In this document: positions 1-57,651 of the stretch, piece after piece | Position numbering within the stretch: position 1 is the first letter of the stretch | Layout: each line of letters begins with the position of its first letter | Origin: Chitinophagales bacterium | GTDB lineage: Bacteria > Bacteroidota > Bacteroidia > Chitinophagales > CAIODY01 | Reading direction: 5' to 3' | DNA length: 57,651 bases | NCBI GenBank assembly: GCA_947452995.1 | Contig: CANGEV010000015.1 | Location: forward strand, 1 to 57,651 | Translations under genes and position numbers: made by a program | Notes under the pieces: model-generated | The model's database searches: none | The model's input: the letters and a program-made list of their open reading frames with translations, nothing else | Told to the model about the DNA's origin: nothing

Positions 1-299
1 CGTGTCTTCCTGCGGAATCCACTCACTTTTATTTTTCTAGTGCTACTACAAGCTGCGCTTGCATCGCCCCAAAAAAACAAAAGTCCGTCAAACGACGGAC
101 TTGCTTATCAGAGTGATCCCGTTTGGATTAAAGTTCTTCCGGTATCGACGTGCAGTGGATTGCGCAAGTCCGTGTCTTCCTGCGGAATCCACTCACTTTT
201 ATTTTTCTAGTGCTACTACAAGCTGCGCTTGCATCGCCCCAAAAAAACAAAAGTCCGTCAAACGACGGACTTGCTTATCAGAGTGATCCCGTTTGGATT
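1..299. repeat. 170-bp-period direct repeat, two copies
   Basis: Positions 1-129 and 171-299 are identical over 129 bases, separated by 41 bases of other sequence (130-170). The second copy runs into the 3' half of the tRNA-Arg gene. The first copy therefore carries only the last 16 bases of that tRNA (114-129) together with a second copy of its terminator hairpin (81-102). The window opens inside the first copy, so more units may lie upstream. This looks like a tandem duplication at a tRNA end rather than an integrase scar, because the repeated part extends more than 100 bases beyond the tRNA and no integrase gene is present. Confidence 0.9.
241..272 (-). terminator. Rho-independent terminator of tRNA-Arg
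   Basis: A 9-bp perfect stem (251-259 with 264-272, 4-base loop) is followed on the minus strand by a T-rich tract (complement of 241-250). It lies 11 bases past the tRNA 3' end. An identical hairpin occurs in the duplicated copy at 81-102. Confidence 0.85.
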
Positions 300-357
300 C
301 GAACCAAAGGCCTACAGCTTAGAAGGCTGTCGCTCTATCCAACTGAGCTACGGGACC
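284..357 (-). tRNA. tRNA-Arg (anticodon TCT)
   Basis: The minus strand folds as a complete 74-base cloverleaf. The acceptor stem GGTCCCG pairs with CGGGATC (one G-T pair), the D stem is GCTC/GAGC, the anticodon stem ACAGC/GCTGT holds the loop CTTCTAA with anticodon TCT, and the T arm has the loop TTCGAAT. The discriminator base is A and no CCA is encoded. It reads AGA codons. A terminator follows directly. The last 16 bases are duplicated at 114-129 in the upstream repeat copy. Confidence 0.95.
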
Positions 358-424
358 AGCGCTTTTCTTTAGCGTGTGCAAAGGTACGCCTTTTCTCTTG
401 CTTACCCAAATACAAAGCTATTTC

Positions 425-766
425 TTAAACAGAAAAACTTGTCCCACAGCCACAAGTGCTGCTAGCATTCGGATTTCTAAACACAAAACCTCTGTCGTTC
501 AAACCCGATCCGAAATCTACTTCCATGCCTAATAAATACAACTCGTGCGACTTATTCATCACCAAATGAATACCGTCAATCTCGAAATGTTGATCGCCTT
601 CCTTCGCCTCGTCAAACTCCATTACATACGTCATTCCACTACATCCGCCTCCTTTCACGCCAACACGCAAAGGACGTGCAGCGCCATCTTTTTCTAACAA
701 ACGCTTTACTTCCGCAATCGCAGATGCACTCAATTTTACTGGGATACTATTCATTACTGCTTCCAT
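425..766 (-). CDS. A-type iron-sulfur carrier protein (IscA/ErpA/HesB family)
   Basis: This 113-residue protein matches the usual length of A-type carriers, which receive Fe-S clusters from the scaffold and pass them to apo-enzymes in the cytoplasm. The three invariant cysteines are visible: C42 in GGGCSGM, and C105 and C107 in the CGCG tail. The gene is monocistronic as far as can be seen and diverges from the porin gene. A -7 box TAAATTTG (788-795) lies 21 bases before the first ATG, which also has AGGAA just upstream, so I keep that start. An ATG at codon 5 is the alternative. IscA, ErpA and SufA cannot be told apart from sequence alone. An aconitase, a typical Fe-S client, is encoded elsewhere in the window. 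Confidence 0.93.
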   Translation of the reverse strand: MEAVMNSIPVKLSASAIAEVKRLLEKDGAARPLRVGVKGGGCSGMTYVMEFDEAKEGDQHFEIDGIHLVMNKSHELYLLGMEVDFGSGLNDRGFVFRNPNASSTCGCGTSFSV

Positions 767-787
767 TTCCTAAAAATTTTATTAGTA

Positions 788-795
788 CAAATTTA
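788..795 (-). promoter_or_regulatory. -7 promoter element of the A-type carrier gene
   Basis: The minus strand reads TAAATTTG, an exact match to the Bacteroidota -7 consensus TAnnTTTG, 21 bases before the ATG at 766. No clear -33 TTTG is seen at the expected spacing. Confidence 0.5.
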
Positions 796-839
796 AGGGT
801 TCAAACGCATTTTCCCTCCTTTCTTTCGCTTTTGTGCTG

Positions 840-847
840 TACTTTCG
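840..847 (+). promoter_or_regulatory. -7-like element abutting the porin start codon
   Basis: TACTTTCG differs by one base from TAnnTTTG and ends 4 bases before the ATG at 852. If used, the transcript would be nearly leaderless. It also argues against the upstream in-frame GTG at 834, which would lie upstream of the transcription start. Confidence 0.45.
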
Positions 848-851
848 CATT

Positions 852-2798
852 ATGCTTCGTCTTAGCACCCTGCTTGGCCTTATAAGCCTCGCTTTCTTTG
901 CCCGAATTGCTTCCGCCCACACGCTTCCTAGCAGCGATAGCCTCGCCTATAGTGAAGCTAAACACCGAGCGCTCGACACCGTTCAGGTAATCCAATACTT
1001 CCTCGACGATAGCAAAATGGGCGCCTTTTATACCACCAGCCCAGATACCACGCTGCAACGCTTTCAGTTCAACCAGCCCCATCAAAAGTCCATCCCCGCC
1101 TGGTTTATGCAAACTATGCTAACCGGCGCCGTTGGCTCCGCTGTCCTCAACCCCGACGACCCCTTCATCTACCATTCCATGGGCTTCAACCTCGGTCGCG
1201 ATCGCGCTTATCAAACTTATCGCCTCTTACCTGAAGAAACGCCTATCTATCGGACACACCGTGCCTATTCCAACTTGTCCTATGCCATGGGCTCGAATGC
1301 TGAAGTTATGATCGATATCTTGCATGCACAACAGCTCGGTAAAAAATTCTACGGACAGCTACAGTTTCGTAACTACGGCTCCGAAGGAGCTTATACCTTC
1401 CAAAAGACCGCACACAAAAACGCACATGCCTTCCTGGAATATAAAGTAAAAGACAATTACCGTATCAGCGGCGGCTTGCTTATCAACGACTCCCGCTTGC
1501 AAGAAAATGGGGGGACCTTCAACGACTCTGTCTTCCTGCAAAACTATATCGACAAAAACGTCGTCCCCGTGCGCCGTAACGCTACTCAAACTTTCAAAGA
1601 CGAAATCTATTATTTCAACCAAACATACCGTCCGAAAAACACTTCCAAGCACTGGTATATGCAACATCATTTCCGTAGTAGCTCGCAATACCAACATTAT
1701 TCAGATAAAAAATTCGACTCGCTCAATTATCCTTTCGCACAGCTCTCTTTAGCCGAAGGTGATTCCTTAGTCTTCAATGCAGTAATGCATAACTATTCGA
1801 ACGAATTGAATTGGTATCGCAACAGCTTTAGCGATTCAACACGCAATCATCCTTTCAAATTCAAATTCGGTCTCCGTCACGAATATATCCTCGCAAAGCT
1901 TGCTCAACAAAGTCCTTTCTGGAACCAATTCGAAGCGCATGCCTATATCGAGAAAGACTATAATTTCAAGAAAAAATATTGGACGAGCTGGTTTCTAGAA
2001 AACACCTATTATCTCAGCGGATATAATCAAGGCAACTATTCCGTTCGTGCGAGCTTCAACCAGTCGATTCGCAAATTAGGTAGCTGGGTCAACTATAGTT
2101 TGCACGCCTATATCTATTCGCGCAGTGCTGATTTCTTACAACAATATGGTGCTGCTATCCCGAGCGGAAACAACCCAAGCATCGAATATCTTATTGCACT
2201 AGCACCTCTAAAAAATCAAGGACAGTACCTTGGAGCTACCCTGCATCTCGGTAGCAGAGACGCCTTCCGCCTTCGCGTGAAATACAATCTACTCCGCATC
2301 AACCAACTCGTTTACTTAGATAGCACTGCCCGCATCCATATGCTCAACAATACGACCATGCAACAGCGTTGGTCGATCGAAGGGATGTTCAAGCTTAATG
2401 GATGGCATTTGCAAACAGCGGTACGTTGGAACCGAGGTATGACATACCCGCTACAAATGCCGACCATGTCGAGCTATGCGAATTTGTATTATGAAAAACA
2501 TTATTTCAATAATGCTTTAGAAGCTCAAATTGGAATGGACGCTATCTATATGAAAGGTTTCTATACACCGACTTTTGAGCCATTATGGAACGACTTCAGC
2601 GCGCAAAATACGTGCCTATTTAACTATCAACCGAGTCTTGGATTTTTTATCAATGCACGAATCGAAGATGCGCGCATCTTCTTCCGTATCGATCAATTAT
2701 TGCAAGGGGTGAATGGAAAAGGAAATTATACGGGCTATGCATATCCGCAATATGATCGCGCATTTCACGTAGGTGTTAGTTGGCAATTTAAAGATTAG
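852..2798 (+). CDS. Putative outer-membrane porin (Bacteroidota Porin_10-like)
   Basis: The 648-residue protein starts with a signal peptide (hydrophobic core LSTLLGLISLAFFA, cleavage near ASA-HT). The rest is rich in alternating aromatic and polar residues with many short beta strands, and it ends in a strand finishing VSWQFKD, as expected for a large outer-membrane beta-barrel. The overall pattern, including the dense Y/W/N content, resembles the poorly characterised putative porin family of Bacteroidota; its substrate is unknown. I chose the ATG at 852 over the GTG at 834 because it begins the signal peptide and because a -7-like box sits at 840-847. It precedes the menaquinone methyltransferase gene by 12 bases and may be co-transcribed with it. 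Confidence 0.75.
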   Translation: MLRLSTLLGLISLAFFARIASAHTLPSSDSLAYSEAKHRALDTVQVIQYFLDDSKMGAFYTTSPDTTLQRFQFNQPHQKSIPAWFMQTMLTGAVGSAVLNPDDPFIYHSMGFNLGRDRAYQTYRLLPEETPIYRTHRAYSNLSYAMGSNAEVMIDILHAQQLGKKFYGQLQFRNYGSEGAYTFQKTAHKNAHAFLEYKVKDNYRISGGLLINDSRLQENGGTFNDSVFLQNYIDKNVVPVRRNATQTFKDEIYYFNQTYRPKNTSKHWYMQHHFRSSSQYQHYSDKKFDSLNYPFAQLSLAEGDSLVFNAVMHNYSNELNWYRNSFSDSTRNHPFKFKFGLRHEYILAKLAQQSPFWNQFEAHAYIEKDYNFKKKYWTSWFLENTYYLSGYNQGNYSVRASFNQSIRKLGSWVNYSLHAYIYSRSADFLQQYGAAIPSGNNPSIEYLIALAPLKNQGQYLGATLHLGSRDAFRLRVKYNLLRINQLVYLDSTARIHMLNNTTMQQRWSIEGMFKLNGWHLQTAVRWNRGMTYPLQMPTMSSYANLYYEKHYFNNALEAQIGMDAIYMKGFYTPTFEPLWNDFSAQNTCLFNYQPSLGFFINARIEDARIFFRIDQLLQGVNGKGNYTGYAYPQYDRAFHVGVSWQFKD

Positions 2799-2810
2799 TA
2801 CTTTTACAAA

Positions 2811-3530
2811 ATGGCTGTTGTCCCTTATCAAAATAAAAACGGAGGAAAGAAAGATCAAGTACGCGATATGTTCAATAATATCTCGCACCGTTACGATTTT
2901 CTAAATCGAGTACTCTCTTTCGGCATCGACATATACTGGCGTCGTAGAGCGATTCGTGAGCTAAAACGCGATCATCCAAAACAAATCTTGGACATGGCTA
3001 CCGGCACCGGCGACTTCGCCATCGCTTGCCTGGCTGCTAATCCAGATAGGGTAGTGGGTGTCGATCTCTCGCCGGGAATGCTTTCTTATGGGAAGAAGAA
3101 AATGGAGGCGAAAGGACTTACCGATAAAATTCAAATGTTAGAAGGTGATGCGGAAAAAATCCTTTTCCCAGACGCTACCTTCGACGCGATAACCGTAGCC
3201 TTTGGCGTGCGCAACTTCGAAAATTTATTACAAGGATTACAAGAGATGAATCGTGTATTGAAACCCGGTGGCAAATTAATCGTATTAGAATTCTCACAGC
3301 CCAAGCCTTGGTTTGCGGCCTTCTATAACCTCTACTTCAAGCATATCTTGCCGCGTGTTGGGAAGATTTTCTCTAAAGACTTCGCCGCCTACAACTATTT
3401 GTATGAGTCGGTGCAAGCCTTTCCTTCCGGAGACGCGTTTCTCAAGGTGATGGACGAAGCTACGTTTAAAGAGCGCAAACAAATTCCGCTTACCTTCGGA
3501 GTTTGTAGCATTTATATTGGTAAAAAGTAA
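2811..3530 (+). CDS. ubiE: Demethylmenaquinone methyltransferase (UbiE/MenG)
   Basis: This 239-residue enzyme methylates demethylmenaquinone with S-adenosylmethionine in the last step of menaquinone synthesis. The class I methyltransferase fold is evident from motif I, DMATGTGDF at residues 61-69, the acidic residue of VVGVDLS, and the UbiE signature RVLKPGGKLIVLEFS. The N-terminal RYDFLNRVLSFGID segment matches the other family signature. The menG name is equally apt, because Bacteroidota use menaquinone. It lies immediately upstream of porT, an arrangement conserved across many Bacteroidota. Confidence 0.96.
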   Translation: MAVVPYQNKNGGKKDQVRDMFNNISHRYDFLNRVLSFGIDIYWRRRAIRELKRDHPKQILDMATGTGDFAIACLAANPDRVVGVDLSPGMLSYGKKKMEAKGLTDKIQMLEGDAEKILFPDATFDAITVAFGVRNFENLLQGLQEMNRVLKPGGKLIVLEFSQPKPWFAAFYNLYFKHILPRVGKIFSKDFAAYNYLYESVQAFPSGDAFLKVMDEATFKERKQIPLTFGVCSIYIGKK

Positions 3531-3531
3531 T

Positions 3532-4236
3532 ATGAAAAAGTCGTTTTTTTTCTGCTTGAATTTGTTTTTTCTGCTACTGTTTAGCGGAGCAAAAGCGCAA
3601 TTCAACCAGCTTGATCACGATCGTAAGCAGTATTATTTCGGCATTAATGGAGGCGTGAACAATTCTCGCTTTCGATATTTTCCCGCTAAAGATTTTATCA
3701 CCAATGATACCGTCTTGCAAATGACCACCACGTCCGGTATCGGAGCGCATATTGGCTTACTTTTTAATTATCGCTTAACAAAACGCTTCGACGCACGTAT
3801 TTTACCGGCAATTGTTTTCGGCGAGAAGAACCTTCAGTTTCGTGTTCATGATTTTGGCTTGAAGAAGGATAGCATCGCACGTTTTAATATTCAGAATATT
3901 TATATCGATATTCCATTTCAATTTAAACTAAAATCCGACCGGGTATCAGACTTCCGCTTTTATATGTTAGGCGGCGGAAAGTACGCCTACGACCTTGCTT
4001 CGCTCTCCAAATCGCGTAAGGCCGATAAATTGATTCGCCTTACACCCAACGACTTCGCCCTAGAATTAGGCTTCGGCTTCGAATTTTATTTTCCTCTTTT
4101 TATCCTCGCGCCTGAAGTGAAAATTTCGCAAGGAATGATGAACGTCCTTTCGCCCGATAAAAATCTGATCTTCTCCCGCTCCCTCGATGCGTTGAAAAGC
4201 AGAACCATCACATTCTCCTTGTTGATTGAAGGCTAA
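3532..4236 (+). CDS. porT: PorT/SprT, type IX secretion outer-membrane protein
   Basis: The 234-residue protein has a signal peptide (MKKSFFFCLNLFFLLLF, cleavage near AKA-QF) followed by a compact beta-barrel of the outer-membrane protein type (YYFGINGGVNNS at the N-terminus, a final strand TITFSLLI). Its length, barrel pattern and position directly after ubiE match PorT/SprT, a component needed for type IX secretion and gliding. The start at 3532 directly precedes MKKS; an earlier in-frame ATG at 3517 overlaps ubiE and would add MVKSN before the signal peptide, so I reject it. gldF and gldG, also linked to this system, follow. Identity rests on synteny and overall pattern more than on a catalytic motif. 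Confidence 0.82.
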   Translation: MKKSFFFCLNLFFLLLFSGAKAQFNQLDHDRKQYYFGINGGVNNSRFRYFPAKDFITNDTVLQMTTTSGIGAHIGLLFNYRLTKRFDARILPAIVFGEKNLQFRVHDFGLKKDSIARFNIQNIYIDIPFQFKLKSDRVSDFRFYMLGGGKYAYDLASLSKSRKADKLIRLTPNDFALELGFGFEFYFPLFILAPEVKISQGMMNVLSPDKNLIFSRSLDALKSRTITFSLLIEG

Positions 4237-4281
4237 AGGAATCGTAGGAGTTTTGTATCTTAGACCATCTAATTTTTAAAA

Positions 4282-5013
4282 ATGTTTCCGCTCTATAAAA
4301 AAGAAATCGCGCAATTTTTTAGCTCTATCATGGGCTATGTCATTATTGCCGTATTCCTCGTATTCAACGGGCTTTTCGCCTGGCTCTTCCCAGACAGCTC
4401 CATCTTAGTCTATGGCTATGCTACCCTCGGTCCGCTTTTTGAAAACTCTCCTTTGATTCTTTTCTTTCTAATACCAGCCCTTACGATGCGCAGTATCGCA
4501 GAGGAAAAGCGCAACGGAACTTTAGAACTTTTGTATACCAAGCCGATGAATGATTTTCAAATCATCTGGGCGAAGTATCTTGCAGCTTTCTCGCTCTTTG
4601 TGCTTTGCTTACTTCCCACTGCTTTGTATTATTATACCATCTATCATCTCGCAAGTCCGGTTGGAAACGTCGATCATGGCGCGATGATAGGTTCTTATAT
4701 TGGCTTATTATTTTTAGGCGCATCTTATACCGCGATTGGTTTATTTGCTTCATCGATTACATCCAACCAAGTAGTAGCATTTATCGTAGCCGCGAGTCTT
4801 TCATTCTTGATGTATAAAGGCTTCGATTTAGTATCGCTCTTACCTGGTTTCTTTGGTAAATTAGATTATATCGTAATGCAGTTTGGAATCAACGCACATT
4901 ATATCGCAATGAGCTATGGCGTAATTGATACGCGTGATGCTTTGTATTTCGTTACCTTGATTGCCTTCTTCTTATTGCTTTCTTTAACCGCCTTACAGAG
5001 TCGCAAATGGTAA
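4282..5013 (+). CDS. gldF: GldF, gliding-motility ABC transporter permease
   Basis: The 243-residue protein has six predicted membrane helices, starting with a helix at about residues 14-35, and the ABC-2 type permease pattern: SIAEEKRNGTLELLYTKP marks the cytosolic coupling segment at about residues 72-89. In Flavobacterium johnsoniae GldF partners with GldG and the ATPase GldA, and mutants lose gliding. The next gene, gldG, overlaps it by 7 bases, so the two are translationally coupled. No gldA is present in the window. A -7-like box, TATCTTAG at 4256-4263, is one mismatch from consensus. Confidence 0.92.
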   Translation: MFPLYKKEIAQFFSSIMGYVIIAVFLVFNGLFAWLFPDSSILVYGYATLGPLFENSPLILFFLIPALTMRSIAEEKRNGTLELLYTKPMNDFQIIWAKYLAAFSLFVLCLLPTALYYYTIYHLASPVGNVDHGAMIGSYIGLLFLGASYTAIGLFASSITSNQVVAFIVAASLSFLMYKGFDLVSLLPGFFGKLDYIVMQFGINAHYIAMSYGVIDTRDALYFVTLIAFFLLLSLTALQSRKW

Positions 5014-6707
5014 ACAAAATGAATGCTCGTCGTCGCTCTTTGCAAAGGCTTTTCATCAGTCTTTTAGCCTTAGTGGCCTTAAATATCGCCGCACAATATT
5101 TTTTCTATCGCTTAGATTTAACAGCGGAGAAGCGTTATACTTTAACTAGCGCCACTATCGAAGATTTGAAAAAGTTGGATGATAATGTCTATATCAAATG
5201 CTATTTGAAAGGCGAATTTCCTGGCGGTTTTCGTCAGCTACAACGTAGCACTAAAGAGATGCTCGACGCCTTTGTAGGTGTGGCAGGAAAGAAAATTAAA
5301 TACGATTTCATCAACCCTTCAGAAGGTAATGCTACGCAGAAAGAAGAACTCCGTAAGCAACTGGAGAAAAAAGGAATCAACCCAATCAACCTCAATCTGC
5401 AAGGAGAAGACAACTATAAAGAACAGATCATTTATCCATGGTGCGTCATTAGCTATAAAGACATGGAATATCCGGTCTTTTTGTTGAATCAACAACTTGG
5501 AAAAAGCTCTAGTGAACAGCTGAACAATTCCGAAGCCTTGTTGGAATTTAATTTGATTCAAGGCATTCATCGTCTCACCAATAACAAGAATCGTAAAAAA
5601 ATTGCGATCTCTGAAGGCAACGGAGAAATGTCCGACCCACAGATGTATGATTTCATCCAGACCTTATCTCTTGATTATGATGTGGCACGTGCTAATATCA
5701 ATCAACTCCTTTTTATTCCGGATAAAGTAGATGCCTTGGTTATTCCAAAGCCTACTAAGCCTTTGAGTGAACAGACGAAGTTCAAGATTGATCAATATAT
5801 CATGCATGGCGGTAAGGTGTTATGGCTAATCGATCAGCTGGATGGCGATGTCGACAGTTTGAGAACGCGAAACGAATATATCGCTCCGGACTATGCGCTT
5901 AACCTCGACGATCAATTGTTCAGTTATGGCGTGCGTGTCAATCGCGCTTTATTGCAAGATAAGCTCTGTGCTCCGATACCTATGGTAACAGGCTACGATC
6001 AGGCAAGCAATCCCCGTACTAGCTTCTTCCCTTGGATGTATTTCCCTGTGATTATGCCTGATGGCACACATCCTATCGTGAAGAATATGGACGCTATTCT
6101 AACCCTCTTCCCGAACTTCATTGATACGGTAGGTGGAAAGGGAATTTTAAAAACAGTCTTATTACATAGCTCACCTGCTTCACGTGCTGTATTTAGTCCG
6201 GCCTTTGTAAGTTTACGCACTTTAAAGATGCAACCGCAAGCGAGCTATTTCACCAACCCGAACCGAGCGGTAGCTGTTTTGTTGGAAGGAAGCTTTACCT
6301 CTTTGTATGAAAGTCGTCTAGCGCCCGAAACGATGGGCTTGCTAGATTCTATGAACATAAAGTTTGTGCCGAAGAGTATGCCTAACAAGATGATTGTTGT
6401 GGCCGACGGTGATATTGTTAAAAATCCAGTTAATAAGAAAGGGGTCAATTATCCATGCGGTTATTATCCATTCACCAAAACAACCTTTGCCAATAAGACA
6501 TTCTTGTTGAATTGCGTGCAATACCTTACAGAAGGGGATGGTGTCATCGCGGCGCGCTCGAAAGAAATCAAGTTGCGTATCCTCGATCGTGAGAAGGTGC
6601 GTAATGAAAAGAATTTCTGGATATGGATGAATCTTGCTGTTCCAATTGCTTTATTGTTGCTTGTTGGATTTGTCATTACTGTTTGGCGAGAACGCCGCTA
6701 CAAGTAA
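5007..6707 (+). CDS. gldG: GldG, gliding-motility ABC transporter component
   Basis: The 566-residue protein has an N-terminal membrane helix (about residues 12-32, LFISLLALVALNIAAQYFF), a large extracytoplasmic domain beginning with the characteristic YRLDLTAEKRYTLT segment, and a C-terminal helix (MNLAVPIALLLLVGFVITVW) with a short basic tail. This is the GldG (ABC-2 accessory) architecture. The ATG at 5007 overlaps the end of gldF by 7 bases; an ATG four codons later (5019) is an alternative. Together with GldF it would form the membrane part of an ABC machine required for gliding in related bacteria. The convergent flippase gene begins only 5 bases past its stop codon. Confidence 0.94.
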   Translation: MVNKMNARRRSLQRLFISLLALVALNIAAQYFFYRLDLTAEKRYTLTSATIEDLKKLDDNVYIKCYLKGEFPGGFRQLQRSTKEMLDAFVGVAGKKIKYDFINPSEGNATQKEELRKQLEKKGINPINLNLQGEDNYKEQIIYPWCVISYKDMEYPVFLLNQQLGKSSSEQLNNSEALLEFNLIQGIHRLTNNKNRKKIAISEGNGEMSDPQMYDFIQTLSLDYDVARANINQLLFIPDKVDALVIPKPTKPLSEQTKFKIDQYIMHGGKVLWLIDQLDGDVDSLRTRNEYIAPDYALNLDDQLFSYGVRVNRALLQDKLCAPIPMVTGYDQASNPRTSFFPWMYFPVIMPDGTHPIVKNMDAILTLFPNFIDTVGGKGILKTVLLHSSPASRAVFSPAFVSLRTLKMQPQASYFTNPNRAVAVLLEGSFTSLYESRLAPETMGLLDSMNIKFVPKSMPNKMIVVADGDIVKNPVNKKGVNYPCGYYPFTKTTFANKTFLLNCVQYLTEGDGVIAARSKEIKLRILDREKVRNEKNFWIWMNLAVPIALLLLVGFVITVWRERRYK

Positions 6708-6712
6708 TCCCG

Positions 6713-8173
6713 CTACACGCGTTTTACAATAAGTAAACTCGTAGCGCAGCCTATTAGGAACAAGCTAATACAAGCCCATAGTCCGGCTCCGTGATACGCC
6801 CACATTCCGTGTGCACTGTAAACGCCTGCCACCAAGTAATGAACTAGACTGTATAAAATAATCCAAACGCCTAGTAACAATCCAATCTTCGCGATAGGAT
6901 ATGGAATCGGATAATTACGCTGCCCGAAGAAATAGGATACCAGCATCATAGAAGCATAACAAATAAGCGTAGCCCACGCACTCGCAACATAACCATATTG
7001 TGGGATGAAGGCGAAATTGATGAGCAAAGTAATCACGGCTCCGAAAATAGTAATATAACTGCCGGCCAATGTTTTATTGGTGAGCTTATACCAAATGCTG
7101 AGGTTATAGTAAATGCCTAGGCAAAGATTGGCTACTAAGAGGATAGGAACCACTTTCAACCCCACTCGATATTTTACGCCGATGAAGTATTGGAGTGTAT
7201 CCATGAAGAACAAAGTTCCAAACAAAATCACGAGGCAGAAAGCGACGAAAAAGTACATGACGCGAGCGTAGAGCTTAGGAGCATCCGCTTTGTCTGCATG
7301 TTGGAAGAAGAAAGGTTCGGCAGCCATTCTAAAGGCTTGAATAAAGAGCGTAATGATGATAGAAAGCTTATAGCAGGCGCCGTAGATGCCAATCTGCGTC
7401 TTCGCTTCCTGAACATCTGGAATCAAATAGTTAAGCAAGATACGATCGAACGTTTCATTGATCATACCCGCAAAGCCAATCACTATTAGTGGTAACGCAT
7501 AGGGAAGAAGCGTCTTTACTAAAGTCATTTCCGGCCAGCGTAAATGGCGAAGCAGCGTTGGAAGGAAGTAAATAAATACCAAAGCACTCGCCAAAAGATT
7601 ACTGATAAATACATAGCCGATGCCGATGCTTGGCTGATAGAGCTTCCCAAACCATTCCGGATGTTTTGGAGCCACCACGATCATCAAAAGTGTACTGCTT
7701 ATGTTTATTCCGATGCTTCCCAAACGAAGAAGAGCGTATTGCAGGGCCTTACCTTCGTAACGGAGACGGGCGAAGGGTAGGGTAGTAAGCGTATCAAAAA
7801 ATAAGATACCTATCATACAGGCCATCAAATACGGATATTGTTCGTAATGTAACTTCGTGTTGATAGTAGGCGTTAAAATGAAAAGGATGCTTGAAAAAAT
7901 CAAACTAGAGGCTAAAAGTAAACTGTTTCCCGTGGAATAAACCGGACCTTCATCTTGCTGCTTACAGAACCTAAAATAAGCCGTTTCCATGCCGTAGGTG
8001 AAAATTACGTTGAGGAAGCTGATATAAGCGTAAAACTCAGTGTTGATTCCAAAAGCTGCTGGCGCAAAGTAATTCGTAAGAATGGGCGTCAAGAGGTAGT
8101 TCAGCAAGCGCCCTACCATGCTGCTGAGGCCGTAAACGGCCGTCTGACCGACAAGTTTCTTGATTAAGCTCAC
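6713..8173 (-). CDS. Polysaccharide/oligosaccharide flippase (Wzx/MATE-like)
   Basis: The 486-residue protein is almost entirely hydrophobic, with about 14 helices, and starts MSLIKKLVGQTAVYGLSSM, the typical opening of the polysaccharide-synthase (Wzx/RfbX) branch of the MOP superfamily. These proteins flip lipid-linked oligosaccharides to the outer leaflet of the inner membrane. No other glycan gene is adjacent; glycosyltransferases occur elsewhere in the window. It is transcribed towards gldG, with just 5 bases between the two stop codons. The substrate cannot be inferred. Confidence 0.85.
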   Translation of the reverse strand: MSLIKKLVGQTAVYGLSSMVGRLLNYLLTPILTNYFAPAAFGINTEFYAYISFLNVIFTYGMETAYFRFCKQQDEGPVYSTGNSLLLASSLIFSSILFILTPTINTKLHYEQYPYLMACMIGILFFDTLTTLPFARLRYEGKALQYALLRLGSIGINISSTLLMIVVAPKHPEWFGKLYQPSIGIGYVFISNLLASALVFIYFLPTLLRHLRWPEMTLVKTLLPYALPLIVIGFAGMINETFDRILLNYLIPDVQEAKTQIGIYGACYKLSIIITLFIQAFRMAAEPFFFQHADKADAPKLYARVMYFFVAFCLVILFGTLFFMDTLQYFIGVKYRVGLKVVPILLVANLCLGIYYNLSIWYKLTNKTLAGSYITIFGAVITLLINFAFIPQYGYVASAWATLICYASMMLVSYFFGQRNYPIPYPIAKIGLLLGVWIILYSLVHYLVAGVYSAHGMWAYHGAGLWACISLFLIGCATSLLIVKRV

Positions 8174-8311
8174 AAGCTAAAGGTACTGCCTAAAATGAAA
8201 ATTAAAAGCAGGACTTTTACGTGGTGTACATAAAAGTGGGCATTGTTAAGAAATTTTAAATTCTAAAAAATCATTTTATTATATTCGTTTAACTAAAAAT
8301 CAAACGCACTT

Positions 8312-11300
8312 ATGAAAAAACTGTTAACACTACTCTTCGTCGTGTGCACATCAATGACGGCTTGGGCCCAGGATGTGTCGGTGACCGGTAAGGTTACCCA
8401 AGCGACGGACGGATCACCTTTACCTGGTGTATCCATCCTTGTGAAAGGAACCACCAATGGTGCCATTTCTGATGGTAATGGTGATTATTCTGTTAAATGC
8501 GCAAGCAATGCAACCTTAGTTGTTTCTATGGTTGGTATGGCTACTAAAGAAGTAGCGGTAAATGGCGCAACAAGTTTGAACATTTCTTTGGATGAGCAAA
8601 AGAAAGACCTCAACCAAGTAATGGTAACGGCTTTAGGTGTGAAACGTAACAAGGAAGAATTAGGCTATGCTGCTCAAAAAGTAGATGGTGCCTTAATGAC
8701 TGTTACACGTTCTAACAACGCCTTGAGCGCATTATCAGGTAAAGTTTCCGGTGTGGAAATTAAAACAAATAACCAAATGGGTGGTTCTACCAACATCGTG
8801 GTTCGTGGTTTTAAATCACTTACAGGAAATAACCAAGCTTTAATCGTTGTAGACGGTGTTCCAGTTGATAATGCCAATAATAACTCTAGCGATCAAACAA
8901 CAGGTCGTAATGGTTATGATTATGGTAACGCTGCCTTCGATATCAACCCGGATGATATCCAATCTATCAACGTTTTGAAAGGTGCTGCCGCTACTGCATT
9001 GTACGGTTCTCGCGCTTCGAACGGTGTTGTTTTAATCGAAACAAAGAAAGGCAAAAAAGGCTTTGGCTTGACCGTGAATATGGGTATGTCGCAAGGACGT
9101 ATCAATAAAAATACCTTTGCTACCTATCAAAAAGAATATGGCGCTGGTTATGGTGCTTTCTATGATGATACCTTAGGTGGATACTTTTATAAGTATGATT
9201 TGAATGGCGATGGTAACGATGATTTGATTGTTCCTGTAACGGAAGATGCTTCTTTCGGCGCTAAATTCGATCCGAAATTGAATGTATTCGATTGGCGCTC
9301 GGTAGATCCTGCTAGTCCGAATTATTTAAAGGCTACGCCGTGGGTTGCTGGCGCAAACGATCCTTCGTATTTCTTCCAAAACCCATCCTCTTATAATAAC
9401 GGATTTACCTTCACTACTGGTAACGACCGTACACAATATAAGTTGGGCTTCAACCGCACTACCGAAAGTGGCATCTTGCCAAATTCTAACTTGTTCAAAA
9501 ACATGTTGAACTTCTCTGTGAATCAACAAGTAAATGATCGCCTTTCAACAGGTGCTACTGCAAACGTTTCTTATAACGGAGCAACAGGTCGCTATGGTAC
9601 AGGTTATGATGCGAAGAACCCAATGACGAACTTCCGTCAGTGGTGGCAAGTAAACACAGATATGAGCGATTTGAAAGCGGCTTATGAAGCTAACAAAGAG
9701 CGTAATGCTACTTGGAACTGGGGTGACTTCACTGATGTGAGTGCTGGTCCTATTTTCTGGGACAACCCATATTTTGTACGTTATAAGAGCTATGAAAGCG
9801 ACAACCGTACACGTATGTTCGGTAATATGTTCGCTAACTATCAAGTGAATACTTGGATGAGCGTTATGGCGCGCGTAACAATGGATGCTTATTCTGAATT
9901 ACAAGAAGAACGCATTGGTGTTGGTTCTATCGACGTTTCTGAATACAATCGTACCGATCGTAGCTATCGCGAGTTCAACTACGACTTATTCGCTAGTTTC
10001 AATAAGCAGTTAACAAGTGATATCAAGTTTAACGGGATGTTGGGTACTAATATCCGTAAACAAACGATTAACTCTATCTACTCTGAAACAAATGGTGGTT
10101 TGAACGTACCTAATTTGTATTCATTGTCTAACTCTGTGAATCCTTTGAACGCGCCTTCAGAATCTTCAGTTGCTCGTCAAGTGAATGGTATTTTTGCTGA
10201 CGCGACTTTCGGGTACAAAAATTATTTGTTCTTGGATTTGACAGCTCGTCGCGATGTGTCTAGTACCCTCGCTCCAAAGTATAATACGTATTATTATCCT
10301 TCCGCATCCTTAAGCTACGTGTTCACAAACCATATGCCTGATATGTTCAAGGCGGTGAAAATGAGCTACGGTAAAGCACGTTTGAACTTCGCGAAAGTGG
10401 GTTCTGATGCACCTTACGGTCGTACACGTGATTATTTCGTGCCTACAACTCCTTTTGCGGGTAACCCAATCTATTCTGTTTCTTCTATTAAGAATGAAGC
10501 AAACTTGAAGCCTGAACAAACATCTAGCTATGAAGCTGGTTTGGAATTAGGATTCTTCAAAGATCGTTTAACTGTAGATGCGAGCTATTATAACGCGATA
10601 ACGTATAACCAAATTATCCCGGTTGAAGTTTCTCGTGCTACTGGTTTCTCTAGCAAATACATTAATGCTGGCAAAATCCGTAACAGCGGTTTTGAAGTTA
10701 GCTTAGGTGCTCGCCCAGTACAAACAAAAGATTTTGCTTGGGATATCAACTTAAACTGGACACGTAACCGTAACATGGTAATGGAATTGCCTGATATCGA
10801 TAATATTCAATTAGCTACTTTCCAAGGTGGTGTTTCAATGAACGCTACTGTTGGTGAATCTTATGGTACCTTGAAAGGTAAATCATTCGTGTACCGTGAT
10901 GGTAAGCGTTTGGTGGATACAACAACGGGTTACTATATGGTAACGGATAAATCTGACACTACTATCGGTAATATTAATCCGCGTTGGATGGGTGGTATGC
11001 GTAATACTTTCCGTTACAAAAATGTTTCATTAAGCTTCTTAATTGATGCGAAAATGGGCGGAAGCGTATTCTCATTAGATCAATTCTATGGTGCGCAAAC
11101 AGGTGTTTATAGCGCTCTTGTTTCTTATGATGGAATGATTAAAGATCAAGCCTCTTATACTGGTGGTTTAACTTCTGCAGGTATCAACGAAAATGGAGTT
11201 GGTGTACGTGAAGACGTTACTGTAGATCCTAAAGGAGGTATTATCTTAGACGGTGTATGTTACAACGCTACAGGTGATCTAGTTGCAAATTCAAAGCGCG

Positions 11301-11602
11301 TAACAGTTGATTATTTCTTAGGAAATAGCATGCCTGCTGCTGCTTATGTATATGATGCTAGCTATATCAAATTACGTGAAGTAAACTTGACGTACAGCGT
11401 TCCTACTAAGTATATCTCTAAAATGAAATTGGTTAAAGGGATCGATATCTCTTTGTATGGTCGCAACTTGGCAATCTTGTTCAAGAATGTTCCTTTTGCT
11501 GATCCAGAAGATGGTATGAGTTCTGGTAATATCCAAGGCTTCCAGTCTGGTGCTTACCCAACTGCTCGTATCTTCGGTGGTAACCTTCGTTTCAATTTCT
11601 AA
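8312..11602 (+). CDS. SusC/RagA-type TonB-dependent outer-membrane transporter
   Basis: The 1096-residue protein has a signal peptide (cleavage near AWA-QD), a carboxypeptidase-regulatory-like domain at about residues 24-95 (VTGKVTQATDGSPLPGVSILVKG), a plug domain at about 115-235 (VRGFKSL, ALIVVDGVPVDN, NVLKGAAATALYGSRASNGVV) and a 22-stranded barrel ending in RFNF. This is the SusC pattern: import of oligosaccharides or peptides across the outer membrane with TonB energy. The lipoprotein partner SusD follows 24 bases later. No glycoside hydrolase, protease or sigma/anti-sigma pair is nearby, so the substrate is unknown. A -7-like TATATTCG sits at 8280-8287, 24 bases upstream of the ATG. Confidence 0.97.
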   Translation: MKKLLTLLFVVCTSMTAWAQDVSVTGKVTQATDGSPLPGVSILVKGTTNGAISDGNGDYSVKCASNATLVVSMVGMATKEVAVNGATSLNISLDEQKKDLNQVMVTALGVKRNKEELGYAAQKVDGALMTVTRSNNALSALSGKVSGVEIKTNNQMGGSTNIVVRGFKSLTGNNQALIVVDGVPVDNANNNSSDQTTGRNGYDYGNAAFDINPDDIQSINVLKGAAATALYGSRASNGVVLIETKKGKKGFGLTVNMGMSQGRINKNTFATYQKEYGAGYGAFYDDTLGGYFYKYDLNGDGNDDLIVPVTEDASFGAKFDPKLNVFDWRSVDPASPNYLKATPWVAGANDPSYFFQNPSSYNNGFTFTTGNDRTQYKLGFNRTTESGILPNSNLFKNMLNFSVNQQVNDRLSTGATANVSYNGATGRYGTGYDAKNPMTNFRQWWQVNTDMSDLKAAYEANKERNATWNWGDFTDVSAGPIFWDNPYFVRYKSYESDNRTRMFGNMFANYQVNTWMSVMARVTMDAYSELQEERIGVGSIDVSEYNRTDRSYREFNYDLFASFNKQLTSDIKFNGMLGTNIRKQTINSIYSETNGGLNVPNLYSLSNSVNPLNAPSESSVARQVNGIFADATFGYKNYLFLDLTARRDVSSTLAPKYNTYYYPSASLSYVFTNHMPDMFKAVKMSYGKARLNFAKVGSDAPYGRTRDYFVPTTPFAGNPIYSVSSIKNEANLKPEQTSSYEAGLELGFFKDRLTVDASYYNAITYNQIIPVEVSRATGFSSKYINAGKIRNSGFEVSLGARPVQTKDFAWDINLNWTRNRNMVMELPDIDNIQLATFQGGVSMNATVGESYGTLKGKSFVYRDGKRLVDTTTGYYMVTDKSDTTIGNINPRWMGGMRNTFRYKNVSLSFLIDAKMGGSVFSLDQFYGAQTGVYSALVSYDGMIKDQASYTGGLTSAGINENGVGVREDVTVDPKGGIILDGVCYNATGDLVANSKRVTVDYFLGNSMPAAAYVYDASYIKLREVNLTYSVPTKYISKMKLVKGIDISLYGRNLAILFKNVPFADPEDGMSSGNIQGFQSGAYPTARIFGGNLRFNF

Positions 11603-11626
11603 TTCACCACTCTAAAGAATAATAAC

Positions 11627-13066
11627 ATGAAAAAAATAATTTATTCAGTTGCCCTTCTTGCTGTGGTAATGTTGGTCGGTTGTTCGAAAAATTTCGAAGA
11701 CATGAATACCAACCCGAAGCAGCCTACGGACGTTCCTAGTGCCTATCTTTTAACAAGCGCGCAAAAGAACTTAACCGATATCCTTACTTCCTCAAATGTA
11801 AATAGTAACGTGTTCCGTCTTTGGACGCAACACTGGACAGAAACTACGTATTTCGATGAAAGTCGCTATGATGTAGTAACGCGTCTGATTGCAGCTAACT
11901 TCTGGACACCGCTTTACCGCGATGTTATCAAAGATTTGGATGCATGTAAAACGGCTATTACGGCGGATTCTAAAATCACTGATAAATCTGTAAAAGCTTC
12001 TCAAACAGCGATTGCGGATATCTTGCAAGTTTATACGTATAGTATCTTGTTGGAAACCTATGGTAATGTACCTTACAGTGAAGCAATGGACATCACTAAC
12101 TTACAACCTAAATACGATGATGCATTGACAACGTATAAGGATTTGTTCAAACGCTTAGATGCAGACATCAAAGATTTGAAAGCAGGTTCTTCTAGCTTCG
12201 CAGCAGGTGATGTTATCTATGGCGGCGACAATTCATTATGGGTGAAATTCGCGGCTACGTTAAAAATGCGTATGGCTATGACACTTTCAGAAGCTACTGG
12301 CTTTGATGCTAAGACTGCTTTCGAAGGCGCTGTCGCTGATGCAATGTCAAGCAATGCTGACGATGCAGTTTTCCATTACGAAAGCACACCTCCGAATACA
12401 AACCCAATCTGGGTTGATTTGATTCAAAGCGGTCGTAAAGACTTTATCGCTTCTGAAACAATCATCGCTTGGATGCAAGATTCATTGAACGATCCACGCT
12501 TGACTGCGTACTTCCGTCCGAATGCTTCTGGCAATTATACAGGTGGTGTGAATGGTACAGGTAACTCTTATAAGAACAATGCGAAACCTTCTTATACAGT
12601 TACTGATCCTGCCGCCCCTGCTACCTTGATGAACTATACTGAAACAGAATTCATGTTGGCTGAAGCTGCTGCTCGTAGTTGGGCTGTGCCTGGTACTGCT
12701 GAAGAGCACTACAAAGCAGGTATCACTTCTTCTTTCGCTGACTGGGGAATTACATTGGATTCTACTAGCTTCGCAACATACTATTCTAATGCACACGTTC
12801 AATACAATAGTGCTAGCTATGAAAAATGTATCGGTTTGCAAAAATGGTTAGCCTTGTACAACCGTCCAGTAGATGCTTGGACAGAATGGCGCCGTTTGGA
12901 TTATCCAGCATTAACACCTCCTCCAGGCTTGTCTGCTTCTGATATTCCAGCACGTATGACGTATCCTATCCATGAACAAACCATTAATGGTTCAAATTAT
13001 AATGCTGCTTCATCTGCAATTGGTAGCGATAAGCTGACCACTAAACTCTTCTGGGACAAGCACTAA
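11627..13066 (+). CDS. SusD/RagB-like nutrient-binding lipoprotein
   Basis: The 479-residue protein has a lipoprotein signal with lipobox LVGC (C19) and the N-terminal motif FEDMNTNPKQP followed by VPSAYLLTSA, which places it in the SusD-like_2 branch. Other family features are the repeated helical (TPR-like) segments and the late NYTETEFMLAEAAARSW motif at about residue 340, and the C-terminal WRRLDYPAL segment. It would cap the SusC pore upstream and bind the ligand at the cell surface. It forms a two-gene operon closed by the strong terminator at 13101. Confidence 0.96.
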   Translation: MKKIIYSVALLAVVMLVGCSKNFEDMNTNPKQPTDVPSAYLLTSAQKNLTDILTSSNVNSNVFRLWTQHWTETTYFDESRYDVVTRLIAANFWTPLYRDVIKDLDACKTAITADSKITDKSVKASQTAIADILQVYTYSILLETYGNVPYSEAMDITNLQPKYDDALTTYKDLFKRLDADIKDLKAGSSSFAAGDVIYGGDNSLWVKFAATLKMRMAMTLSEATGFDAKTAFEGAVADAMSSNADDAVFHYESTPPNTNPIWVDLIQSGRKDFIASETIIAWMQDSLNDPRLTAYFRPNASGNYTGGVNGTGNSYKNNAKPSYTVTDPAAPATLMNYTETEFMLAEAAARSWAVPGTAEEHYKAGITSSFADWGITLDSTSFATYYSNAHVQYNSASYEKCIGLQKWLALYNRPVDAWTEWRRLDYPALTPPPGLSASDIPARMTYPIHEQTINGSNYNAASSAIGSDKLTTKLFWDKH

Positions 13067-13100
13067 GCTTTTTATGGCCTCAGAAACAACCACAAAAGAG

Positions 13101-13131
13101 ATCCTGCCTGATAAAGGCAGGATTTTTTTTT
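13101..13131 (+). terminator. Terminator of the susCD pair
   Basis: A 9-bp perfect stem (13101-13109 with 13115-13123), 5-base loop GATAA, then eight T residues. Confidence 0.95.
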
Positions 13132-13171
13132 GCTCAGATTTTGCTTATCTTCAATCGTATACCCATTTACT

Positions 13172-14629
13172 ATGTTGCAAAAAATCAATGATTTCATCCG
13201 CCAAAACAAATGGCTTGTATTGATTATCGTGTTCGGACTATTAGCTCGCATCGCTTATGTAGTACTGTTTTCAGGATTTTTTGCTAAAGCATATTTAGGG
13301 CGCGATACCTTATTCTATCCCGGAAGTGACTTTGGGACTTCGCTCATCGCCTTCAAAAATCTTGTTCAGCATGGAACCTATTCTGTAAACCTAAACGATC
13401 CATTAGGTGCATTTAACCGAATGCCTGGATATGCTTTCTTTATTGGAATCATCTCCCTACTTTTTGCAGAACCCTATAACATGTATGTTGTCAGCGGCGC
13501 TCAAATTATCATCGATTGTATTGCCATAGTTTTGGTATTCGCCTTACTCCACAAACGGTTTAATACAAGCCTTAAAATAGCACTGCTAGGCGCTTTCATC
13601 TATGCAGCCTATCCCATTGCCATTATCTGGACGCCCGTATTGTTTTCTGATTCTATTGGCGCCTTCTTCTCCTTATGGATAGCCTATGTATTCCTTGCCA
13701 ATCAAGAAAATAAAAGACATTGGTTTATACTCGGACTACTTATTGGCTTTGCAATGTTGTTCCGTCCGCAAGCACTTTTGTCCATCTTAGTCATCGGTGC
13801 CATAGAGCTTTGGATAAACAGACGGATACTAAAACACTATTTCGTGTGTATGCTCTTTATGGGAATCGGTATCGCATTAACGTATGGTATTTACCCTGCC
13901 CGCAACGTCGTATTACAACATCGTTTGGTATTGTTTCAAGATTTACGCGGTTCTGGTAACTGTTGGAATGATGCGACCGTCAATTATATGCAATATGTTT
14001 ATTCGGTGCAAAGTCATTGGGATCCGGCATGGACTAGCATCCTGAAAAATAAGCCATTTGAAATTGATAAAGCAGCCTATGCGGTACCTGGTGATTCCTT
14101 GATTTTAATGCGCGCCGTTAAAAATGCGCAAAATTGTAGCTATGCCTTCAGTTGTTGGGATGGCTACTGGGCAGAAAGACGTTCGTCTAATAATTTATCT
14201 TGCGATAGCGCTATAGCAGCTGATTTCGCGCTTTTGCGTGCGCATCAGATAAAATATAACGCATACCATTTTTGGGTGAGCTTGCCATTAGAAAACTTGA
14301 ATAAGTGCTTATTAAAATCAGAGATAAGTAATAAGAAGAAAGGAGGTCTCGTCGCGCAATTAGTGCCGTTTGTTTTTTATTATCGTACGCTTTTAATTCT
14401 GTTAGGAATCCTCGCTTGCGTAATCGGCCTTTATCGTCGTCAACATACCCGCGCCCTGCTATTTATTTTGCTTTCATTCACCTCTTGGTACTTACTCATC
14501 TCTGCAGGCACTATGGCGCAGCTTCGTAATATCGAAATGCGCTATCTATTACCCGTAGATGTTTTATTGTTGGTGCCCGTCGCTTTGCTTTTCACAAAAT
14601 TGAAATTCTTCGCTAAGGAAGACGAATGA
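13172..14629 (+). CDS. GT-C fold membrane glycosyltransferase (GT39/ArnT-like)
   Basis: The 485-residue polytopic protein has about 11-12 helices. The first extracytoplasmic loop (FKNLVQHGTYS, then FNRMPGYAFFIG) resembles the acceptor/donor loop of GT-C enzymes that use polyprenyl-phosphate sugars, with acidic residues D in LGRDTLFYPGSD close to the first helix. A soluble periplasmic segment containing several cysteines (CWND, NCSYAFSCWDGYW) lies before the last helices. The start at 13172 was preferred over an upstream TTG frame that begins inside the terminator T-tract. A -7-like TATCTTCA lies at 13146-13153. Donor and acceptor are unknown. The convergent lycopene cyclase gene is 12 bases away. 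Confidence 0.65.
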   Translation: MLQKINDFIRQNKWLVLIIVFGLLARIAYVVLFSGFFAKAYLGRDTLFYPGSDFGTSLIAFKNLVQHGTYSVNLNDPLGAFNRMPGYAFFIGIISLLFAEPYNMYVVSGAQIIIDCIAIVLVFALLHKRFNTSLKIALLGAFIYAAYPIAIIWTPVLFSDSIGAFFSLWIAYVFLANQENKRHWFILGLLIGFAMLFRPQALLSILVIGAIELWINRRILKHYFVCMLFMGIGIALTYGIYPARNVVLQHRLVLFQDLRGSGNCWNDATVNYMQYVYSVQSHWDPAWTSILKNKPFEIDKAAYAVPGDSLILMRAVKNAQNCSYAFSCWDGYWAERRSSNNLSCDSAIAADFALLRAHQIKYNAYHFWVSLPLENLNKCLLKSEISNKKKGGLVAQLVPFVFYYRTLLILLGILACVIGLYRRQHTRALLFILLSFTSWYLLISAGTMAQLRNIEMRYLLPVDVLLLVPVALLFTKLKFFAKEDE

Positions 14630-14641
14630 TTCAGCAATCGC

Positions 14642-15325
14642 TTAGGCTTTCGCTTGAATCTTCTCCATGATATAGATCGGAAGTAATAATCCCGTCAACG
14701 CATACACGAAATCTTCTATCGGGATCGTGATGAAGCGAATACCGATGATTTCATGGCCACTATACCAAACGACCGGCGAAGAGGTGACAGCGCCTGTTAA
14801 TATGCCATTGATGAGGATGAAGGGGATTAAATGAATGAAATAAGCAATCCAAAAGGAGCGCATCCAAACAGGCTTTACAACAAAAGTAAGATAGGATAAG
14901 AGTAAAATCGCAAGGACGAAGTTTACTAAAGTATATAAGCGATCTACGAAAAAGGGTAATGCGAACAATAAGGCTACAATGACCACCCAATTCCAATACT
15001 TGATGGAAGTAGATGATTTTTTTAACGAAGGGAAGTATGCGTTTGAACAGGCATAAATGAATACCGAAGCATATGGAACTACCACGAAGAAACTCCATTC
15101 CTCAATCGGCAAACGTGCCCAACGTGTTGCCCAAACATAGTCGGGATTAAATCCCCAAACACCCTGCTTAACAAACCATGAATCCCAGCTGATAAATAAA
15201 AGTGCGTTGATGGCAATGCCGATAAATAAGCCCTTCCAATGCTTATAAAACGCCACTTTTTGGTCGAAACTCAAAGCGAGTGGACCAGTCAATGAAGCGA
15301 GCATTAGCCAGGCGTATAAACTCAT
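14642..15325 (-). CDS. Lycopene beta-cyclase, CrtYcd-type membrane protein
   Basis: The 227-residue, seven-helix protein contains two copies of the lycopene cyclase domain found in the heterodimeric CrtYc/CrtYd enzymes of actinobacteria, here joined in one chain as in archaea and many Bacteroidota. The key motif PIEEWSFFVVVP is at about residues 73-84 and a second similar element, PIEDFVYALTG, at about 201-211; these acidic pairs are the likely catalytic residues. It would form beta-ionone rings on lycopene. It is the last gene of the carotenoid operon and its start overlaps the end of crtZ by 4 bases. Confidence 0.88.
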   Translation of the reverse strand: MSLYAWLMLASLTGPLALSFDQKVAFYKHWKGLFIGIAINALLFISWDSWFVKQGVWGFNPDYVWATRWARLPIEEWSFFVVVPYASVFIYACSNAYFPSLKKSSTSIKYWNWVVIVALLFALPFFVDRLYTLVNFVLAILLLSYLTFVVKPVWMRSFWIAYFIHLIPFILINGILTGAVTSSPVVWYSGHEIIGIRFITIPIEDFVYALTGLLLPIYIMEKIQAKA

Positions 15326-15777
15326 TTGCTGGTATTTGGATCTTTCCAGTATTTGTAAGGCACAATTAACATTCCGAAGTTCTCACCATCTTCCTTACTA
15401 ATATGTTTGTGGTGCATTTTATGCGCTCTGCGAATCGCACGTACATAACGATTATTCCAATGCGTCCAAATCTTGAAACGCTGGTGAATAATGATATCGT
15501 GCACGATAAAATAGCCTAGTCCGTAAATCGAAATACCAATGCCGATATAAAGTTTGAAATCCAACCCGGCAATGATACCTGTGATATAACAAATCATACT
15601 AGGCACCGCGAAAATCACGAAAAACCAATCATTCTTTTCAAAGAAACTGCCGTCAACAGCATGATGATCTTCATGCAAATGCCATAAAAAGCCGTGCATG
15701 ACGTATTTGTGGGCAAACCATGCCACAAATTCCATAAAGAAAAACGTTGCGATAACGATGAGTATATTCCAAATCAT
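15322..15777 (-). CDS. crtZ: Beta-carotene 3-hydroxylase (CrtZ)
   Basis: The 151-residue membrane di-iron protein belongs to the fatty-acid hydroxylase superfamily and carries the histidine clusters HKYVMHG, HEDHH, HDIIIH and RAHKMHHKH. It adds the 3-hydroxyl to beta-ionone rings. Its length is normal for CrtZ. It overlaps the lycopene cyclase gene by 4 bases (ATGA-type coupling) and lies 30 bases after the CruF-like gene, so ring formation and ring hydroxylation are co-expressed. Confidence 0.92.
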   Translation of the reverse strand: MIWNILIVIATFFFMEFVAWFAHKYVMHGFLWHLHEDHHAVDGSFFEKNDWFFVIFAVPSMICYITGIIAGLDFKLYIGIGISIYGLGYFIVHDIIIHQRFKIWTHWNNRYVRAIRRAHKMHHKHISKEDGENFGMLIVPYKYWKDPNTSK

Positions 15778-15807
15778 AATTGTAAAACACGAAGTACGCG
15801 TTTTTGT

Positions 15808-16452
15808 TTAATCTTTTAAGAACAAAATGAGTCCGCTAAAGAACAAAAGCTGTAATCCATACAAAACGCCTGATAGGCGATTAATTGGCAATGTTCGTCT
15901 GTTCCGCAGGATGATATACTGTACGCCGATACCTAAACAGAACCAAGCTAGATAGTTTTGTAGCGGAGCCGTGCCTGCGTCCCAATACCAAAAGTCGAGC
16001 TTCGAACAAATACGCTCCATCGGCAAATCCGTCAGTACCATTAACAAACTGCCGAAAATAACCTGTAACAGGAGATCTTTGTCAGATAGCAAGCTTCGCG
16101 CAAGTTCAGCGCTTAATAAGGCTAGCAGAAGCCAGTTAATGCCCATCGTTAAGGGAATACCATCCAACTTCCATCCTAATCGTTCTCCGTAATGATACGC
16201 ACCAAAGGGAAATGAAGTGCGCACTCCCAACCATTCTATCCCAACGCCGAAAAGTACTAAGCCAAGCGCTAATAGTATTTGACGCAATTGCCAAGACCTT
16301 CCTTCACAAAAAATAAAGAGCGACATACAAACGATTAAATGTATCGGAGTGGCCTGCTGTACCCATTCTACGGAACGAATAGTTCCAATAAACCCTACCA
16401 AATAGAGTATGATTAAGAACAATGCACTGCCATTCGTTTTATTAATTTTCAT
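15808..16452 (-). CDS. CruF-like carotenoid C-1',2'-hydratase
   Basis: The 214-residue integral membrane protein (about seven helices) belongs to the DUF422/CruF family. The diagnostic stretch is GVRTSFPFGAYHYGERLG followed by GIPLTMGINWLLLA (about residues 70-110), with a later DLPMERICSKLDFWYW. CruF adds water to the psi end of gamma-carotene or related carotenoids. I start at 16452 (MKINK); an in-frame upstream start at 16470 would overlap the preceding gene further. The overlap with the desaturase gene (11 bases) indicates translational coupling. Confidence 0.82.
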   Translation of the reverse strand: MKINKTNGSALFLIILYLVGFIGTIRSVEWVQQATPIHLIVCMSLFIFCEGRSWQLRQILLALGLVLFGVGIEWLGVRTSFPFGAYHYGERLGWKLDGIPLTMGINWLLLALLSAELARSLLSDKDLLLQVIFGSLLMVLTDLPMERICSKLDFWYWDAGTAPLQNYLAWFCLGIGVQYIILRNRRTLPINRLSGVLYGLQLLFFSGLILFLKD

Positions 16453-17932
16453 ATTTCGCAATGAGTTCACTGGTTATTTTAGCGCTATTCAAACATAATG
16501 GAATGCCTCCTCCCGGATGAACACTGCCTCCGCAAAAGTATAAATTTTTGAGACGATTGCTTTTGTTAGCTTGTCGCCAAAAGGCTGCCATTCGCTCATT
16601 CGAGGCATGTCCGTACAAGCCACCACCAATAGATGCAGTACGCTGCTCAATACGTGGAGGATCTAGAAAATCTTCTTCTTCTATCAACGAAGCGATGTCT
16701 TGTTGTAGAATCGCACTCATTTTTTCAATTACGTTCGTCCGAACACTTTTTCGGATCTCCTCCCAATTTTGCCCATTATCTGCCGCTACATTCACCATGA
16801 CAAACCAATTTTCTCCTACGGCTGGCGCGTCGGATATAACTTGCTTTGAGCCGATATTGATATAAATGGTCGGATCATCACTATAACCTTTTCCATTGAA
16901 AATGGCTTCGAACTCCGATTTATAATCCGCGGTGAAGAAGAGGTTGTGTAGGCGTAATGCTGGGAATTTTCGTTTCACACCCCAGTAGAAAATGATCGCC
17001 GATGACGAAGACGCAAGTCGATCAAATGCCTTCGGAGCAGGGATCTCTGGGATTAAGTGTTCATAGGCAAAACGAATGTCAGCATTACAAACCACTAGGT
17101 CGCTACTTATCTCTTGCTCATCCATCAAACGAATGCCAACAGCTTTGCCATCTTGTGTTAGAATGCGTTTTACCGCTTTATTGAATTCAAACTGCACCCC
17201 ACATTTTTGCGCTAAGGCGAATAAGGCTTCTGTAATTTGATGCATTCCTTTTTTGGGATAAAAGGTGCCATAGCCGTGCTCAAGGTGCGGAATCAAATTC
17301 AACAAGGCTGGCGCTTCATACGGATCACTGCCATTATAAGTAGCAAAACGATCAAAATATTGTTGTAAGCGTTTATCTTGAAAAAGTGCTTCATTCTCTG
17401 TATGCATCCGTCCGAACAAGCCTAATCTAGGCACTTTTGCGATGGCTGGTAAAACGGCCTTCGAAAAATAAGTACGCCATTCATGTAAGCTGCGTTCCAA
17501 AAATAAGGGAGCCGTGGCTTCGTAGCGGAGCTTCGCGCGCGACAAGTGTTTGAAAAAAGTAGCTACCTCCTTTTCTGAAAAAAGTGCGCTAAGACGCTTG
17601 CGGAAAAGCATTTCGTCCTTATGCGTATAAAACGAACTGCCGTCAGAAAAGTGATAGTAAAAGGCTTCGGGAATTTCTTCGAATTCAAAATAGTCGGCTG
17701 CCCGCAATCCTGCTGCATGAAATAAGTCGATCAACAAATGCGGCAAAGTAAATAGGGAAGGACCCGCATCAAACGTATAAGCCCCCATTTTTCGTTGCGT
17801 GAGCTTACCGCCGGGATAGGCGTTTTTCTCATACACCGTAACACGCTTGCCTTGTAAGGCTAAACGAATGGCCACTGCCAAGCCCGCAAGCCCCGACCCA
17901 ATAACGATTACCTGCTTTGCTTGCTTTTCCAT
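16442..17932 (-). CDS. Carotenoid desaturase, probably 1-hydroxycarotenoid 3,4-desaturase (CrtD)
   Basis: The 496-residue FAD enzyme has the N-terminal dinucleotide motif VIGSGLAGLAVAIRLA, then YEKNAYPGGKL and FDAGPSLFTLP, and the C-terminal YFCGGSVHPGGGIPLCL of the CrtI/CrtD family. The YPGGKL and DAGPSLFTLP variants and its place beside a CruF-like hydratase make CrtD more likely than phytoene desaturase CrtI; I hold this at moderate confidence. It is the first gene of the operon. No crtB or second desaturase gene is in the window, so lycopene would have to be made by genes elsewhere. The 149-base spacer to the divergent gene holds its promoter; no clear box was recognised. Confidence 0.8.
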   Translation of the reverse strand: MEKQAKQVIVIGSGLAGLAVAIRLALQGKRVTVYEKNAYPGGKLTQRKMGAYTFDAGPSLFTLPHLLIDLFHAAGLRAADYFEFEEIPEAFYYHFSDGSSFYTHKDEMLFRKRLSALFSEKEVATFFKHLSRAKLRYEATAPLFLERSLHEWRTYFSKAVLPAIAKVPRLGLFGRMHTENEALFQDKRLQQYFDRFATYNGSDPYEAPALLNLIPHLEHGYGTFYPKKGMHQITEALFALAQKCGVQFEFNKAVKRILTQDGKAVGIRLMDEQEISSDLVVCNADIRFAYEHLIPEIPAPKAFDRLASSSSAIIFYWGVKRKFPALRLHNLFFTADYKSEFEAIFNGKGYSDDPTIYINIGSKQVISDAPAVGENWFVMVNVAADNGQNWEEIRKSVRTNVIEKMSAILQQDIASLIEEEDFLDPPRIEQRTASIGGGLYGHASNERMAAFWRQANKSNRLKNLYFCGGSVHPGGGIPLCLNSAKITSELIAKYEN

Positions 17933-18081
17933 CTTTTTAAAACAATTGTTACTGTAAAAGGTTTAAGCAATATCCTTGTATTTACTTCAAACGTTTAACA
18001 AAATAAGCATTTGATTCACAGCATATTCATTTTCAATACAACAAAATTTATATAAATTTACCATAGCTTATTTTGCTCTTT

Positions 18082-19950
18082 ATGCGTTTCCAACTATTCC
18101 TTTGTCTGGCTGTTTTTTGTTTTAGCCATGCATCCGCTCAAATTATTGAACGAAAAACAACAAGTGCTTCTGATCGAATTGGTACAGATTCATTTGCTGT
18201 GCACTCACAAGCGTTTTCATTAAATCGTACGGGAGAAGCCAATATGCAAAGCGCCGACCTTATCTGGCGCCCATTACTTAAACATGTTTGCGAAGCTCAC
18301 GAACCCCGTATACCAGGGGATGAAGAGATTGAACGCATTAAAGCACAAAAGACCGCCCTTAAAAGAAGTACAAGTGTAAATGTTATTGCAGAACGTTCTA
18401 CGAATACTGCCGTTGTTCCTACTGTTGGGGCGAACTTTGCTGGCAATTCTAATAACGGACATTCACCTATGGATAATCATATCGCTATTTCGAATGGAGG
18501 AATGATTGTGAGCGTGGCCAATACAACCATCGAAGTAGACGACAAATCTGGAAACACGCTTTACTTCAATGATATCGTTACATTTTTGAATGATGCAAAC
18601 ATCACAAATGTTTGCGACCCTAATGTCTTGTACGATCCTGCACAAGACCGTTTTATATTCTTTGCCCAAGAATGCGCAGGCGCCTCTGCTAATTCCTATC
18701 TCTGTATCGCCTTTTCTAAAACGAATGATCCTTCGCAAGGGTGGTGGACTTATAAAATAAGTGGTCATCTTATCCCTGGTACTTGGTTCGATTATCCCAA
18801 AACAGCGATTTCAACCAACGAATTATATATTTCTGGTAATTGTTTTGATGATTTGGGCAATTATGCTGAATCTATTTTATATCAGATTCAAAAGAACAAT
18901 GGCTATAGCGGCGCCTCTTTGAGTTGGCAGTATTGGCATAATATTCCTGGCAGTCCGTTTACATTATTACCGGTGTCTTATGGCATAGGTAGTACGTATG
19001 GCCCCGGCTGTTATCTCGTTGCAACAAAAGCGGGTGGCGCATCTAGCTTTGATTTTTATAATCTGACGGATGATATGACAGCGAGCAATGAGCAGCTTCT
19101 GCATTCTACTATTTCTACTACAACCTACTCACCTTCCGGAGATGCTTTGCAACAGGGCACTACTTGCCTTTTAGATAACGGCGACTGTCGTGCACTATCT
19201 GGATTTTATTTGAATGGAATCCTGCACTTTGTTTTTCATTCTGATTATATGAATGGATATAATGGAATAAATTATAATAGATTCGATGTAGCTAAGAAGA
19301 AAAACACCAGCTCTACATTTGGATTGAGTGGCTATGATTATTCTTATCCTTCTGTAGCTGCCTATACGAACGTTGTTTCAGATCCTTCTGTCATGATCGG
19401 CTTCGGAAGAAGTGCATCTAACATCTATCCTGAAATGCGTGCAGTACATTGTGACGTGAATATGAATTGGTCGGCTTCTACGCTAGTAAAAAGTAGTACT
19501 AGCTATGTTTCCATGACCAGCACCACTAAAGAACGCTGGGGGGATTATACCGGTATGACACGCGACCATTCAAGCGCAACGCCTTCTGTGTGGATGAATG
19601 GAATGTATGGAACAGGTTCTAATACCTGGAAAACATGGATCGCAGAAATACACGACCCGTGGATGTCTATACCACCGCTTGCAAAAGACGTAAAATCGCT
19701 TGTTAAAGTATCACCTAATCCCGTTACAGATATATTTCGCATTCAATTTGAAATCGAACAAACGGAACGTATCGTCATTAGTTTATACGATATGCAAGGG
19801 CGTTTGGTGCGAGAATTATTCAATAACGTAGCGCAAACTGGTGAAAACATTTTTACCTTCAATAAGGCGGCTCTTTCTAATGGAAGCTATCTTTTAAAAA
19901 TCAATACAGCGACAAAAACATTAAGCCATGAAGTTATTCAAGTACAGTAG
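18082..19950 (+). CDS. Secreted protein with type IX C-terminal sorting domain
   Basis: The 622-residue protein has a signal peptide (MRFQLFLCLAVFCFSHASA, then QI) and ends in a type A sorting tail of about 80 residues: VKVSPNPVTDIF, VISLYDMQGRLV, GSYLLKI. The tail directs export and surface attachment by the type IX system. The middle (residues 110-530) is a beta-rich region of repeated D/N/Y-containing segments (DPNVLYDPAQDRFIFF, AFSKTNDPSQGWW) that could be a beta-propeller; I do not recognise an enzyme. The start ATG at 18082 fits the signal peptide better than the TTG at 18073. The following lipoprotein gene overlaps its end by 23 bases. Confidence 0.8.
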   Translation: MRFQLFLCLAVFCFSHASAQIIERKTTSASDRIGTDSFAVHSQAFSLNRTGEANMQSADLIWRPLLKHVCEAHEPRIPGDEEIERIKAQKTALKRSTSVNVIAERSTNTAVVPTVGANFAGNSNNGHSPMDNHIAISNGGMIVSVANTTIEVDDKSGNTLYFNDIVTFLNDANITNVCDPNVLYDPAQDRFIFFAQECAGASANSYLCIAFSKTNDPSQGWWTYKISGHLIPGTWFDYPKTAISTNELYISGNCFDDLGNYAESILYQIQKNNGYSGASLSWQYWHNIPGSPFTLLPVSYGIGSTYGPGCYLVATKAGGASSFDFYNLTDDMTASNEQLLHSTISTTTYSPSGDALQQGTTCLLDNGDCRALSGFYLNGILHFVFHSDYMNGYNGINYNRFDVAKKKNTSSTFGLSGYDYSYPSVAAYTNVVSDPSVMIGFGRSASNIYPEMRAVHCDVNMNWSASTLVKSSTSYVSMTSTTKERWGDYTGMTRDHSSATPSVWMNGMYGTGSNTWKTWIAEIHDPWMSIPPLAKDVKSLVKVSPNPVTDIFRIQFEIEQTERIVISLYDMQGRLVRELFNNVAQTGENIFTFNKAALSNGSYLLKINTATKTLSHEVIQVQ

Positions 19951-20194
19951 TATTAGTTTTTTTACTATAGCCTTCTTTAGCTGTAAAACCTTAACAGAAG
20001 GGCAGATTGATCAAAAGCAATCGAAAGAAATAGCTTCGCAAGAAGCCTTTTCTACGTCAAGCAATGGATCTACGAATGGCGAATCAAGAGCTAAAGATAC
20101 CCCTACAGTCAACAATAAGGCCATTCATCACACAGCTCCTGACCAAGCCCGAATAGATTCAATCAAGCAAGCTAAGACCAGCAAAAAACAATAA
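19928..20194 (+). CDS. Small predicted lipoprotein of unknown function
   Basis: The 88-residue product has a signal sequence with a cysteine in FFSCKT at about residue 19, consistent with a lipobox, followed by a hydrophilic, Ser/Thr/Lys/Gln-rich, probably unstructured tail. The start lies 23 bases inside the end of the preceding cargo gene and the stop is 1 base before the next ATG, so the three genes are almost certainly one operon. No homologous family was recognised. Being short and low in complexity it could be missed by automated calling. Confidence 0.6.
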   Translation: MKLFKYSSISFFTIAFFSCKTLTEGQIDQKQSKEIASQEAFSTSSNGSTNGESRAKDTPTVNNKAIHHTAPDQARIDSIKQAKTSKKQ

Positions 20195-20195
20195 C

Positions 20196-21179
20196 ATGGA
20201 TAAGCTCAAAACATTATGGACAGCTTATCGCTGGTATATATTCATTGCACTATTGCTTATACTTGGCCTTTACCTATATTTTCAATTTTTCGGAAAAGCA
20301 TCTGTAGAAAAAGGGAATCATTCCCTCGATAAACATTATGTTAGTTTGGGTGCGCTTAGCAACTATAAAGAAACAGTAACAGCGGAGTATTTCAATTTAT
20401 TGTATCAACAATTGCAAGAAGAACAAAGTCTGTATGCTGATTCTGCTGAATGGCAAATGTCGGATGTGATGAAACGCCGTTGGGAAATGGTGCAATCAAA
20501 ATTCACCACCGACCCTCAAACGAATTTTTTCAAGAAAGTAGTGCAACGGATGAAGTCGGATAAAACAAAACGCGGGCTGGAAGAAGCTAGTTTACGTATT
20601 CGGAACGCGCAAGACTATAGCGGCAAGTTTGCTTTACGCATGCCTGTTAAACGGCAGTTGATTAATACACGTGGTTTAGCCTTGATTGATTTGTCAAAGC
20701 GTGTCGATTCTTTAGAAGCTTTAATAGAAGTAGAAGCTAAGACGATTATTGATATTACGACTTCTTACAAAAGTACAGGTAAGCCAGGTGGTGAAATGGC
20801 GAATGTCCGTCGTGCAAAGGAATTGGTCGATGTTTGTCTTAAAAATATTGCGGATCCAGTGCTTCGAATTCAATATACGCTAGATACCGTTAAGGCAGCG
20901 AGTGCGTCTTTACAAGCTTCACAGCAAACTGCGTTAGCTGAATTCGACAATACGGATGCTATGTTAAAAAATGATTTGAATGCAATTGTACCGGATTGGT
21001 CGCCCATACAAAATACGATGACGGCTTTGCGAACTAATGCGGAGGTATTATATCGAACGAACTATCGGAACAAGCTCTATACTAATTTATATATGCCTGT
21101 ATGGACGAAGGAAAATGAACGCTTACATGCCGAAGAAAAATTTTGGAAGTCAATCGCAGATGTAGTTGCGAAGATGTAA
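20196..21179 (+). CDS. Single-pass membrane protein with helical extracytoplasmic domain, unknown
   Basis: The 327-residue protein has a cytoplasmic N-terminus of about 13 residues, one membrane helix at about residues 14-31 (YIFIALLLILGLYLYFQF), and a long soluble part rich in charged heptad-like helices (for example LIDLSKRVDSLEALIEVEAKTI). I recognise no catalytic motif. It is the third gene in an operon with a type IX cargo protein and a small lipoprotein. Because one member is exported and two look membrane-anchored, an envelope assembly is possible, but that is inference. A bidirectional terminator separates it from recA. Confidence 0.65.
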   Translation: MDKLKTLWTAYRWYIFIALLLILGLYLYFQFFGKASVEKGNHSLDKHYVSLGALSNYKETVTAEYFNLLYQQLQEEQSLYADSAEWQMSDVMKRRWEMVQSKFTTDPQTNFFKKVVQRMKSDKTKRGLEEASLRIRNAQDYSGKFALRMPVKRQLINTRGLALIDLSKRVDSLEALIEVEAKTIIDITTSYKSTGKPGGEMANVRRAKELVDVCLKNIADPVLRIQYTLDTVKAASASLQASQQTALAEFDNTDAMLKNDLNAIVPDWSPIQNTMTALRTNAEVLYRTNYRNKLYTNLYMPVWTKENERLHAEEKFWKSIADVVAKM

Positions 21180-21180
21180 A

Positions 21181-21213
21181 AAAAATCCCCTTCCAGTAAT
21201 GAAAGGGGATTTT
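21181..21213. terminator. Bidirectional terminator between the 20196 gene and recA
   Basis: An 11-bp perfect stem, AAAATCCCCTT (21182-21192) with AAGGGGATTTT (21203-21213), has A and T runs on both sides so it can serve both convergent transcripts. Confidence 0.9.
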
Positions 21214-21240
21214 AAACCAATTCTTAATTCTTACAAAAAC

Positions 21241-22260
21241 TTATTCAGTAGGAGCCGCAGGTGCTGGAACAGCCATCAACTTCTCTTTTACCTTACGCTC
21301 GATTTCATCTGCCAATTCTGGATTATCCAACAATAAAGATTTTACACTCTCACGTCCTTGACCAAGTTTGTTGCTATCGTAACTAAACCAGCTACCGCTC
21401 TTTTGTACAACACCACATTCAACGCCAAGATCCAAAATTTCACCTACCTTGCTCACGCCTTCACCATAGATAATGTCGAACTCACACAAACGGAAAGGTG
21501 GCGCCACTTTATTCTTCACCACTTTTACTTTCACGCGGTTACCATGAATCACATCACCATCCTTCAACTGACCAATACGACGGATATCTAGACGTACAGA
21601 AGCATAAAACTTCAAGGCATTACCACCCGTTGTAGTTTCTGGGTTACCGAACATAACACCAATTTTTTCACGCAACTGGTTGATGAAGATACAAGTACAA
21701 CCTGATTTCGAAATAGCAGCGGTCAATTTACGCATTGCCTGACTCATCAAACGCGCCTGCAAGCCCATTTTGCTATCACCCATTTCGCCTTCCAATTCCG
21801 CCTTCGGTACCAATGCTGCAACTGAGTCGATTACGATAATATCAATCGCGCCAGAACGAATCAAGCTGTCTGCGATTTCTAATGCTTGTTCTCCGTCATC
21901 TGGCTGAGAGATTAATAAGTTCTCAACGTCTACGCCCAACTTCTGCGCATAAAGCTTGTCGAATGCATGTTCCGCATCAATGATCGCTGCGATACCGCCT
22001 TTCTTTTGTGTTTCTGCTATTGCATGTATTGCAAGTGTCGTTTTACCACTCGATTCTGGGCCGTAAATTTCAATGATACGTCCTTTGGGATAACCATTGA
22101 TTCCAAGTGCGATGTCTAGTCCTAATGAGCCAGACGGAATTGCTTCTGTTGCTTCTACAGCCGTATCGCCAAGTTTCATGATCGTTCCCTTTCCGAACTT
22201 CTTTTCGATACCTTCCATTGTCAGCTTCAGCGCTTTCAATTTTTCATTGTTGTCAGCCAT
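21241..22260 (-). CDS. recA: RecA recombinase
   Basis: The 339-residue ATPase forms filaments on single-stranded DNA and drives strand exchange and the SOS response. The Walker A motif GPESSGKTT is at residues 67-75; the Walker B region ([17 protein letters not shown]), the L1/L2 loop regions and the [22 protein letters not shown] segment are intact. The length is normal for the family, and the C-terminal tail is acidic. A perfect 7-bp inverted repeat lies 58-76 bases upstream of the start codon (see separate entry). Confidence 0.99.
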
Positions 22261-22317
22261 GTATTTAGTTTTTATTGTTTACGAAGATTTTTTACGTTTT
22301 TTGCTTGTTACAATATT

Positions 22318-22336
22318 TTGATACATTTCGTATCAA
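22318..22336. promoter_or_regulatory. Inverted repeat upstream of recA, candidate SOS operator
   Basis: TTGATAC, five bases ATTTC, GTATCAA: two perfect 7-bp arms. The site lies 58-76 bases before the recA ATG, just upstream of where a -33 element would be expected (a weak -7-like AATCTTCG is at 22282-22289). Its position suits a regulator of recA such as LexA, but I know of no established consensus for this lineage that I can match it to. Confidence 0.45.
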
Positions 22337-22412
22337 TTGTGACTTTAGCAAACTACATAAAAAAATATAACGCGCAACTAAATCAAAATATTTTTTTTCG
22401 AGTCCTAAATAT

Positions 22413-22420
22413 TATTTTTG
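22413..22420 (+). promoter_or_regulatory. -7 element of metH part 1
   Basis: TATTTTTG matches TAnnTTTG exactly, 66 bases before the ATG at 22487. No good -33 element at the expected distance. Confidence 0.45.
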
Positions 22421-22433
22421 TTGTCTAACCTGT

Positions 22434-22479
22434 GAAATGCCTTTTTTTAGGCCATTTCTTCCTAAAAATAGCCTTTAGG
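22434..22479 (+). promoter_or_regulatory. Two short hairpins in the metH leader
   Basis: GAAATGCC (22434-22441) pairs with GGCCATTTC (22450-22458) with one bulged C, around a T-rich loop. CCTAAA (22461-22466) pairs with TTTAGG (22474-22479). They fill the 66-base leader between the predicted promoter and the start codon. They do not match a cobalamin or SAM riboswitch that I recognise, and the leader is too short for the standard cobalamin type. A regulatory role is possible but weakly supported. Confidence 0.3.
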
Positions 22480-22486
22480 CCCCCTA

Positions 22487-23512
22487 ATGAAGCACTTATC
22501 TTCTTATAAATCTCTCGAAAACGCTGCTAATCAACGAATTTTGATTATTGATGGTGCTATGGGTACTATGATTCAGCGATATAATTTAACGGAGCAGGAC
22601 TTTCGCGGCGAGCGATTTACTGCTCATTCAGGCGATTTAAAGGGCAATAACGACCTTTTGAGTATCACCCGTCCGGATGTAATTGGAGCGATTCATCGTG
22701 AGTATTTGGCCGCTGGCGCGGATATTATCGAAACGAATACCTTCTCCGGCACAAAAATCGCGCAAGCCGACTATCATCTCGAAGAGGCTGTTTATGATAT
22801 CAATTTTTATTCTGCAAAAATCGCACGCGAAGCTGCAGAGGAGTATACCGCCAAAACCCCCGATAAACCGCGCTTTGTTGCCGGAGCCGTTGGGCCAACG
22901 AATCGTACACTATCACTCTCTCCAGACGTTAACAACCCTGGATACCGTGCTGTGACCTTTGATGAAGTAAAAAGCGCCTACGCCGAACAAGTGGCTGCAC
23001 TCATCGACGGTGGCGTTGATATCATCCTAATCGAAACAATCTTCGATACCCTCAATGCGAAAGCAGCGATCTTCGCAACAAAAGAAGTCTTTAAAGAAAA
23101 AGAGATCGAACTGCCGATTATGATTAGCGGTACCATCACCGACGCAAGTGGTAGAACCTTGAGTGGACAAACCTTAGAGGCCTTCTATATCTCAATTGCC
23201 CATGCTAAACCCTTCTCCGTTGGTATCAACTGCGCACTCGGTGCAGAAGATATGCGTTCTCACATCGAAGAGTTGAACCGCATTTCAACGTGTCGCGTTT
23301 CTTGTTATCCAAATGCAGGACTACCGAATGCATTTGGTGGCTACGATGAAACACCAGAACATATGTGTCATATCGTCGAAGAATGGGCGCAAAATGGATG
23401 GATTAATATCGCAGGTGGTTGTTGCGGAACAACACCCGAACATATTCAACATATGAATAGTCACCTAGCGAAATTAAGTCCGCGTCCATTGCCGCAATTA
23501 CTCCAAAATTAA
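22487..23512 (+). CDS. metH: Methionine synthase, homocysteine-binding part (split MetH, N-terminal)
   Basis: The 341-residue protein corresponds to the first module of cobalamin-dependent methionine synthase. It has the barrel start [15 protein letters not shown] and the zinc-binding cysteines (GINCALG near residue 250, and GGCCGTT with C312 and C313). It binds and activates homocysteine. It ends cleanly after this domain, and the rest of MetH is encoded by the next gene after 78 bases. The break is at a domain boundary and both genes are intact, so it reads as a functional split, not a frameshift. Confidence 0.95.
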
Positions 23513-23590
23513 GTTGCACTTCTTCTTTGTGCTGCCTTGAAAAAGCATGCGTAAAAGTCCTTTACAAATCCGTAATTTGCATCAGCATAC

Positions 23591-26275
23591 ATGAATACGA
23601 TACATCCATATCTTAGGCTTTCCGGATTAGAACCACTCGTGGTTCGTCCTGAAACAAATTTTATAAATATTGGCGAGCGAACAAACGTAACGGGTTCGAA
23701 AATGTTCGCGCGTTTAATCAAAGAAGATAAATACGACGAAGCATTGGCCGTTGCCTTGCAACAAGTCGAAAATGGCGCACAGGTGATTGATATTAACATG
23801 GATGAAGGGATGTTAGATGGCGAATTTGCCATGACTAAATTCCTGAATCTTATCGCCTCTGAACCTAATATCAGTAAGGTGCCTATCATGTTAGATAGTA
23901 GCAAGTGGAGCGTGATAGAAGCCGGCTTGAAATGTGTGCAAGGAAAAGCAATTGTCAATTCTATTTCATTAAAAGAAGGCGAAGATAAATTTATTGAGCA
24001 AGCAGAGAAATGCTTGATGTACGGTGCTGCGGTGGTGGTAATGGCCTTCGATGAAGTTGGGCAAGCCGATACGATCGAACGAAAGGTGAGTATTTGTGAA
24101 CGCGCCTATAAGATTCTAACGGAGCGTGTAGGCTATGCGTCACAAGACATCATTTTTGATCCAAATATTTTCGCAGTCGCTACAGGTATTGAAGAACATA
24201 ATAACTATGCGATCAATTTTATTGAAGCAACGCGTCAAATAAAACAGAAAATGCCATTAGCTAAAGTTAGTGGTGGCGTTAGCAATATCTCCTTTTCCTT
24301 TAGAGGGAACGATGTCGTGCGTGAAGCAATGCATTCAGTATTTTTATACTATGCTATTCAAGCAGGAATGGATATGGGTATTGTCAACGCAGGGATGATT
24401 CAAGTGTATGATGAAATTGAACCTACCTTATTGACCTTAGTAGAAGATGTGATTCTGAATCGACGTGCAGATGCGACAGAACGTTTGGTTGCGCATGCCG
24501 AAACGATTAAAAGTAAAGGTAAAGTATTAGTAAAGGATGAATCATGGCGTCTGGAATCGGTAGAGTCGAGGCTGACACATGCCTTGGTAAACGGGATTGT
24601 AGAGTATATCGACATTGATACCGAAGAAGCACGCGTTAAATATAGCACGCCACTTCAAGTGATTGAAGGACCCCTTATGGATGGAATGAACGTCGTGGGT
24701 GAATTGTTTGGCTCAGGGAAAATGTTCTTACCGCAAGTAGTAAAAAGTGCTCGCGTAATGAAACGTGCAGTAGCCTATTTAAATCCATTCATTGAACAGG
24801 AGAAGAAAAATAACAATACGACTTCGAGTGCGAAGAAAGTCTTGCTTGCCACTGTAAAAGGGGATGTGCATGATATTGGAAAGAATATCGTTGGCGTAGT
24901 ATTGGGCTGTAATGGCTATGAGATTATTGATATGGGAGTGATGGTTCCTGCTGACAAGATTCTACAGAAAGCAAAAGAAGAAAACGTCGATATCATCGGT
25001 TTAAGTGGTTTGATTACGCCTTCGTTAGATGAAATGGTGCATGTCGCTTCGGAAATGAAACGTCAAGAGTTTCGTATTCCATTATTAATTGGCGGCGCCA
25101 CCACATCACGTATGCATACTGCAGTGAAAATTGCTCCGGCATATGATCATGCTGTAATCCATGTATTGGACGCATCGAAAAGTGTACCTGTTGTTTCTGC
25201 CTTGTTAAGTGAAGACGGTCGAGCGCCGTTAAGCGAACAGATCAAGAATGAATATGATGCCTTGCGTGAAGGATTTTTACAACGTAAAGTGGATAAAGAT
25301 TTTCTTCCAATTAGTAAAGCAAGAGAGAATAAGTGGACCACAGATTGGGCGAATTACGCGCCGCCAGTGCCTCCGCAATTAGGCGCACGTGTTTTCACAA
25401 ATGTAAAAATAAGTGATATCGTTCCATTTATCGACTGGACTCCCTTCTTCATTGCATGGGAGTTTCGTGGTAAATACCCAGAAATCTTCAATCATCCTGA
25501 ATGGGGTACTGTTGCGAAAGGATTACACAATGATGCGTTGAAATTGATAGATCAAATCATTGAAAATGATTGGTTGATTGCGCGAGCAGCATTTGGTTTT
25601 TATCCCGCTTATTCTGACGGAGATGATGTGGTGATTACGGATCCTAAAACAAATACTACGAAGCGTCTGCACTTTGTTCGCCAACAAATGGTGAAAGCTA
25701 AAGGGGAACCTAATTTCTGCTTAGCTGATTTTATTGCACCTAAAGATTCGGGTAAACAAGATTATATCGGTGCCTTTGCCGTTACTGCTGGAATTAATTT
25801 GGAGGAACGCGCAGCTTTGATGCAAGAGCGTTTGGATGATTATCAATCTATTTTGCTGAAAGCAGTTGGCGACCGCTTAGCAGAAGCATTAGCGGAATAC
25901 TTACATCTAAAAGTACGTAAACAATATTGGGGTTATGCGGCTGATGAAGAATGGAATAATGATGAATTAATTCATGAAAATTATCGTGGTATTCGTCCTG
26001 CTCCAGGCTATCCGGCTTGCCCAGATCATACAGAAAAGCTGACCTTATTTGAGTTGGTTGACCCGGAGGCTAAAACTGGGATTACACTTACGGAATCACT
26101 TGCCATGCACCCTGCAGCAAGTGTTTCAGGTTGGTACTTTGCACATCCTGATGCGAAATATTTCGGTGTTGGTAAGGTATATAAAGATCAGGTGGAAGAT
26201 TATACCAAACGGAAAGAGCAATCTTTGGAAGAGACAGAAAAGTGGCTGCGCCCTAATTTAAGTTATGATATATAA
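23591..26275 (+). CDS. metH: Methionine synthase, pterin-, B12- and activation-domain part (split MetH)
   Basis: The 894-residue protein carries the remaining MetH modules in order: methyltetrahydrofolate-binding barrel (residues about 1-300, starting [20 protein letters not shown]), cobalamin cap and Rossmann domain (about 310-540, with DVHDIG at 425-430; H427 is the cobalt ligand), and the SAM-binding reactivation domain (about 560-894, with [12 protein letters not shown]). It uses methylcobalamin to methylate the homocysteine presented by the neighbouring protein. A TAATTTG element about 20 bases before the start may be a second promoter. The next gene begins 9 bases after its stop. Confidence 0.96.
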
Positions 26276-26284
26276 TATAGTAAT

Positions 26285-27730
26285 ATGTTAGGATTGATAA
26301 CTGGTTTTTTGTTTTTTAATTGGACGGATTTCCTGATTACGCCCATCTATATCTATATTATTGCTAAATGGTTTAATTCATTCGTAAAAAAGGAACATGG
26401 TAGCGACCCTCATCTGGTGAAGCTATTGACCTATGCTTTTTGGTTTAAGATAGCTGGTTCTATTTTTATCAATTGTATTTATGAGTTTTATTATAAAGGG
26501 GGCGACGTAGAAGGTTATTTTTATGGAGGTGGAGGGATCTATAATTCTTTTTTTGAAAATCCACTCTATACCATTGAAATGTTACTTAGCTCCGCAACAA
26601 AGTTCAAGAGCTTTATAACAATGTATGGGGTCGATTTTGAAATGGCAAAGTATGTCAACTCTCGTCACTATTTCAATACGCCTGAATTGACGGCGATTAA
26701 AATGTCGGCACTCGTTTCTTTCCTTTGTTTTCATACGTATACCACCATTGGAATTTTCTTTTCCATGTTCGCCTTTGCAGGAAGTTATAAGCTCTTCGTG
26801 ATGTTGAAGGAAAGATATCCTGATATGGTTACTCCTATTACAATTTGCTGTTTCTTTATCCCTACAGTAATTGTTTGGGGCGGGGGAGTGCTCAAGGATC
26901 CATTGACATATGGGGCTACCTGCTTTATTGTTTATTATCTTAATTTAATATTTGTAAAGCGCAAATTCAAGTTAATTAATTACGCCTATCTATTCGCATC
27001 GGCAGCACTTGTCGTTTTGATTAAACCATATATATTTATGTGTTTAACACCAGCCGTTTTCTTCTATGTCTTAATTAGCTATGCACGTAGCATTAAATCG
27101 AAGTATATTTTTGTTGTGCTTATTCCAATTGTCGTGCTGACAACCGCGATACTTTCTTTTGCATTAATCTCTATTTTGAAAAAAGAGTTGGGTAAGTTCT
27201 CTTTGGAAAACCTTCAAAATACGATGGAGAACTTTCAGAGTTGGCATGCTGCAGAAGCGCTTATTTCTGGGGGTTCAGGGTACACATTAGGTGAAATGGA
27301 CTTCTCCACTACAGGATTGTTGAAGAAGATTCCTTTAGCTATCAATGTAACCTTCTTCAGACCTTACTTGTGGGAATCACGAAAGCCTATCATTTTGCTT
27401 TCAGCGTTTGAGTCTTTATTTGTCTTTCTCTTTTTCATGCGAACACTATTTCGTGCCGGTATCAGATTGTTTTTTCAAACGATTTTCTCCGACCCCTTTA
27501 TTACTTTCTGTATCATTTTTGCCATAATATTCGGAACCGCGGTTGGTTTAACTAGTTATAATTTCGGAGCATTAGCACGATATAAAATTCCAGCTATGCC
27601 TTTCTTCTTGTTCGCCATCTACTTGATCGATAATCAATACAAGGCAAAAAAAGTAAAAGTTAAGAAAGGGAAAAAAGCTCCAAAAAAGCCTTTGACTGCG
27701 CCCGACTTGAATACTCCTTCTCTACCGTAA
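26285..27730 (+). CDS. Polytopic membrane protein of unknown function
   Basis: The 481-residue protein has about 10-12 membrane helices and a lysine-rich cytosolic C-terminus (KAKKVKVKKGKKAPKK). Its layout, with loops such as YYKGGDVEGYFYGGGG after the second or third helix, is reminiscent of polymerase or GT-C type membrane proteins in glycan loci, and two glycosyltransferase genes lie on the other strand, but no family motif was recognised. It follows metH by 9 bases. Its last 71 bases overlap the convergent glycosyltransferase gene. Confidence 0.65.
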   Translation: MLGLITGFLFFNWTDFLITPIYIYIIAKWFNSFVKKEHGSDPHLVKLLTYAFWFKIAGSIFINCIYEFYYKGGDVEGYFYGGGGIYNSFFENPLYTIEMLLSSATKFKSFITMYGVDFEMAKYVNSRHYFNTPELTAIKMSALVSFLCFHTYTTIGIFFSMFAFAGSYKLFVMLKERYPDMVTPITICCFFIPTVIVWGGGVLKDPLTYGATCFIVYYLNLIFVKRKFKLINYAYLFASAALVVLIKPYIFMCLTPAVFFYVLISYARSIKSKYIFVVLIPIVVLTTAILSFALISILKKELGKFSLENLQNTMENFQSWHAAEALISGGSGYTLGEMDFSTTGLLKKIPLAINVTFFRPYLWESRKPIILLSAFESLFVFLFFMRTLFRAGIRLFFQTIFSDPFITFCIIFAIIFGTAVGLTSYNFGALARYKIPAMPFFLFAIYLIDNQYKAKKVKVKKGKKAPKKPLTAPDLNTPSLP

Positions 27731-28745
27731 GTTTTCCTGCCGCGCCTAATTGATTACGAAGCGTTTCGCTTTCTATTAACTGCTTTAATTTAACATACCA
27801 CGTATCTAAATCGCTACACAATTCTCCATTTTCGCCAGGAGTAATTACCACCTTATTTGTACCGACAGCACTCATCACCGTCGTTATCCCTAAAGCCATA
27901 TACTGTAATCCTTTCATCGAACATTTTCCCTTGGCCCATTCTGTATCTGGAATAGGCATAATACCTATGTCAAAGCTATTAATGACATGAACTTCTGTAT
28001 CAGGCGACCAACGAATACCCTCTATACCGAGTGCTTCATTCCGGTAGTTTGGATCTCCATATACAACGAACTTAATTCTGTCACCAAATTCTTCCTTTAA
28101 ACGTATTAAAGCTGGCGTAATTTCATCGAAATAGGGTACAGTCGTTCCGCTACCACTCCAGCCAATGCAGACTACCCCCGGCTCGCGTAAGCTACGGTCG
28201 ATTTGATAATAGCTTAAATCGATCGTTGAAGGTATTAAAATAGTGTTCTGGTTAAATTGCTTCGCGTATTCTTCTAAATACGCATTCCCACAGATCACCT
28301 TGTCACATATAGAAATTATCTTACTTGTTTTTTGTGGATATTTTAAGAATCCCCACTTCGCATTTTCTTGTGAAACGTTTGGGAGCCATATCGCATCATC
28401 AAAATCGAAAATGAGTGGCTTACCCCAAATTTTAAATAGACGCTCGAAAAAAGGCCCACCAATAAAATAAGCTTCACGTTGGATAAATATAAAATCGTAA
28501 CGTCGACTTTGCCACACATGTTTTACACGCATTAAAAAAAACTTAAGTAACAGCAAAAGCTTTAGCAAAGGGCTATAAGGCCCATAAAAACGAATATCAT
28601 CTTCTTTGTTAATCAAGTAAGCCAAGGTGTATTCGAAGCCGTTGTTTGTCAATATCGAAAAATACTGTTCAAAGCGATAACGCTGTGATGGCGAACGATC
28701 AGGGCGATGCGCTGCGACAAAAAATATTTTCTTGGCTCGACTCAT
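27660..28745 (-). CDS. Glycosyltransferase, GT4-like (GT-B fold)
   Basis: The 361-residue protein has the two-domain GT-B layout. The N-terminal domain opens with KKIFFVAAHRPDRSPSQRYRF. The C-terminal nucleotide-sugar domain shows VVCIGWSGSGTT and the later GLQYMALGITTVMSAVGTN with PGENGELC, the acidic/glycine motif region of GT4 enzymes. It would add a sugar to a lipid-linked or surface glycan at the inner face of the cytoplasmic membrane. It starts inside the stop codon region of the upstream glycosyltransferase (4-base overlap), so the two are one operon. Its 3' end overlaps the convergent gene by 71 bases. Confidence 0.85.
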   Translation of the reverse strand: MSRAKKIFFVAAHRPDRSPSQRYRFEQYFSILTNNGFEYTLAYLINKEDDIRFYGPYSPLLKLLLLLKFFLMRVKHVWQSRRYDFIFIQREAYFIGGPFFERLFKIWGKPLIFDFDDAIWLPNVSQENAKWGFLKYPQKTSKIISICDKVICGNAYLEEYAKQFNQNTILIPSTIDLSYYQIDRSLREPGVVCIGWSGSGTTVPYFDEITPALIRLKEEFGDRIKFVVYGDPNYRNEALGIEGIRWSPDTEVHVINSFDIGIMPIPDTEWAKGKCSMKGLQYMALGITTVMSAVGTNKVVITPGENGELCSDLDTWYVKLKQLIESETLRNQLGAAGKLTVEKEYSSRAQSKAFLELFSLS

Positions 28746-29977
28746 ATTGCATTTAAAATTTGCTGATACACATGCGTATACCTTTTTATTCCTTCTTCTA
28801 AACCATAAAATGAAATGGCTCCAGCACGTATTTCTTCACTATTAGCACTTGGATTAGGCCACGTATATGCAGCGACAATTCGTTCATAGACTTCATCATT
28901 AAATGCATCACAAACCCAGCCCGCATGCCATTTATCGACCACCGCCGCGGTATCGCCAACGCCGCTGTTACAGATAATCGACTTTCCCATTGCCATAATC
29001 TCCCCTTGTTTAGTAGGAGAGGATGCGTTTTTGGAAAAACTTGGTCGTATAAAGAAAATACTACTATCCGCTGCCGCAATATAATAAGGGACTTCCTTTC
29101 GCTGTGCCGAACAAATACTAACATGTGCGGTCGAAACACCACTTGCGAGAGCCGCTTGTTCTATGATGGCCGGATTCTCTTGTGTAACAAATAATAATTT
29201 CGCCTTCGGATACTTACCCAAGAATACATTAAAAAAATCCAACATCTCTTTACACATATACCAAGTGCCAATCGCACCAACATAAATCAATAAGGGTGCT
29301 TCATTCGGCTGTATGCGATTCCGAATAATTGCGATTTCATCTTTGTTTAAATTTTCGTGATGGAATAAATTCGTATCAACACAACAAGGAATCACTTCTA
29401 TCGGCGACGGCGTCTTTTCCCAAGTCCATGTATTTAATAAATCCCGTCCCGCATAGGTCAAAGAGATAGTATAATCCGCTTCAGTAAAAAATTTGCGTTC
29501 TTGTTTTTTGAAGAATTGATAGATATAATTGAATAAAGGATTTTTGATATTCCAAATTCCTCCTTCTACGCGCTCGTCAGCCCAGAAACCACGCATATCA
29601 AATAAAAATTTCGTACCATGCTTTCTTTTCATCCCTTTACCAATCAACGCAGTTAAGTAGCTCCTACAGTGTAATAAGGCAAAGTTCTTTTCCTTATGTG
29701 CTCTTTTTACAGCGTTGTTCAAACGAAGTAAGTCATATACAGTTGATAAGACAGGTGGACGTTTGGTATAATGCATCGGACGCCAATCAATGCCGGCCTC
29801 TTGACAAATATTTTCGATGGTCGGACGAACATTTTCATAGCGTTCTGCTTTTTCAAAACTGAATAATGTAATACGATATCCCGCCTTCGATAAACCTGTT
29901 AGATAGGGTAATACCTGCGATTGACCTAAGGGGTCGGTCATCCCATCATAACTTAAAAACGCTACTTCTTTCGACAT
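28742..29977 (-). CDS. Glycosyltransferase, GT4-like
   Basis: The 411-residue GT-B protein starts MSKEVAFLSYDGMTDPLGQSQVLPYL, a typical N-terminal loop for a GT4 enzyme, and the C-terminal domain has LIYVGAIGTWY, then SSPTKQGEIMAMGKSIICNSGVGD, in which the conserved E of the E-x7-E pattern is replaced by PTKQGE. I start at 29977 because the longer reading frame would begin with 21 residues that are not family-like and would overlap the divergent aminotransferase. It overlaps the next glycosyltransferase gene by 4 bases. Substrates are unknown. Confidence 0.86.
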   Translation of the reverse strand: MSKEVAFLSYDGMTDPLGQSQVLPYLTGLSKAGYRITLFSFEKAERYENVRPTIENICQEAGIDWRPMHYTKRPPVLSTVYDLLRLNNAVKRAHKEKNFALLHCRSYLTALIGKGMKRKHGTKFLFDMRGFWADERVEGGIWNIKNPLFNYIYQFFKKQERKFFTEADYTISLTYAGRDLLNTWTWEKTPSPIEVIPCCVDTNLFHHENLNKDEIAIIRNRIQPNEAPLLIYVGAIGTWYMCKEMLDFFNVFLGKYPKAKLLFVTQENPAIIEQAALASGVSTAHVSICSAQRKEVPYYIAAADSSIFFIRPSFSKNASSPTKQGEIMAMGKSIICNSGVGDTAAVVDKWHAGWVCDAFNDEVYERIVAAYTWPNPSANSEEIRAGAISFYGLEEGIKRYTHVYQQILNAI

Positions 29978-30038
29978 GCTTTGCTTTATCAAACTAAGTT
30001 TTAAATTTACAATATTATTTGCAGAAGTACTGAATCTC

Positions 30039-31205
30039 ATGAATGATATCCCATTTCAACTCAATTCCAAATTGCCACAGGTAGGCACCACAATTTTTAC
30101 CGTGATGTCGGCCTTGGCAGCTGAACATCAAGCAATTAATCTTTCCCAAGGCTTTCCAGACTTCCCTTTGGATGAGCAATTGTTAACGTTAATTGGTGAA
30201 AAATATAAAGCTGGCTTAAATCAATACGCACCAATGCCGGGTGTACCTGCCTTGCGTGAGGCGATTGTCGAAAAATGTCGTCTTCGTTATGGCATTCATT
30301 TGCATGCCGATGATAATATCACCGTCACGCCAGGTGCTACCGAAGCTATTTTCGCAGCTATTACTGCAGTAGTACATCCCGGAGACGAGGTGATAGTCTT
30401 CGAACCCGCCTATGATTGCTATATTCCTGCAATTGAATTGGCTGGTGCTAAAGTTATTAGCATCCCGCTGAAAGGTCCTGATTATCGTATACCCTGGTCG
30501 GAAATGACTCAATATATTTCTCCTAAGACGAGCATGATAATTTTCAATACGCCGCATAATCCAACGGGTACTGTTTGGGAAGAATCTGATTTAGCACAAT
30601 TATATCAGTTAGTAAAAGATACTAATATAATTTTGTTGAGTGATGAGGTGTATGAGCATATTTATTTTGATACCGAACAGACAGCCTCCATTCTTCGTCA
30701 TCCTCAACTCGCGGAACGTAGCTTCGCTGTTTATTCCTTCGGCAAAACATTTCATGCCACAGGTTGGAAAGTAGGTTATGTTATAGCGCCGAAAGAACTG
30801 ACAAAGGAGTTTAGAAAAGTGCACCAGTTTAATGTGTTTAGTACGCATACGCCTATTCAGCATGCACTTGCAACGCATATGCAGAACCCTGCTCATTACG
30901 AGGCTTTACCAACTTTTTATCAGCAGAAGCGAGATTATTTTTTAGAACTGATCAAAGATTTACCATTTACTTTTACCCCAAGCAAAGGCTCTTACTTTCA
31001 AGTGGTTGATTATAGCGCCGTTTCAAGCCTGAATGATCTTGATTTCGCTAAAAAACTTACTATCGAAGCAGGTGTTGCAACCGTTCCTGTTTCTGCGTTT
31101 TATAGCCGAGGTTCCAAGGAAAAATTCATTCGTTTCTGCTTTGCTAAAAAAGAAGAAACGCTCTTGGCTGCCGCTGAACGATTACGAAAATACTTTGCCT
31201 TATGA
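30039..31205 (+). CDS. PLP-dependent aminotransferase, methionine/glutamine type (YbdL-like)
   Basis: The 388-residue class I aminotransferase has the N-terminal INLSQGFPDFP signature, the NTPHNPTGTVW motif and the PLP lysine K236 in SFGKTFHATGWK. This combination matches the methionine aminotransferase YbdL and related kynurenine/glutamine transaminases, which use broad hydrophobic amino acids and often glutamine as amino donor. Its stop codon overlaps the start of an omega-amidase gene (TGA within ATGA), which deaminates the product of glutamine transamination. I start at 30039; an earlier in-frame start (29976) adds 21 residues unlike the family. Confidence 0.9.
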   Translation: MNDIPFQLNSKLPQVGTTIFTVMSALAAEHQAINLSQGFPDFPLDEQLLTLIGEKYKAGLNQYAPMPGVPALREAIVEKCRLRYGIHLHADDNITVTPGATEAIFAAITAVVHPGDEVIVFEPAYDCYIPAIELAGAKVISIPLKGPDYRIPWSEMTQYISPKTSMIIFNTPHNPTGTVWEESDLAQLYQLVKDTNIILLSDEVYEHIYFDTEQTASILRHPQLAERSFAVYSFGKTFHATGWKVGYVIAPKELTKEFRKVHQFNVFSTHTPIQHALATHMQNPAHYEALPTFYQQKRDYFLELIKDLPFTFTPSKGSYFQVVDYSAVSSLNDLDFAKKLTIEAGVATVPVSAFYSRGSKEKFIRFCFAKKEETLLAAAERLRKYFAL

Positions 31206-32008
31206 GGAAGGAGAATTTAAAATTTGCAGTTATACAGACTGATTTGACTTGGGAGAATCCGATTGCTAATCGGAAGATTTTAGAGAAAAAAATCCGCGCT
31301 TGCGATAGAAGTACCGATGTCATTGTATTGCCTGAAATGTTTACCACCGGTTTTACAATGAATGCAAAGCCCTTTGCGGAGACGCTTTCAGGCGATACAG
31401 CTAAATGGATGAAATTTCTTTCTGTACAAATGAACTACGTGATTTGTGGAAGCATTATTATTGAAGATAATCACGAATATTATAATACGTTTTTATGGGT
31501 ACAACCTGATGGAACCGTACATACCTATTCCAAAAAACATTTGTTTCGACTCAGCGATGAACATCTAACCTATGCGGCCGGCGATGAAAAATTAATCATC
31601 CATTATAAAGGATGGAATATTCGACCAATTATCTGTTATGATCTTCGCTTTCCTGTTTGGTGCCGCAATAAAATTCATACTAGTGAAGCTTATCGAGGCG
31701 AATATGATGTTCTTCTTATCGTTGCTAATTGGCCTGAACGTCGCGCTCTTCCGTGGAAAACGCTACTTCAAGCACGTGCCATTGAAAACTTAGCCTATGT
31801 GGCTGCATGCAATCGAGTAGGCGAAGATGCTAATGCAATTTATCATAGTGGCGACTCCGCCATAATAACGCCATTGGGTGAAAAGCTCGCTGAAAATTCA
31901 AAAGAAGAAACAGTCTTACATGCTGAATTATCTATGGAGAAGCTCATCCACATACGACGCACCTACCAATTCTGGAAAGATGCAGACAATTTTGAACTAA
32001 TCGATTAA
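31202..32008 (+). CDS. Omega-amidase (nitrilase superfamily, YafV/Nit2-like)
   Basis: The 268-residue carbon-nitrogen hydrolase has the full catalytic triad: E45 in LPEMFTTG, K112 in YSKKHLF and C145 in ICYDLRFP. The family member YafV/Nit2 hydrolyses 2-oxoglutaramate to 2-oxoglutarate and ammonia. Translational coupling with the aminotransferase (4-base overlap) fits a pathway in which glutamine is the amino donor, for example in methionine salvage from 4-methylthio-2-oxobutanoate. Its stop codon interlocks with that of the convergent SPFH gene in one TTAA. Confidence 0.92.
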   Translation: MRKENLKFAVIQTDLTWENPIANRKILEKKIRACDRSTDVIVLPEMFTTGFTMNAKPFAETLSGDTAKWMKFLSVQMNYVICGSIIIEDNHEYYNTFLWVQPDGTVHTYSKKHLFRLSDEHLTYAAGDEKLIIHYKGWNIRPIICYDLRFPVWCRNKIHTSEAYRGEYDVLLIVANWPERRALPWKTLLQARAIENLAYVAACNRVGEDANAIYHSGDSAIITPLGEKLAENSKEETVLHAELSMEKLIHIRRTYQFWKDADNFELID

Positions 32009-32949
32009 GACTTCTTGTCGTCGTTAGTACTTGAAGATTCCATTTGCATCATCCCCATCAATTGCTTCATCGTCTTTTGCATCCCTTCTGCACTTCCATC
32101 TAAGAAGATTACATTGCCTTTGCCATATTCAGCAAAATTCTTAATAGCCTCTGTCCACATGCTAAATAGAATCACATTCGTATCAAGATTAGCTTGCTTC
32201 ATTTGCTCTGCGGCCTGACTCATCCCTTTCGCTACTTCTTCGCGGAACAATGCAACACCCTGACCACGTAATTGCGCAGCAGTACGCTCCGCTTCCGCTG
32301 CAATCTTGATCGCATTACCTTCTGCTTCTGCGGCTTTTGTCTTTGTGATTAGCAAGGCTTGCCCTTCATTCTCTGCAGCAGCTTTCAAGTTGTTACTGGC
32401 CACTACTTTGCTCATGCTTGTCATAATCGCATCATCAAAAGTGATGTCGTTGATTTGTAAGTCTTGTAAATGGTACCCCCACGTTTCTAAAATATGATCT
32501 ATTTGATCTTTTACATATTCTACAATCTCGCCGCGTAAAGTCAAAATTTCCGCTTGCCGTTTAGTGGCAACGAACGCACGAATACTTCCTTCAATGGTAC
32601 GTACCAATGCTTGCATGAAATCCCGTTCAGCAATGAATTTGAACGCTACATTTTTAATCGTTTCTTCATTTGTATTCAATACTGAATATAATAACATCGA
32701 CTTAAAATAAACGTTGGCTTGGTCGATCGTTACTGCTTGGAATTCCAATTCAACTGAACGGTTTTGAACGCTTACTCTGCGGAATACCGTTTCTAAAAAA
32801 GGGATTTTAAAGTTTAATCCTGGCTGCACCGTTCGACGATATTTACCAAACATCGTGATGACACCGATCGTGCCTTGTTGGACAGAAAAGAGGCCGGTGA
32901 AAAGAATGATTAAACCGAGCGCCAATAAAATGATAGGAACAACAGCCAT
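32005..32949 (-). CDS. SPFH/band-7 (prohibitin/stomatin) family membrane protein
   Basis: The 314-residue protein has one N-terminal membrane helix (AVVPIILLALGLIILFTGLF), then the SPFH domain (GTIGVITMFGKYRRTVQPGLNF, residues about 28-200) and an alpha-helical coiled-coil region rich in Ala/Glu (about 200-280). Such proteins oligomerise into membrane cages linked to lipid microdomains and proteolysis. No NfeD or FtsH partner is next to it. A -7-like TACCTTCG lies 19 bases before the start at 32949. An upstream start at 33000 would place extra residues before the helix and cross a terminator, so I reject it. Confidence 0.88.
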   Translation of the reverse strand: MAVVPIILLALGLIILFTGLFSVQQGTIGVITMFGKYRRTVQPGLNFKIPFLETVFRRVSVQNRSVELEFQAVTIDQANVYFKSMLLYSVLNTNEETIKNVAFKFIAERDFMQALVRTIEGSIRAFVATKRQAEILTLRGEIVEYVKDQIDHILETWGYHLQDLQINDITFDDAIMTSMSKVVASNNLKAAAENEGQALLITKTKAAEAEGNAIKIAAEAERTAAQLRGQGVALFREEVAKGMSQAAEQMKQANLDTNVILFSMWTEAIKNFAEYGKGNVIFLDGSAEGMQKTMKQLMGMMQMESSSTNDDKKS

Positions 32950-32987
32950 TTTGTAAAAATTTATACTACGAAGGTACAGTAAAAAAT

Positions 32988-33023
32988 GAAAAAGCCGCAT
33001 CCTTTAAGAGATACGGCTTTTTC
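32988..33023 (-). terminator. Terminator of the RND efflux operon
   Basis: On the minus strand GAAAAAGCCGTATC pairs with GATGCGGCTTTTTC (14 bp with one G-T pair, 8-base loop), followed by a T-rich tract. It separates the efflux operon from the SPFH gene. Confidence 0.88.
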
Positions 33024-33051
33024 GTGCACTAAAACTAAAAAAAACTAAAAC

Positions 33052-36000
33052 TTAAATATGAATGGTCAAATCTGGATCTCCAGCCGCGATTTTCTTGCGA
33101 AGCACACGATGTTGCTGACGTAATTTTAAACGGTAACGCATCAAATACAAGCAAGGAGCCACGATAAGTGTTAGGAATGTAGCGACAAACAAACCATAAA
33201 TGATGGTCCATGCTAATGGTCCCCAGAAGGCAACACTTTCACCACCTAAGTAAATATTAGGGCGGAAATGAGTAAACAAGCCTCCGAAATCAATATTCAC
33301 ACCTACAGCTAACGGAATCAATCCGAGGATAGCTGCCGAAGCTGTTAATAATACCGGCGTCATACGCGTTGCTCCACCTTCGATAATCGCTTGGCGAGTA
33401 CGCATCCCACGATGTTTCAACTCATCGATGAATTCGATCAAGATAATACCATTCTTCACCACAATACCCGCTAAGGCCATAATACCAACACCTGTCATTA
33501 CAATGACCATCGGGTCACCGCTAATGAAATAGCCTAGGAATACACCGATAAAGCTAAACGCAATCGTACTAAAGATGATCAAAGGTTTAGACGTTGAGTT
33601 AAATTGAATTACAATGATCACAAACATTAAGGCAATGGTTGCCAAGAAGGCTACAGACAAGAAGCTTTGTGTTTCTTTTTGATCTTCTTGTTCACCTGTT
33701 TGCTTAATCTCATAACCTTGTGGAGTACGGATATTCGCCAATACACCTGCAATTGAAGCATTAATAGCATTGCCATTAAAGCCATTGGTTACAGAACTTC
33801 CTAAGGTTACAACGCGTTTCTGATTCTTACGGTTGATACCAGAGAAATTATTATTGAAGGTAACGTTTGCCACCGCTGATAATGGAATCTGTCTGAATTG
33901 ACCGGTATTCATGTCACGGAAGGCAATGATTAAATTCATTAAGTCTTCCGGCTTCGAACGGTACTCTTTCGCTAAGCGAACATTAACAGGAACTTCGTCA
34001 TCATCATCACGCATCTTAGAAGGGTTACGATCTCCGTTAAGTGATGCGAATAAAATAGAACCTACCTGACCAACACTCAAACCTTCCCGTTGTGCTTTCT
34101 CTTTATCAATGACAACGGTTAATTCAGGTTTGTTCAGGATCAAGTCACTTCTTAAATTTTCAATTCCTTTAATACCGCTATTATCGATTGCTTTTTTAAC
34201 GATAGCACTTAAGTTAACTAAGGAGTCGAAGTTGTCGCCACTAATTTCAATGCTGATTGGCTTACCAGTTGGAGGTCCACCCATATCGCGTTCTACCGTG
34301 ATGGTAGCTCCTGCAACTTCTTTCACGTTAGCACGGATTTTATTCAATACATCAGAAGTTGATTTACCATGACGCTTTTCGAATTCCTTATAAGCAACCG
34401 TTATTTTACTCTTATGTGATTGCGGCGTACGATCTGGTTGACGAGGATCACCTGCTCCGATCGCAACATTCGTAATAACTGATTCCACGATATCTGTATC
34501 GTTCTTGATTGATTCATATACCTTCTCTTCCAAAATTTTTGTCAAAGAATCGGTATAGTTCAAATCAGTTCCTGTAGGCAATTCACAACTTACATAGGTG
34601 AAATTCGGATCTCCACTCGGGAAGAAACTTACTTCAGGAGTACGTAAACCGAACAACAAGAATGCACTTGCAAATAACATTGCAAAAGCACCGATGAAAA
34701 TATAAATCGGACGGCGACCCATTAAAGCACCTTTAATTAAACGCGTATATCCATTTCTTAATTTAGGCAAGAATACATCTTGGAAACGGTGAATGAGCGG
34801 ATTAATCGCATAGTGTATTGCAAGTAATAAGACGATTGTGAATAGGAAGAAATTACCCATGCCAATTCCAGTGCTATTACCGCCACTGAAAGCATAAGAA
34901 AGTAAGGCAAGGATACCTAGAATGATAAAGGTCTTTTTGTATTTGCTGATATGATCATCTTTACTTTCGTGATCGCGTTTCATAAAGGCAACCGCGAAAA
35001 CTGGATTGATTACGAATGCCACTACTAAGGAAGCAAATAGCGTAATGATCAAGGTTACAGGCAAGAACGACATAAATTTACCTGCGATACCAGGCCAGAA
35101 TAGTAACGGGAAGAAAGGTGCAATGTTTACCAAAGTTCCACTGAATACAGGCCAGAATACTTCGCCTGCAGCTTCACGAGCAGCTTGCAAAACCGTTTTG
35201 TTTTTATCCTTATTGAATATTCGATGCGTATTTTCAATAACCACAATGGCATCATCTACCACAATTCCGAGTGCAAGTAAGAAAGAGAATAACACAATTA
35301 CGTTTAAGGTAAAGTGTAAACTCGGCATGAACAAGAAGGCTAATAAAGAACTTAATGGCACTGAAAGACCTACATAGAAGGCATTTTCAACACCCATGAA
35401 GAACATCAATACAACGGTAACGAACAAGAATCCTAAGATTACTGTATTGATTAAGTCGTTCAACTGTGTTTGTGTTTGAACACTTAAATCACCTGTGATG
35501 GTTACTTTTAAGTCGGAAGGAAAATTTGTCTTTTGTTCTTCCGCAATAGTAGCTTTGATTTTTTCAGCTACGTTAATTAAGTTCTCGCCGCTACGTTTGA
35601 TTACGTTTAAGCTAACAACAGGCTTATGATCTAAACGCGCATACGATTCACGATCTCTAAAAGCATCTGTCACTTCTGCGATGTCGCCTAAGCGCACTTG
35701 GTTGCCCATTCCACCTTTGAAAATCAAATTACGGATTTGTTCTACTTTGTTAAACTCGCCGGTGATACGAAGTGTACGACGAAGATTACCTACGTTAACA
35801 TCACCACCTGAAATATTCAAGTTATTGTAACGGAGTGCGTTTTCGATGTCAGAGAAGCCTACATAGGCTGCTTGCATTTTATACAAGTCTAAACTTACTT
35901 TTACTTCACGATCAAGAGCGCCAATGATATCACAACGTGTGATTTCTTTGTTCATTTCAATTTTATCCTTCAACTCTTCTGCATATTTTTTCAAACGTGC

Positions 36001-36459
36001 AGCGTCATAGTCGCCAGACAAGTTGATATTCATTACCGGCATTTCGCTGATATCGAACTCTTGAACGTTTTGGTTTTTGCGTGCATCAGCAGGGATGTCT
36101 GTCGCTTTGTCAACAGCGTCTTTCACCTTTTGCTTAGCATCTGCTACCGATACATTACTGTTGAATTCAACGGTGATTACAGAGATCGATTCCATCGATT
36201 GACTCGATAATTTCTTTACACCGCTAATCGCTTTGATTTTCTTCTCTAATGGCTTCGTTACCGTATTTTCGATATCGGCAGGTGAAGCACCTGGATAAAT
36301 AGTGGAGACGAAGATGGTTGGTAAAACGACATCTGGAAAGCGTTCTTTCGGAATGCTATTGTATGTCATTACCCCCGCTATCGTCACCAAAATCGTCATC
36401 ACGAAAACAGCTGTTCTGTTTTTGATGCTCCAATTGGTTAATGGGAATCCGTTTTTCAT
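33052..36459 (-). CDS. RND-family efflux permease (inner-membrane pump)
   Basis: The 1135-residue protein belongs to the AcrB/HAE superfamily. The proton-relay aspartates lie in GIVVDDAIVV (TM4) and the lysine in GIVVKNGIILIEF (TM10). The start NWSIKNRTAVFVMT and the porter segment PKERFPDVVLPTIFVSTIYPGA are typical. It is longer than the roughly 1040-residue standard because of an insert near residues 490-590 holding two additional hydrophobic helices (FIILGILALLSYAF and FLFTIVLLLAIHYAI). It forms an operon with an adaptor and TolC and a TetR regulator. Substrates are unknown. Confidence 0.95.
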   Translation of the reverse strand: MKNGFPLTNWSIKNRTAVFVMTILVTIAGVMTYNSIPKERFPDVVLPTIFVSTIYPGASPADIENTVTKPLEKKIKAISGVKKLSSQSMESISVITVEFNSNVSVADAKQKVKDAVDKATDIPADARKNQNVQEFDISEMPVMNINLSGDYDAARLKKYAEELKDKIEMNKEITRCDIIGALDREVKVSLDLYKMQAAYVGFSDIENALRYNNLNISGGDVNVGNLRRTLRITGEFNKVEQIRNLIFKGGMGNQVRLGDIAEVTDAFRDRESYARLDHKPVVSLNVIKRSGENLINVAEKIKATIAEEQKTNFPSDLKVTITGDLSVQTQTQLNDLINTVILGFLFVTVVLMFFMGVENAFYVGLSVPLSSLLAFLFMPSLHFTLNVIVLFSFLLALGIVVDDAIVVIENTHRIFNKDKNKTVLQAAREAAGEVFWPVFSGTLVNIAPFFPLLFWPGIAGKFMSFLPVTLIITLFASLVVAFVINPVFAVAFMKRDHESKDDHISKYKKTFIILGILALLSYAFSGGNSTGIGMGNFFLFTIVLLLAIHYAINPLIHRFQDVFLPKLRNGYTRLIKGALMGRRPIYIFIGAFAMLFASAFLLFGLRTPEVSFFPSGDPNFTYVSCELPTGTDLNYTDSLTKILEEKVYESIKNDTDIVESVITNVAIGAGDPRQPDRTPQSHKSKITVAYKEFEKRHGKSTSDVLNKIRANVKEVAGATITVERDMGGPPTGKPISIEISGDNFDSLVNLSAIVKKAIDNSGIKGIENLRSDLILNKPELTVVIDKEKAQREGLSVGQVGSILFASLNGDRNPSKMRDDDDEVPVNVRLAKEYRSKPEDLMNLIIAFRDMNTGQFRQIPLSAVANVTFNNNFSGINRKNQKRVVTLGSSVTNGFNGNAINASIAGVLANIRTPQGYEIKQTGEQEDQKETQSFLSVAFLATIALMFVIIVIQFNSTSKPLIIFSTIAFSFIGVFLGYFISGDPMVIVMTGVGIMALAGIVVKNGIILIEFIDELKHRGMRTRQAIIEGGATRMTPVLLTASAAILGLIPLAVGVNIDFGGLFTHFRPNIYLGGESVAFWGPLAWTIIYGLFVATFLTLIVAPCLYLMRYRLKLRQQHRVLRKKIAAGDPDLTIHI

Positions 36460-36478
36460 TTTTTAATATTGTGTATAA

Positions 36479-37597
36479 TTACAATTTGATTTCTTGTCCT
36501 TCAACTAATTCACTGAAGCCGGTTGTGATAAGCTCGTCTCCTTCTTTCAATCCTTCACTAACAACTACATTGCCATCATAGCTCATACCTGTTTTAACCT
36601 CTACACGATGCGCAATTTTTTTACCATCCTTGGTGATGGCTAACCAAACAAAAGCGCCGTTTTCTCCTTGTTGGATGATGTTCTGACTGATGAATGGTAC
36701 TTTATGGAACACTGCATCGTTGATACGAATACTCGCTACCATATTTGGTTTCAAGGAAGCATTTGCACAAGCTACTTCAACGTTGAAAGTACGACTCGCT
36801 GTGTTTACAACAGATCCTGCATAACTTACAGAAGAGGTAATATCTTCATCACTTTCACTAAGGTGAATGATTACTTTGTTACCACGCTTTACCTTGTTGA
36901 TATACTGATCAGCAACGTTCGCTTTTACTTTTAATTTGTTTGGATTGACCAAACGAATACCATTCATACCACCTGCACTCATTTCACCTTCTTTGATTTT
37001 TACTTCATCTACAATACCTGCAAACGGAGCTATAATCTTAGAATAAGAAATCTGTTTTTCCATCGCAGTGATAGATTTTTCTAATGCTTGCTTTTGCGTT
37101 TTTGCTTGCAAGTATTGAAGTTCTGTACCAATCTTTTGGTTCCACAAATTTTCTTGACGTTCAAATGCTGTTTTTGCTAAGTTGTATTGCACTTGCATTT
37201 GTTCTAAATTTGATTCCATTGCAGACGCATCGCCTTCAGCCAATACTTGACCAGCTTTTACGTTATCACCAGCTTTTACCAAGATGCGTGAAATTGTAAC
37301 ACCTGGTTGACGGGTACCCACTAATGAGTTCTCTTCAGCTTCCACATTGCCTTGCACTTCGATAAAATGCTCTGCATTTTCAATTAAAGTAACAGGCATG
37401 ATTTGTACCAATTTCGATTTCTTCGCAAGACTAGTATCTGTCTTTGCTAATTCATCTTGAAGCTTTTGGATTTTTTCTCCAAGCGTTTTGTAATCCGCTT
37501 GCATTTTAGCCAATTCAGCTTTTTTATCGCCACCTTGCTTCGATCCACAAGCGTAGATACCGATGATGGCTGTGATTATAAGGAGGATTTTTTTCAT
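36479..37597 (-). CDS. RND efflux periplasmic adaptor (membrane fusion protein)
   Basis: The 372-residue lipoprotein (lipobox IYAC at about residue 17) has an early coiled coil (residues about 25-60), the split lipoyl domain (SRILVKAGDNVKAGQVLAEGD and APFAGIVDEVKIKEGE), an alpha-hairpin between them and a C-terminal beta-barrel/proximal domain (VVVSEGLKEGDELITTGFSELVEGQ). It links the inner-membrane pump to the TolC-like channel. It sits 19 bases upstream of the RND gene. Confidence 0.95.
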   Translation of the reverse strand: MKKILLIITAIIGIYACGSKQGGDKKAELAKMQADYKTLGEKIQKLQDELAKTDTSLAKKSKLVQIMPVTLIENAEHFIEVQGNVEAEENSLVGTRQPGVTISRILVKAGDNVKAGQVLAEGDASAMESNLEQMQVQYNLAKTAFERQENLWNQKIGTELQYLQAKTQKQALEKSITAMEKQISYSKIIAPFAGIVDEVKIKEGEMSAGGMNGIRLVNPNKLKVKANVADQYINKVKRGNKVIIHLSESDEDITSSVSYAGSVVNTASRTFNVEVACANASLKPNMVASIRINDAVFHKVPFISQNIIQQGENGAFVWLAITKDGKKIAHRVEVKTGMSYDGNVVVSEGLKEGDELITTGFSELVEGQEIKL

Positions 37598-37624
37598 TGT
37601 GATTTATTTAAAGAGTTTGGTTGA

Positions 37625-38977
37625 TTAAGGAATTAAAGAGCCCATTGCTTTTTTGTATGTAACACCGGCCATATAGGCATCATACAATGCACTTAGATAG
37701 TTTGTTTGCGCTTCTTTCAAAGATGTTTCTGCATTCATCACCTCTAAACTGCTTCCTACACCTTGTTGATACTTGATCTTCGTAACGCGAGCAACGTCTT
37801 CGGCCATAACCAAGTTTGATTTCTGACTTTGAACGCTTAATAAAGCATTACTTAAGGTTGTGCGTGCATTCAAGGCTTCTAATTGCAAGCCATTTTCAGC
37901 TTGTTCACGTGTGTTTTTAGCTTGTTGAATCTGCAAGCGTATTTGATCCATTTTATAATGGTTCTGCATGCCATCAAATAAAGTAGCATTGATGGTAAGT
38001 CCAACCAAAGCTGTCGGATAATACTTTACACGATCAAATGCATCGAAATCATTAGAAGGGCGAGCTGCTGAAACAGAACTGTATGCAGCAATATTCGGAA
38101 TCCATGCCAAGCTACGTGCTTTTAATTGCATTTGCGTAAGCTGTATTTGTTTATCTAACAACTTCAATTCTACACGCTTATTAGGATCGAAGCTTTCGTT
38201 CATTAAATTCAAACTCGTTAGTTGCTGATCACTTAAGCTATCTGTCAAAGTGATTTTCCCTAGGACATTATAGCCCATTTGAAATTTTAAGGCACCGCGC
38301 GCAAGTTCTAATAATTCAACCACTTTGGTTTGTTCTGTTACTAAATTCACGTACGCAATTTGTATACGATCAACATCTAGCTTTTCTACCAAACCTTGTT
38401 GATTCGCAGCACGTGTTTCGTTTAGGATTTTATTAATGCGAGTGATGTTCGCATTTAATAGCTCCATTTTCTTTTCACTGATGAGCACCGTGAAATAGGC
38501 TTTGCTAACTTGCTCAGCGACATCCGTTTTAGAACGAGTGGTACTGTATTGCATTAAGCTACCTAATTCTTTTTGGGCTTGTAAGGCAAGTAAATAACTC
38601 GCATCGGCAATCAACCAAGAGGCAGAAGCTCCGGCAGAGGTATTATACGTGGTACCGAATTTTAAGGCCATCAAACCTCCTGCTGGGTTAAAGAAATTAG
38701 GTACAACGGAAGTTGGTACTACCATAAAATACTTCATGTCGCCATTCAACTTTACCTGAGGTAAGCTAGCGCCACGGAATTCATTTACTTTGTCGGTCGT
38801 AATCGCTTCTTCTAAAAGTGCATTTTTGATGCTTGCAGAATGACCATATGCGTAATCGATTGCTTGTTGCACCGTGAAGGCATCCGTTTGAGGAGCCATG
38901 CGCGTCTGTGCCTTCGAAGCAAAACCGATAAACAACAGGGCCATCATTACACCTGTTTTGAGTTGGGTTTTATTCAT
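37625..38977 (-). CDS. TolC-family outer-membrane efflux channel
   Basis: The 450-residue protein has a signal peptide (cleavage near SKA-QT), and two repeats of long amphipathic helices and beta strands with the ADASYLLALQAQKELG and AYFTVLISEKKMELLNANITRINKIL elements of the OEP family. It provides the outer-membrane duct of the tripartite pump. It overlaps tetR by 8 bases and lies 27 bases before the adaptor gene. Confidence 0.94.
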   Translation of the reverse strand: MNKTQLKTGVMMALLFIGFASKAQTRMAPQTDAFTVQQAIDYAYGHSASIKNALLEEAITTDKVNEFRGASLPQVKLNGDMKYFMVVPTSVVPNFFNPAGGLMALKFGTTYNTSAGASASWLIADASYLLALQAQKELGSLMQYSTTRSKTDVAEQVSKAYFTVLISEKKMELLNANITRINKILNETRAANQQGLVEKLDVDRIQIAYVNLVTEQTKVVELLELARGALKFQMGYNVLGKITLTDSLSDQQLTSLNLMNESFDPNKRVELKLLDKQIQLTQMQLKARSLAWIPNIAAYSSVSAARPSNDFDAFDRVKYYPTALVGLTINATLFDGMQNHYKMDQIRLQIQQAKNTREQAENGLQLEALNARTTLSNALLSVQSQKSNLVMAEDVARVTKIKYQQGVGSSLEVMNAETSLKEAQTNYLSALYDAYMAGVTYKKAMGSLIP

Positions 38978-39584
38978 CTTCGTGGATTTTTTTGTATTTG
39001 TTGATCAGTTTGTGTCCTTTTAATGTACTAATGCCATGCATGAAAATATCCATGCTCGTTAGTTGTACCTTGTCGATGTTGAATTGACGTTGTGGGAACT
39101 TCTCAGGGTCCATGCACATCTCAATTTCAAATAAGCGACTTAATGCAACGATATTTAGATCAAGACCTTTACGATATAATCCTTGTTCTATTCCGCGTTC
39201 TAAATTCTCTCGGATGCTGTTAATCATAAAACCTTTATGATTTTCATGAAACAATTGCCAGGCATTCGGATAATGTTTGCGAAGATCGACAAAGGTGGTT
39301 GGGTTTACGTTTTTCATGACGCTTCCCATTAGTTCTGAGCCTTTGATTAACTCTTCCACTGCATCCTTACAGTTTAGTTTGAATGCGGTAACATCCGCTT
39401 GTACTTTTTCGACGAAGGCTTTGAAAACAGCTGTAACAAGTGCGTCTTTATCGTCGAAGTGTTCGTAAAGGGTTTTCTTAGAGATGCTTAAATGACGAGC
39501 GATATCATCCATGGTGATCGATTTGATCCCATAGGCGGAGAAGAGGTGCCAGGATTCCTGTAAAATGCGTTCTCTTGTTTCCAT
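38970..39584 (-). CDS. TetR/AcrR-family transcriptional regulator
   Basis: The 204-residue regulator has the N-terminal helix-turn-helix at about residues 5-50 (RERILQESWHLFSAYGIKSITMDDIARHLSISKKTLYEHFDDKDALV), the TetR signature. The C-terminal ligand-binding domain is family-typical in length but divergent. It is the first gene of the efflux operon and overlaps the tolC start by 8 bases, so it should regulate its own operon. Two palindromes lie upstream (39591-39602 and 39646-39667). Confidence 0.94.
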   Translation of the reverse strand: METRERILQESWHLFSAYGIKSITMDDIARHLSISKKTLYEHFDDKDALVTAVFKAFVEKVQADVTAFKLNCKDAVEELIKGSELMGSVMKNVNPTTFVDLRKHYPNAWQLFHENHKGFMINSIRENLERGIEQGLYRKGLDLNIVALSRLFEIEMCMDPEKFPQRQFNIDKVQLTSMDIFMHGISTLKGHKLINKYKKIHEDE

Positions 39585-39590
39585 GATAAA

Positions 39591-39602
39591 TTTGCGCGCA
39601 AA
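39591..39602. promoter_or_regulatory. Perfect 12-bp palindrome just upstream of tetR
   Basis: TTTGCGCGCAAA lies 6 bases upstream of the tetR ATG. It could be part of an operator or an RNA structure in the leader. It is shorter than the 9+4+9 site at 39646. Confidence 0.4.
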
Positions 39603-39645
39603 ACTCAGAAAACTTTCAAGATTAAAAAAGTTTCCTGCGTTTTTA

Positions 39646-39667
39646 TTTTGTTAACGTTTTAACAAAA
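39646..39667. promoter_or_regulatory. Candidate TetR operator (9-4-9 inverted repeat)
   Basis: TTTTGTTAA, CGTT, TTAACAAAA: perfect 9-bp arms in the 135-base region between the efflux operon and the divergent AIM24-like gene. The size and symmetry suit a TetR dimer. A looser repeat (AAACTTT/AAAGTTT) lies between it and tetR. Confidence 0.55.
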
Positions 39668-39719
39668 GACAAGTCAAAAGGTTCAGTTTTTTGTAAATTC
39701 GTTTTATAAAATTCAGAAT

Positions 39720-40478
39720 ATGCGTTCACACGAAATTGATTATCAGATTATTGGAGATGATATCCAAGTAGTTGAAGTGGAATTAGACCCACAAGAGATT
39801 GTCCGTGCCGAAGTCGGGGCAATGTTATATATGGAAGAGGGTATTCAGATGCAAACTTCTACCGGAGGCGGGATTTTTAGCGGTTTGAAACGGATGGTGA
39901 CCGGCGACAGCTTTTTTATCACTTCTTTTTTGAATAATGGTCATCATAAACAACGCGTAGCCTTTGCAGCGCCGTATCCTGGAAAGATTATCCCGATAGA
40001 CCTTTCTCGTGTAGGAGGTAACTTTATCTGTCAAAAGGACGCGTTTTTGTGTGCAGCCAATGGGATCGATATTGAAATTGCCTTTACGAAGCGTTTGGGT
40101 GCAGGATTTTTTGGCGGAGAAGGCTTTATCTTACAGCGCCTGACAGGTGATGGGATGGCCTTTATCCATGCGGGAGGTACGATTATCGAGCGTATTTTAC
40201 AGCCTGGCGAGACCTTACGCATCGATACGGGTTGCTTGGTGGGCATGGAAGAGTCGGTAGATTACGATATTAAGTTTGTAGGCGGCTTCAAAAACGCCTT
40301 ATTTGGCGGAGAAGGACTCTTTTTAGCCACCTTAAGTGGTCCGGGTAAGGTTTATTTACAAAGTTTGCCATTTAGTCGCTTGGCAGATCGGATCGCTTCC
40401 GCGGCTAGTTTTGGTCATAGAAGAGAGGAAAATAGCGGTTTGGGTGGGCTTTTAGGCGGATTTATCAGCGGCGACTAA
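39720..40478 (+). CDS. TIGR00266/AIM24-like protein
   Basis: The 252-residue cytosolic protein is all-beta, with glycine-rich repeats ([58 protein letters not shown]) and the N-terminal [18 protein letters not shown] motif of the TIGR00266 family. The molecular function is not established. It begins 136 bases from the divergent tetR. A -7-like TAAATTCG (39694-39701) precedes it. It is followed by rpmH in the same direction, which has its own promoter. Confidence 0.92.
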
Positions 40479-40506
40479 AAAAAGATGAAAAAAAAATGTC
40501 GAAAGG

Positions 40507-40537
40507 TTTGCATAATTGAAAACGACTCGTATCTTTG
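40507..40537 (+). promoter_or_regulatory. Promoter of rpmH
   Basis: TTTG (40507-40510), 19 bases, TATCTTTG (40530-40537): an exact match to the Bacteroidota -33/-7 promoter, 30 bases before the rpmH ATG. Confidence 0.85.
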
Positions 40538-40567
40538 CACTCCCAATCGAATTAATAACAAAAGGTC

Positions 40568-40723
40568 ATGAAACGTACTTTCCAACCGCATAGCAAGAAA
40601 CGTAAAAAGAAACACGGATTCCGTGAGCGTATGTCAACTGCAAACGGCCGTCGTGTATTAGCTGCACGTCGTCGTAAAGGACGTAAGAAATTGACTGTTT
40701 CTGACGAAACTGCTTTAAAGTAA
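40568..40723 (+). CDS. rpmH: Ribosomal protein bL34
   Basis: A 51-residue, highly basic protein: it starts [19 protein letters not shown], with [20 protein letters not shown] as the classic L34 core. It is somewhat longer than many L34 proteins because of the tail [12 protein letters not shown]. It has its own consensus promoter and a terminator, so it is a single-gene unit; rnpA and dnaA, its usual neighbours in other phyla, are absent here. Confidence 0.97.
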
Positions 40724-40746
40724 TAGTATCTAACTAGATATATAGG

Positions 40747-40775
40747 AAGCCGAGCTGCAAAGTTCGGCTTTTTTT
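40747..40775 (+). terminator. Terminator of rpmH
   Basis: AAGCCGA (40747-40753) pairs with TCGGCTT (40764-40770), followed by T residues to 40775. Confidence 0.85.
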
Positions 40776-40779
40776 GTGC

Positions 40780-41931
40780 CTAAAACCGCCAGCCAATCGT
40801 TGCTTCAGGGTATTGTGCCACGCCGAGATGATTTTTCATCATAATACCACCAAACAATTCGCTTCCATTTAAGGCAGAGCGCCACAGCAGATAATTCACG
40901 CCCAATTGCTGGTAGATTGCCATCTGTGGGTCCAGGCCTTGATGTAAATAGTAGCCTACATTACCCACGATTCCAAATTTGCCAATCAGCCATTCTTCAC
41001 CTACTTGGATGGCTACAGTACTGGCCCGATCTAACACTTTATTTTCCTGAGGGAAGAAAAACTGACTGGTCCATGCTGCCCCTGAATTATACTCTCCACG
41101 TAGTCCGACTCTAAATCGATGTACGGAGTTCCATTGCTTGCTAAAGCCGCCATAAAGCACGTAAATATTCCATTTAGGTCCGTTCGGGACCGTAAACTCT
41201 GTTCTGCCGAAGCCAAAGCGCATTTCCTTCTTCCAGGTTTTGTCAACTTGACCGACCTTCAAAGGACGATAATTCGCAGGCATATCGGCAATCGCATAGT
41301 TCAAACTCAAGCCTGTCGTTATTATATTAATGCCAAGATTAGGCGTTTGATAACGTGCATTTGAAAAATGTGTCACCCCGCTATTCCATTTTATACTCGC
41401 ATAGTCTGAAAGCACATAAGTGAGGACTAATTTAACAGAGGTTACTTCATTAATATGCGACCCAATTGCATTTCTATTCGTATCTATTGTTGCTTCGTAT
41501 TTATTGGTTAACCATGCTAGTCCATCCGAAATCCCAATATGAACTTGTAAGCGATTTCCTCTATATACTGGCAATTGAATCGTTCCAAGCACTCCAAATG
41601 CGTAGCCTAACTGATTTACGTTCGGAAAACGATTAAACAAAACAGTATAGCCAACACGAGGAAAATGATACGTTGCATTCCATACCTTGCTTCCGAATGT
41701 TTGTCGTAAAATATTTATCTCCGTACCAATGTCAACTCCTCTATGATCTGATTTAAATTTCGGCGTATGTTTCCAAATCCCGCCTCCGAAACAACTTACT
41801 TCCATTTGCCATCCTTTTCCCTGACTTGGAGGATTTAAGAGGTGTAGTAAAATGGAGTCCTGCCAATGCGTCTGTGCAAAAGAGAAAGAAAAGGGTGACA
41901 ACAAAAGAAGGAGTAAAAGGTATTTTTGCAT
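40780..41931 (-). CDS. Acyloxyacyl hydrolase / PagL-like lipid A deacylase
   Basis: The 383-residue protein has a signal peptide (MQKYLLLLLLLSPFSFSFA) and a beta-barrel-like remainder. Motifs similar to PagL lipid A 3-O-deacylase, which acts in the outer membrane, are HFSNARYQTPNLGIN near residue 200 and AIGSHINEV; the H-x-S element carries the catalytic pair in that family. The domain is longer than classic PagL (about 170 residues), as in Bacteroidota homologues. I chose 41931 since the exact promoter ends 8 bases before it; a start at 41958 would lie upstream of the -7 box. Confidence 0.75.
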   Translation of the reverse strand: MQKYLLLLLLLSPFSFSFAQTHWQDSILLHLLNPPSQGKGWQMEVSCFGGGIWKHTPKFKSDHRGVDIGTEINILRQTFGSKVWNATYHFPRVGYTVLFNRFPNVNQLGYAFGVLGTIQLPVYRGNRLQVHIGISDGLAWLTNKYEATIDTNRNAIGSHINEVTSVKLVLTYVLSDYASIKWNSGVTHFSNARYQTPNLGINIITTGLSLNYAIADMPANYRPLKVGQVDKTWKKEMRFGFGRTEFTVPNGPKWNIYVLYGGFSKQWNSVHRFRVGLRGEYNSGAAWTSQFFFPQENKVLDRASTVAIQVGEEWLIGKFGIVGNVGYYLHQGLDPQMAIYQQLGVNYLLWRSALNGSELFGGIMMKNHLGVAQYPEATIGWRF

Positions 41932-41939
41932 TGGTTCAA

Positions 41940-41970
41940 CAAAATTATCCCGTTTCATATGACTACCAAA
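41940..41970 (-). promoter_or_regulatory. Promoter of the PagL-like gene, inside the DUF502 gene start
   Basis: On the minus strand TTTG (41967-41970), 19 bases, TAATTTTG (41940-41947): a perfect -33/-7 match. It overlaps the first codons of the divergent DUF502 gene (ATG at 41959) and ends 8 bases before the PagL-like ATG. Confidence 0.75.
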
Positions 41971-42546
41971 CGCTTATTAAATTATTTTTTACGCGGATTA
42001 CTCGTAACAGGCCCACTCGCTTTAACGGTTTACGCACTTGTTATGGTTTTTAATATGGTGGACAGCATTATTCCAATGCGGGAATGGTCGTATCAAATAT
42101 TCCATGTACGCCTTTATGGGATTGGGTTTCTGCTGGTAGTAACCTTTACTATTTTGATGGGTTATTTTTCCTATAACTTCCTCTTTAATAAATTGATCAT
42201 TGCAATGGAAGCTTTGATTGGACGAAGTAAATTATTAAAGCAGGTATATGGTAGTATAAAAGACTTAATTGGCGCTTTTGCAGGTGAAGAGAAACGCTTT
42301 AATAAGCCTGTCTTGGTGATGGTTGATAAAGAAAACCAGATTCAGCGTATGGGTTTTTTAACGCAAGATGATTTAGAAGATATCGGTACTAAAGAGTCTG
42401 TGGCAGTTTATTGTCCGATGTCGTATAGCTTTGCTGGAATCGTGTTGATTGTGCCGAAGTCGAGTATTACACCAATTACGGGAATTACTTCTACGGAAGC
42501 AATGAAGTTTATCGTGAGTGGCGGCGTGACAAAATTAGACGACTAA
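41959..42546 (+). CDS. DUF502 family membrane protein
   Basis: The 195-residue protein has two membrane helices (about residues 8-30 and 50-72), followed by a soluble domain with GRSKLLKQVYGSIKDLIGAF and a glycine-rich end (GITSTEAMKFIVSGGV). This matches the DUF502 family, whose role is not established. I start at 41959; an earlier ATG (41926) would add 11 residues that overlap the divergent gene. Its first codons contain the promoter of that divergent gene. Confidence 0.85.
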   Translation: MTTKRLLNYFLRGLLVTGPLALTVYALVMVFNMVDSIIPMREWSYQIFHVRLYGIGFLLVVTFTILMGYFSYNFLFNKLIIAMEALIGRSKLLKQVYGSIKDLIGAFAGEEKRFNKPVLVMVDKENQIQRMGFLTQDDLEDIGTKESVAVYCPMSYSFAGIVLIVPKSSITPITGITSTEAMKFIVSGGVTKLDD

Positions 42547-42582
42547 GTATACGTTTTTATCAAGGGCGATCGTTATATACAA

Positions 42583-43545
42583 GTGAAAAAACGATTTGCA
42601 TTTCTTCTTACGGTTCTAGGATCTTCCTTTTATCTGTTTGCTCAAACGCCAGCTCCATGGGGTTTTTGGGGGCATCGACATATCAATTACTATGCTGTAT
42701 TTTGCTTACCTGAAGAAATGTTGCCTTTATTTAAAGAGAACGTCGACTATCTAACGCGACATGCAGTAGATGCGGATCAGCGTAGGTATATACTGCCGGA
42801 AGAGGCAGCACGGCATTATATTGATTTAGATCGATATGAAACGGAGGCCGGTGAAATACGTCTGCCGAAAGAATGGCATGCTGCCTGTGATAGTTTTTCT
42901 GTCGATAGTTTGAAGGCGCATGGAATTGTTCCGTATCAGGTGTATTGGAACTTTTTGCATTTAGAAAAGATGTTCCTTGCACATGATCCTGCTGCTGTAT
43001 TGAAGGCGGCGGCCGACCTCGGGCATTATGTTGGAGACGCACATGTGCCCTTACATACAACGAGTAATTATAATGGGCAGAAAACTAATCAGAAGGGCAT
43101 CCACGCCTTTTGGGAGAGTCGGATTCCTGAAATAAGCGGCGTTAACTATTTCAATTTTGTTGCGCCAGTTGAATATATTGTAGATCCACAGCAATTCATC
43201 TGGGAGGCAGTTTTGGAGAGTCATCGCTTAGTGGATTCAGTGCTTTTGTTGGAGCGCGACTTACGGGAAAATAGTTCCGAAGACGCGATGTATGCGATTG
43301 AGCGGAAGGGGCAAAATTTGCAGCGGGTGATCAGCAAAGAATACGCGCTTCGTTATGAAAAGCAAATGAATGGGATGGTTGAAAGGCGCTACCGGAGCGC
43401 GATTCATGCACTTTCTTCTCTTTGGTACACGGCATGGATAAATGCCGGTCAGCCCATACTTCCGTTTCAGGAGATATCATTTACGACAGATAGCATATCC
43501 ACCATTAGCGATACGCTCTCTGCTCTGCCAGGGCATTCAGACTAA
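42583..43545 (+). CDS. S1/P1 nuclease-like or zinc-dependent phospholipase C-type hydrolase
   Basis: The 320-residue secreted protein has a signal peptide (cleavage near LFA-QT) followed by W in PWGFWGHRHINYYA, the N-terminal zinc-binding element of this superfamily. Other ligand positions are the HYID segment, GHYVGDAHVPLHTTSNYNGQ and GIHAFWES. The trinuclear zinc site appears complete. Nuclease and phospholipase C members cannot be separated without the rest of the active site. The start codon is GTG at 42583. The convergent OmpA-like gene ends 2 bases away. Confidence 0.85.
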   Translation: MKKRFAFLLTVLGSSFYLFAQTPAPWGFWGHRHINYYAVFCLPEEMLPLFKENVDYLTRHAVDADQRRYILPEEAARHYIDLDRYETEAGEIRLPKEWHAACDSFSVDSLKAHGIVPYQVYWNFLHLEKMFLAHDPAAVLKAAADLGHYVGDAHVPLHTTSNYNGQKTNQKGIHAFWESRIPEISGVNYFNFVAPVEYIVDPQQFIWEAVLESHRLVDSVLLLERDLRENSSEDAMYAIERKGQNLQRVISKEYALRYEKQMNGMVERRYRSAIHALSSLWYTAWINAGQPILPFQEISFTTDSISTISDTLSALPGHSD

Positions 43546-43547
43546 TT

Positions 43548-45491
43548 TTAATGTTGGGTTGAGGCAGTAGTAAAGTAATGGATGACGACTTTTCTGTCCT
43601 CTTTTTTGCCTTTTTTACGCGCTAGTATACTCTGGTCTGCAAATTGTTCGCCCATAGGTTTAATACTGATAATATCCTTGTTAACTCCTGCTGCTACCAT
43701 TAAGAGTTTAATCCCAACGCATCTTAATTTAGATAATTTAATATTACTTACTGTACTACCCATTGCATCAGTATGGCCTATTAATTCTATGTGCTCTAGA
43801 GTTGGCTTTAGTCTCAGTAATGTTTTGCGTTCGGTCTTCCAGTTTTTTGTTCCAATTTCTGTTGCACCCATTTTAAAATATAAGGTCGATTCAATAAATT
43901 GAATATTCGCGTCTATCATTTGAACATCTACTTTACCTGTTCCTGAAAATCCATACGCGTATGAGATCGTTTTTTTGTGCTGCGCAGGCAATTGAATATT
44001 CCATTTTAAAAGCAATGCATTATCTACGACCTCTTGCTTTTTATAATTGCTTAAATTAGTCATTTGATGAATGAATTGCCAGTTGCCGTAATATATACTA
44101 TCTGGACCGTTGAGCAAGCTATTTTTGAGAATGCAACGTGCATTGATTTTTGACGTGCTGTTGTTTAGTCGTAAGTTAATGCTCTCTGGCATTTGATTTT
44201 TACTGCATACCCATGAATTTAAGAGCTTGTCTTTATTAATGTATGCGCGTGGGTTATCATTCTGGTCTAACATAAAATCGTTTAACGTGAGAAAATTAAC
44301 AACCTTGTCTTGGAGGCTGTAATTTTCAAGTTCGTATTCTATTTTATATACACTGCCATATGTGTTTTTTTGAATGGGATTTAAGGTAGAGTCCACAGGT
44401 GTAAGTCGTTGAATAATGCGCACATTTTCGAAGTAAAAAACGTCTTCGGCAAGTGTAGAGCCCTTATCGAAAGGGACTTCTAACTGCTCTTGTGCTTTGA
44501 GATAAATGGTATTCTTTAAATTAGGGTCATTCGAAGCACAAGCATCTCCCACTTGAATGATAAAATGTGATGATGAACTATTTGAATTGCCATTGTAGGT
44601 TAGATACTTTCCTCCTCCAATAATATTGAAACGACCATCTGAATAATTGCTTGCGTCATTTTGAGCTGTACTGCTAATATTTCTTTCAGGATTGCTATAG
44701 GAAGTATACATAGCAGACTTGGAATTACCCAAATTGGTGCTTGTATTTTGTTTTGAAGCTGAGATTTCCTTTGTTTCTAAATCAGTTTTTTGTTCTGTAC
44801 TAATGCTTAATATTAACTTTTTTTGAATGAGCAATGCGTCGTTCTTAAATACTTCAAATAAATAGGAATGTGTTGAATCTGGCTTTAGCGTTAAAAGACC
44901 TCTATCGTCAATTAACTTTTCTCCATTCATAACAATAAAGGCCCCAGAAAGATGTTTTGGTTTTCCATCTAAACGATAATGGAGAACGGCGCTGTCACCT
45001 ATGCTGAGCGCATCATGATCAAGGTCGATATTAAGGCGTAATGATTTTGGTCGCCCCTTTTTAATTGTATGTTTTGATTTATTATTTGCATTTGTTGCAA
45101 GTAGTTGTTCTGACTTTTGATTTGCTAACGTATTCGGATTGGGTGTAAGTGCTTTTCCGTCGACAAGTACATATACTGTAAATGACTTTGTAAGTACGGG
45201 TTTATTATATTTTAATACTTGAAAAACATAGGTTGTACTTGAGTCTGGATTCAAGAGTTCATATCCTTTGTTTGAAATTAATTTGACTCCTTGTAAGGTT
45301 ACACTAGCGCCTAATAATTCACGGTCTGAACCTTCTAACGTATAATGTACAATGCTAAACTCCCCAGCGCGTATTTCACTTTTTTCTAAGTTAATCGTAA
45401 GCCTCAAATCCGAATTAGAAGCCTTTAAATTGCTATTCATAAAGCAAAACGTGAAAAGTAAAATAATGGAAGTATAAATACGTGCAGGCAT
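43548..45491 (-). CDS. Secreted protein with two Ig-like repeats and a C-terminal OmpA-like domain
   Basis: The 647-residue protein has a signal peptide (MPARIYTSIILLFTFCFMN) and two similar beta-sandwich segments at about residues 29-105 and 150-230 (each with LRLxIxLxxxxI, then S-x-VLHYxLxG and LLxLxPDS). After a low-complexity linker and a middle region, the end is OmpA-like (about 540-640: GHTDAMGSTVSN, LSKLRCVGIKLL, PMGEQFAD), with the D and R used for peptidoglycan binding. I recognise no enzyme. It would attach to the cell wall from the periplasm or outer membrane. Confidence 0.7.
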   Translation of the reverse strand: MPARIYTSIILLFTFCFMNSNLKASNSDLRLTINLEKSEIRAGEFSIVHYTLEGSDRELLGASVTLQGVKLISNKGYELLNPDSSTTYVFQVLKYNKPVLTKSFTVYVLVDGKALTPNPNTLANQKSEQLLATNANNKSKHTIKKGRPKSLRLNIDLDHDALSIGDSAVLHYRLDGKPKHLSGAFIVMNGEKLIDDRGLLTLKPDSTHSYLFEVFKNDALLIQKKLILSISTEQKTDLETKEISASKQNTSTNLGNSKSAMYTSYSNPERNISSTAQNDASNYSDGRFNIIGGGKYLTYNGNSNSSSSHFIIQVGDACASNDPNLKNTIYLKAQEQLEVPFDKGSTLAEDVFYFENVRIIQRLTPVDSTLNPIQKNTYGSVYKIEYELENYSLQDKVVNFLTLNDFMLDQNDNPRAYINKDKLLNSWVCSKNQMPESINLRLNNSTSKINARCILKNSLLNGPDSIYYGNWQFIHQMTNLSNYKKQEVVDNALLLKWNIQLPAQHKKTISYAYGFSGTGKVDVQMIDANIQFIESTLYFKMGATEIGTKNWKTERKTLLRLKPTLEHIELIGHTDAMGSTVSNIKLSKLRCVGIKLLMVAAGVNKDIISIKPMGEQFADQSILARKKGKKEDRKVVIHYFTTASTQH

Positions 45492-45533
45492 GTTTATGGA
45501 ATTAGAATTATTAGATAGGCCTATTGTAAAACA

Positions 45534-45562
45534 AAAGCCTCTTCTTTTATTGAAGAGGCTTT
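45534..45562 (-). terminator. Terminator of the 45585 lipoprotein gene
   Basis: AAAGCCTCTTC (45534-45544) pairs with GAAGAGGCTTT (45552-45562), 11 bp, loop of 7. On the minus strand it is followed by TTTTGTTTT. It lies 22 bases past the stop codon. Confidence 0.9.
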
Positions 45563-45584
45563 CATTTTAACTTGAAAATAAAAA

Positions 45585-46415
45585 TTATTTATGTTTGAAA
45601 ATCGACTTGATCTTGCTAACGATGCTATTCAAAAAGCTTTTTGATTTCGCAGCAGGAGATGCAGAAGATGAAGAAGAAGGCGCAGAAACTGTAACAACTG
45701 TTCCGTCTTCCTTTGTCTCAGTTGTAACAACAGCAGCACCTTCAGGACCACCCATTAATGTGTTGAAACGATCAGATAAAGTTGGCGTAGTAACGATCGT
45801 GCGCGCTTCTTGCGTACCACCTGAAACATTTGAAGTTGTATTGTTATTGTTGCCTGTACTGCAACCGCCACAACAAACAACAGGAGTTACGTTGTTCAAG
45901 ATAACAGTTTTAGCTTCTTCTTTAGCAACAGCAGCTTGTGCTGCGAATTCTTCAAACATTTTCAAACGTGCTTGTTGAGCTGCTAAAGCCGCTGCGTTAG
46001 CTGCATCCGCATTCGCTTTTGCTTTTGCTTCGTTAGCTGCAGTGATTTCTGCTTGGCTACGTGGATTTTTATAATAACCAGCGAATCCGGTAACTTTTGC
46101 AGTTGATTTACCTCCAAATATTAAGATTTTTGCTGTAGTCTGGATTTCGTAAATTGGATCTACCAAAACGTCCACACGATTTGAAACGATTGCATCATAG
46201 TAAGCTTCGTTACGAGCCTCATCTACTGAACGACGAGAACCAGAAGTTCCTGTTACACGTTTTGTGAAATCATGTTCAACCTCAACTGCATAGGTTTGAA
46301 CTGAAAGTTTTGTGTCAGGAATCGTAGAAACACGATACGTGTTTTGATAGCTAACGCAAGAGGTTGCAAGCATTGCGACAATTGGAGCAAAAAGAAATAG
46401 TTTTGTTAATTTCAT
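45585..46415 (-). CDS. Predicted lipoprotein with alanine-rich coil and Cys-rich motif
   Basis: The 276-residue product has a lipoprotein signal (MKLTKLFLFAPIVAMLATSC, C at about 20). Residues about 25-115 form a compact domain (YAVEVEHDFTKRVTGTSGSRRS, VDVLVDPIYEIQT). Next is an Ala-rich helix (about 120-165), then the cluster VVCCGGCS and an Asn/Thr-rich linker, and it ends with a basic amphipathic helix (KSFLNSIVSKIKSIFKHK). I do not recognise the family. The gene is monocistronic and ends in a strong terminator. Confidence 0.75.
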   Translation of the reverse strand: MKLTKLFLFAPIVAMLATSCVSYQNTYRVSTIPDTKLSVQTYAVEVEHDFTKRVTGTSGSRRSVDEARNEAYYDAIVSNRVDVLVDPIYEIQTTAKILIFGGKSTAKVTGFAGYYKNPRSQAEITAANEAKAKANADAANAAALAAQQARLKMFEEFAAQAAVAKEEAKTVILNNVTPVVCCGGCSTGNNNNTTSNVSGGTQEARTIVTTPTLSDRFNTLMGGPEGAAVVTTETKEDGTVVTVSAPSSSSSASPAAKSKSFLNSIVSKIKSIFKHK

Positions 46416-46565
46416 AATGTGTTTAATGTTAATTGTTTACAGTATGAAGATACACTTCTTTTTTGGTTTAGCGCATTACAAGTAATTGCAAGTTAGTCCT
46501 TTAGTTCATTTTGCGCCTTATGTCCAAAACAAGCCTAAAAGTGGTTTTGTTGAAGCTCACCTTCT

Positions 46566-47072
46566 TTAAGAAAGCTTTTTCTTCAACACCTCTTTCTCCA
46601 TCTCCTTCTTATAATCAATAACGGCTTGTTGAAGTTTCTTGTCATGGCTGCCAAGTATTTGAAGTGCAAGGATGCCTGCGTTTTTAGCGGCATTTAAAGC
46701 CACCGTTGCCACCGGAACTCCGTTAGGCATTTGCAAGATCGACAAAATAGAATCCCAGCCGTCAATCGAGTTGCTCGACTTTACAGGAACACCAATTACA
46801 GGGAGTGGGGTGATAGCAGCCACCATCCCAGGAAGATGCGCAGCACCTCCGGCTCCGGCAATAATCACTTTTATACCACGACTGTGTGCTTTGCTGGCAA
46901 AGTCCATCATCAACTTCGGCGTGCGATGTGCTGAAACCACTTTGGCTTCCACACTAACACCATAGTTCGCCAAGAAATCAGCGGCGGCTTTCATCACCGG
47001 CCAATCTGAATCAGAACCCATAATGATCGCTACACTGGCTACGCTTTTACCTTTAGTGTTTGTTTTACCCAT
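46566..47072 (-). CDS. purE: N5-carboxyaminoimidazole ribonucleotide mutase (PurE)
   Basis: The 168-residue enzyme catalyses the rearrangement of N5-CAIR to CAIR in purine synthesis. The active-site motifs GSDSDWPVM and SAHRTP, and the [15 protein letters not shown] loop, are intact. It belongs to the class I PurE group that works with PurK, which precedes it and overlaps by 34 bases. The C-terminus is extended with a lysine-rich tail. Confidence 0.98.
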
Positions 47073-48199
47073 TTTGCTTTTTGTTTGGCCGCTTCCACTG
47101 TCGGAGCGATGATGGTGATATGTCCCATTTTACGCATAGGACGCGTTTCTTTCTTACCGTAAATATGCACTTTAATTCCTTCTTCTGCTAAACAAGCTTC
47201 AAGTCCTTCATAAACCACCGGACCAGAAAATCCGGGTTCGCCCAATACATTGATCATCACAGAAGGTTGGATGATTTTCGTAGAACCTAATGGGAAATTA
47301 AGTATGCCACGGATATGATTCTCATATTGTGAGGTGATACAACTTTCGATGGTTTGGTGTCCGCTATTATGTGGACGAGGCGCTACTTCATTGATGAGTA
47401 GTTGCCCGTCTTTGCTCACAAAAAACTCCACAGCTAATAAGCCACATATATCGAAGGCTCGAATGATTTGTGCGGCTAGTTCTTTTGCTTTGCTCGCAAT
47501 CGTATTATCTACCGAAGCCGGGAATACTAACTCATCGAGCAAATTAGCATCGCTGTGAACGTCCATCTGAACGGGATCGTAGCAGACAACTTCATCTTTT
47601 GCATTACGCACTGCTATAATGGAGATCTCGGTTGCTAAGTCTACCAAATCTTCGCAAACGCAATCTGTATCGAGTAATTGTGCTAGATCTTTTTCACTGC
47701 GAACGAGTACAACACCTTTTCCATCATAGCCTGCTTTCCGCGATTTTTGCACGAAAGGGTAGGTGAGTGTACCTGCTGTGATAGCGGCTGCCACTGCCTT
47801 TGCGTTGTCAAACAAACTATAGTTCGGAGACGGGAGCTGCTGCTCCGCATAAAAATTACGTTGTAAGCCTTTGTCTTGAATGATGCGTAAGGCTGCAGGT
47901 TTTGGATGAACTGTTTTACCCTGTGATTCCAAAAATGCTAAGGCTTCGGTATTGACATGCTCAATTTCGATCGTAATAACGTCCGCATCTTTTGCGAAGG
48001 AGCAGACGGTGTCGTAATCAAGTAAAGCGCCTTGCGTGAAAGAATGGGTGAGGTGCTGTGCTGGCGCATCTGCCGCAGGATCTAATACTTTTGTGTTGAT
48101 GTCCCATGTCTGAGCACATTGTAAAAGCATTTTCCCGAGCTGACCACCACCTAGAATGGCAAGCGTTTTTTGTCCGGAGACAAAGGCGTCTTTGTTCAT
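47039..48199 (-). CDS. purK: 5-(Carboxyamino)imidazole ribonucleotide synthase (PurK)
   Basis: The 386-residue ATP-grasp enzyme makes N5-CAIR from AIR, bicarbonate and ATP. Visible are [15 protein letters not shown] at the N-terminus, the ATP-grasp [15 protein letters not shown] segment and [18 protein letters not shown]. The ATG at 48199 is chosen because an exact -7 box (48205-48212) ends 5 bases upstream; a GTG at 48205 overlaps that box. It overlaps purE by 34 bases, an efficient pair. Confidence 0.97.
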
Positions 48200-48204
48200 G
48201 GACA

Positions 48205-48212
48205 CAAAGATA
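48205..48212 (-). promoter_or_regulatory. -7 promoter element of purKE, near-leaderless
   Basis: The minus strand reads TATCTTTG, an exact TAnnTTTG match, ending 5 bases before the purK ATG at 48199. The transcript would start within a base or two of the start codon. No -33 TTTG at 19 bases. Confidence 0.6.
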
Positions 48213-48333
48213 CAATTGAACGATGAATAATGAATAATGTAATAATGAATAATGTGGTAATTATGAATTAAGAACTATGAATTATAAATTATTGCAATAA
48301 AACGAACCTGTTTTAGATTTAACGATAATAAAG

Positions 48334-48547
48334 CTCTGCTGAATAGCAGGGAGACATGCTAATTTGAAACAGTTCATTTCTAGCAAAGCGAGAAATCTCA
48401 ATTGAATTACATTTTAAAGGAGTGTTCTAAGACACGAAGTAGTAAAGGCACAAAGTTTTTGTAATAAAGCCCTGCTGAATAGCAGGGCGACATGCTAATA
48501 GAAATACATTTGCATGACATGAATTCAAACCCTGCCGCAGGGTAGGG
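48334..48547. repeat. Three copies of an 18-base REP-like palindrome followed by GACAT
   Basis: Copies at 48334-48351, 48470-48487 and 48530-48547. Each has a 7-bp stem of the CCCTGCY type around a 4-base loop (GAAT or GCAG), and is followed by a base and then GACAT and an A/T stretch. In the first copy one stem base is changed but pairing is kept as G-T. The same unit recurs at the far end of the window (57463, 57538, 57597). Confidence 0.85.
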
Positions 48548-48710
48548 TGACATTTTAATTTTTTTCAACGCAGGTAACAGCAATTTTGAAGAGGGGTTCG
48601 AAGACACAAAGGAGAGAAGGCACGAAGGTTTTGTTGGCGATAGATTCCCTTTTTTTCTTTGTGTCTTCCCATGGCAACTTTAAAAGAGTGTTTGAATATA
48701 AAGAAGAACA

Positions 48711-48803
48711 GATTCCTCGCTGCGTTCGGAATGACGACAAAGCTATTTCAAAAATTTAAGAGAGCACACAAACACGCAGTCATTCCGAGCAGAGCGAGGA
48801 ATC
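48711..48803. repeat. Imperfect 25-bp inverted repeat, MITE-like
   Basis: Positions 48711-48735 (starting GATTCCTCGCT) and 48779-48803 (ending GCGAGGAATC) are inverted copies with 21 of 25 bases matching; the differences are in the middle four bases. They are 43 bases apart. A related sequence, AGCGAGAAATCTC, occurs at 48383-48400. Confidence 0.7.
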
Positions 48804-48853
48804 TCAAAGAAATTTAATTTAAAAACTAATCCAATTCCGATAATGATTCGATG

Positions 48854-48874
48854 CGAATCGTGAGTCACGATTCG
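48854..48874. repeat. Perfect 10-bp-arm palindrome upstream of dut
   Basis: CGAATCGTGA, G, TCACGATTCG: 21 bases with a single central base, 85 bases before the dut start. Could be an operator or another repeat; there is no T tract beside it, so it is not a terminator. Confidence 0.45.
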
Positions 48875-48946
48875 AAGCTGCCTTTTAATAATGACCCTTT
48901 AGAAGAGTTTAGTTGAGGAAAGGTTAGAAGTGGAAAGAAGAAATTT

Positions 48947-48954
48947 TATCTTCG
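48947..48954 (+). promoter_or_regulatory. -7-like element abutting dut
   Basis: TATCTTCG, one mismatch from TAnnTTTG, ends 4 bases before the dut ATG (48959), so the transcript would be leaderless or nearly so. Confidence 0.45.
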
Positions 48955-48958
48955 TTCT

Positions 48959-49396
48959 ATGGCAACGTTTAAAATCATCAATAAATCGAATAACCCATTA
49001 CCTGCCTATGAATCAGCGCTCGCGGCAGGAATGGACCTCCGTGCATATCTTGACGCTCCTGTCACGCTACAGCCGATGGAACGTCGTTTGATACCAACAG
49101 GCTTATTCATCGAATTGCCAGCCGGTTACGAAGCGCAAGTTCGTCCGCGTAGTGGCATGGCCTTGAAACGCGGATTGACATTGGTAAATACGCCTGGGAC
49201 AGTTGATGCAGACTATCGAGGTGAAATCGGATTACCTGTTATTAATCTCTCGCAAGAACCGCAAACCATTGAAAGTGGCGACCGTATCGCGCAAATGGTC
49301 ATTGCTAAATTTGAACGGATCGAATGGGTGCAGAGTGAAGAACTTGGCGCAACAGCACGTGGTGAAGGCGGTTTTGGCAGCAGCGGCGTAAAATAA
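48959..49396 (+). CDS. dut: dUTP pyrophosphatase (Dut)
   Basis: The 145-residue enzyme hydrolyses dUTP to dUMP and keeps uracil out of DNA. All five trimeric dUTPase motifs are present: [38 protein letters not shown] and the C-terminal [10 protein letters not shown]. Length is typical. The glycosyltransferase gene follows after 4 bases, an odd functional pairing that may be only positional. Confidence 0.98.
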
Positions 49397-49400
49397 AACC

Positions 49401-50435
49401 ATGAAAAAACGAATTGTCTTCGACGCACTGAAGCTCTCTAATCCCTATGTTGGGTTGGGGCAGGTGGCCATGCACTTGGGTAAAGCCGTGTCTGCTAGAG
49501 CGCTGGAGGAAAAGGAATTCGAGTTATGTTTTTTAGTCCCGCCCGAACAGCACGGCGTTTTCGGAGATAGCGTCGCCTACTTTACACCTAAATGGTGGCA
49601 ACGATATCTGCCAATCGGTCTTCCTACAGCTGATTTATGGCATGCGATGCATCAAGATGCCGCTTTTCTCCCACCTAAAAATACACCACTACTACTGACA
49701 ATACACGACTTCAATTTCATGTATGAGAAGTCGCCAAGTAAGTCTGCGAAGCGCCTTTCACGGGTAAGACGATTAATTGCGCGCAGTGTTCACCTAACGA
49801 CGATTTCAGAATTTGTACGTCACGAACTGAAACGTTTTGCGCCAGAAGGCTATGCGAAGAGTCGCACGATTTATAACGGCGTTCCTGATTTGAGCGCTTT
49901 GGCAGAGAATCATACAGTGACGGAGCCGTATATTTTTACTGTCGCGAACTGGACTGCGAGAAAGCAGTTGCACGTATTGTTGGAGGTGATGAAGTATTTG
50001 CCAGAATTGAAGTTAGTCGTAGCCGGCAACGTAGAAACAGCCTATGCAAAGCCTTTGGTAGCAGCCTGTAAGGCGTCGAATCAAGCAATTGAATTTGTGG
50101 GCAAGGTAAGCGATGAACAGAAGGCGAACTATATGGCAGGATGTAGCGCATTTGTTTTTCCTTCACGGATAGAAGGCTTTGGCTTGCCGATCGTGGAGGC
50201 GATGCAATTTGGAAAGCCTATCATCACGACAGATGGCACTTGTCTGCCCGAAGTGGGTGGTCCGCTAGGATATTATTGGACAGCAGGAATGTCGTTGGAA
50301 GAACAAGCGGCTGTCGTTAGAAAAGCGATTGCAGAAGATGATTCATCACGACAAAACGCCTTGAAAGCGCGTGCCAACAGCTTCTCGTGGGACAAAGCCG
50401 CCGAGCAGTTTTGGGAGGTGTATAAAAAAGTTTGA
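49401..50435 (+). CDS. Glycosyltransferase family 4-like
   Basis: The 344-residue GT-B protein starts KKRIVFDALKLSNPYVGLGQVAMHLG. The C-terminal domain has YIFTVANWTARKQLHVLLEV, then FVFPSRIEGFGLPIVEAMQFGKPIITTD, with the E-x7-E motif (EGFGLPIVE) of GT4 retaining enzymes, and GTCLPEVGG. It likely adds a hexose from a nucleotide sugar to a glycan or lipid acceptor. The next gene starts 1 base after its stop. Confidence 0.92.
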   Translation: MKKRIVFDALKLSNPYVGLGQVAMHLGKAVSARALEEKEFELCFLVPPEQHGVFGDSVAYFTPKWWQRYLPIGLPTADLWHAMHQDAAFLPPKNTPLLLTIHDFNFMYEKSPSKSAKRLSRVRRLIARSVHLTTISEFVRHELKRFAPEGYAKSRTIYNGVPDLSALAENHTVTEPYIFTVANWTARKQLHVLLEVMKYLPELKLVVAGNVETAYAKPLVAACKASNQAIEFVGKVSDEQKANYMAGCSAFVFPSRIEGFGLPIVEAMQFGKPIITTDGTCLPEVGGPLGYYWTAGMSLEEQAAVVRKAIAEDDSSRQNALKARANSFSWDKAAEQFWEVYKKV

Positions 50436-50436
50436 G

Positions 50437-50856
50437 ATGACTAACTTGCAAATCCAATCCTTTCTCCACCCCCTTCCCGCTCCGAAAGCAGCGATCCTGC
50501 AAGCATTACATCAAGCTATCCAAGAAAAATTTCCGCAAAAGGAGATCTCTTTCCTCGATGGAAAAGATGAGTCAGGAAAAATCGTCAGCAACCCCAATAT
50601 CGGCTACGGAAGTCAACTCATCCAGTATAAAGACGGCAGCAGCCGGCCTTTTTATCAAGTTGGAATCACGGCCACTTCGAAAGGAATTTCTGTTTATCTG
50701 TTGAGCATAAAGGATAAAAATTATCTCAAAACAAACTACGCCACACGTATCGGCAAAGCCAATGTGACAGGCTATTGTATTCAGTTTAAGGCTTTAACCG
50801 ATATCGACCAAACTGTCTTGTTTGAGGCGATAGCCTATGCCTTCGAGCAAGGTTAA
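50437..50856 (+). CDS. DUF1801-like small protein
   Basis: The 139-residue protein contains the GYGSQLIQYKDGSSRPFYQVG motif (about residues 56-76) that resembles the central GYG-x-YxYxSGR region of DUF1801 proteins. The rest is mixed alpha/beta. Function is unknown. I start at 50437 (MTNLQ), directly after the glycosyltransferase stop codon; an upstream in-frame start at 50371 would overlap that gene by 65 bases. Confidence 0.7.
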   Translation: MTNLQIQSFLHPLPAPKAAILQALHQAIQEKFPQKEISFLDGKDESGKIVSNPNIGYGSQLIQYKDGSSRPFYQVGITATSKGISVYLLSIKDKNYLKTNYATRIGKANVTGYCIQFKALTDIDQTVLFEAIAYAFEQG

Positions 50857-50919
50857 TTCATGGGTCCTTTGTTTGTTTCTTCTCATGAAAAGATGTACAT
50901 TCAATTAAAGCAAAACTCC

Positions 50920-52479
50920 ATGCGTCGAATTCTCTTTACTCTTTTTTTGCTAAATGCATGTACTCTTTTCGCACAAGAGACGAACCTGAGCAATAGTCTT
51001 CTATTCGATGGAGAGCCCTATATAGCGCAGAATCCGGCCAACCCGCGTAATCTCGTTGTCGCCTGGATGGGATTGAAATTTAGTAATAACGCTTTTCATA
51101 TTGCGATAAAAACGCGTGCCTCTTTTGATGGTGGCGCGAGCTGGTCGACTGCAACAACGCTACCGCATCTGTCTCCAAGCTTCGGATCTGCCGATGTTTC
51201 AATGGCTTTTGATCAAAGCGGTTTATTATATGTTTGTTATATCGACTATCGCCAGATGCCCGATAGTGGCGGTGTCTATGTTGCCCGTTCGCATAATGGC
51301 GGACTAACATTCGATGCCCCATCGAAAGCCTTCGATATGTACGACGTCGCTGGCAAACGTCCTGTTGACAGGCCTTTTATCGCTGTTGACCCATCTAACG
51401 GAGCGAAGGTTTTTATCACCACCAAGCCTGCTCCATGGATCGCACCGCCGAATCGTTCCTACTACAAAGTATCGTCGGATAGCGGTCGTACATGGACTAG
51501 CATTCAAGCGGTGGATCAGGCTCCGTACTTAATAGGTAACGCGATTGCAGCGCCGTTGGCGGCGCTTAACATCGATGCAAATGGCACTTTGCAGATGTTG
51601 TATCCTAGTTATGTGGCTTCACAAAATGTCTTGCCGACCTTTTATCATGCGAGTAGTAGCAACTTTGGTAATAGTTGGAATTATAATTTAGCAATAGTTT
51701 TGAACCCTGGAGCGGCGGACACCAATTATAAAAACGCCTATCAGTTAATTTGTCATCCCACGGATGCAAACAAGTTATGCTTCGTTACGACAGGTTATCA
51801 ATCAGGAGATGCGGATATTTTTAGCATTCATTCTGAAGATGGTGGAACGACGTGGAGTCCTTTGCAACGAGTGAATGATGATGGCTTAGCGAATGGAAAA
51901 GGGCAAGACATGGTATGGTCGGCATATAATGAACAAGGGGCTATGGTCGTGTGCTGGCGGGATCGTAGAAATGCTACCGTTAATGGCTTTTGGAACGCCG
52001 ACTATCAATTTTATTATTCAACGAGCGTAGATAACGGAGCACATTTTTCCACTAATAAAATCATTCATCAAGCGATGATTCCTTTCGATTCTTTAATCGC
52101 AGAAAATGGAAATGATGTGATGGGCTGTGCTTTTCATAGCGACACGCTTTATACGGTATGGGGCGATACGCGGAATGGGAAAATGAATATTTATTTCAAT
52201 AAAACGATTGCTTCTTCAAATAGTTCGATAGGATTTGCTGAATTAGCTTCAGATGGCGACTGGAGGTTGTTTCCAAACCCTGCAAAAGATCAAATACGGA
52301 TAACAAATGTAAAGGCGAAAATCGGAGTAAATTGGTATATCACAAATACGATTGGGCAATGTTTGTTATCCGGGAAAGTTACGCAAGATGAATTCGATAT
52401 CGATCTTTCGCGCATGAAGGAAATGGGCGCATTTTATTTTATTATCGGCGACGACACACAAATTCTTATGAAGGAGTAG
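50920..52479 (+). CDS. Secreted BNR/sialidase-like beta-propeller protein with type IX tail
   Basis: The 519-residue protein has a signal peptide (cleavage near LFA-QE) and several Asp-box repeats: SFDGGASW, SHNGGLTF, SSDSGRTW and SEDGGTTW, as in sialidase-type six-bladed propellers. The C-terminus has LFPNPAKDQIRI followed by strands ending MKE, a short type A sorting tail, so it is probably surface-displayed through the type IX system. The R-I-P motif and catalytic residues of true sialidases were not found, so binding or another hydrolase is possible. The start at 50920 begins the signal peptide. Confidence 0.8.
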   Translation: MRRILFTLFLLNACTLFAQETNLSNSLLFDGEPYIAQNPANPRNLVVAWMGLKFSNNAFHIAIKTRASFDGGASWSTATTLPHLSPSFGSADVSMAFDQSGLLYVCYIDYRQMPDSGGVYVARSHNGGLTFDAPSKAFDMYDVAGKRPVDRPFIAVDPSNGAKVFITTKPAPWIAPPNRSYYKVSSDSGRTWTSIQAVDQAPYLIGNAIAAPLAALNIDANGTLQMLYPSYVASQNVLPTFYHASSSNFGNSWNYNLAIVLNPGAADTNYKNAYQLICHPTDANKLCFVTTGYQSGDADIFSIHSEDGGTTWSPLQRVNDDGLANGKGQDMVWSAYNEQGAMVVCWRDRRNATVNGFWNADYQFYYSTSVDNGAHFSTNKIIHQAMIPFDSLIAENGNDVMGCAFHSDTLYTVWGDTRNGKMNIYFNKTIASSNSSIGFAELASDGDWRLFPNPAKDQIRITNVKAKIGVNWYITNTIGQCLLSGKVTQDEFDIDLSRMKEMGAFYFIIGDDTQILMKE

Positions 52480-52482
52480 TTT

Positions 52483-53394
52483 CTATTCTATGCCAATTAA
52501 TATTTTCTTACTAGTAAATTGCCCTTGTGTGTCTTTCGCTTGAAGGATATAAATGCCTAGGTCTGGTTGCTGTATCCATTGAATTTGAATAGAATCTTTG
52601 GATTTATACATCCACTTTAATGGAATCTTTTGCCCATCTAAGGAATATACCTCTAGTGTTTCAATCGGTCCAATTTGTAATTGAATACGTGACTGATTAT
52701 ATGAAAGGGTAGTTGGAGTTAATTGAATGGATTTTATAAGGTTGGCAGGTTCAACACCTTCTGCATAAGCGACGTGTTTGGTGTTCCAGTATTCACCACC
52801 AGCAACGCCATTATGTCCGTCGTTGTTCGAGGTATTGACAACGGCCCAGAAGGATATCTGGCCGAAGCCGGAGTCGGGAGCAGTCCATTTTGCATCCACT
52901 TGATATTTTGAGCCATAGAGTCCGTTTCCACTGATGGCTAGTGCGCGGTCATTTTGCTCAATAATATTAGCGTTGTAAATACCGTTTTTTGATGCAGTAT
53001 AGCGAACGTCGGTGCCAAGGTTCATCGTATCAAAACTGCCCGCATTAATTAAGTTGCTGGTAGCGCTATCCCCTTGCATACAGAGGAGTTGAAATCCGAA
53101 CGTCGGTAAAGTGTCCTGTCTTTTGTTATAGGCTGTTAGACGTACTTTATAAACCTGCTTTGGAATATATTGCGTAACGATTTTGTTGTTCGCATCTAGT
53201 AAATCAATCCGCATTTGAATGAGTGCGCTTCCTGTGTTAGTATGACAACCAGCGCCATTCATGCTGCACCCCTTAGGGTTGTTTTTTTCAGCTCCAGTGC
53301 AATTAACATTACCCCAATAGGCCGCTCCGCCGTGGTAACTACTAAAAATCAAGCTTCCTAAAAATAAAAGAGGAATGGCGATTAACTTGCGCAT
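52483..53394 (-). CDS. Secreted protein with choice-of-anchor V / reelin-like domain and sorting tail
   Basis: The 303-residue protein has a signal peptide (MRKLIAIPLLFLGSLIFSS) and a domain at about residues 25-210 with an early cysteine cluster (NCTG, GCSMNGAGCHTNTGS). The C/H element resembles the CxxCH-containing segment of the choice-of-anchor V family but is not an exact heme-type CxxCH. The last 80 residues (LEVYSLDGQ, LGIYILQAKDTQ, FTSKKILIGI) look like a type IX sorting domain. Its gene ends 3 bases from the convergent propeller gene. Confidence 0.75.
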   Translation of the reverse strand: MRKLIAIPLLFLGSLIFSSYHGGAAYWGNVNCTGAEKNNPKGCSMNGAGCHTNTGSALIQMRIDLLDANNKIVTQYIPKQVYKVRLTAYNKRQDTLPTFGFQLLCMQGDSATSNLINAGSFDTMNLGTDVRYTASKNGIYNANIIEQNDRALAISGNGLYGSKYQVDAKWTAPDSGFGQISFWAVVNTSNNDGHNGVAGGEYWNTKHVAYAEGVEPANLIKSIQLTPTTLSYNQSRIQLQIGPIETLEVYSLDGQKIPLKWMYKSKDSIQIQWIQQPDLGIYILQAKDTQGQFTSKKILIGIE

Positions 53395-53577
53395 TTTTTT
53401 GTTTGCAAGGTCTTGTATGTAGGTTCTTTTTTGATTTCCTAAACTTGAATTTTTAGTTAAAATCTATTGAGGTTTTGTTTTTACCGGCCACTACTGTTTT
53501 AATGTTTATTTAACAATTTGGCACTGCAGATTCTTTATCTTTAATAACCGCAAAAATTTAATCTATGAAAAAAAACG

Positions 53578-54966
53578 TTGTACTTATTTATTTTCTTAAT
53601 GATGTTTTTCGGCGTACGCCTGAATGCATCTCACTTAATGGGTGGGCAAATCGCTGGAATGCGTATTGATACCTTCAAATACGCGGTTGATCTAACGCTT
53701 TATCGTGATACCGATGGTATTCCAATTGCAACCATCGACGTAATTAACTACGCTGAAGACAGTATGGGCGTTTGGAAATTTGACACTGTTCATAATGTAT
53801 ATGCTGATACCGGAGCGTATTTTATTAATGGTACCGAAGTATATCACTACTATGATACCATCACTTTTAAACATTACGGGAAGTTTATGATTTCTTGGCA
53901 GAATTGCTGTAGAAATTTTGCTATATTAAATATTAGTAATCCTGGAGGAGAGAATTTGTATTTGCAAACCATCTTGACAGTAGATAGCATCATGCCAAAT
54001 TCAACGCCAGGTTTTTTAAATGCGCCTGTGACATTGGCTCAAAAAAATATGTATTGGAATTACAATCCATTACCATATGATGCGGATGGTGATTCTATTG
54101 CCTGGCAATTGGTGAGTCCGTTGAGTTATGGAGGAATAAGTACAGTTGTTGGTTATACCATTCCACGTAGCAATCCATTACAACCTTTTGTTTTGGATAC
54201 CATTACTGGGCAAATTTCGTGGATGCCAGATACTATCGGTCACTTTGTGGCTTCTTTCTTAGTATCTGAATTTAGAAATGGCGTAAAAATTGGAGAGATT
54301 CGTCGCGATATGCAGATTATCGTGGTGGAAGATTCAACGAATAATAATGGATTAAAGTTTGCCACTAATTCATGGAATGTGAATGCACAAGGTTACTTCG
54401 AAGTACCTGTTTTAGTTAATAAGCAAAATACTTTAACGGTTGTTGCCACCGATGCAGATAATGATTATTGTGATTTAACTGCGGCAGGAGAAACATTCTT
54501 ATTAACACCTAATCCTTCAACACTAAATGTAGTTCCGGGAAATGGCACCGTTACAGCTACTTTTTCTTGGACGCCCACTATGACGAATCTTCGTTCTAAA
54601 AACTATTTAACAGTTTTCCGCGGCGATGAATTTCACGGTGTGAATCACTTCTTAACAGATTTGACAGTTGGGTTTAAAGTAATCGCGACTGATGGAATTT
54701 CTACCAACGCCGAAGACGTATATTTAAGCGTTTATCCAAATCCTGCAACGGATAAAGTATTAATTCAGTTTAGTCAACAGTCGACAGTGAATAGTCAATT
54801 GCAAGTTATGAATAGCCTTGGTCAGGTGGTACTTCAGTCTAATCTTGGAACCAATACCGGGGCACATAATGTGTTCATCGAAACAAGTTCATGGCCGCAA
54901 GGTGTTTATTTGGTAAAAGTGCTTCAAGGAAATCAAACAAAGACACAACGTTTTGTGAAGCAATAA
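53578..54966 (+). CDS. Secreted surface protein with type IX sorting tail, start codon in doubt
   Basis: The protein as read is 462 residues from TTG at 53578. It has a signal peptide core (YLFIFLMMFFGVRLNA), then SHLMGGQIAGMRIDTFKYAVDLTLYRDTDG, a typical opening of Bacteroidota surface adhesin-like proteins, and a tail VYPNPATDKVLIQF...GVYLVKVLQGNQTKTQRFVKQ of the type A sorting domain. An upstream ATG at 53565 is followed by eight A residues and is out of frame by one; with seven A it would read MKKT-LYLFIFLMM, a standard signal peptide. I give the TTG start as it stands, with the ATG as the likely true start. Confidence 0.75.
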   Translation: MYLFIFLMMFFGVRLNASHLMGGQIAGMRIDTFKYAVDLTLYRDTDGIPIATIDVINYAEDSMGVWKFDTVHNVYADTGAYFINGTEVYHYYDTITFKHYGKFMISWQNCCRNFAILNISNPGGENLYLQTILTVDSIMPNSTPGFLNAPVTLAQKNMYWNYNPLPYDADGDSIAWQLVSPLSYGGISTVVGYTIPRSNPLQPFVLDTITGQISWMPDTIGHFVASFLVSEFRNGVKIGEIRRDMQIIVVEDSTNNNGLKFATNSWNVNAQGYFEVPVLVNKQNTLTVVATDADNDYCDLTAAGETFLLTPNPSTLNVVPGNGTVTATFSWTPTMTNLRSKNYLTVFRGDEFHGVNHFLTDLTVGFKVIATDGISTNAEDVYLSVYPNPATDKVLIQFSQQSTVNSQLQVMNSLGQVVLQSNLGTNTGAHNVFIETSSWPQGVYLVKVLQGNQTKTQRFVKQ

Positions 54967-54984
54967 TTGATTTATTAGGTTATA

Positions 54985-55020
54985 AAAAAGGAGGGAAGGA
55001 AACTTTCCTCCTTTTTATTT
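54985..55020 (+). terminator. Terminator of the surface protein gene
   Basis: A 14-bp stem (54985-54998 with 55003-55016, one G-T pair) with a GAAA loop, followed by T-rich sequence. Confidence 0.92.
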
Positions 55021-55046
55021 TACTACCCGCCTTGTGAAGGATTTCG

Positions 55047-55054
55047 TATCTTTG
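55047..55054 (+). promoter_or_regulatory. -7 promoter element of aconitase
   Basis: TATCTTTG, exact TAnnTTTG match, 20 bases before the ATG at 55075. No clear -33. Confidence 0.6.
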
Positions 55055-55074
55055 CCCGCGAAAATTCTCGCTTT

Positions 55075-57348
55075 ATGGCATACGATATCGAAATGATTAA
55101 AAACCTCTACGCGCAACTTCCTGCTCGCGTAGCTGCTGCTCGCACTTTGGTGGGGCGCCCTCTCACACTAACTGAGAAAATTCTTTATGCGCATCTTCAC
55201 CCTGAGATGAAGACGCAAAATGGTGGCTTCGAACGCGCTAACAGCTACGTCGATTTCGCTCCAGACCGTGTTGCGATGCAAGACGCCACTGCACAGATGG
55301 CATTGCTTCAATTCATGACCTGCGGTCGTAAAAAAGTCGCTGTTCCTTCTTCTGTTCATTGCGATCACTTGATCAATGCGAAAGAAGGTGCAAAAACAGA
55401 TCTTGACTTTGCAAACAGTGAAAGCAGTGAGGTATTCAATTTCCTTGCTTCCGTTTCTAACAAATATGGTATCGATTTCTGGAAACCAGGTGCTGGTATC
55501 ATCCACCAAATAGTTCTCGAAAACTACGCCTTCCCTGGCGGTATGATGATCGGAACCGACTCTCACACGGTGAATGCAGGTGGCCTTGGTATGATCGCAA
55601 TCGGTGTCGGCGGTGCTGATGCTGTTGATGTAATGGCTGGCCTTCCATGGGAATTGAAGTTCCCTAAATTAATCGGTATCAAATTAACCGGTAAATTAAA
55701 TGGCTGGACTTCCCCTAAAGATGTTATTTTGAAAGTTGCTGGTATCCTTACCGTAAAAGGAGGTACAGGTGCTATCGTAGAATACTTCGGTGAAGGTGCT
55801 ACTTCTATGAGCTGTACCGGTAAAGGAACGATCTGTAACATGGGTGCTGAAATCGGTGCTACGACATCCACTTTCGGCTACGACGAATCAATGAGTCGTT
55901 ATTTAAAAGCTACCGGACGTGCAGATGTTGCGCAATTGGCAGATGCAATCGCAGAACACCTTACCGGCGATGCTGAAGTATATGCTAACCCTGCTCAATA
56001 CTTTGATGAAGTAATTGAAATCAATCTTTCAGAATTAGAACCATATATCAACGGTCCTTTCACACCAGATTTAGCTACGCCAATTTCTAAAATGAAAGAA
56101 GCGATGGTAGCAAATAACTGGCCTGCGAAAATCGAAGTAGGTTTAATTGGTAGCTGTACGAACTCTTCTTATGAAGATATCGCGCGTGCCGTTTCTTTGG
56201 CAAAACAAGTTTCTGAAAAGAACTTGAAATCAAAGGCTGAATTCAATATCAACCCTGGTTCTGAACAAATTCGTTATACCATCGAGCGCGATGGTTTCAT
56301 CGATGTGTTCAACCAAATTGGTGCGAAGGTATTTGCAAATGCATGCGGACCATGTATCGGTATGTGGAGTCGTGTAGGAGCAGAGAAGAAAGAAAAGAAC
56401 AGTATCGTTCATTCGTTCAATCGTAACTTCGCTGCGCGTCAAGATGGTAACCCGAATACCTATGCATTTGTTGCTTCTCCTGAAATTGTTACTGCATTGG
56501 CAATTGCCGGTGATTTAGGATTCAATCCGTTGACAGATTCATTGGTAAATGAGCAAGGTGAAACGGTGATGTTAGATGCACCAAGCGGTGATGAGTTGCC
56601 ATCAAAAGGCTTTGCTGTCGAAGACGCAGGTTTGGTGCAACCAATTGCTGACGGTAGTGGAGTAGTGGTGAATGTTGCAGACGATTCAAAACGTTTGCAA
56701 TTGTTAAGTCCATTTGCAGCTTGGGAAGGCACTGATTTGAGTGGTTTGAAATTGTTGATCAAGGCGAAAGGTAAATGTACAACGGATCATATCTCTATGG
56801 CAGGTCCATGGTTGAAGTTCCGCGGTCACTTGGATAATATCTCGAACAACATGTTGATCGGAGCCGTGAATTTCTTCAATGAAAAAACGAACACGGTAAA
56901 AAATCAGTTGACAAGCGAATACGCTGGTGTTCCGGACGTACAACGTGCCTATAAAGCACAAGGCTTGGGTAGTATCGTGGTAGGTGATGAAAACTATGGT
57001 GAAGGTTCTTCTCGTGAACACGCTGCTATGGAGCCACGTCATCTTGGTGTTCGTGCTATCTTGGTAAAATCATTCGCTCGTATTCATGAAACGAATTTGA
57101 AGAAACAAGGTATGCTAGCTTTGACATTCGCAAATAAGGAAGATTACAACAAGATTCAAGAAGACGATACAATTGATATCGTTGGCTTGACAAGCTTCGC
57201 ACCAAATACGCCATTGACTGTGGTTTTACATCACGCAGATGGTAGCAGTGAAAACATCAATGTAAATCATACCTATAATGAACAACAAATTGGTTGGTTC
57301 AAAAACGGTGGTGCATTGAATGTTATTCGTCGTGAGTTCGGCGCCTAA
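55075..57348 (+). CDS. acn: Aconitate hydratase, mitochondrial-type
   Basis: The 757-residue enzyme isomerises citrate and isocitrate in the citric acid cycle and carries a 4Fe-4S cluster. The three cluster cysteines are C361 in GSCTNSS, and C424 and C427 in [11 protein letters not shown]. The swivel domain motif [19 protein letters not shown] is present. Length and motif spacing fit the mitochondrial-type (ACO2-like) branch of Bacteroidota rather than the longer AcnA. It has its own promoter and terminator, so it is a single-gene unit. Confidence 0.98.
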
Positions 57349-57373
57349 TCGCATCTCTTTCATTTCATTTTGC

Positions 57374-57409
57374 AAAACCCTTCTTATCTAAATAGGAAGG
57401 GTTTTTTAT
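57374..57409 (+). terminator. Terminator of aconitase
   Basis: AAAACCCTTC (57374-57383) pairs with GAAGGGTTTT (57396-57405), 10 bp, followed by T residues. Confidence 0.93.
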
Positions 57410-57462
57410 TGAAATAAATTAGTCGAAACAAAGGTTAAATATTCTATTCCATTTAATGTAGA

Positions 57463-57651
57463 CCCTGCCGCATGGCAGGGTGACATTTAATCAGGGTGAC
57501 ATTTAATCAGAATTATTTGTTGAATTGCATTTCCAAACCCTGCCGCATGGCAGGGTGACATTTAATCAGAATTATTTGTTGAATTGCATTTCCAAACCCT
57601 GCCGCATGGCAGGGTGACATTTAATCAGAATTATTTGTTGAATTGCATTTC
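57463..57651. repeat. 59-bp tandem repeat with palindromic core, continuing past the window end
   Basis: Palindromic cores CCCTGCC-GCAT-GGCAGGG lie at 57463-57480, 57538-57555 and 57597-57614. Each is followed by TGACATTTAATCAG, then AATTATTTGTTGAATTGC. The last two units have a 59-base period and are identical as far as they can be compared. The first unit has an inner 16-base duplication (57479-57494 and 57495-57510). The core matches the three copies in the purK-dut spacer. Confidence 0.93.

Follow-up and report, generated by a model that had tools for sequence, protein, structure and literature searches.

The described pigment systems closest to the locus studied here are the flexixanthin genes of Algoriphagus and the myxol cluster of Nonlabens spongiae. 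According to the available text on Algoriphagus sp. oki45, and on KK10202C cited there, crtD, cruF, a fused crtYcd and crtZ act on lycopene supplied by crtB and crtI, the same set that is encoded in our source genome (PMC10784355). Algoriphagus additionally carries crtW, and oki45 crtG (PMC10784355), whereas no crtW was found in the source genome in a search run without a control. The N. spongiae cluster shares crtD, cruF and crtZ, which were expressed in Escherichia coli, but it has a CrtY-type cyclase instead of CrtYcd, contains crtA-OH, and holds all genes but crtE in one place (PMC11855829). The stepwise E. coli expression of these genes provides the closest experimental support for the product predicted below (PMC11855829). 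Among metagenome-assembled genomes of Bacteroidota, two loci (L092 and L107) read crtI-crtB-idi-crtD-cruF-crtZ-crtYcd, with the same order of the last four genes as in our locus, and a third (L073) is alike from crtB on. L092 and L107 each form one continuous cluster, whereas the crtI-crtB-idi half of the source genome lies on a separate contig. Taken as a gene cluster, our locus chiefly adds one more Bacteroidota lineage to those with a known pathway.

The window analyzed is a stretch of 57,651 nucleotides in which four carotenoid genes had been proposed at positions 14642-17932, and all four open reading frames were recovered at these coordinates on the minus strand. Read 5' to 3' on that strand (17932-14642), the order is crtD, cruF, crtZ and fused crtYcd. 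The first gene, crtD (16442..17932), encodes a 1-hydroxycarotenoid 3,4-desaturase of 496 aa, and overlaps by 11 bases with cruF (15808..16452), a carotenoid 1,2-hydratase gene of 214 aa when read from the ATG at 16452. An alternative GTG start at 16470 would give 15808-16470 and 220 aa; judged by position, the ATG is the likelier start. A gap of 30 bases separates cruF from crtZ (15322..15777; beta-ring 3-hydroxylase, 151 aa), which in turn shares 4 bases (ATGA) with crtYcd (14642..15325; fused lycopene beta-cyclase, 227 aa). Beyond crtYcd, a plus-strand reading frame that ends at 14629 meets the operon tail to tail, and at the operon's other side a reading frame starting at 18073 diverges from it. 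The 140 bases of this divergent intergenic region (17933..18072, listed with the operon's minus strand) should contain the operon promoter.

For the first gene, the earlier note had called for placement in a CrtI/CrtD phylogeny. The encoded protein scored 565.4 bits, far above chance, against NF042421, the curated CrtD equivalog (cut-off 500), and 284 bits against the phytoene-desaturase equivalog NF058655, far below the cut-off of 640. The genome's own CrtI, encoded next to crtB, showed the opposite pattern, with 231 of the 500 bits required for NF042421 and 694 bits against the 640 for NF058655. In a tree of 31 sequences, none of them biochemically characterized, a single split with a support of 100/100 separated 18 CrtD rows (17 of 101 candidate CrtD reading frames and our own) from 13 CrtI rows (all 12 CrtI-like reading frames and our own, with L028 as a long branch). 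The 16442 gene fell on the CrtD side, apart from the CrtI of the same genome. It is conceivable that this gene is instead a second phytoene desaturase, which would leave a pathway lacking the 3',4'-didehydro end, and membership in the CrtI/CrtD superfamily (TIGR02734, 314.5 bits) agrees with that; however, both the reversed equivalog scores of the two paralogs and the fully supported split argue against it, and we regard it as very improbable. A CrtI identity was therefore rejected, and the gene is identified as crtD, in line with the note's proposal.

The other three assignments, to a CruF-like hydratase, CrtZ and a fused cyclase, gained support from family matches far above chance for the hydratase and the cyclase and, for CrtZ, from identity and histidine conservation. 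The cruF product contains a PF04240 domain (98.3 bits) and its gene adjoins crtD. It stayed below every NCBIfam equivalog cut-off tried, all of them bisanhydrobacterioruberin or gamma-carotene CruF models (TIGR03460, 84.9 of 154.7 bits; NF045693, 47.8 of 400; NF041333, 46.3 of 300), which keeps it outside those families; our claim is that the 15808 gene product putatively works like CruF. In an alignment of 79 rows, 18 positions were identical in at least 95% of the sequences, including E79, D148 and E152 (numbering from the GTG). For CrtZ, a threshold of E 0.001 gave no match to any Pfam or NCBIfam model. The protein is 48-62% identical to CrtZ-like proteins encoded beside crtD/cruF in other genomes, 60% identical to the cluster crtZ product of Robiginitalea myxolifaciens (L101) and 97% identical to its counterpart in the same-genus locus L010. 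Ten histidines (23, 28, 35, 38, 39, 93, 98, 119, 122 and 123) were identical in 20 of 20 rows, a pattern that we take to be the di-iron one. As the family models gave no match, the name CrtZ is based on cluster homology and these ten invariant histidines. Matches of crtYcd to PF18916 (115 bits) and TIGR03462 (86 bits) each fell in two stretches, indicating two CarR-type domains in one chain, and E76 and D205 were identical in all 14 rows.

Genes for phytoene synthase and phytoene desaturase are absent from the operon and had been expected elsewhere. A check of the source genome located both on contig C3, where crtI, crtB and idi are adjacent in that order; the name idi for the third gene is provisional and follows its position. 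The single SQS_PSY protein of the genome lies on this contig and was taken as crtB. Against NCBIfam it matched HpnD, HpnC and CrtB models, in every case below cut-off, so that the name rests mainly on its neighbors. A third CrtI-like match, on contig C26, amounts to 31% identity over 88 residues and could conceivably belong to a CrtO-type ketolase.

The end-group modifiers that would lead beyond saproxanthin were searched for throughout the 2.54 Mb genome. Two FA_desaturase proteins were found, neither of them CrtW-like, in a search that used PF00487 hits, NCBIfam matches and histidine motifs read in the sequences. Since the best NCBIfam matches of both proteins are fatty-acid desaturase models (below cut-off), no crtW was seen. 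Within the limits of this uncontrolled search for crtW, the result agrees with the earlier statements that a ketolase is lacking and that flexixanthin is less likely, and flexixanthin is not favored. For crtA-OH, the myxol 2'-hydroxylase gene, a profile was built from 7 of 10 crtD or cruF neighbors in relatives, including one from R. myxolifaciens that scored 207.5 of 300 bits against the spheroidene monooxygenase model NF045923. The profile matched in four of six genomes, namely all four positive controls (two of which supply a row of the profile alignment), and gave no match in the source genome or in its same-genus relative G043. Of the alternatives saproxanthin or myxol that had been offered, the former is therefore retained, and myxol is not favored.

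With the gene identities supported as above, and with reactions taken from characterized homologs, the operon probably supplies the end-group half of a pathway to a monocyclic C40 xanthophyll, with saproxanthin as the predicted end product. Starting from GGPP, the C3-encoded CrtB and CrtI would make phytoene and then lycopene. CrtYcd would close one lycopene end to a beta ring, which CrtZ would hydroxylate at C-3; the opposite end would be hydrated at C-1',2' by CruF and desaturated at C-3',4' by CrtD. Saproxanthin is expected because neither a ketolase nor a 2'-hydroxylase was found. It would be accompanied by gamma-carotene-type intermediates and possibly some zeaxanthin, since CruF and the cyclase are rivals for the second lycopene end. 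The operon is predicted to yield a yellow-orange pigment of the kind known from related bacteria.

Carried to its extreme, this competition would make dicyclic zeaxanthin the main pigment, with CrtYcd closing the two ends ahead of CruF, and CrtZ hydroxylating both rings. CrtYcd, CrtZ and the lycopene genes would suffice for this, and for the similar N. spongiae gene set the authors themselves predicted myxol and/or zeaxanthin (PMC11855829). However, the main N. spongiae product was monocyclic, although its cyclase is of a different type (PMC11855829), and crtD and cruF of our operon are intact and keep their conserved positions. We consider zeaxanthin as main pigment quite unlikely. Hardly more probable is that saproxanthin is modified further, by 2-hydroxylation, glycosylation or acylation, through enzymes encoded outside the cluster. 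Two FA_hydroxylase-family proteins elsewhere in the genome are candidate ring 2-hydroxylases, and Algoriphagus oki45, which has a crtG homolog, makes a 2-hydroxy flexixanthin derivative (available text of PMC10784355). Yet nothing found ties either FA_hydroxylase protein to carotenoids, crtA-OH is absent, and no second crtZ was found in the genome. In a side observation, a very long protein on contig C31 (L125) was seen to have an FA_hydroxylase domain (PF04116 match at 6510-6911) joined to a second region. This second region, in our assumption, resembles a GH3-type acyl-adenylating enzyme.

Gene order was compared across 109 loci, 80 of them named loci picked by crtD and 29 from the order picked by cruF, a choice which makes the counts uninformative on how common the genes are. 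The counts are also minimum values: many loci are short, the 29 from the order reach only about 1.5 kb beyond cruF in either direction, and distant genes escape the BLAST threshold. With these limits, cruF came right after crtD in 75 of the 109 loci; the run extended to crtZ in 13, and through crtZ to a fused cyclase in 8 (L010, L035, L054, L055, L073, L092, L100 and L107). L010 belongs to a relative of the same genus, and crtB-idi stands ahead of the four genes in three of the eight (L073, L092 and L107). The locus is an ordinary, well-formed, split pathway of the saproxanthin type, and its gene order is ordinary as well. The earlier note had read the gene overlaps as a sign of fixed stoichiometry between ring and linear-end modification, which the comparison did not bear out: with starts counted at the ATG nearest the stop, 39 of 73 measured crtD/cruF junctions overlapped and 34 did not, with gaps of up to 194 bases. 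Overlapping is thus frequent without being obligatory, and it allows no firm inference on stoichiometry. Of the 149 genomes from the order, 86, our own among them, have a CruF relative. Within the family the distribution is patchy, with CruF in two of six genomes (the source genome and G043) and not found in G056, G015, G030 and G067; the pigment operon may have been lost or transferred, or the assemblies may be incomplete.

The source genome also encodes a proteorhodopsin (L040; contig C33, 22-738, minus strand), and the pigment operon would matter more if its pigment served this rhodopsin. The closest PDB entries are 9jov and 9jou, and the alignment gives a D-T-E pattern, which we take to be that of proton pumps. 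Residues were numbered by way of a plasmid-borne xanthorhodopsin-like protein aligned to Xanthorhodopsin (XR) and Kin4B8. On this basis, G135 aligns with the fenestration glycine (XR Gly156) and Y187 with the conserved tyrosine (XR Tyr207), T191 occupies the polar helix-6 position that is also threonine in KR1, and the aspartate of KR1 corresponds to a proline at position 192. The source rhodopsin thus has the fenestration glycine and the helix-6 tyrosine and threonine of Kin4B8 and KR1, which bind 3-hydroxyxanthophylls, but differs from them in the proline that replaces the second polar residue, and its carotenoid binding is putative. The glycine was present in all aligned relatives and absent only from the green proteorhodopsin 7b03, and is therefore a trait of the rhodopsin group rather than a match to saproxanthin.

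Saproxanthin, as a monocyclic 3-hydroxycarotenoid, could act as a light-harvesting antenna of this proteorhodopsin, its 3-hydroxy ring docked through the glycine fenestration and retinal obtained without a recognizable Blh, but we hold this to be a rather doubtful proposition. The Blh family PF15461 had no match in the source genome, compared with 18 positive genomes among the 149 of the order. In G003, a rhodopsin 87% identical to ours is followed by Blh. Contigs C31 (at the end of L143) and C33 (at the start of L040) have 149 bases in common, which fall within the end of the rhodopsin gene, and the assembly break at this spot may conceal a branch. Beyond the rhodopsin end, C31 continues with a reading frame that we take to be helicase-like, and no Blh was found there. 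Functional rhodopsin can be made even by a bacterium that lacks known retinal genes, according to the available text of PMC7734400. In G043 and G056, genomes of the same genus, no rhodopsin turned up, yet the operon is kept in G043; this weighs against antenna service as the operon's main purpose. The antenna work consulted names zeaxanthin, lutein, nostoxanthin and ketocarotenoids, and its main text uses none of the words saproxanthin, myxol and monocyclic (PMC12308411). Among the titles and abstract openings listed by literature searches that paired myxol or saproxanthin with rhodopsin or antenna, none reports such an antenna.

Next to crtI-crtB-idi lie, in divergent arrangement, a gene which we take to be sigma-factor-like and a CarH-like regulator gene (L005; contig C3, 11020-12557). 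The regulator matched NF052513 with 85.6 bits, below cut-off, and a 12-base inverted repeat with a 9-base gap stands between them. The upstream regions of the two crt loci, the carH-like gene, the rhodopsin and a photolyase gene had no 9- to 12-mer common to three or more of them, and even with up to three mismatches allowed, the window contains no copy of the dyad beside the carH-like gene. Its half-site occurred at about chance frequency (34 found and 28 expected in the window, 16 and 11.7 in L005). A light/B12 operator joining the two crt loci, rhodopsin and photolyase was therefore rejected. Elsewhere in the window (22487-26275), a B12-dependent methionine synthase is divided between two genes, one for the homocysteine methyltransferase (22487-23512) and one for the pterin, B12 and activation domains (23591-26275).
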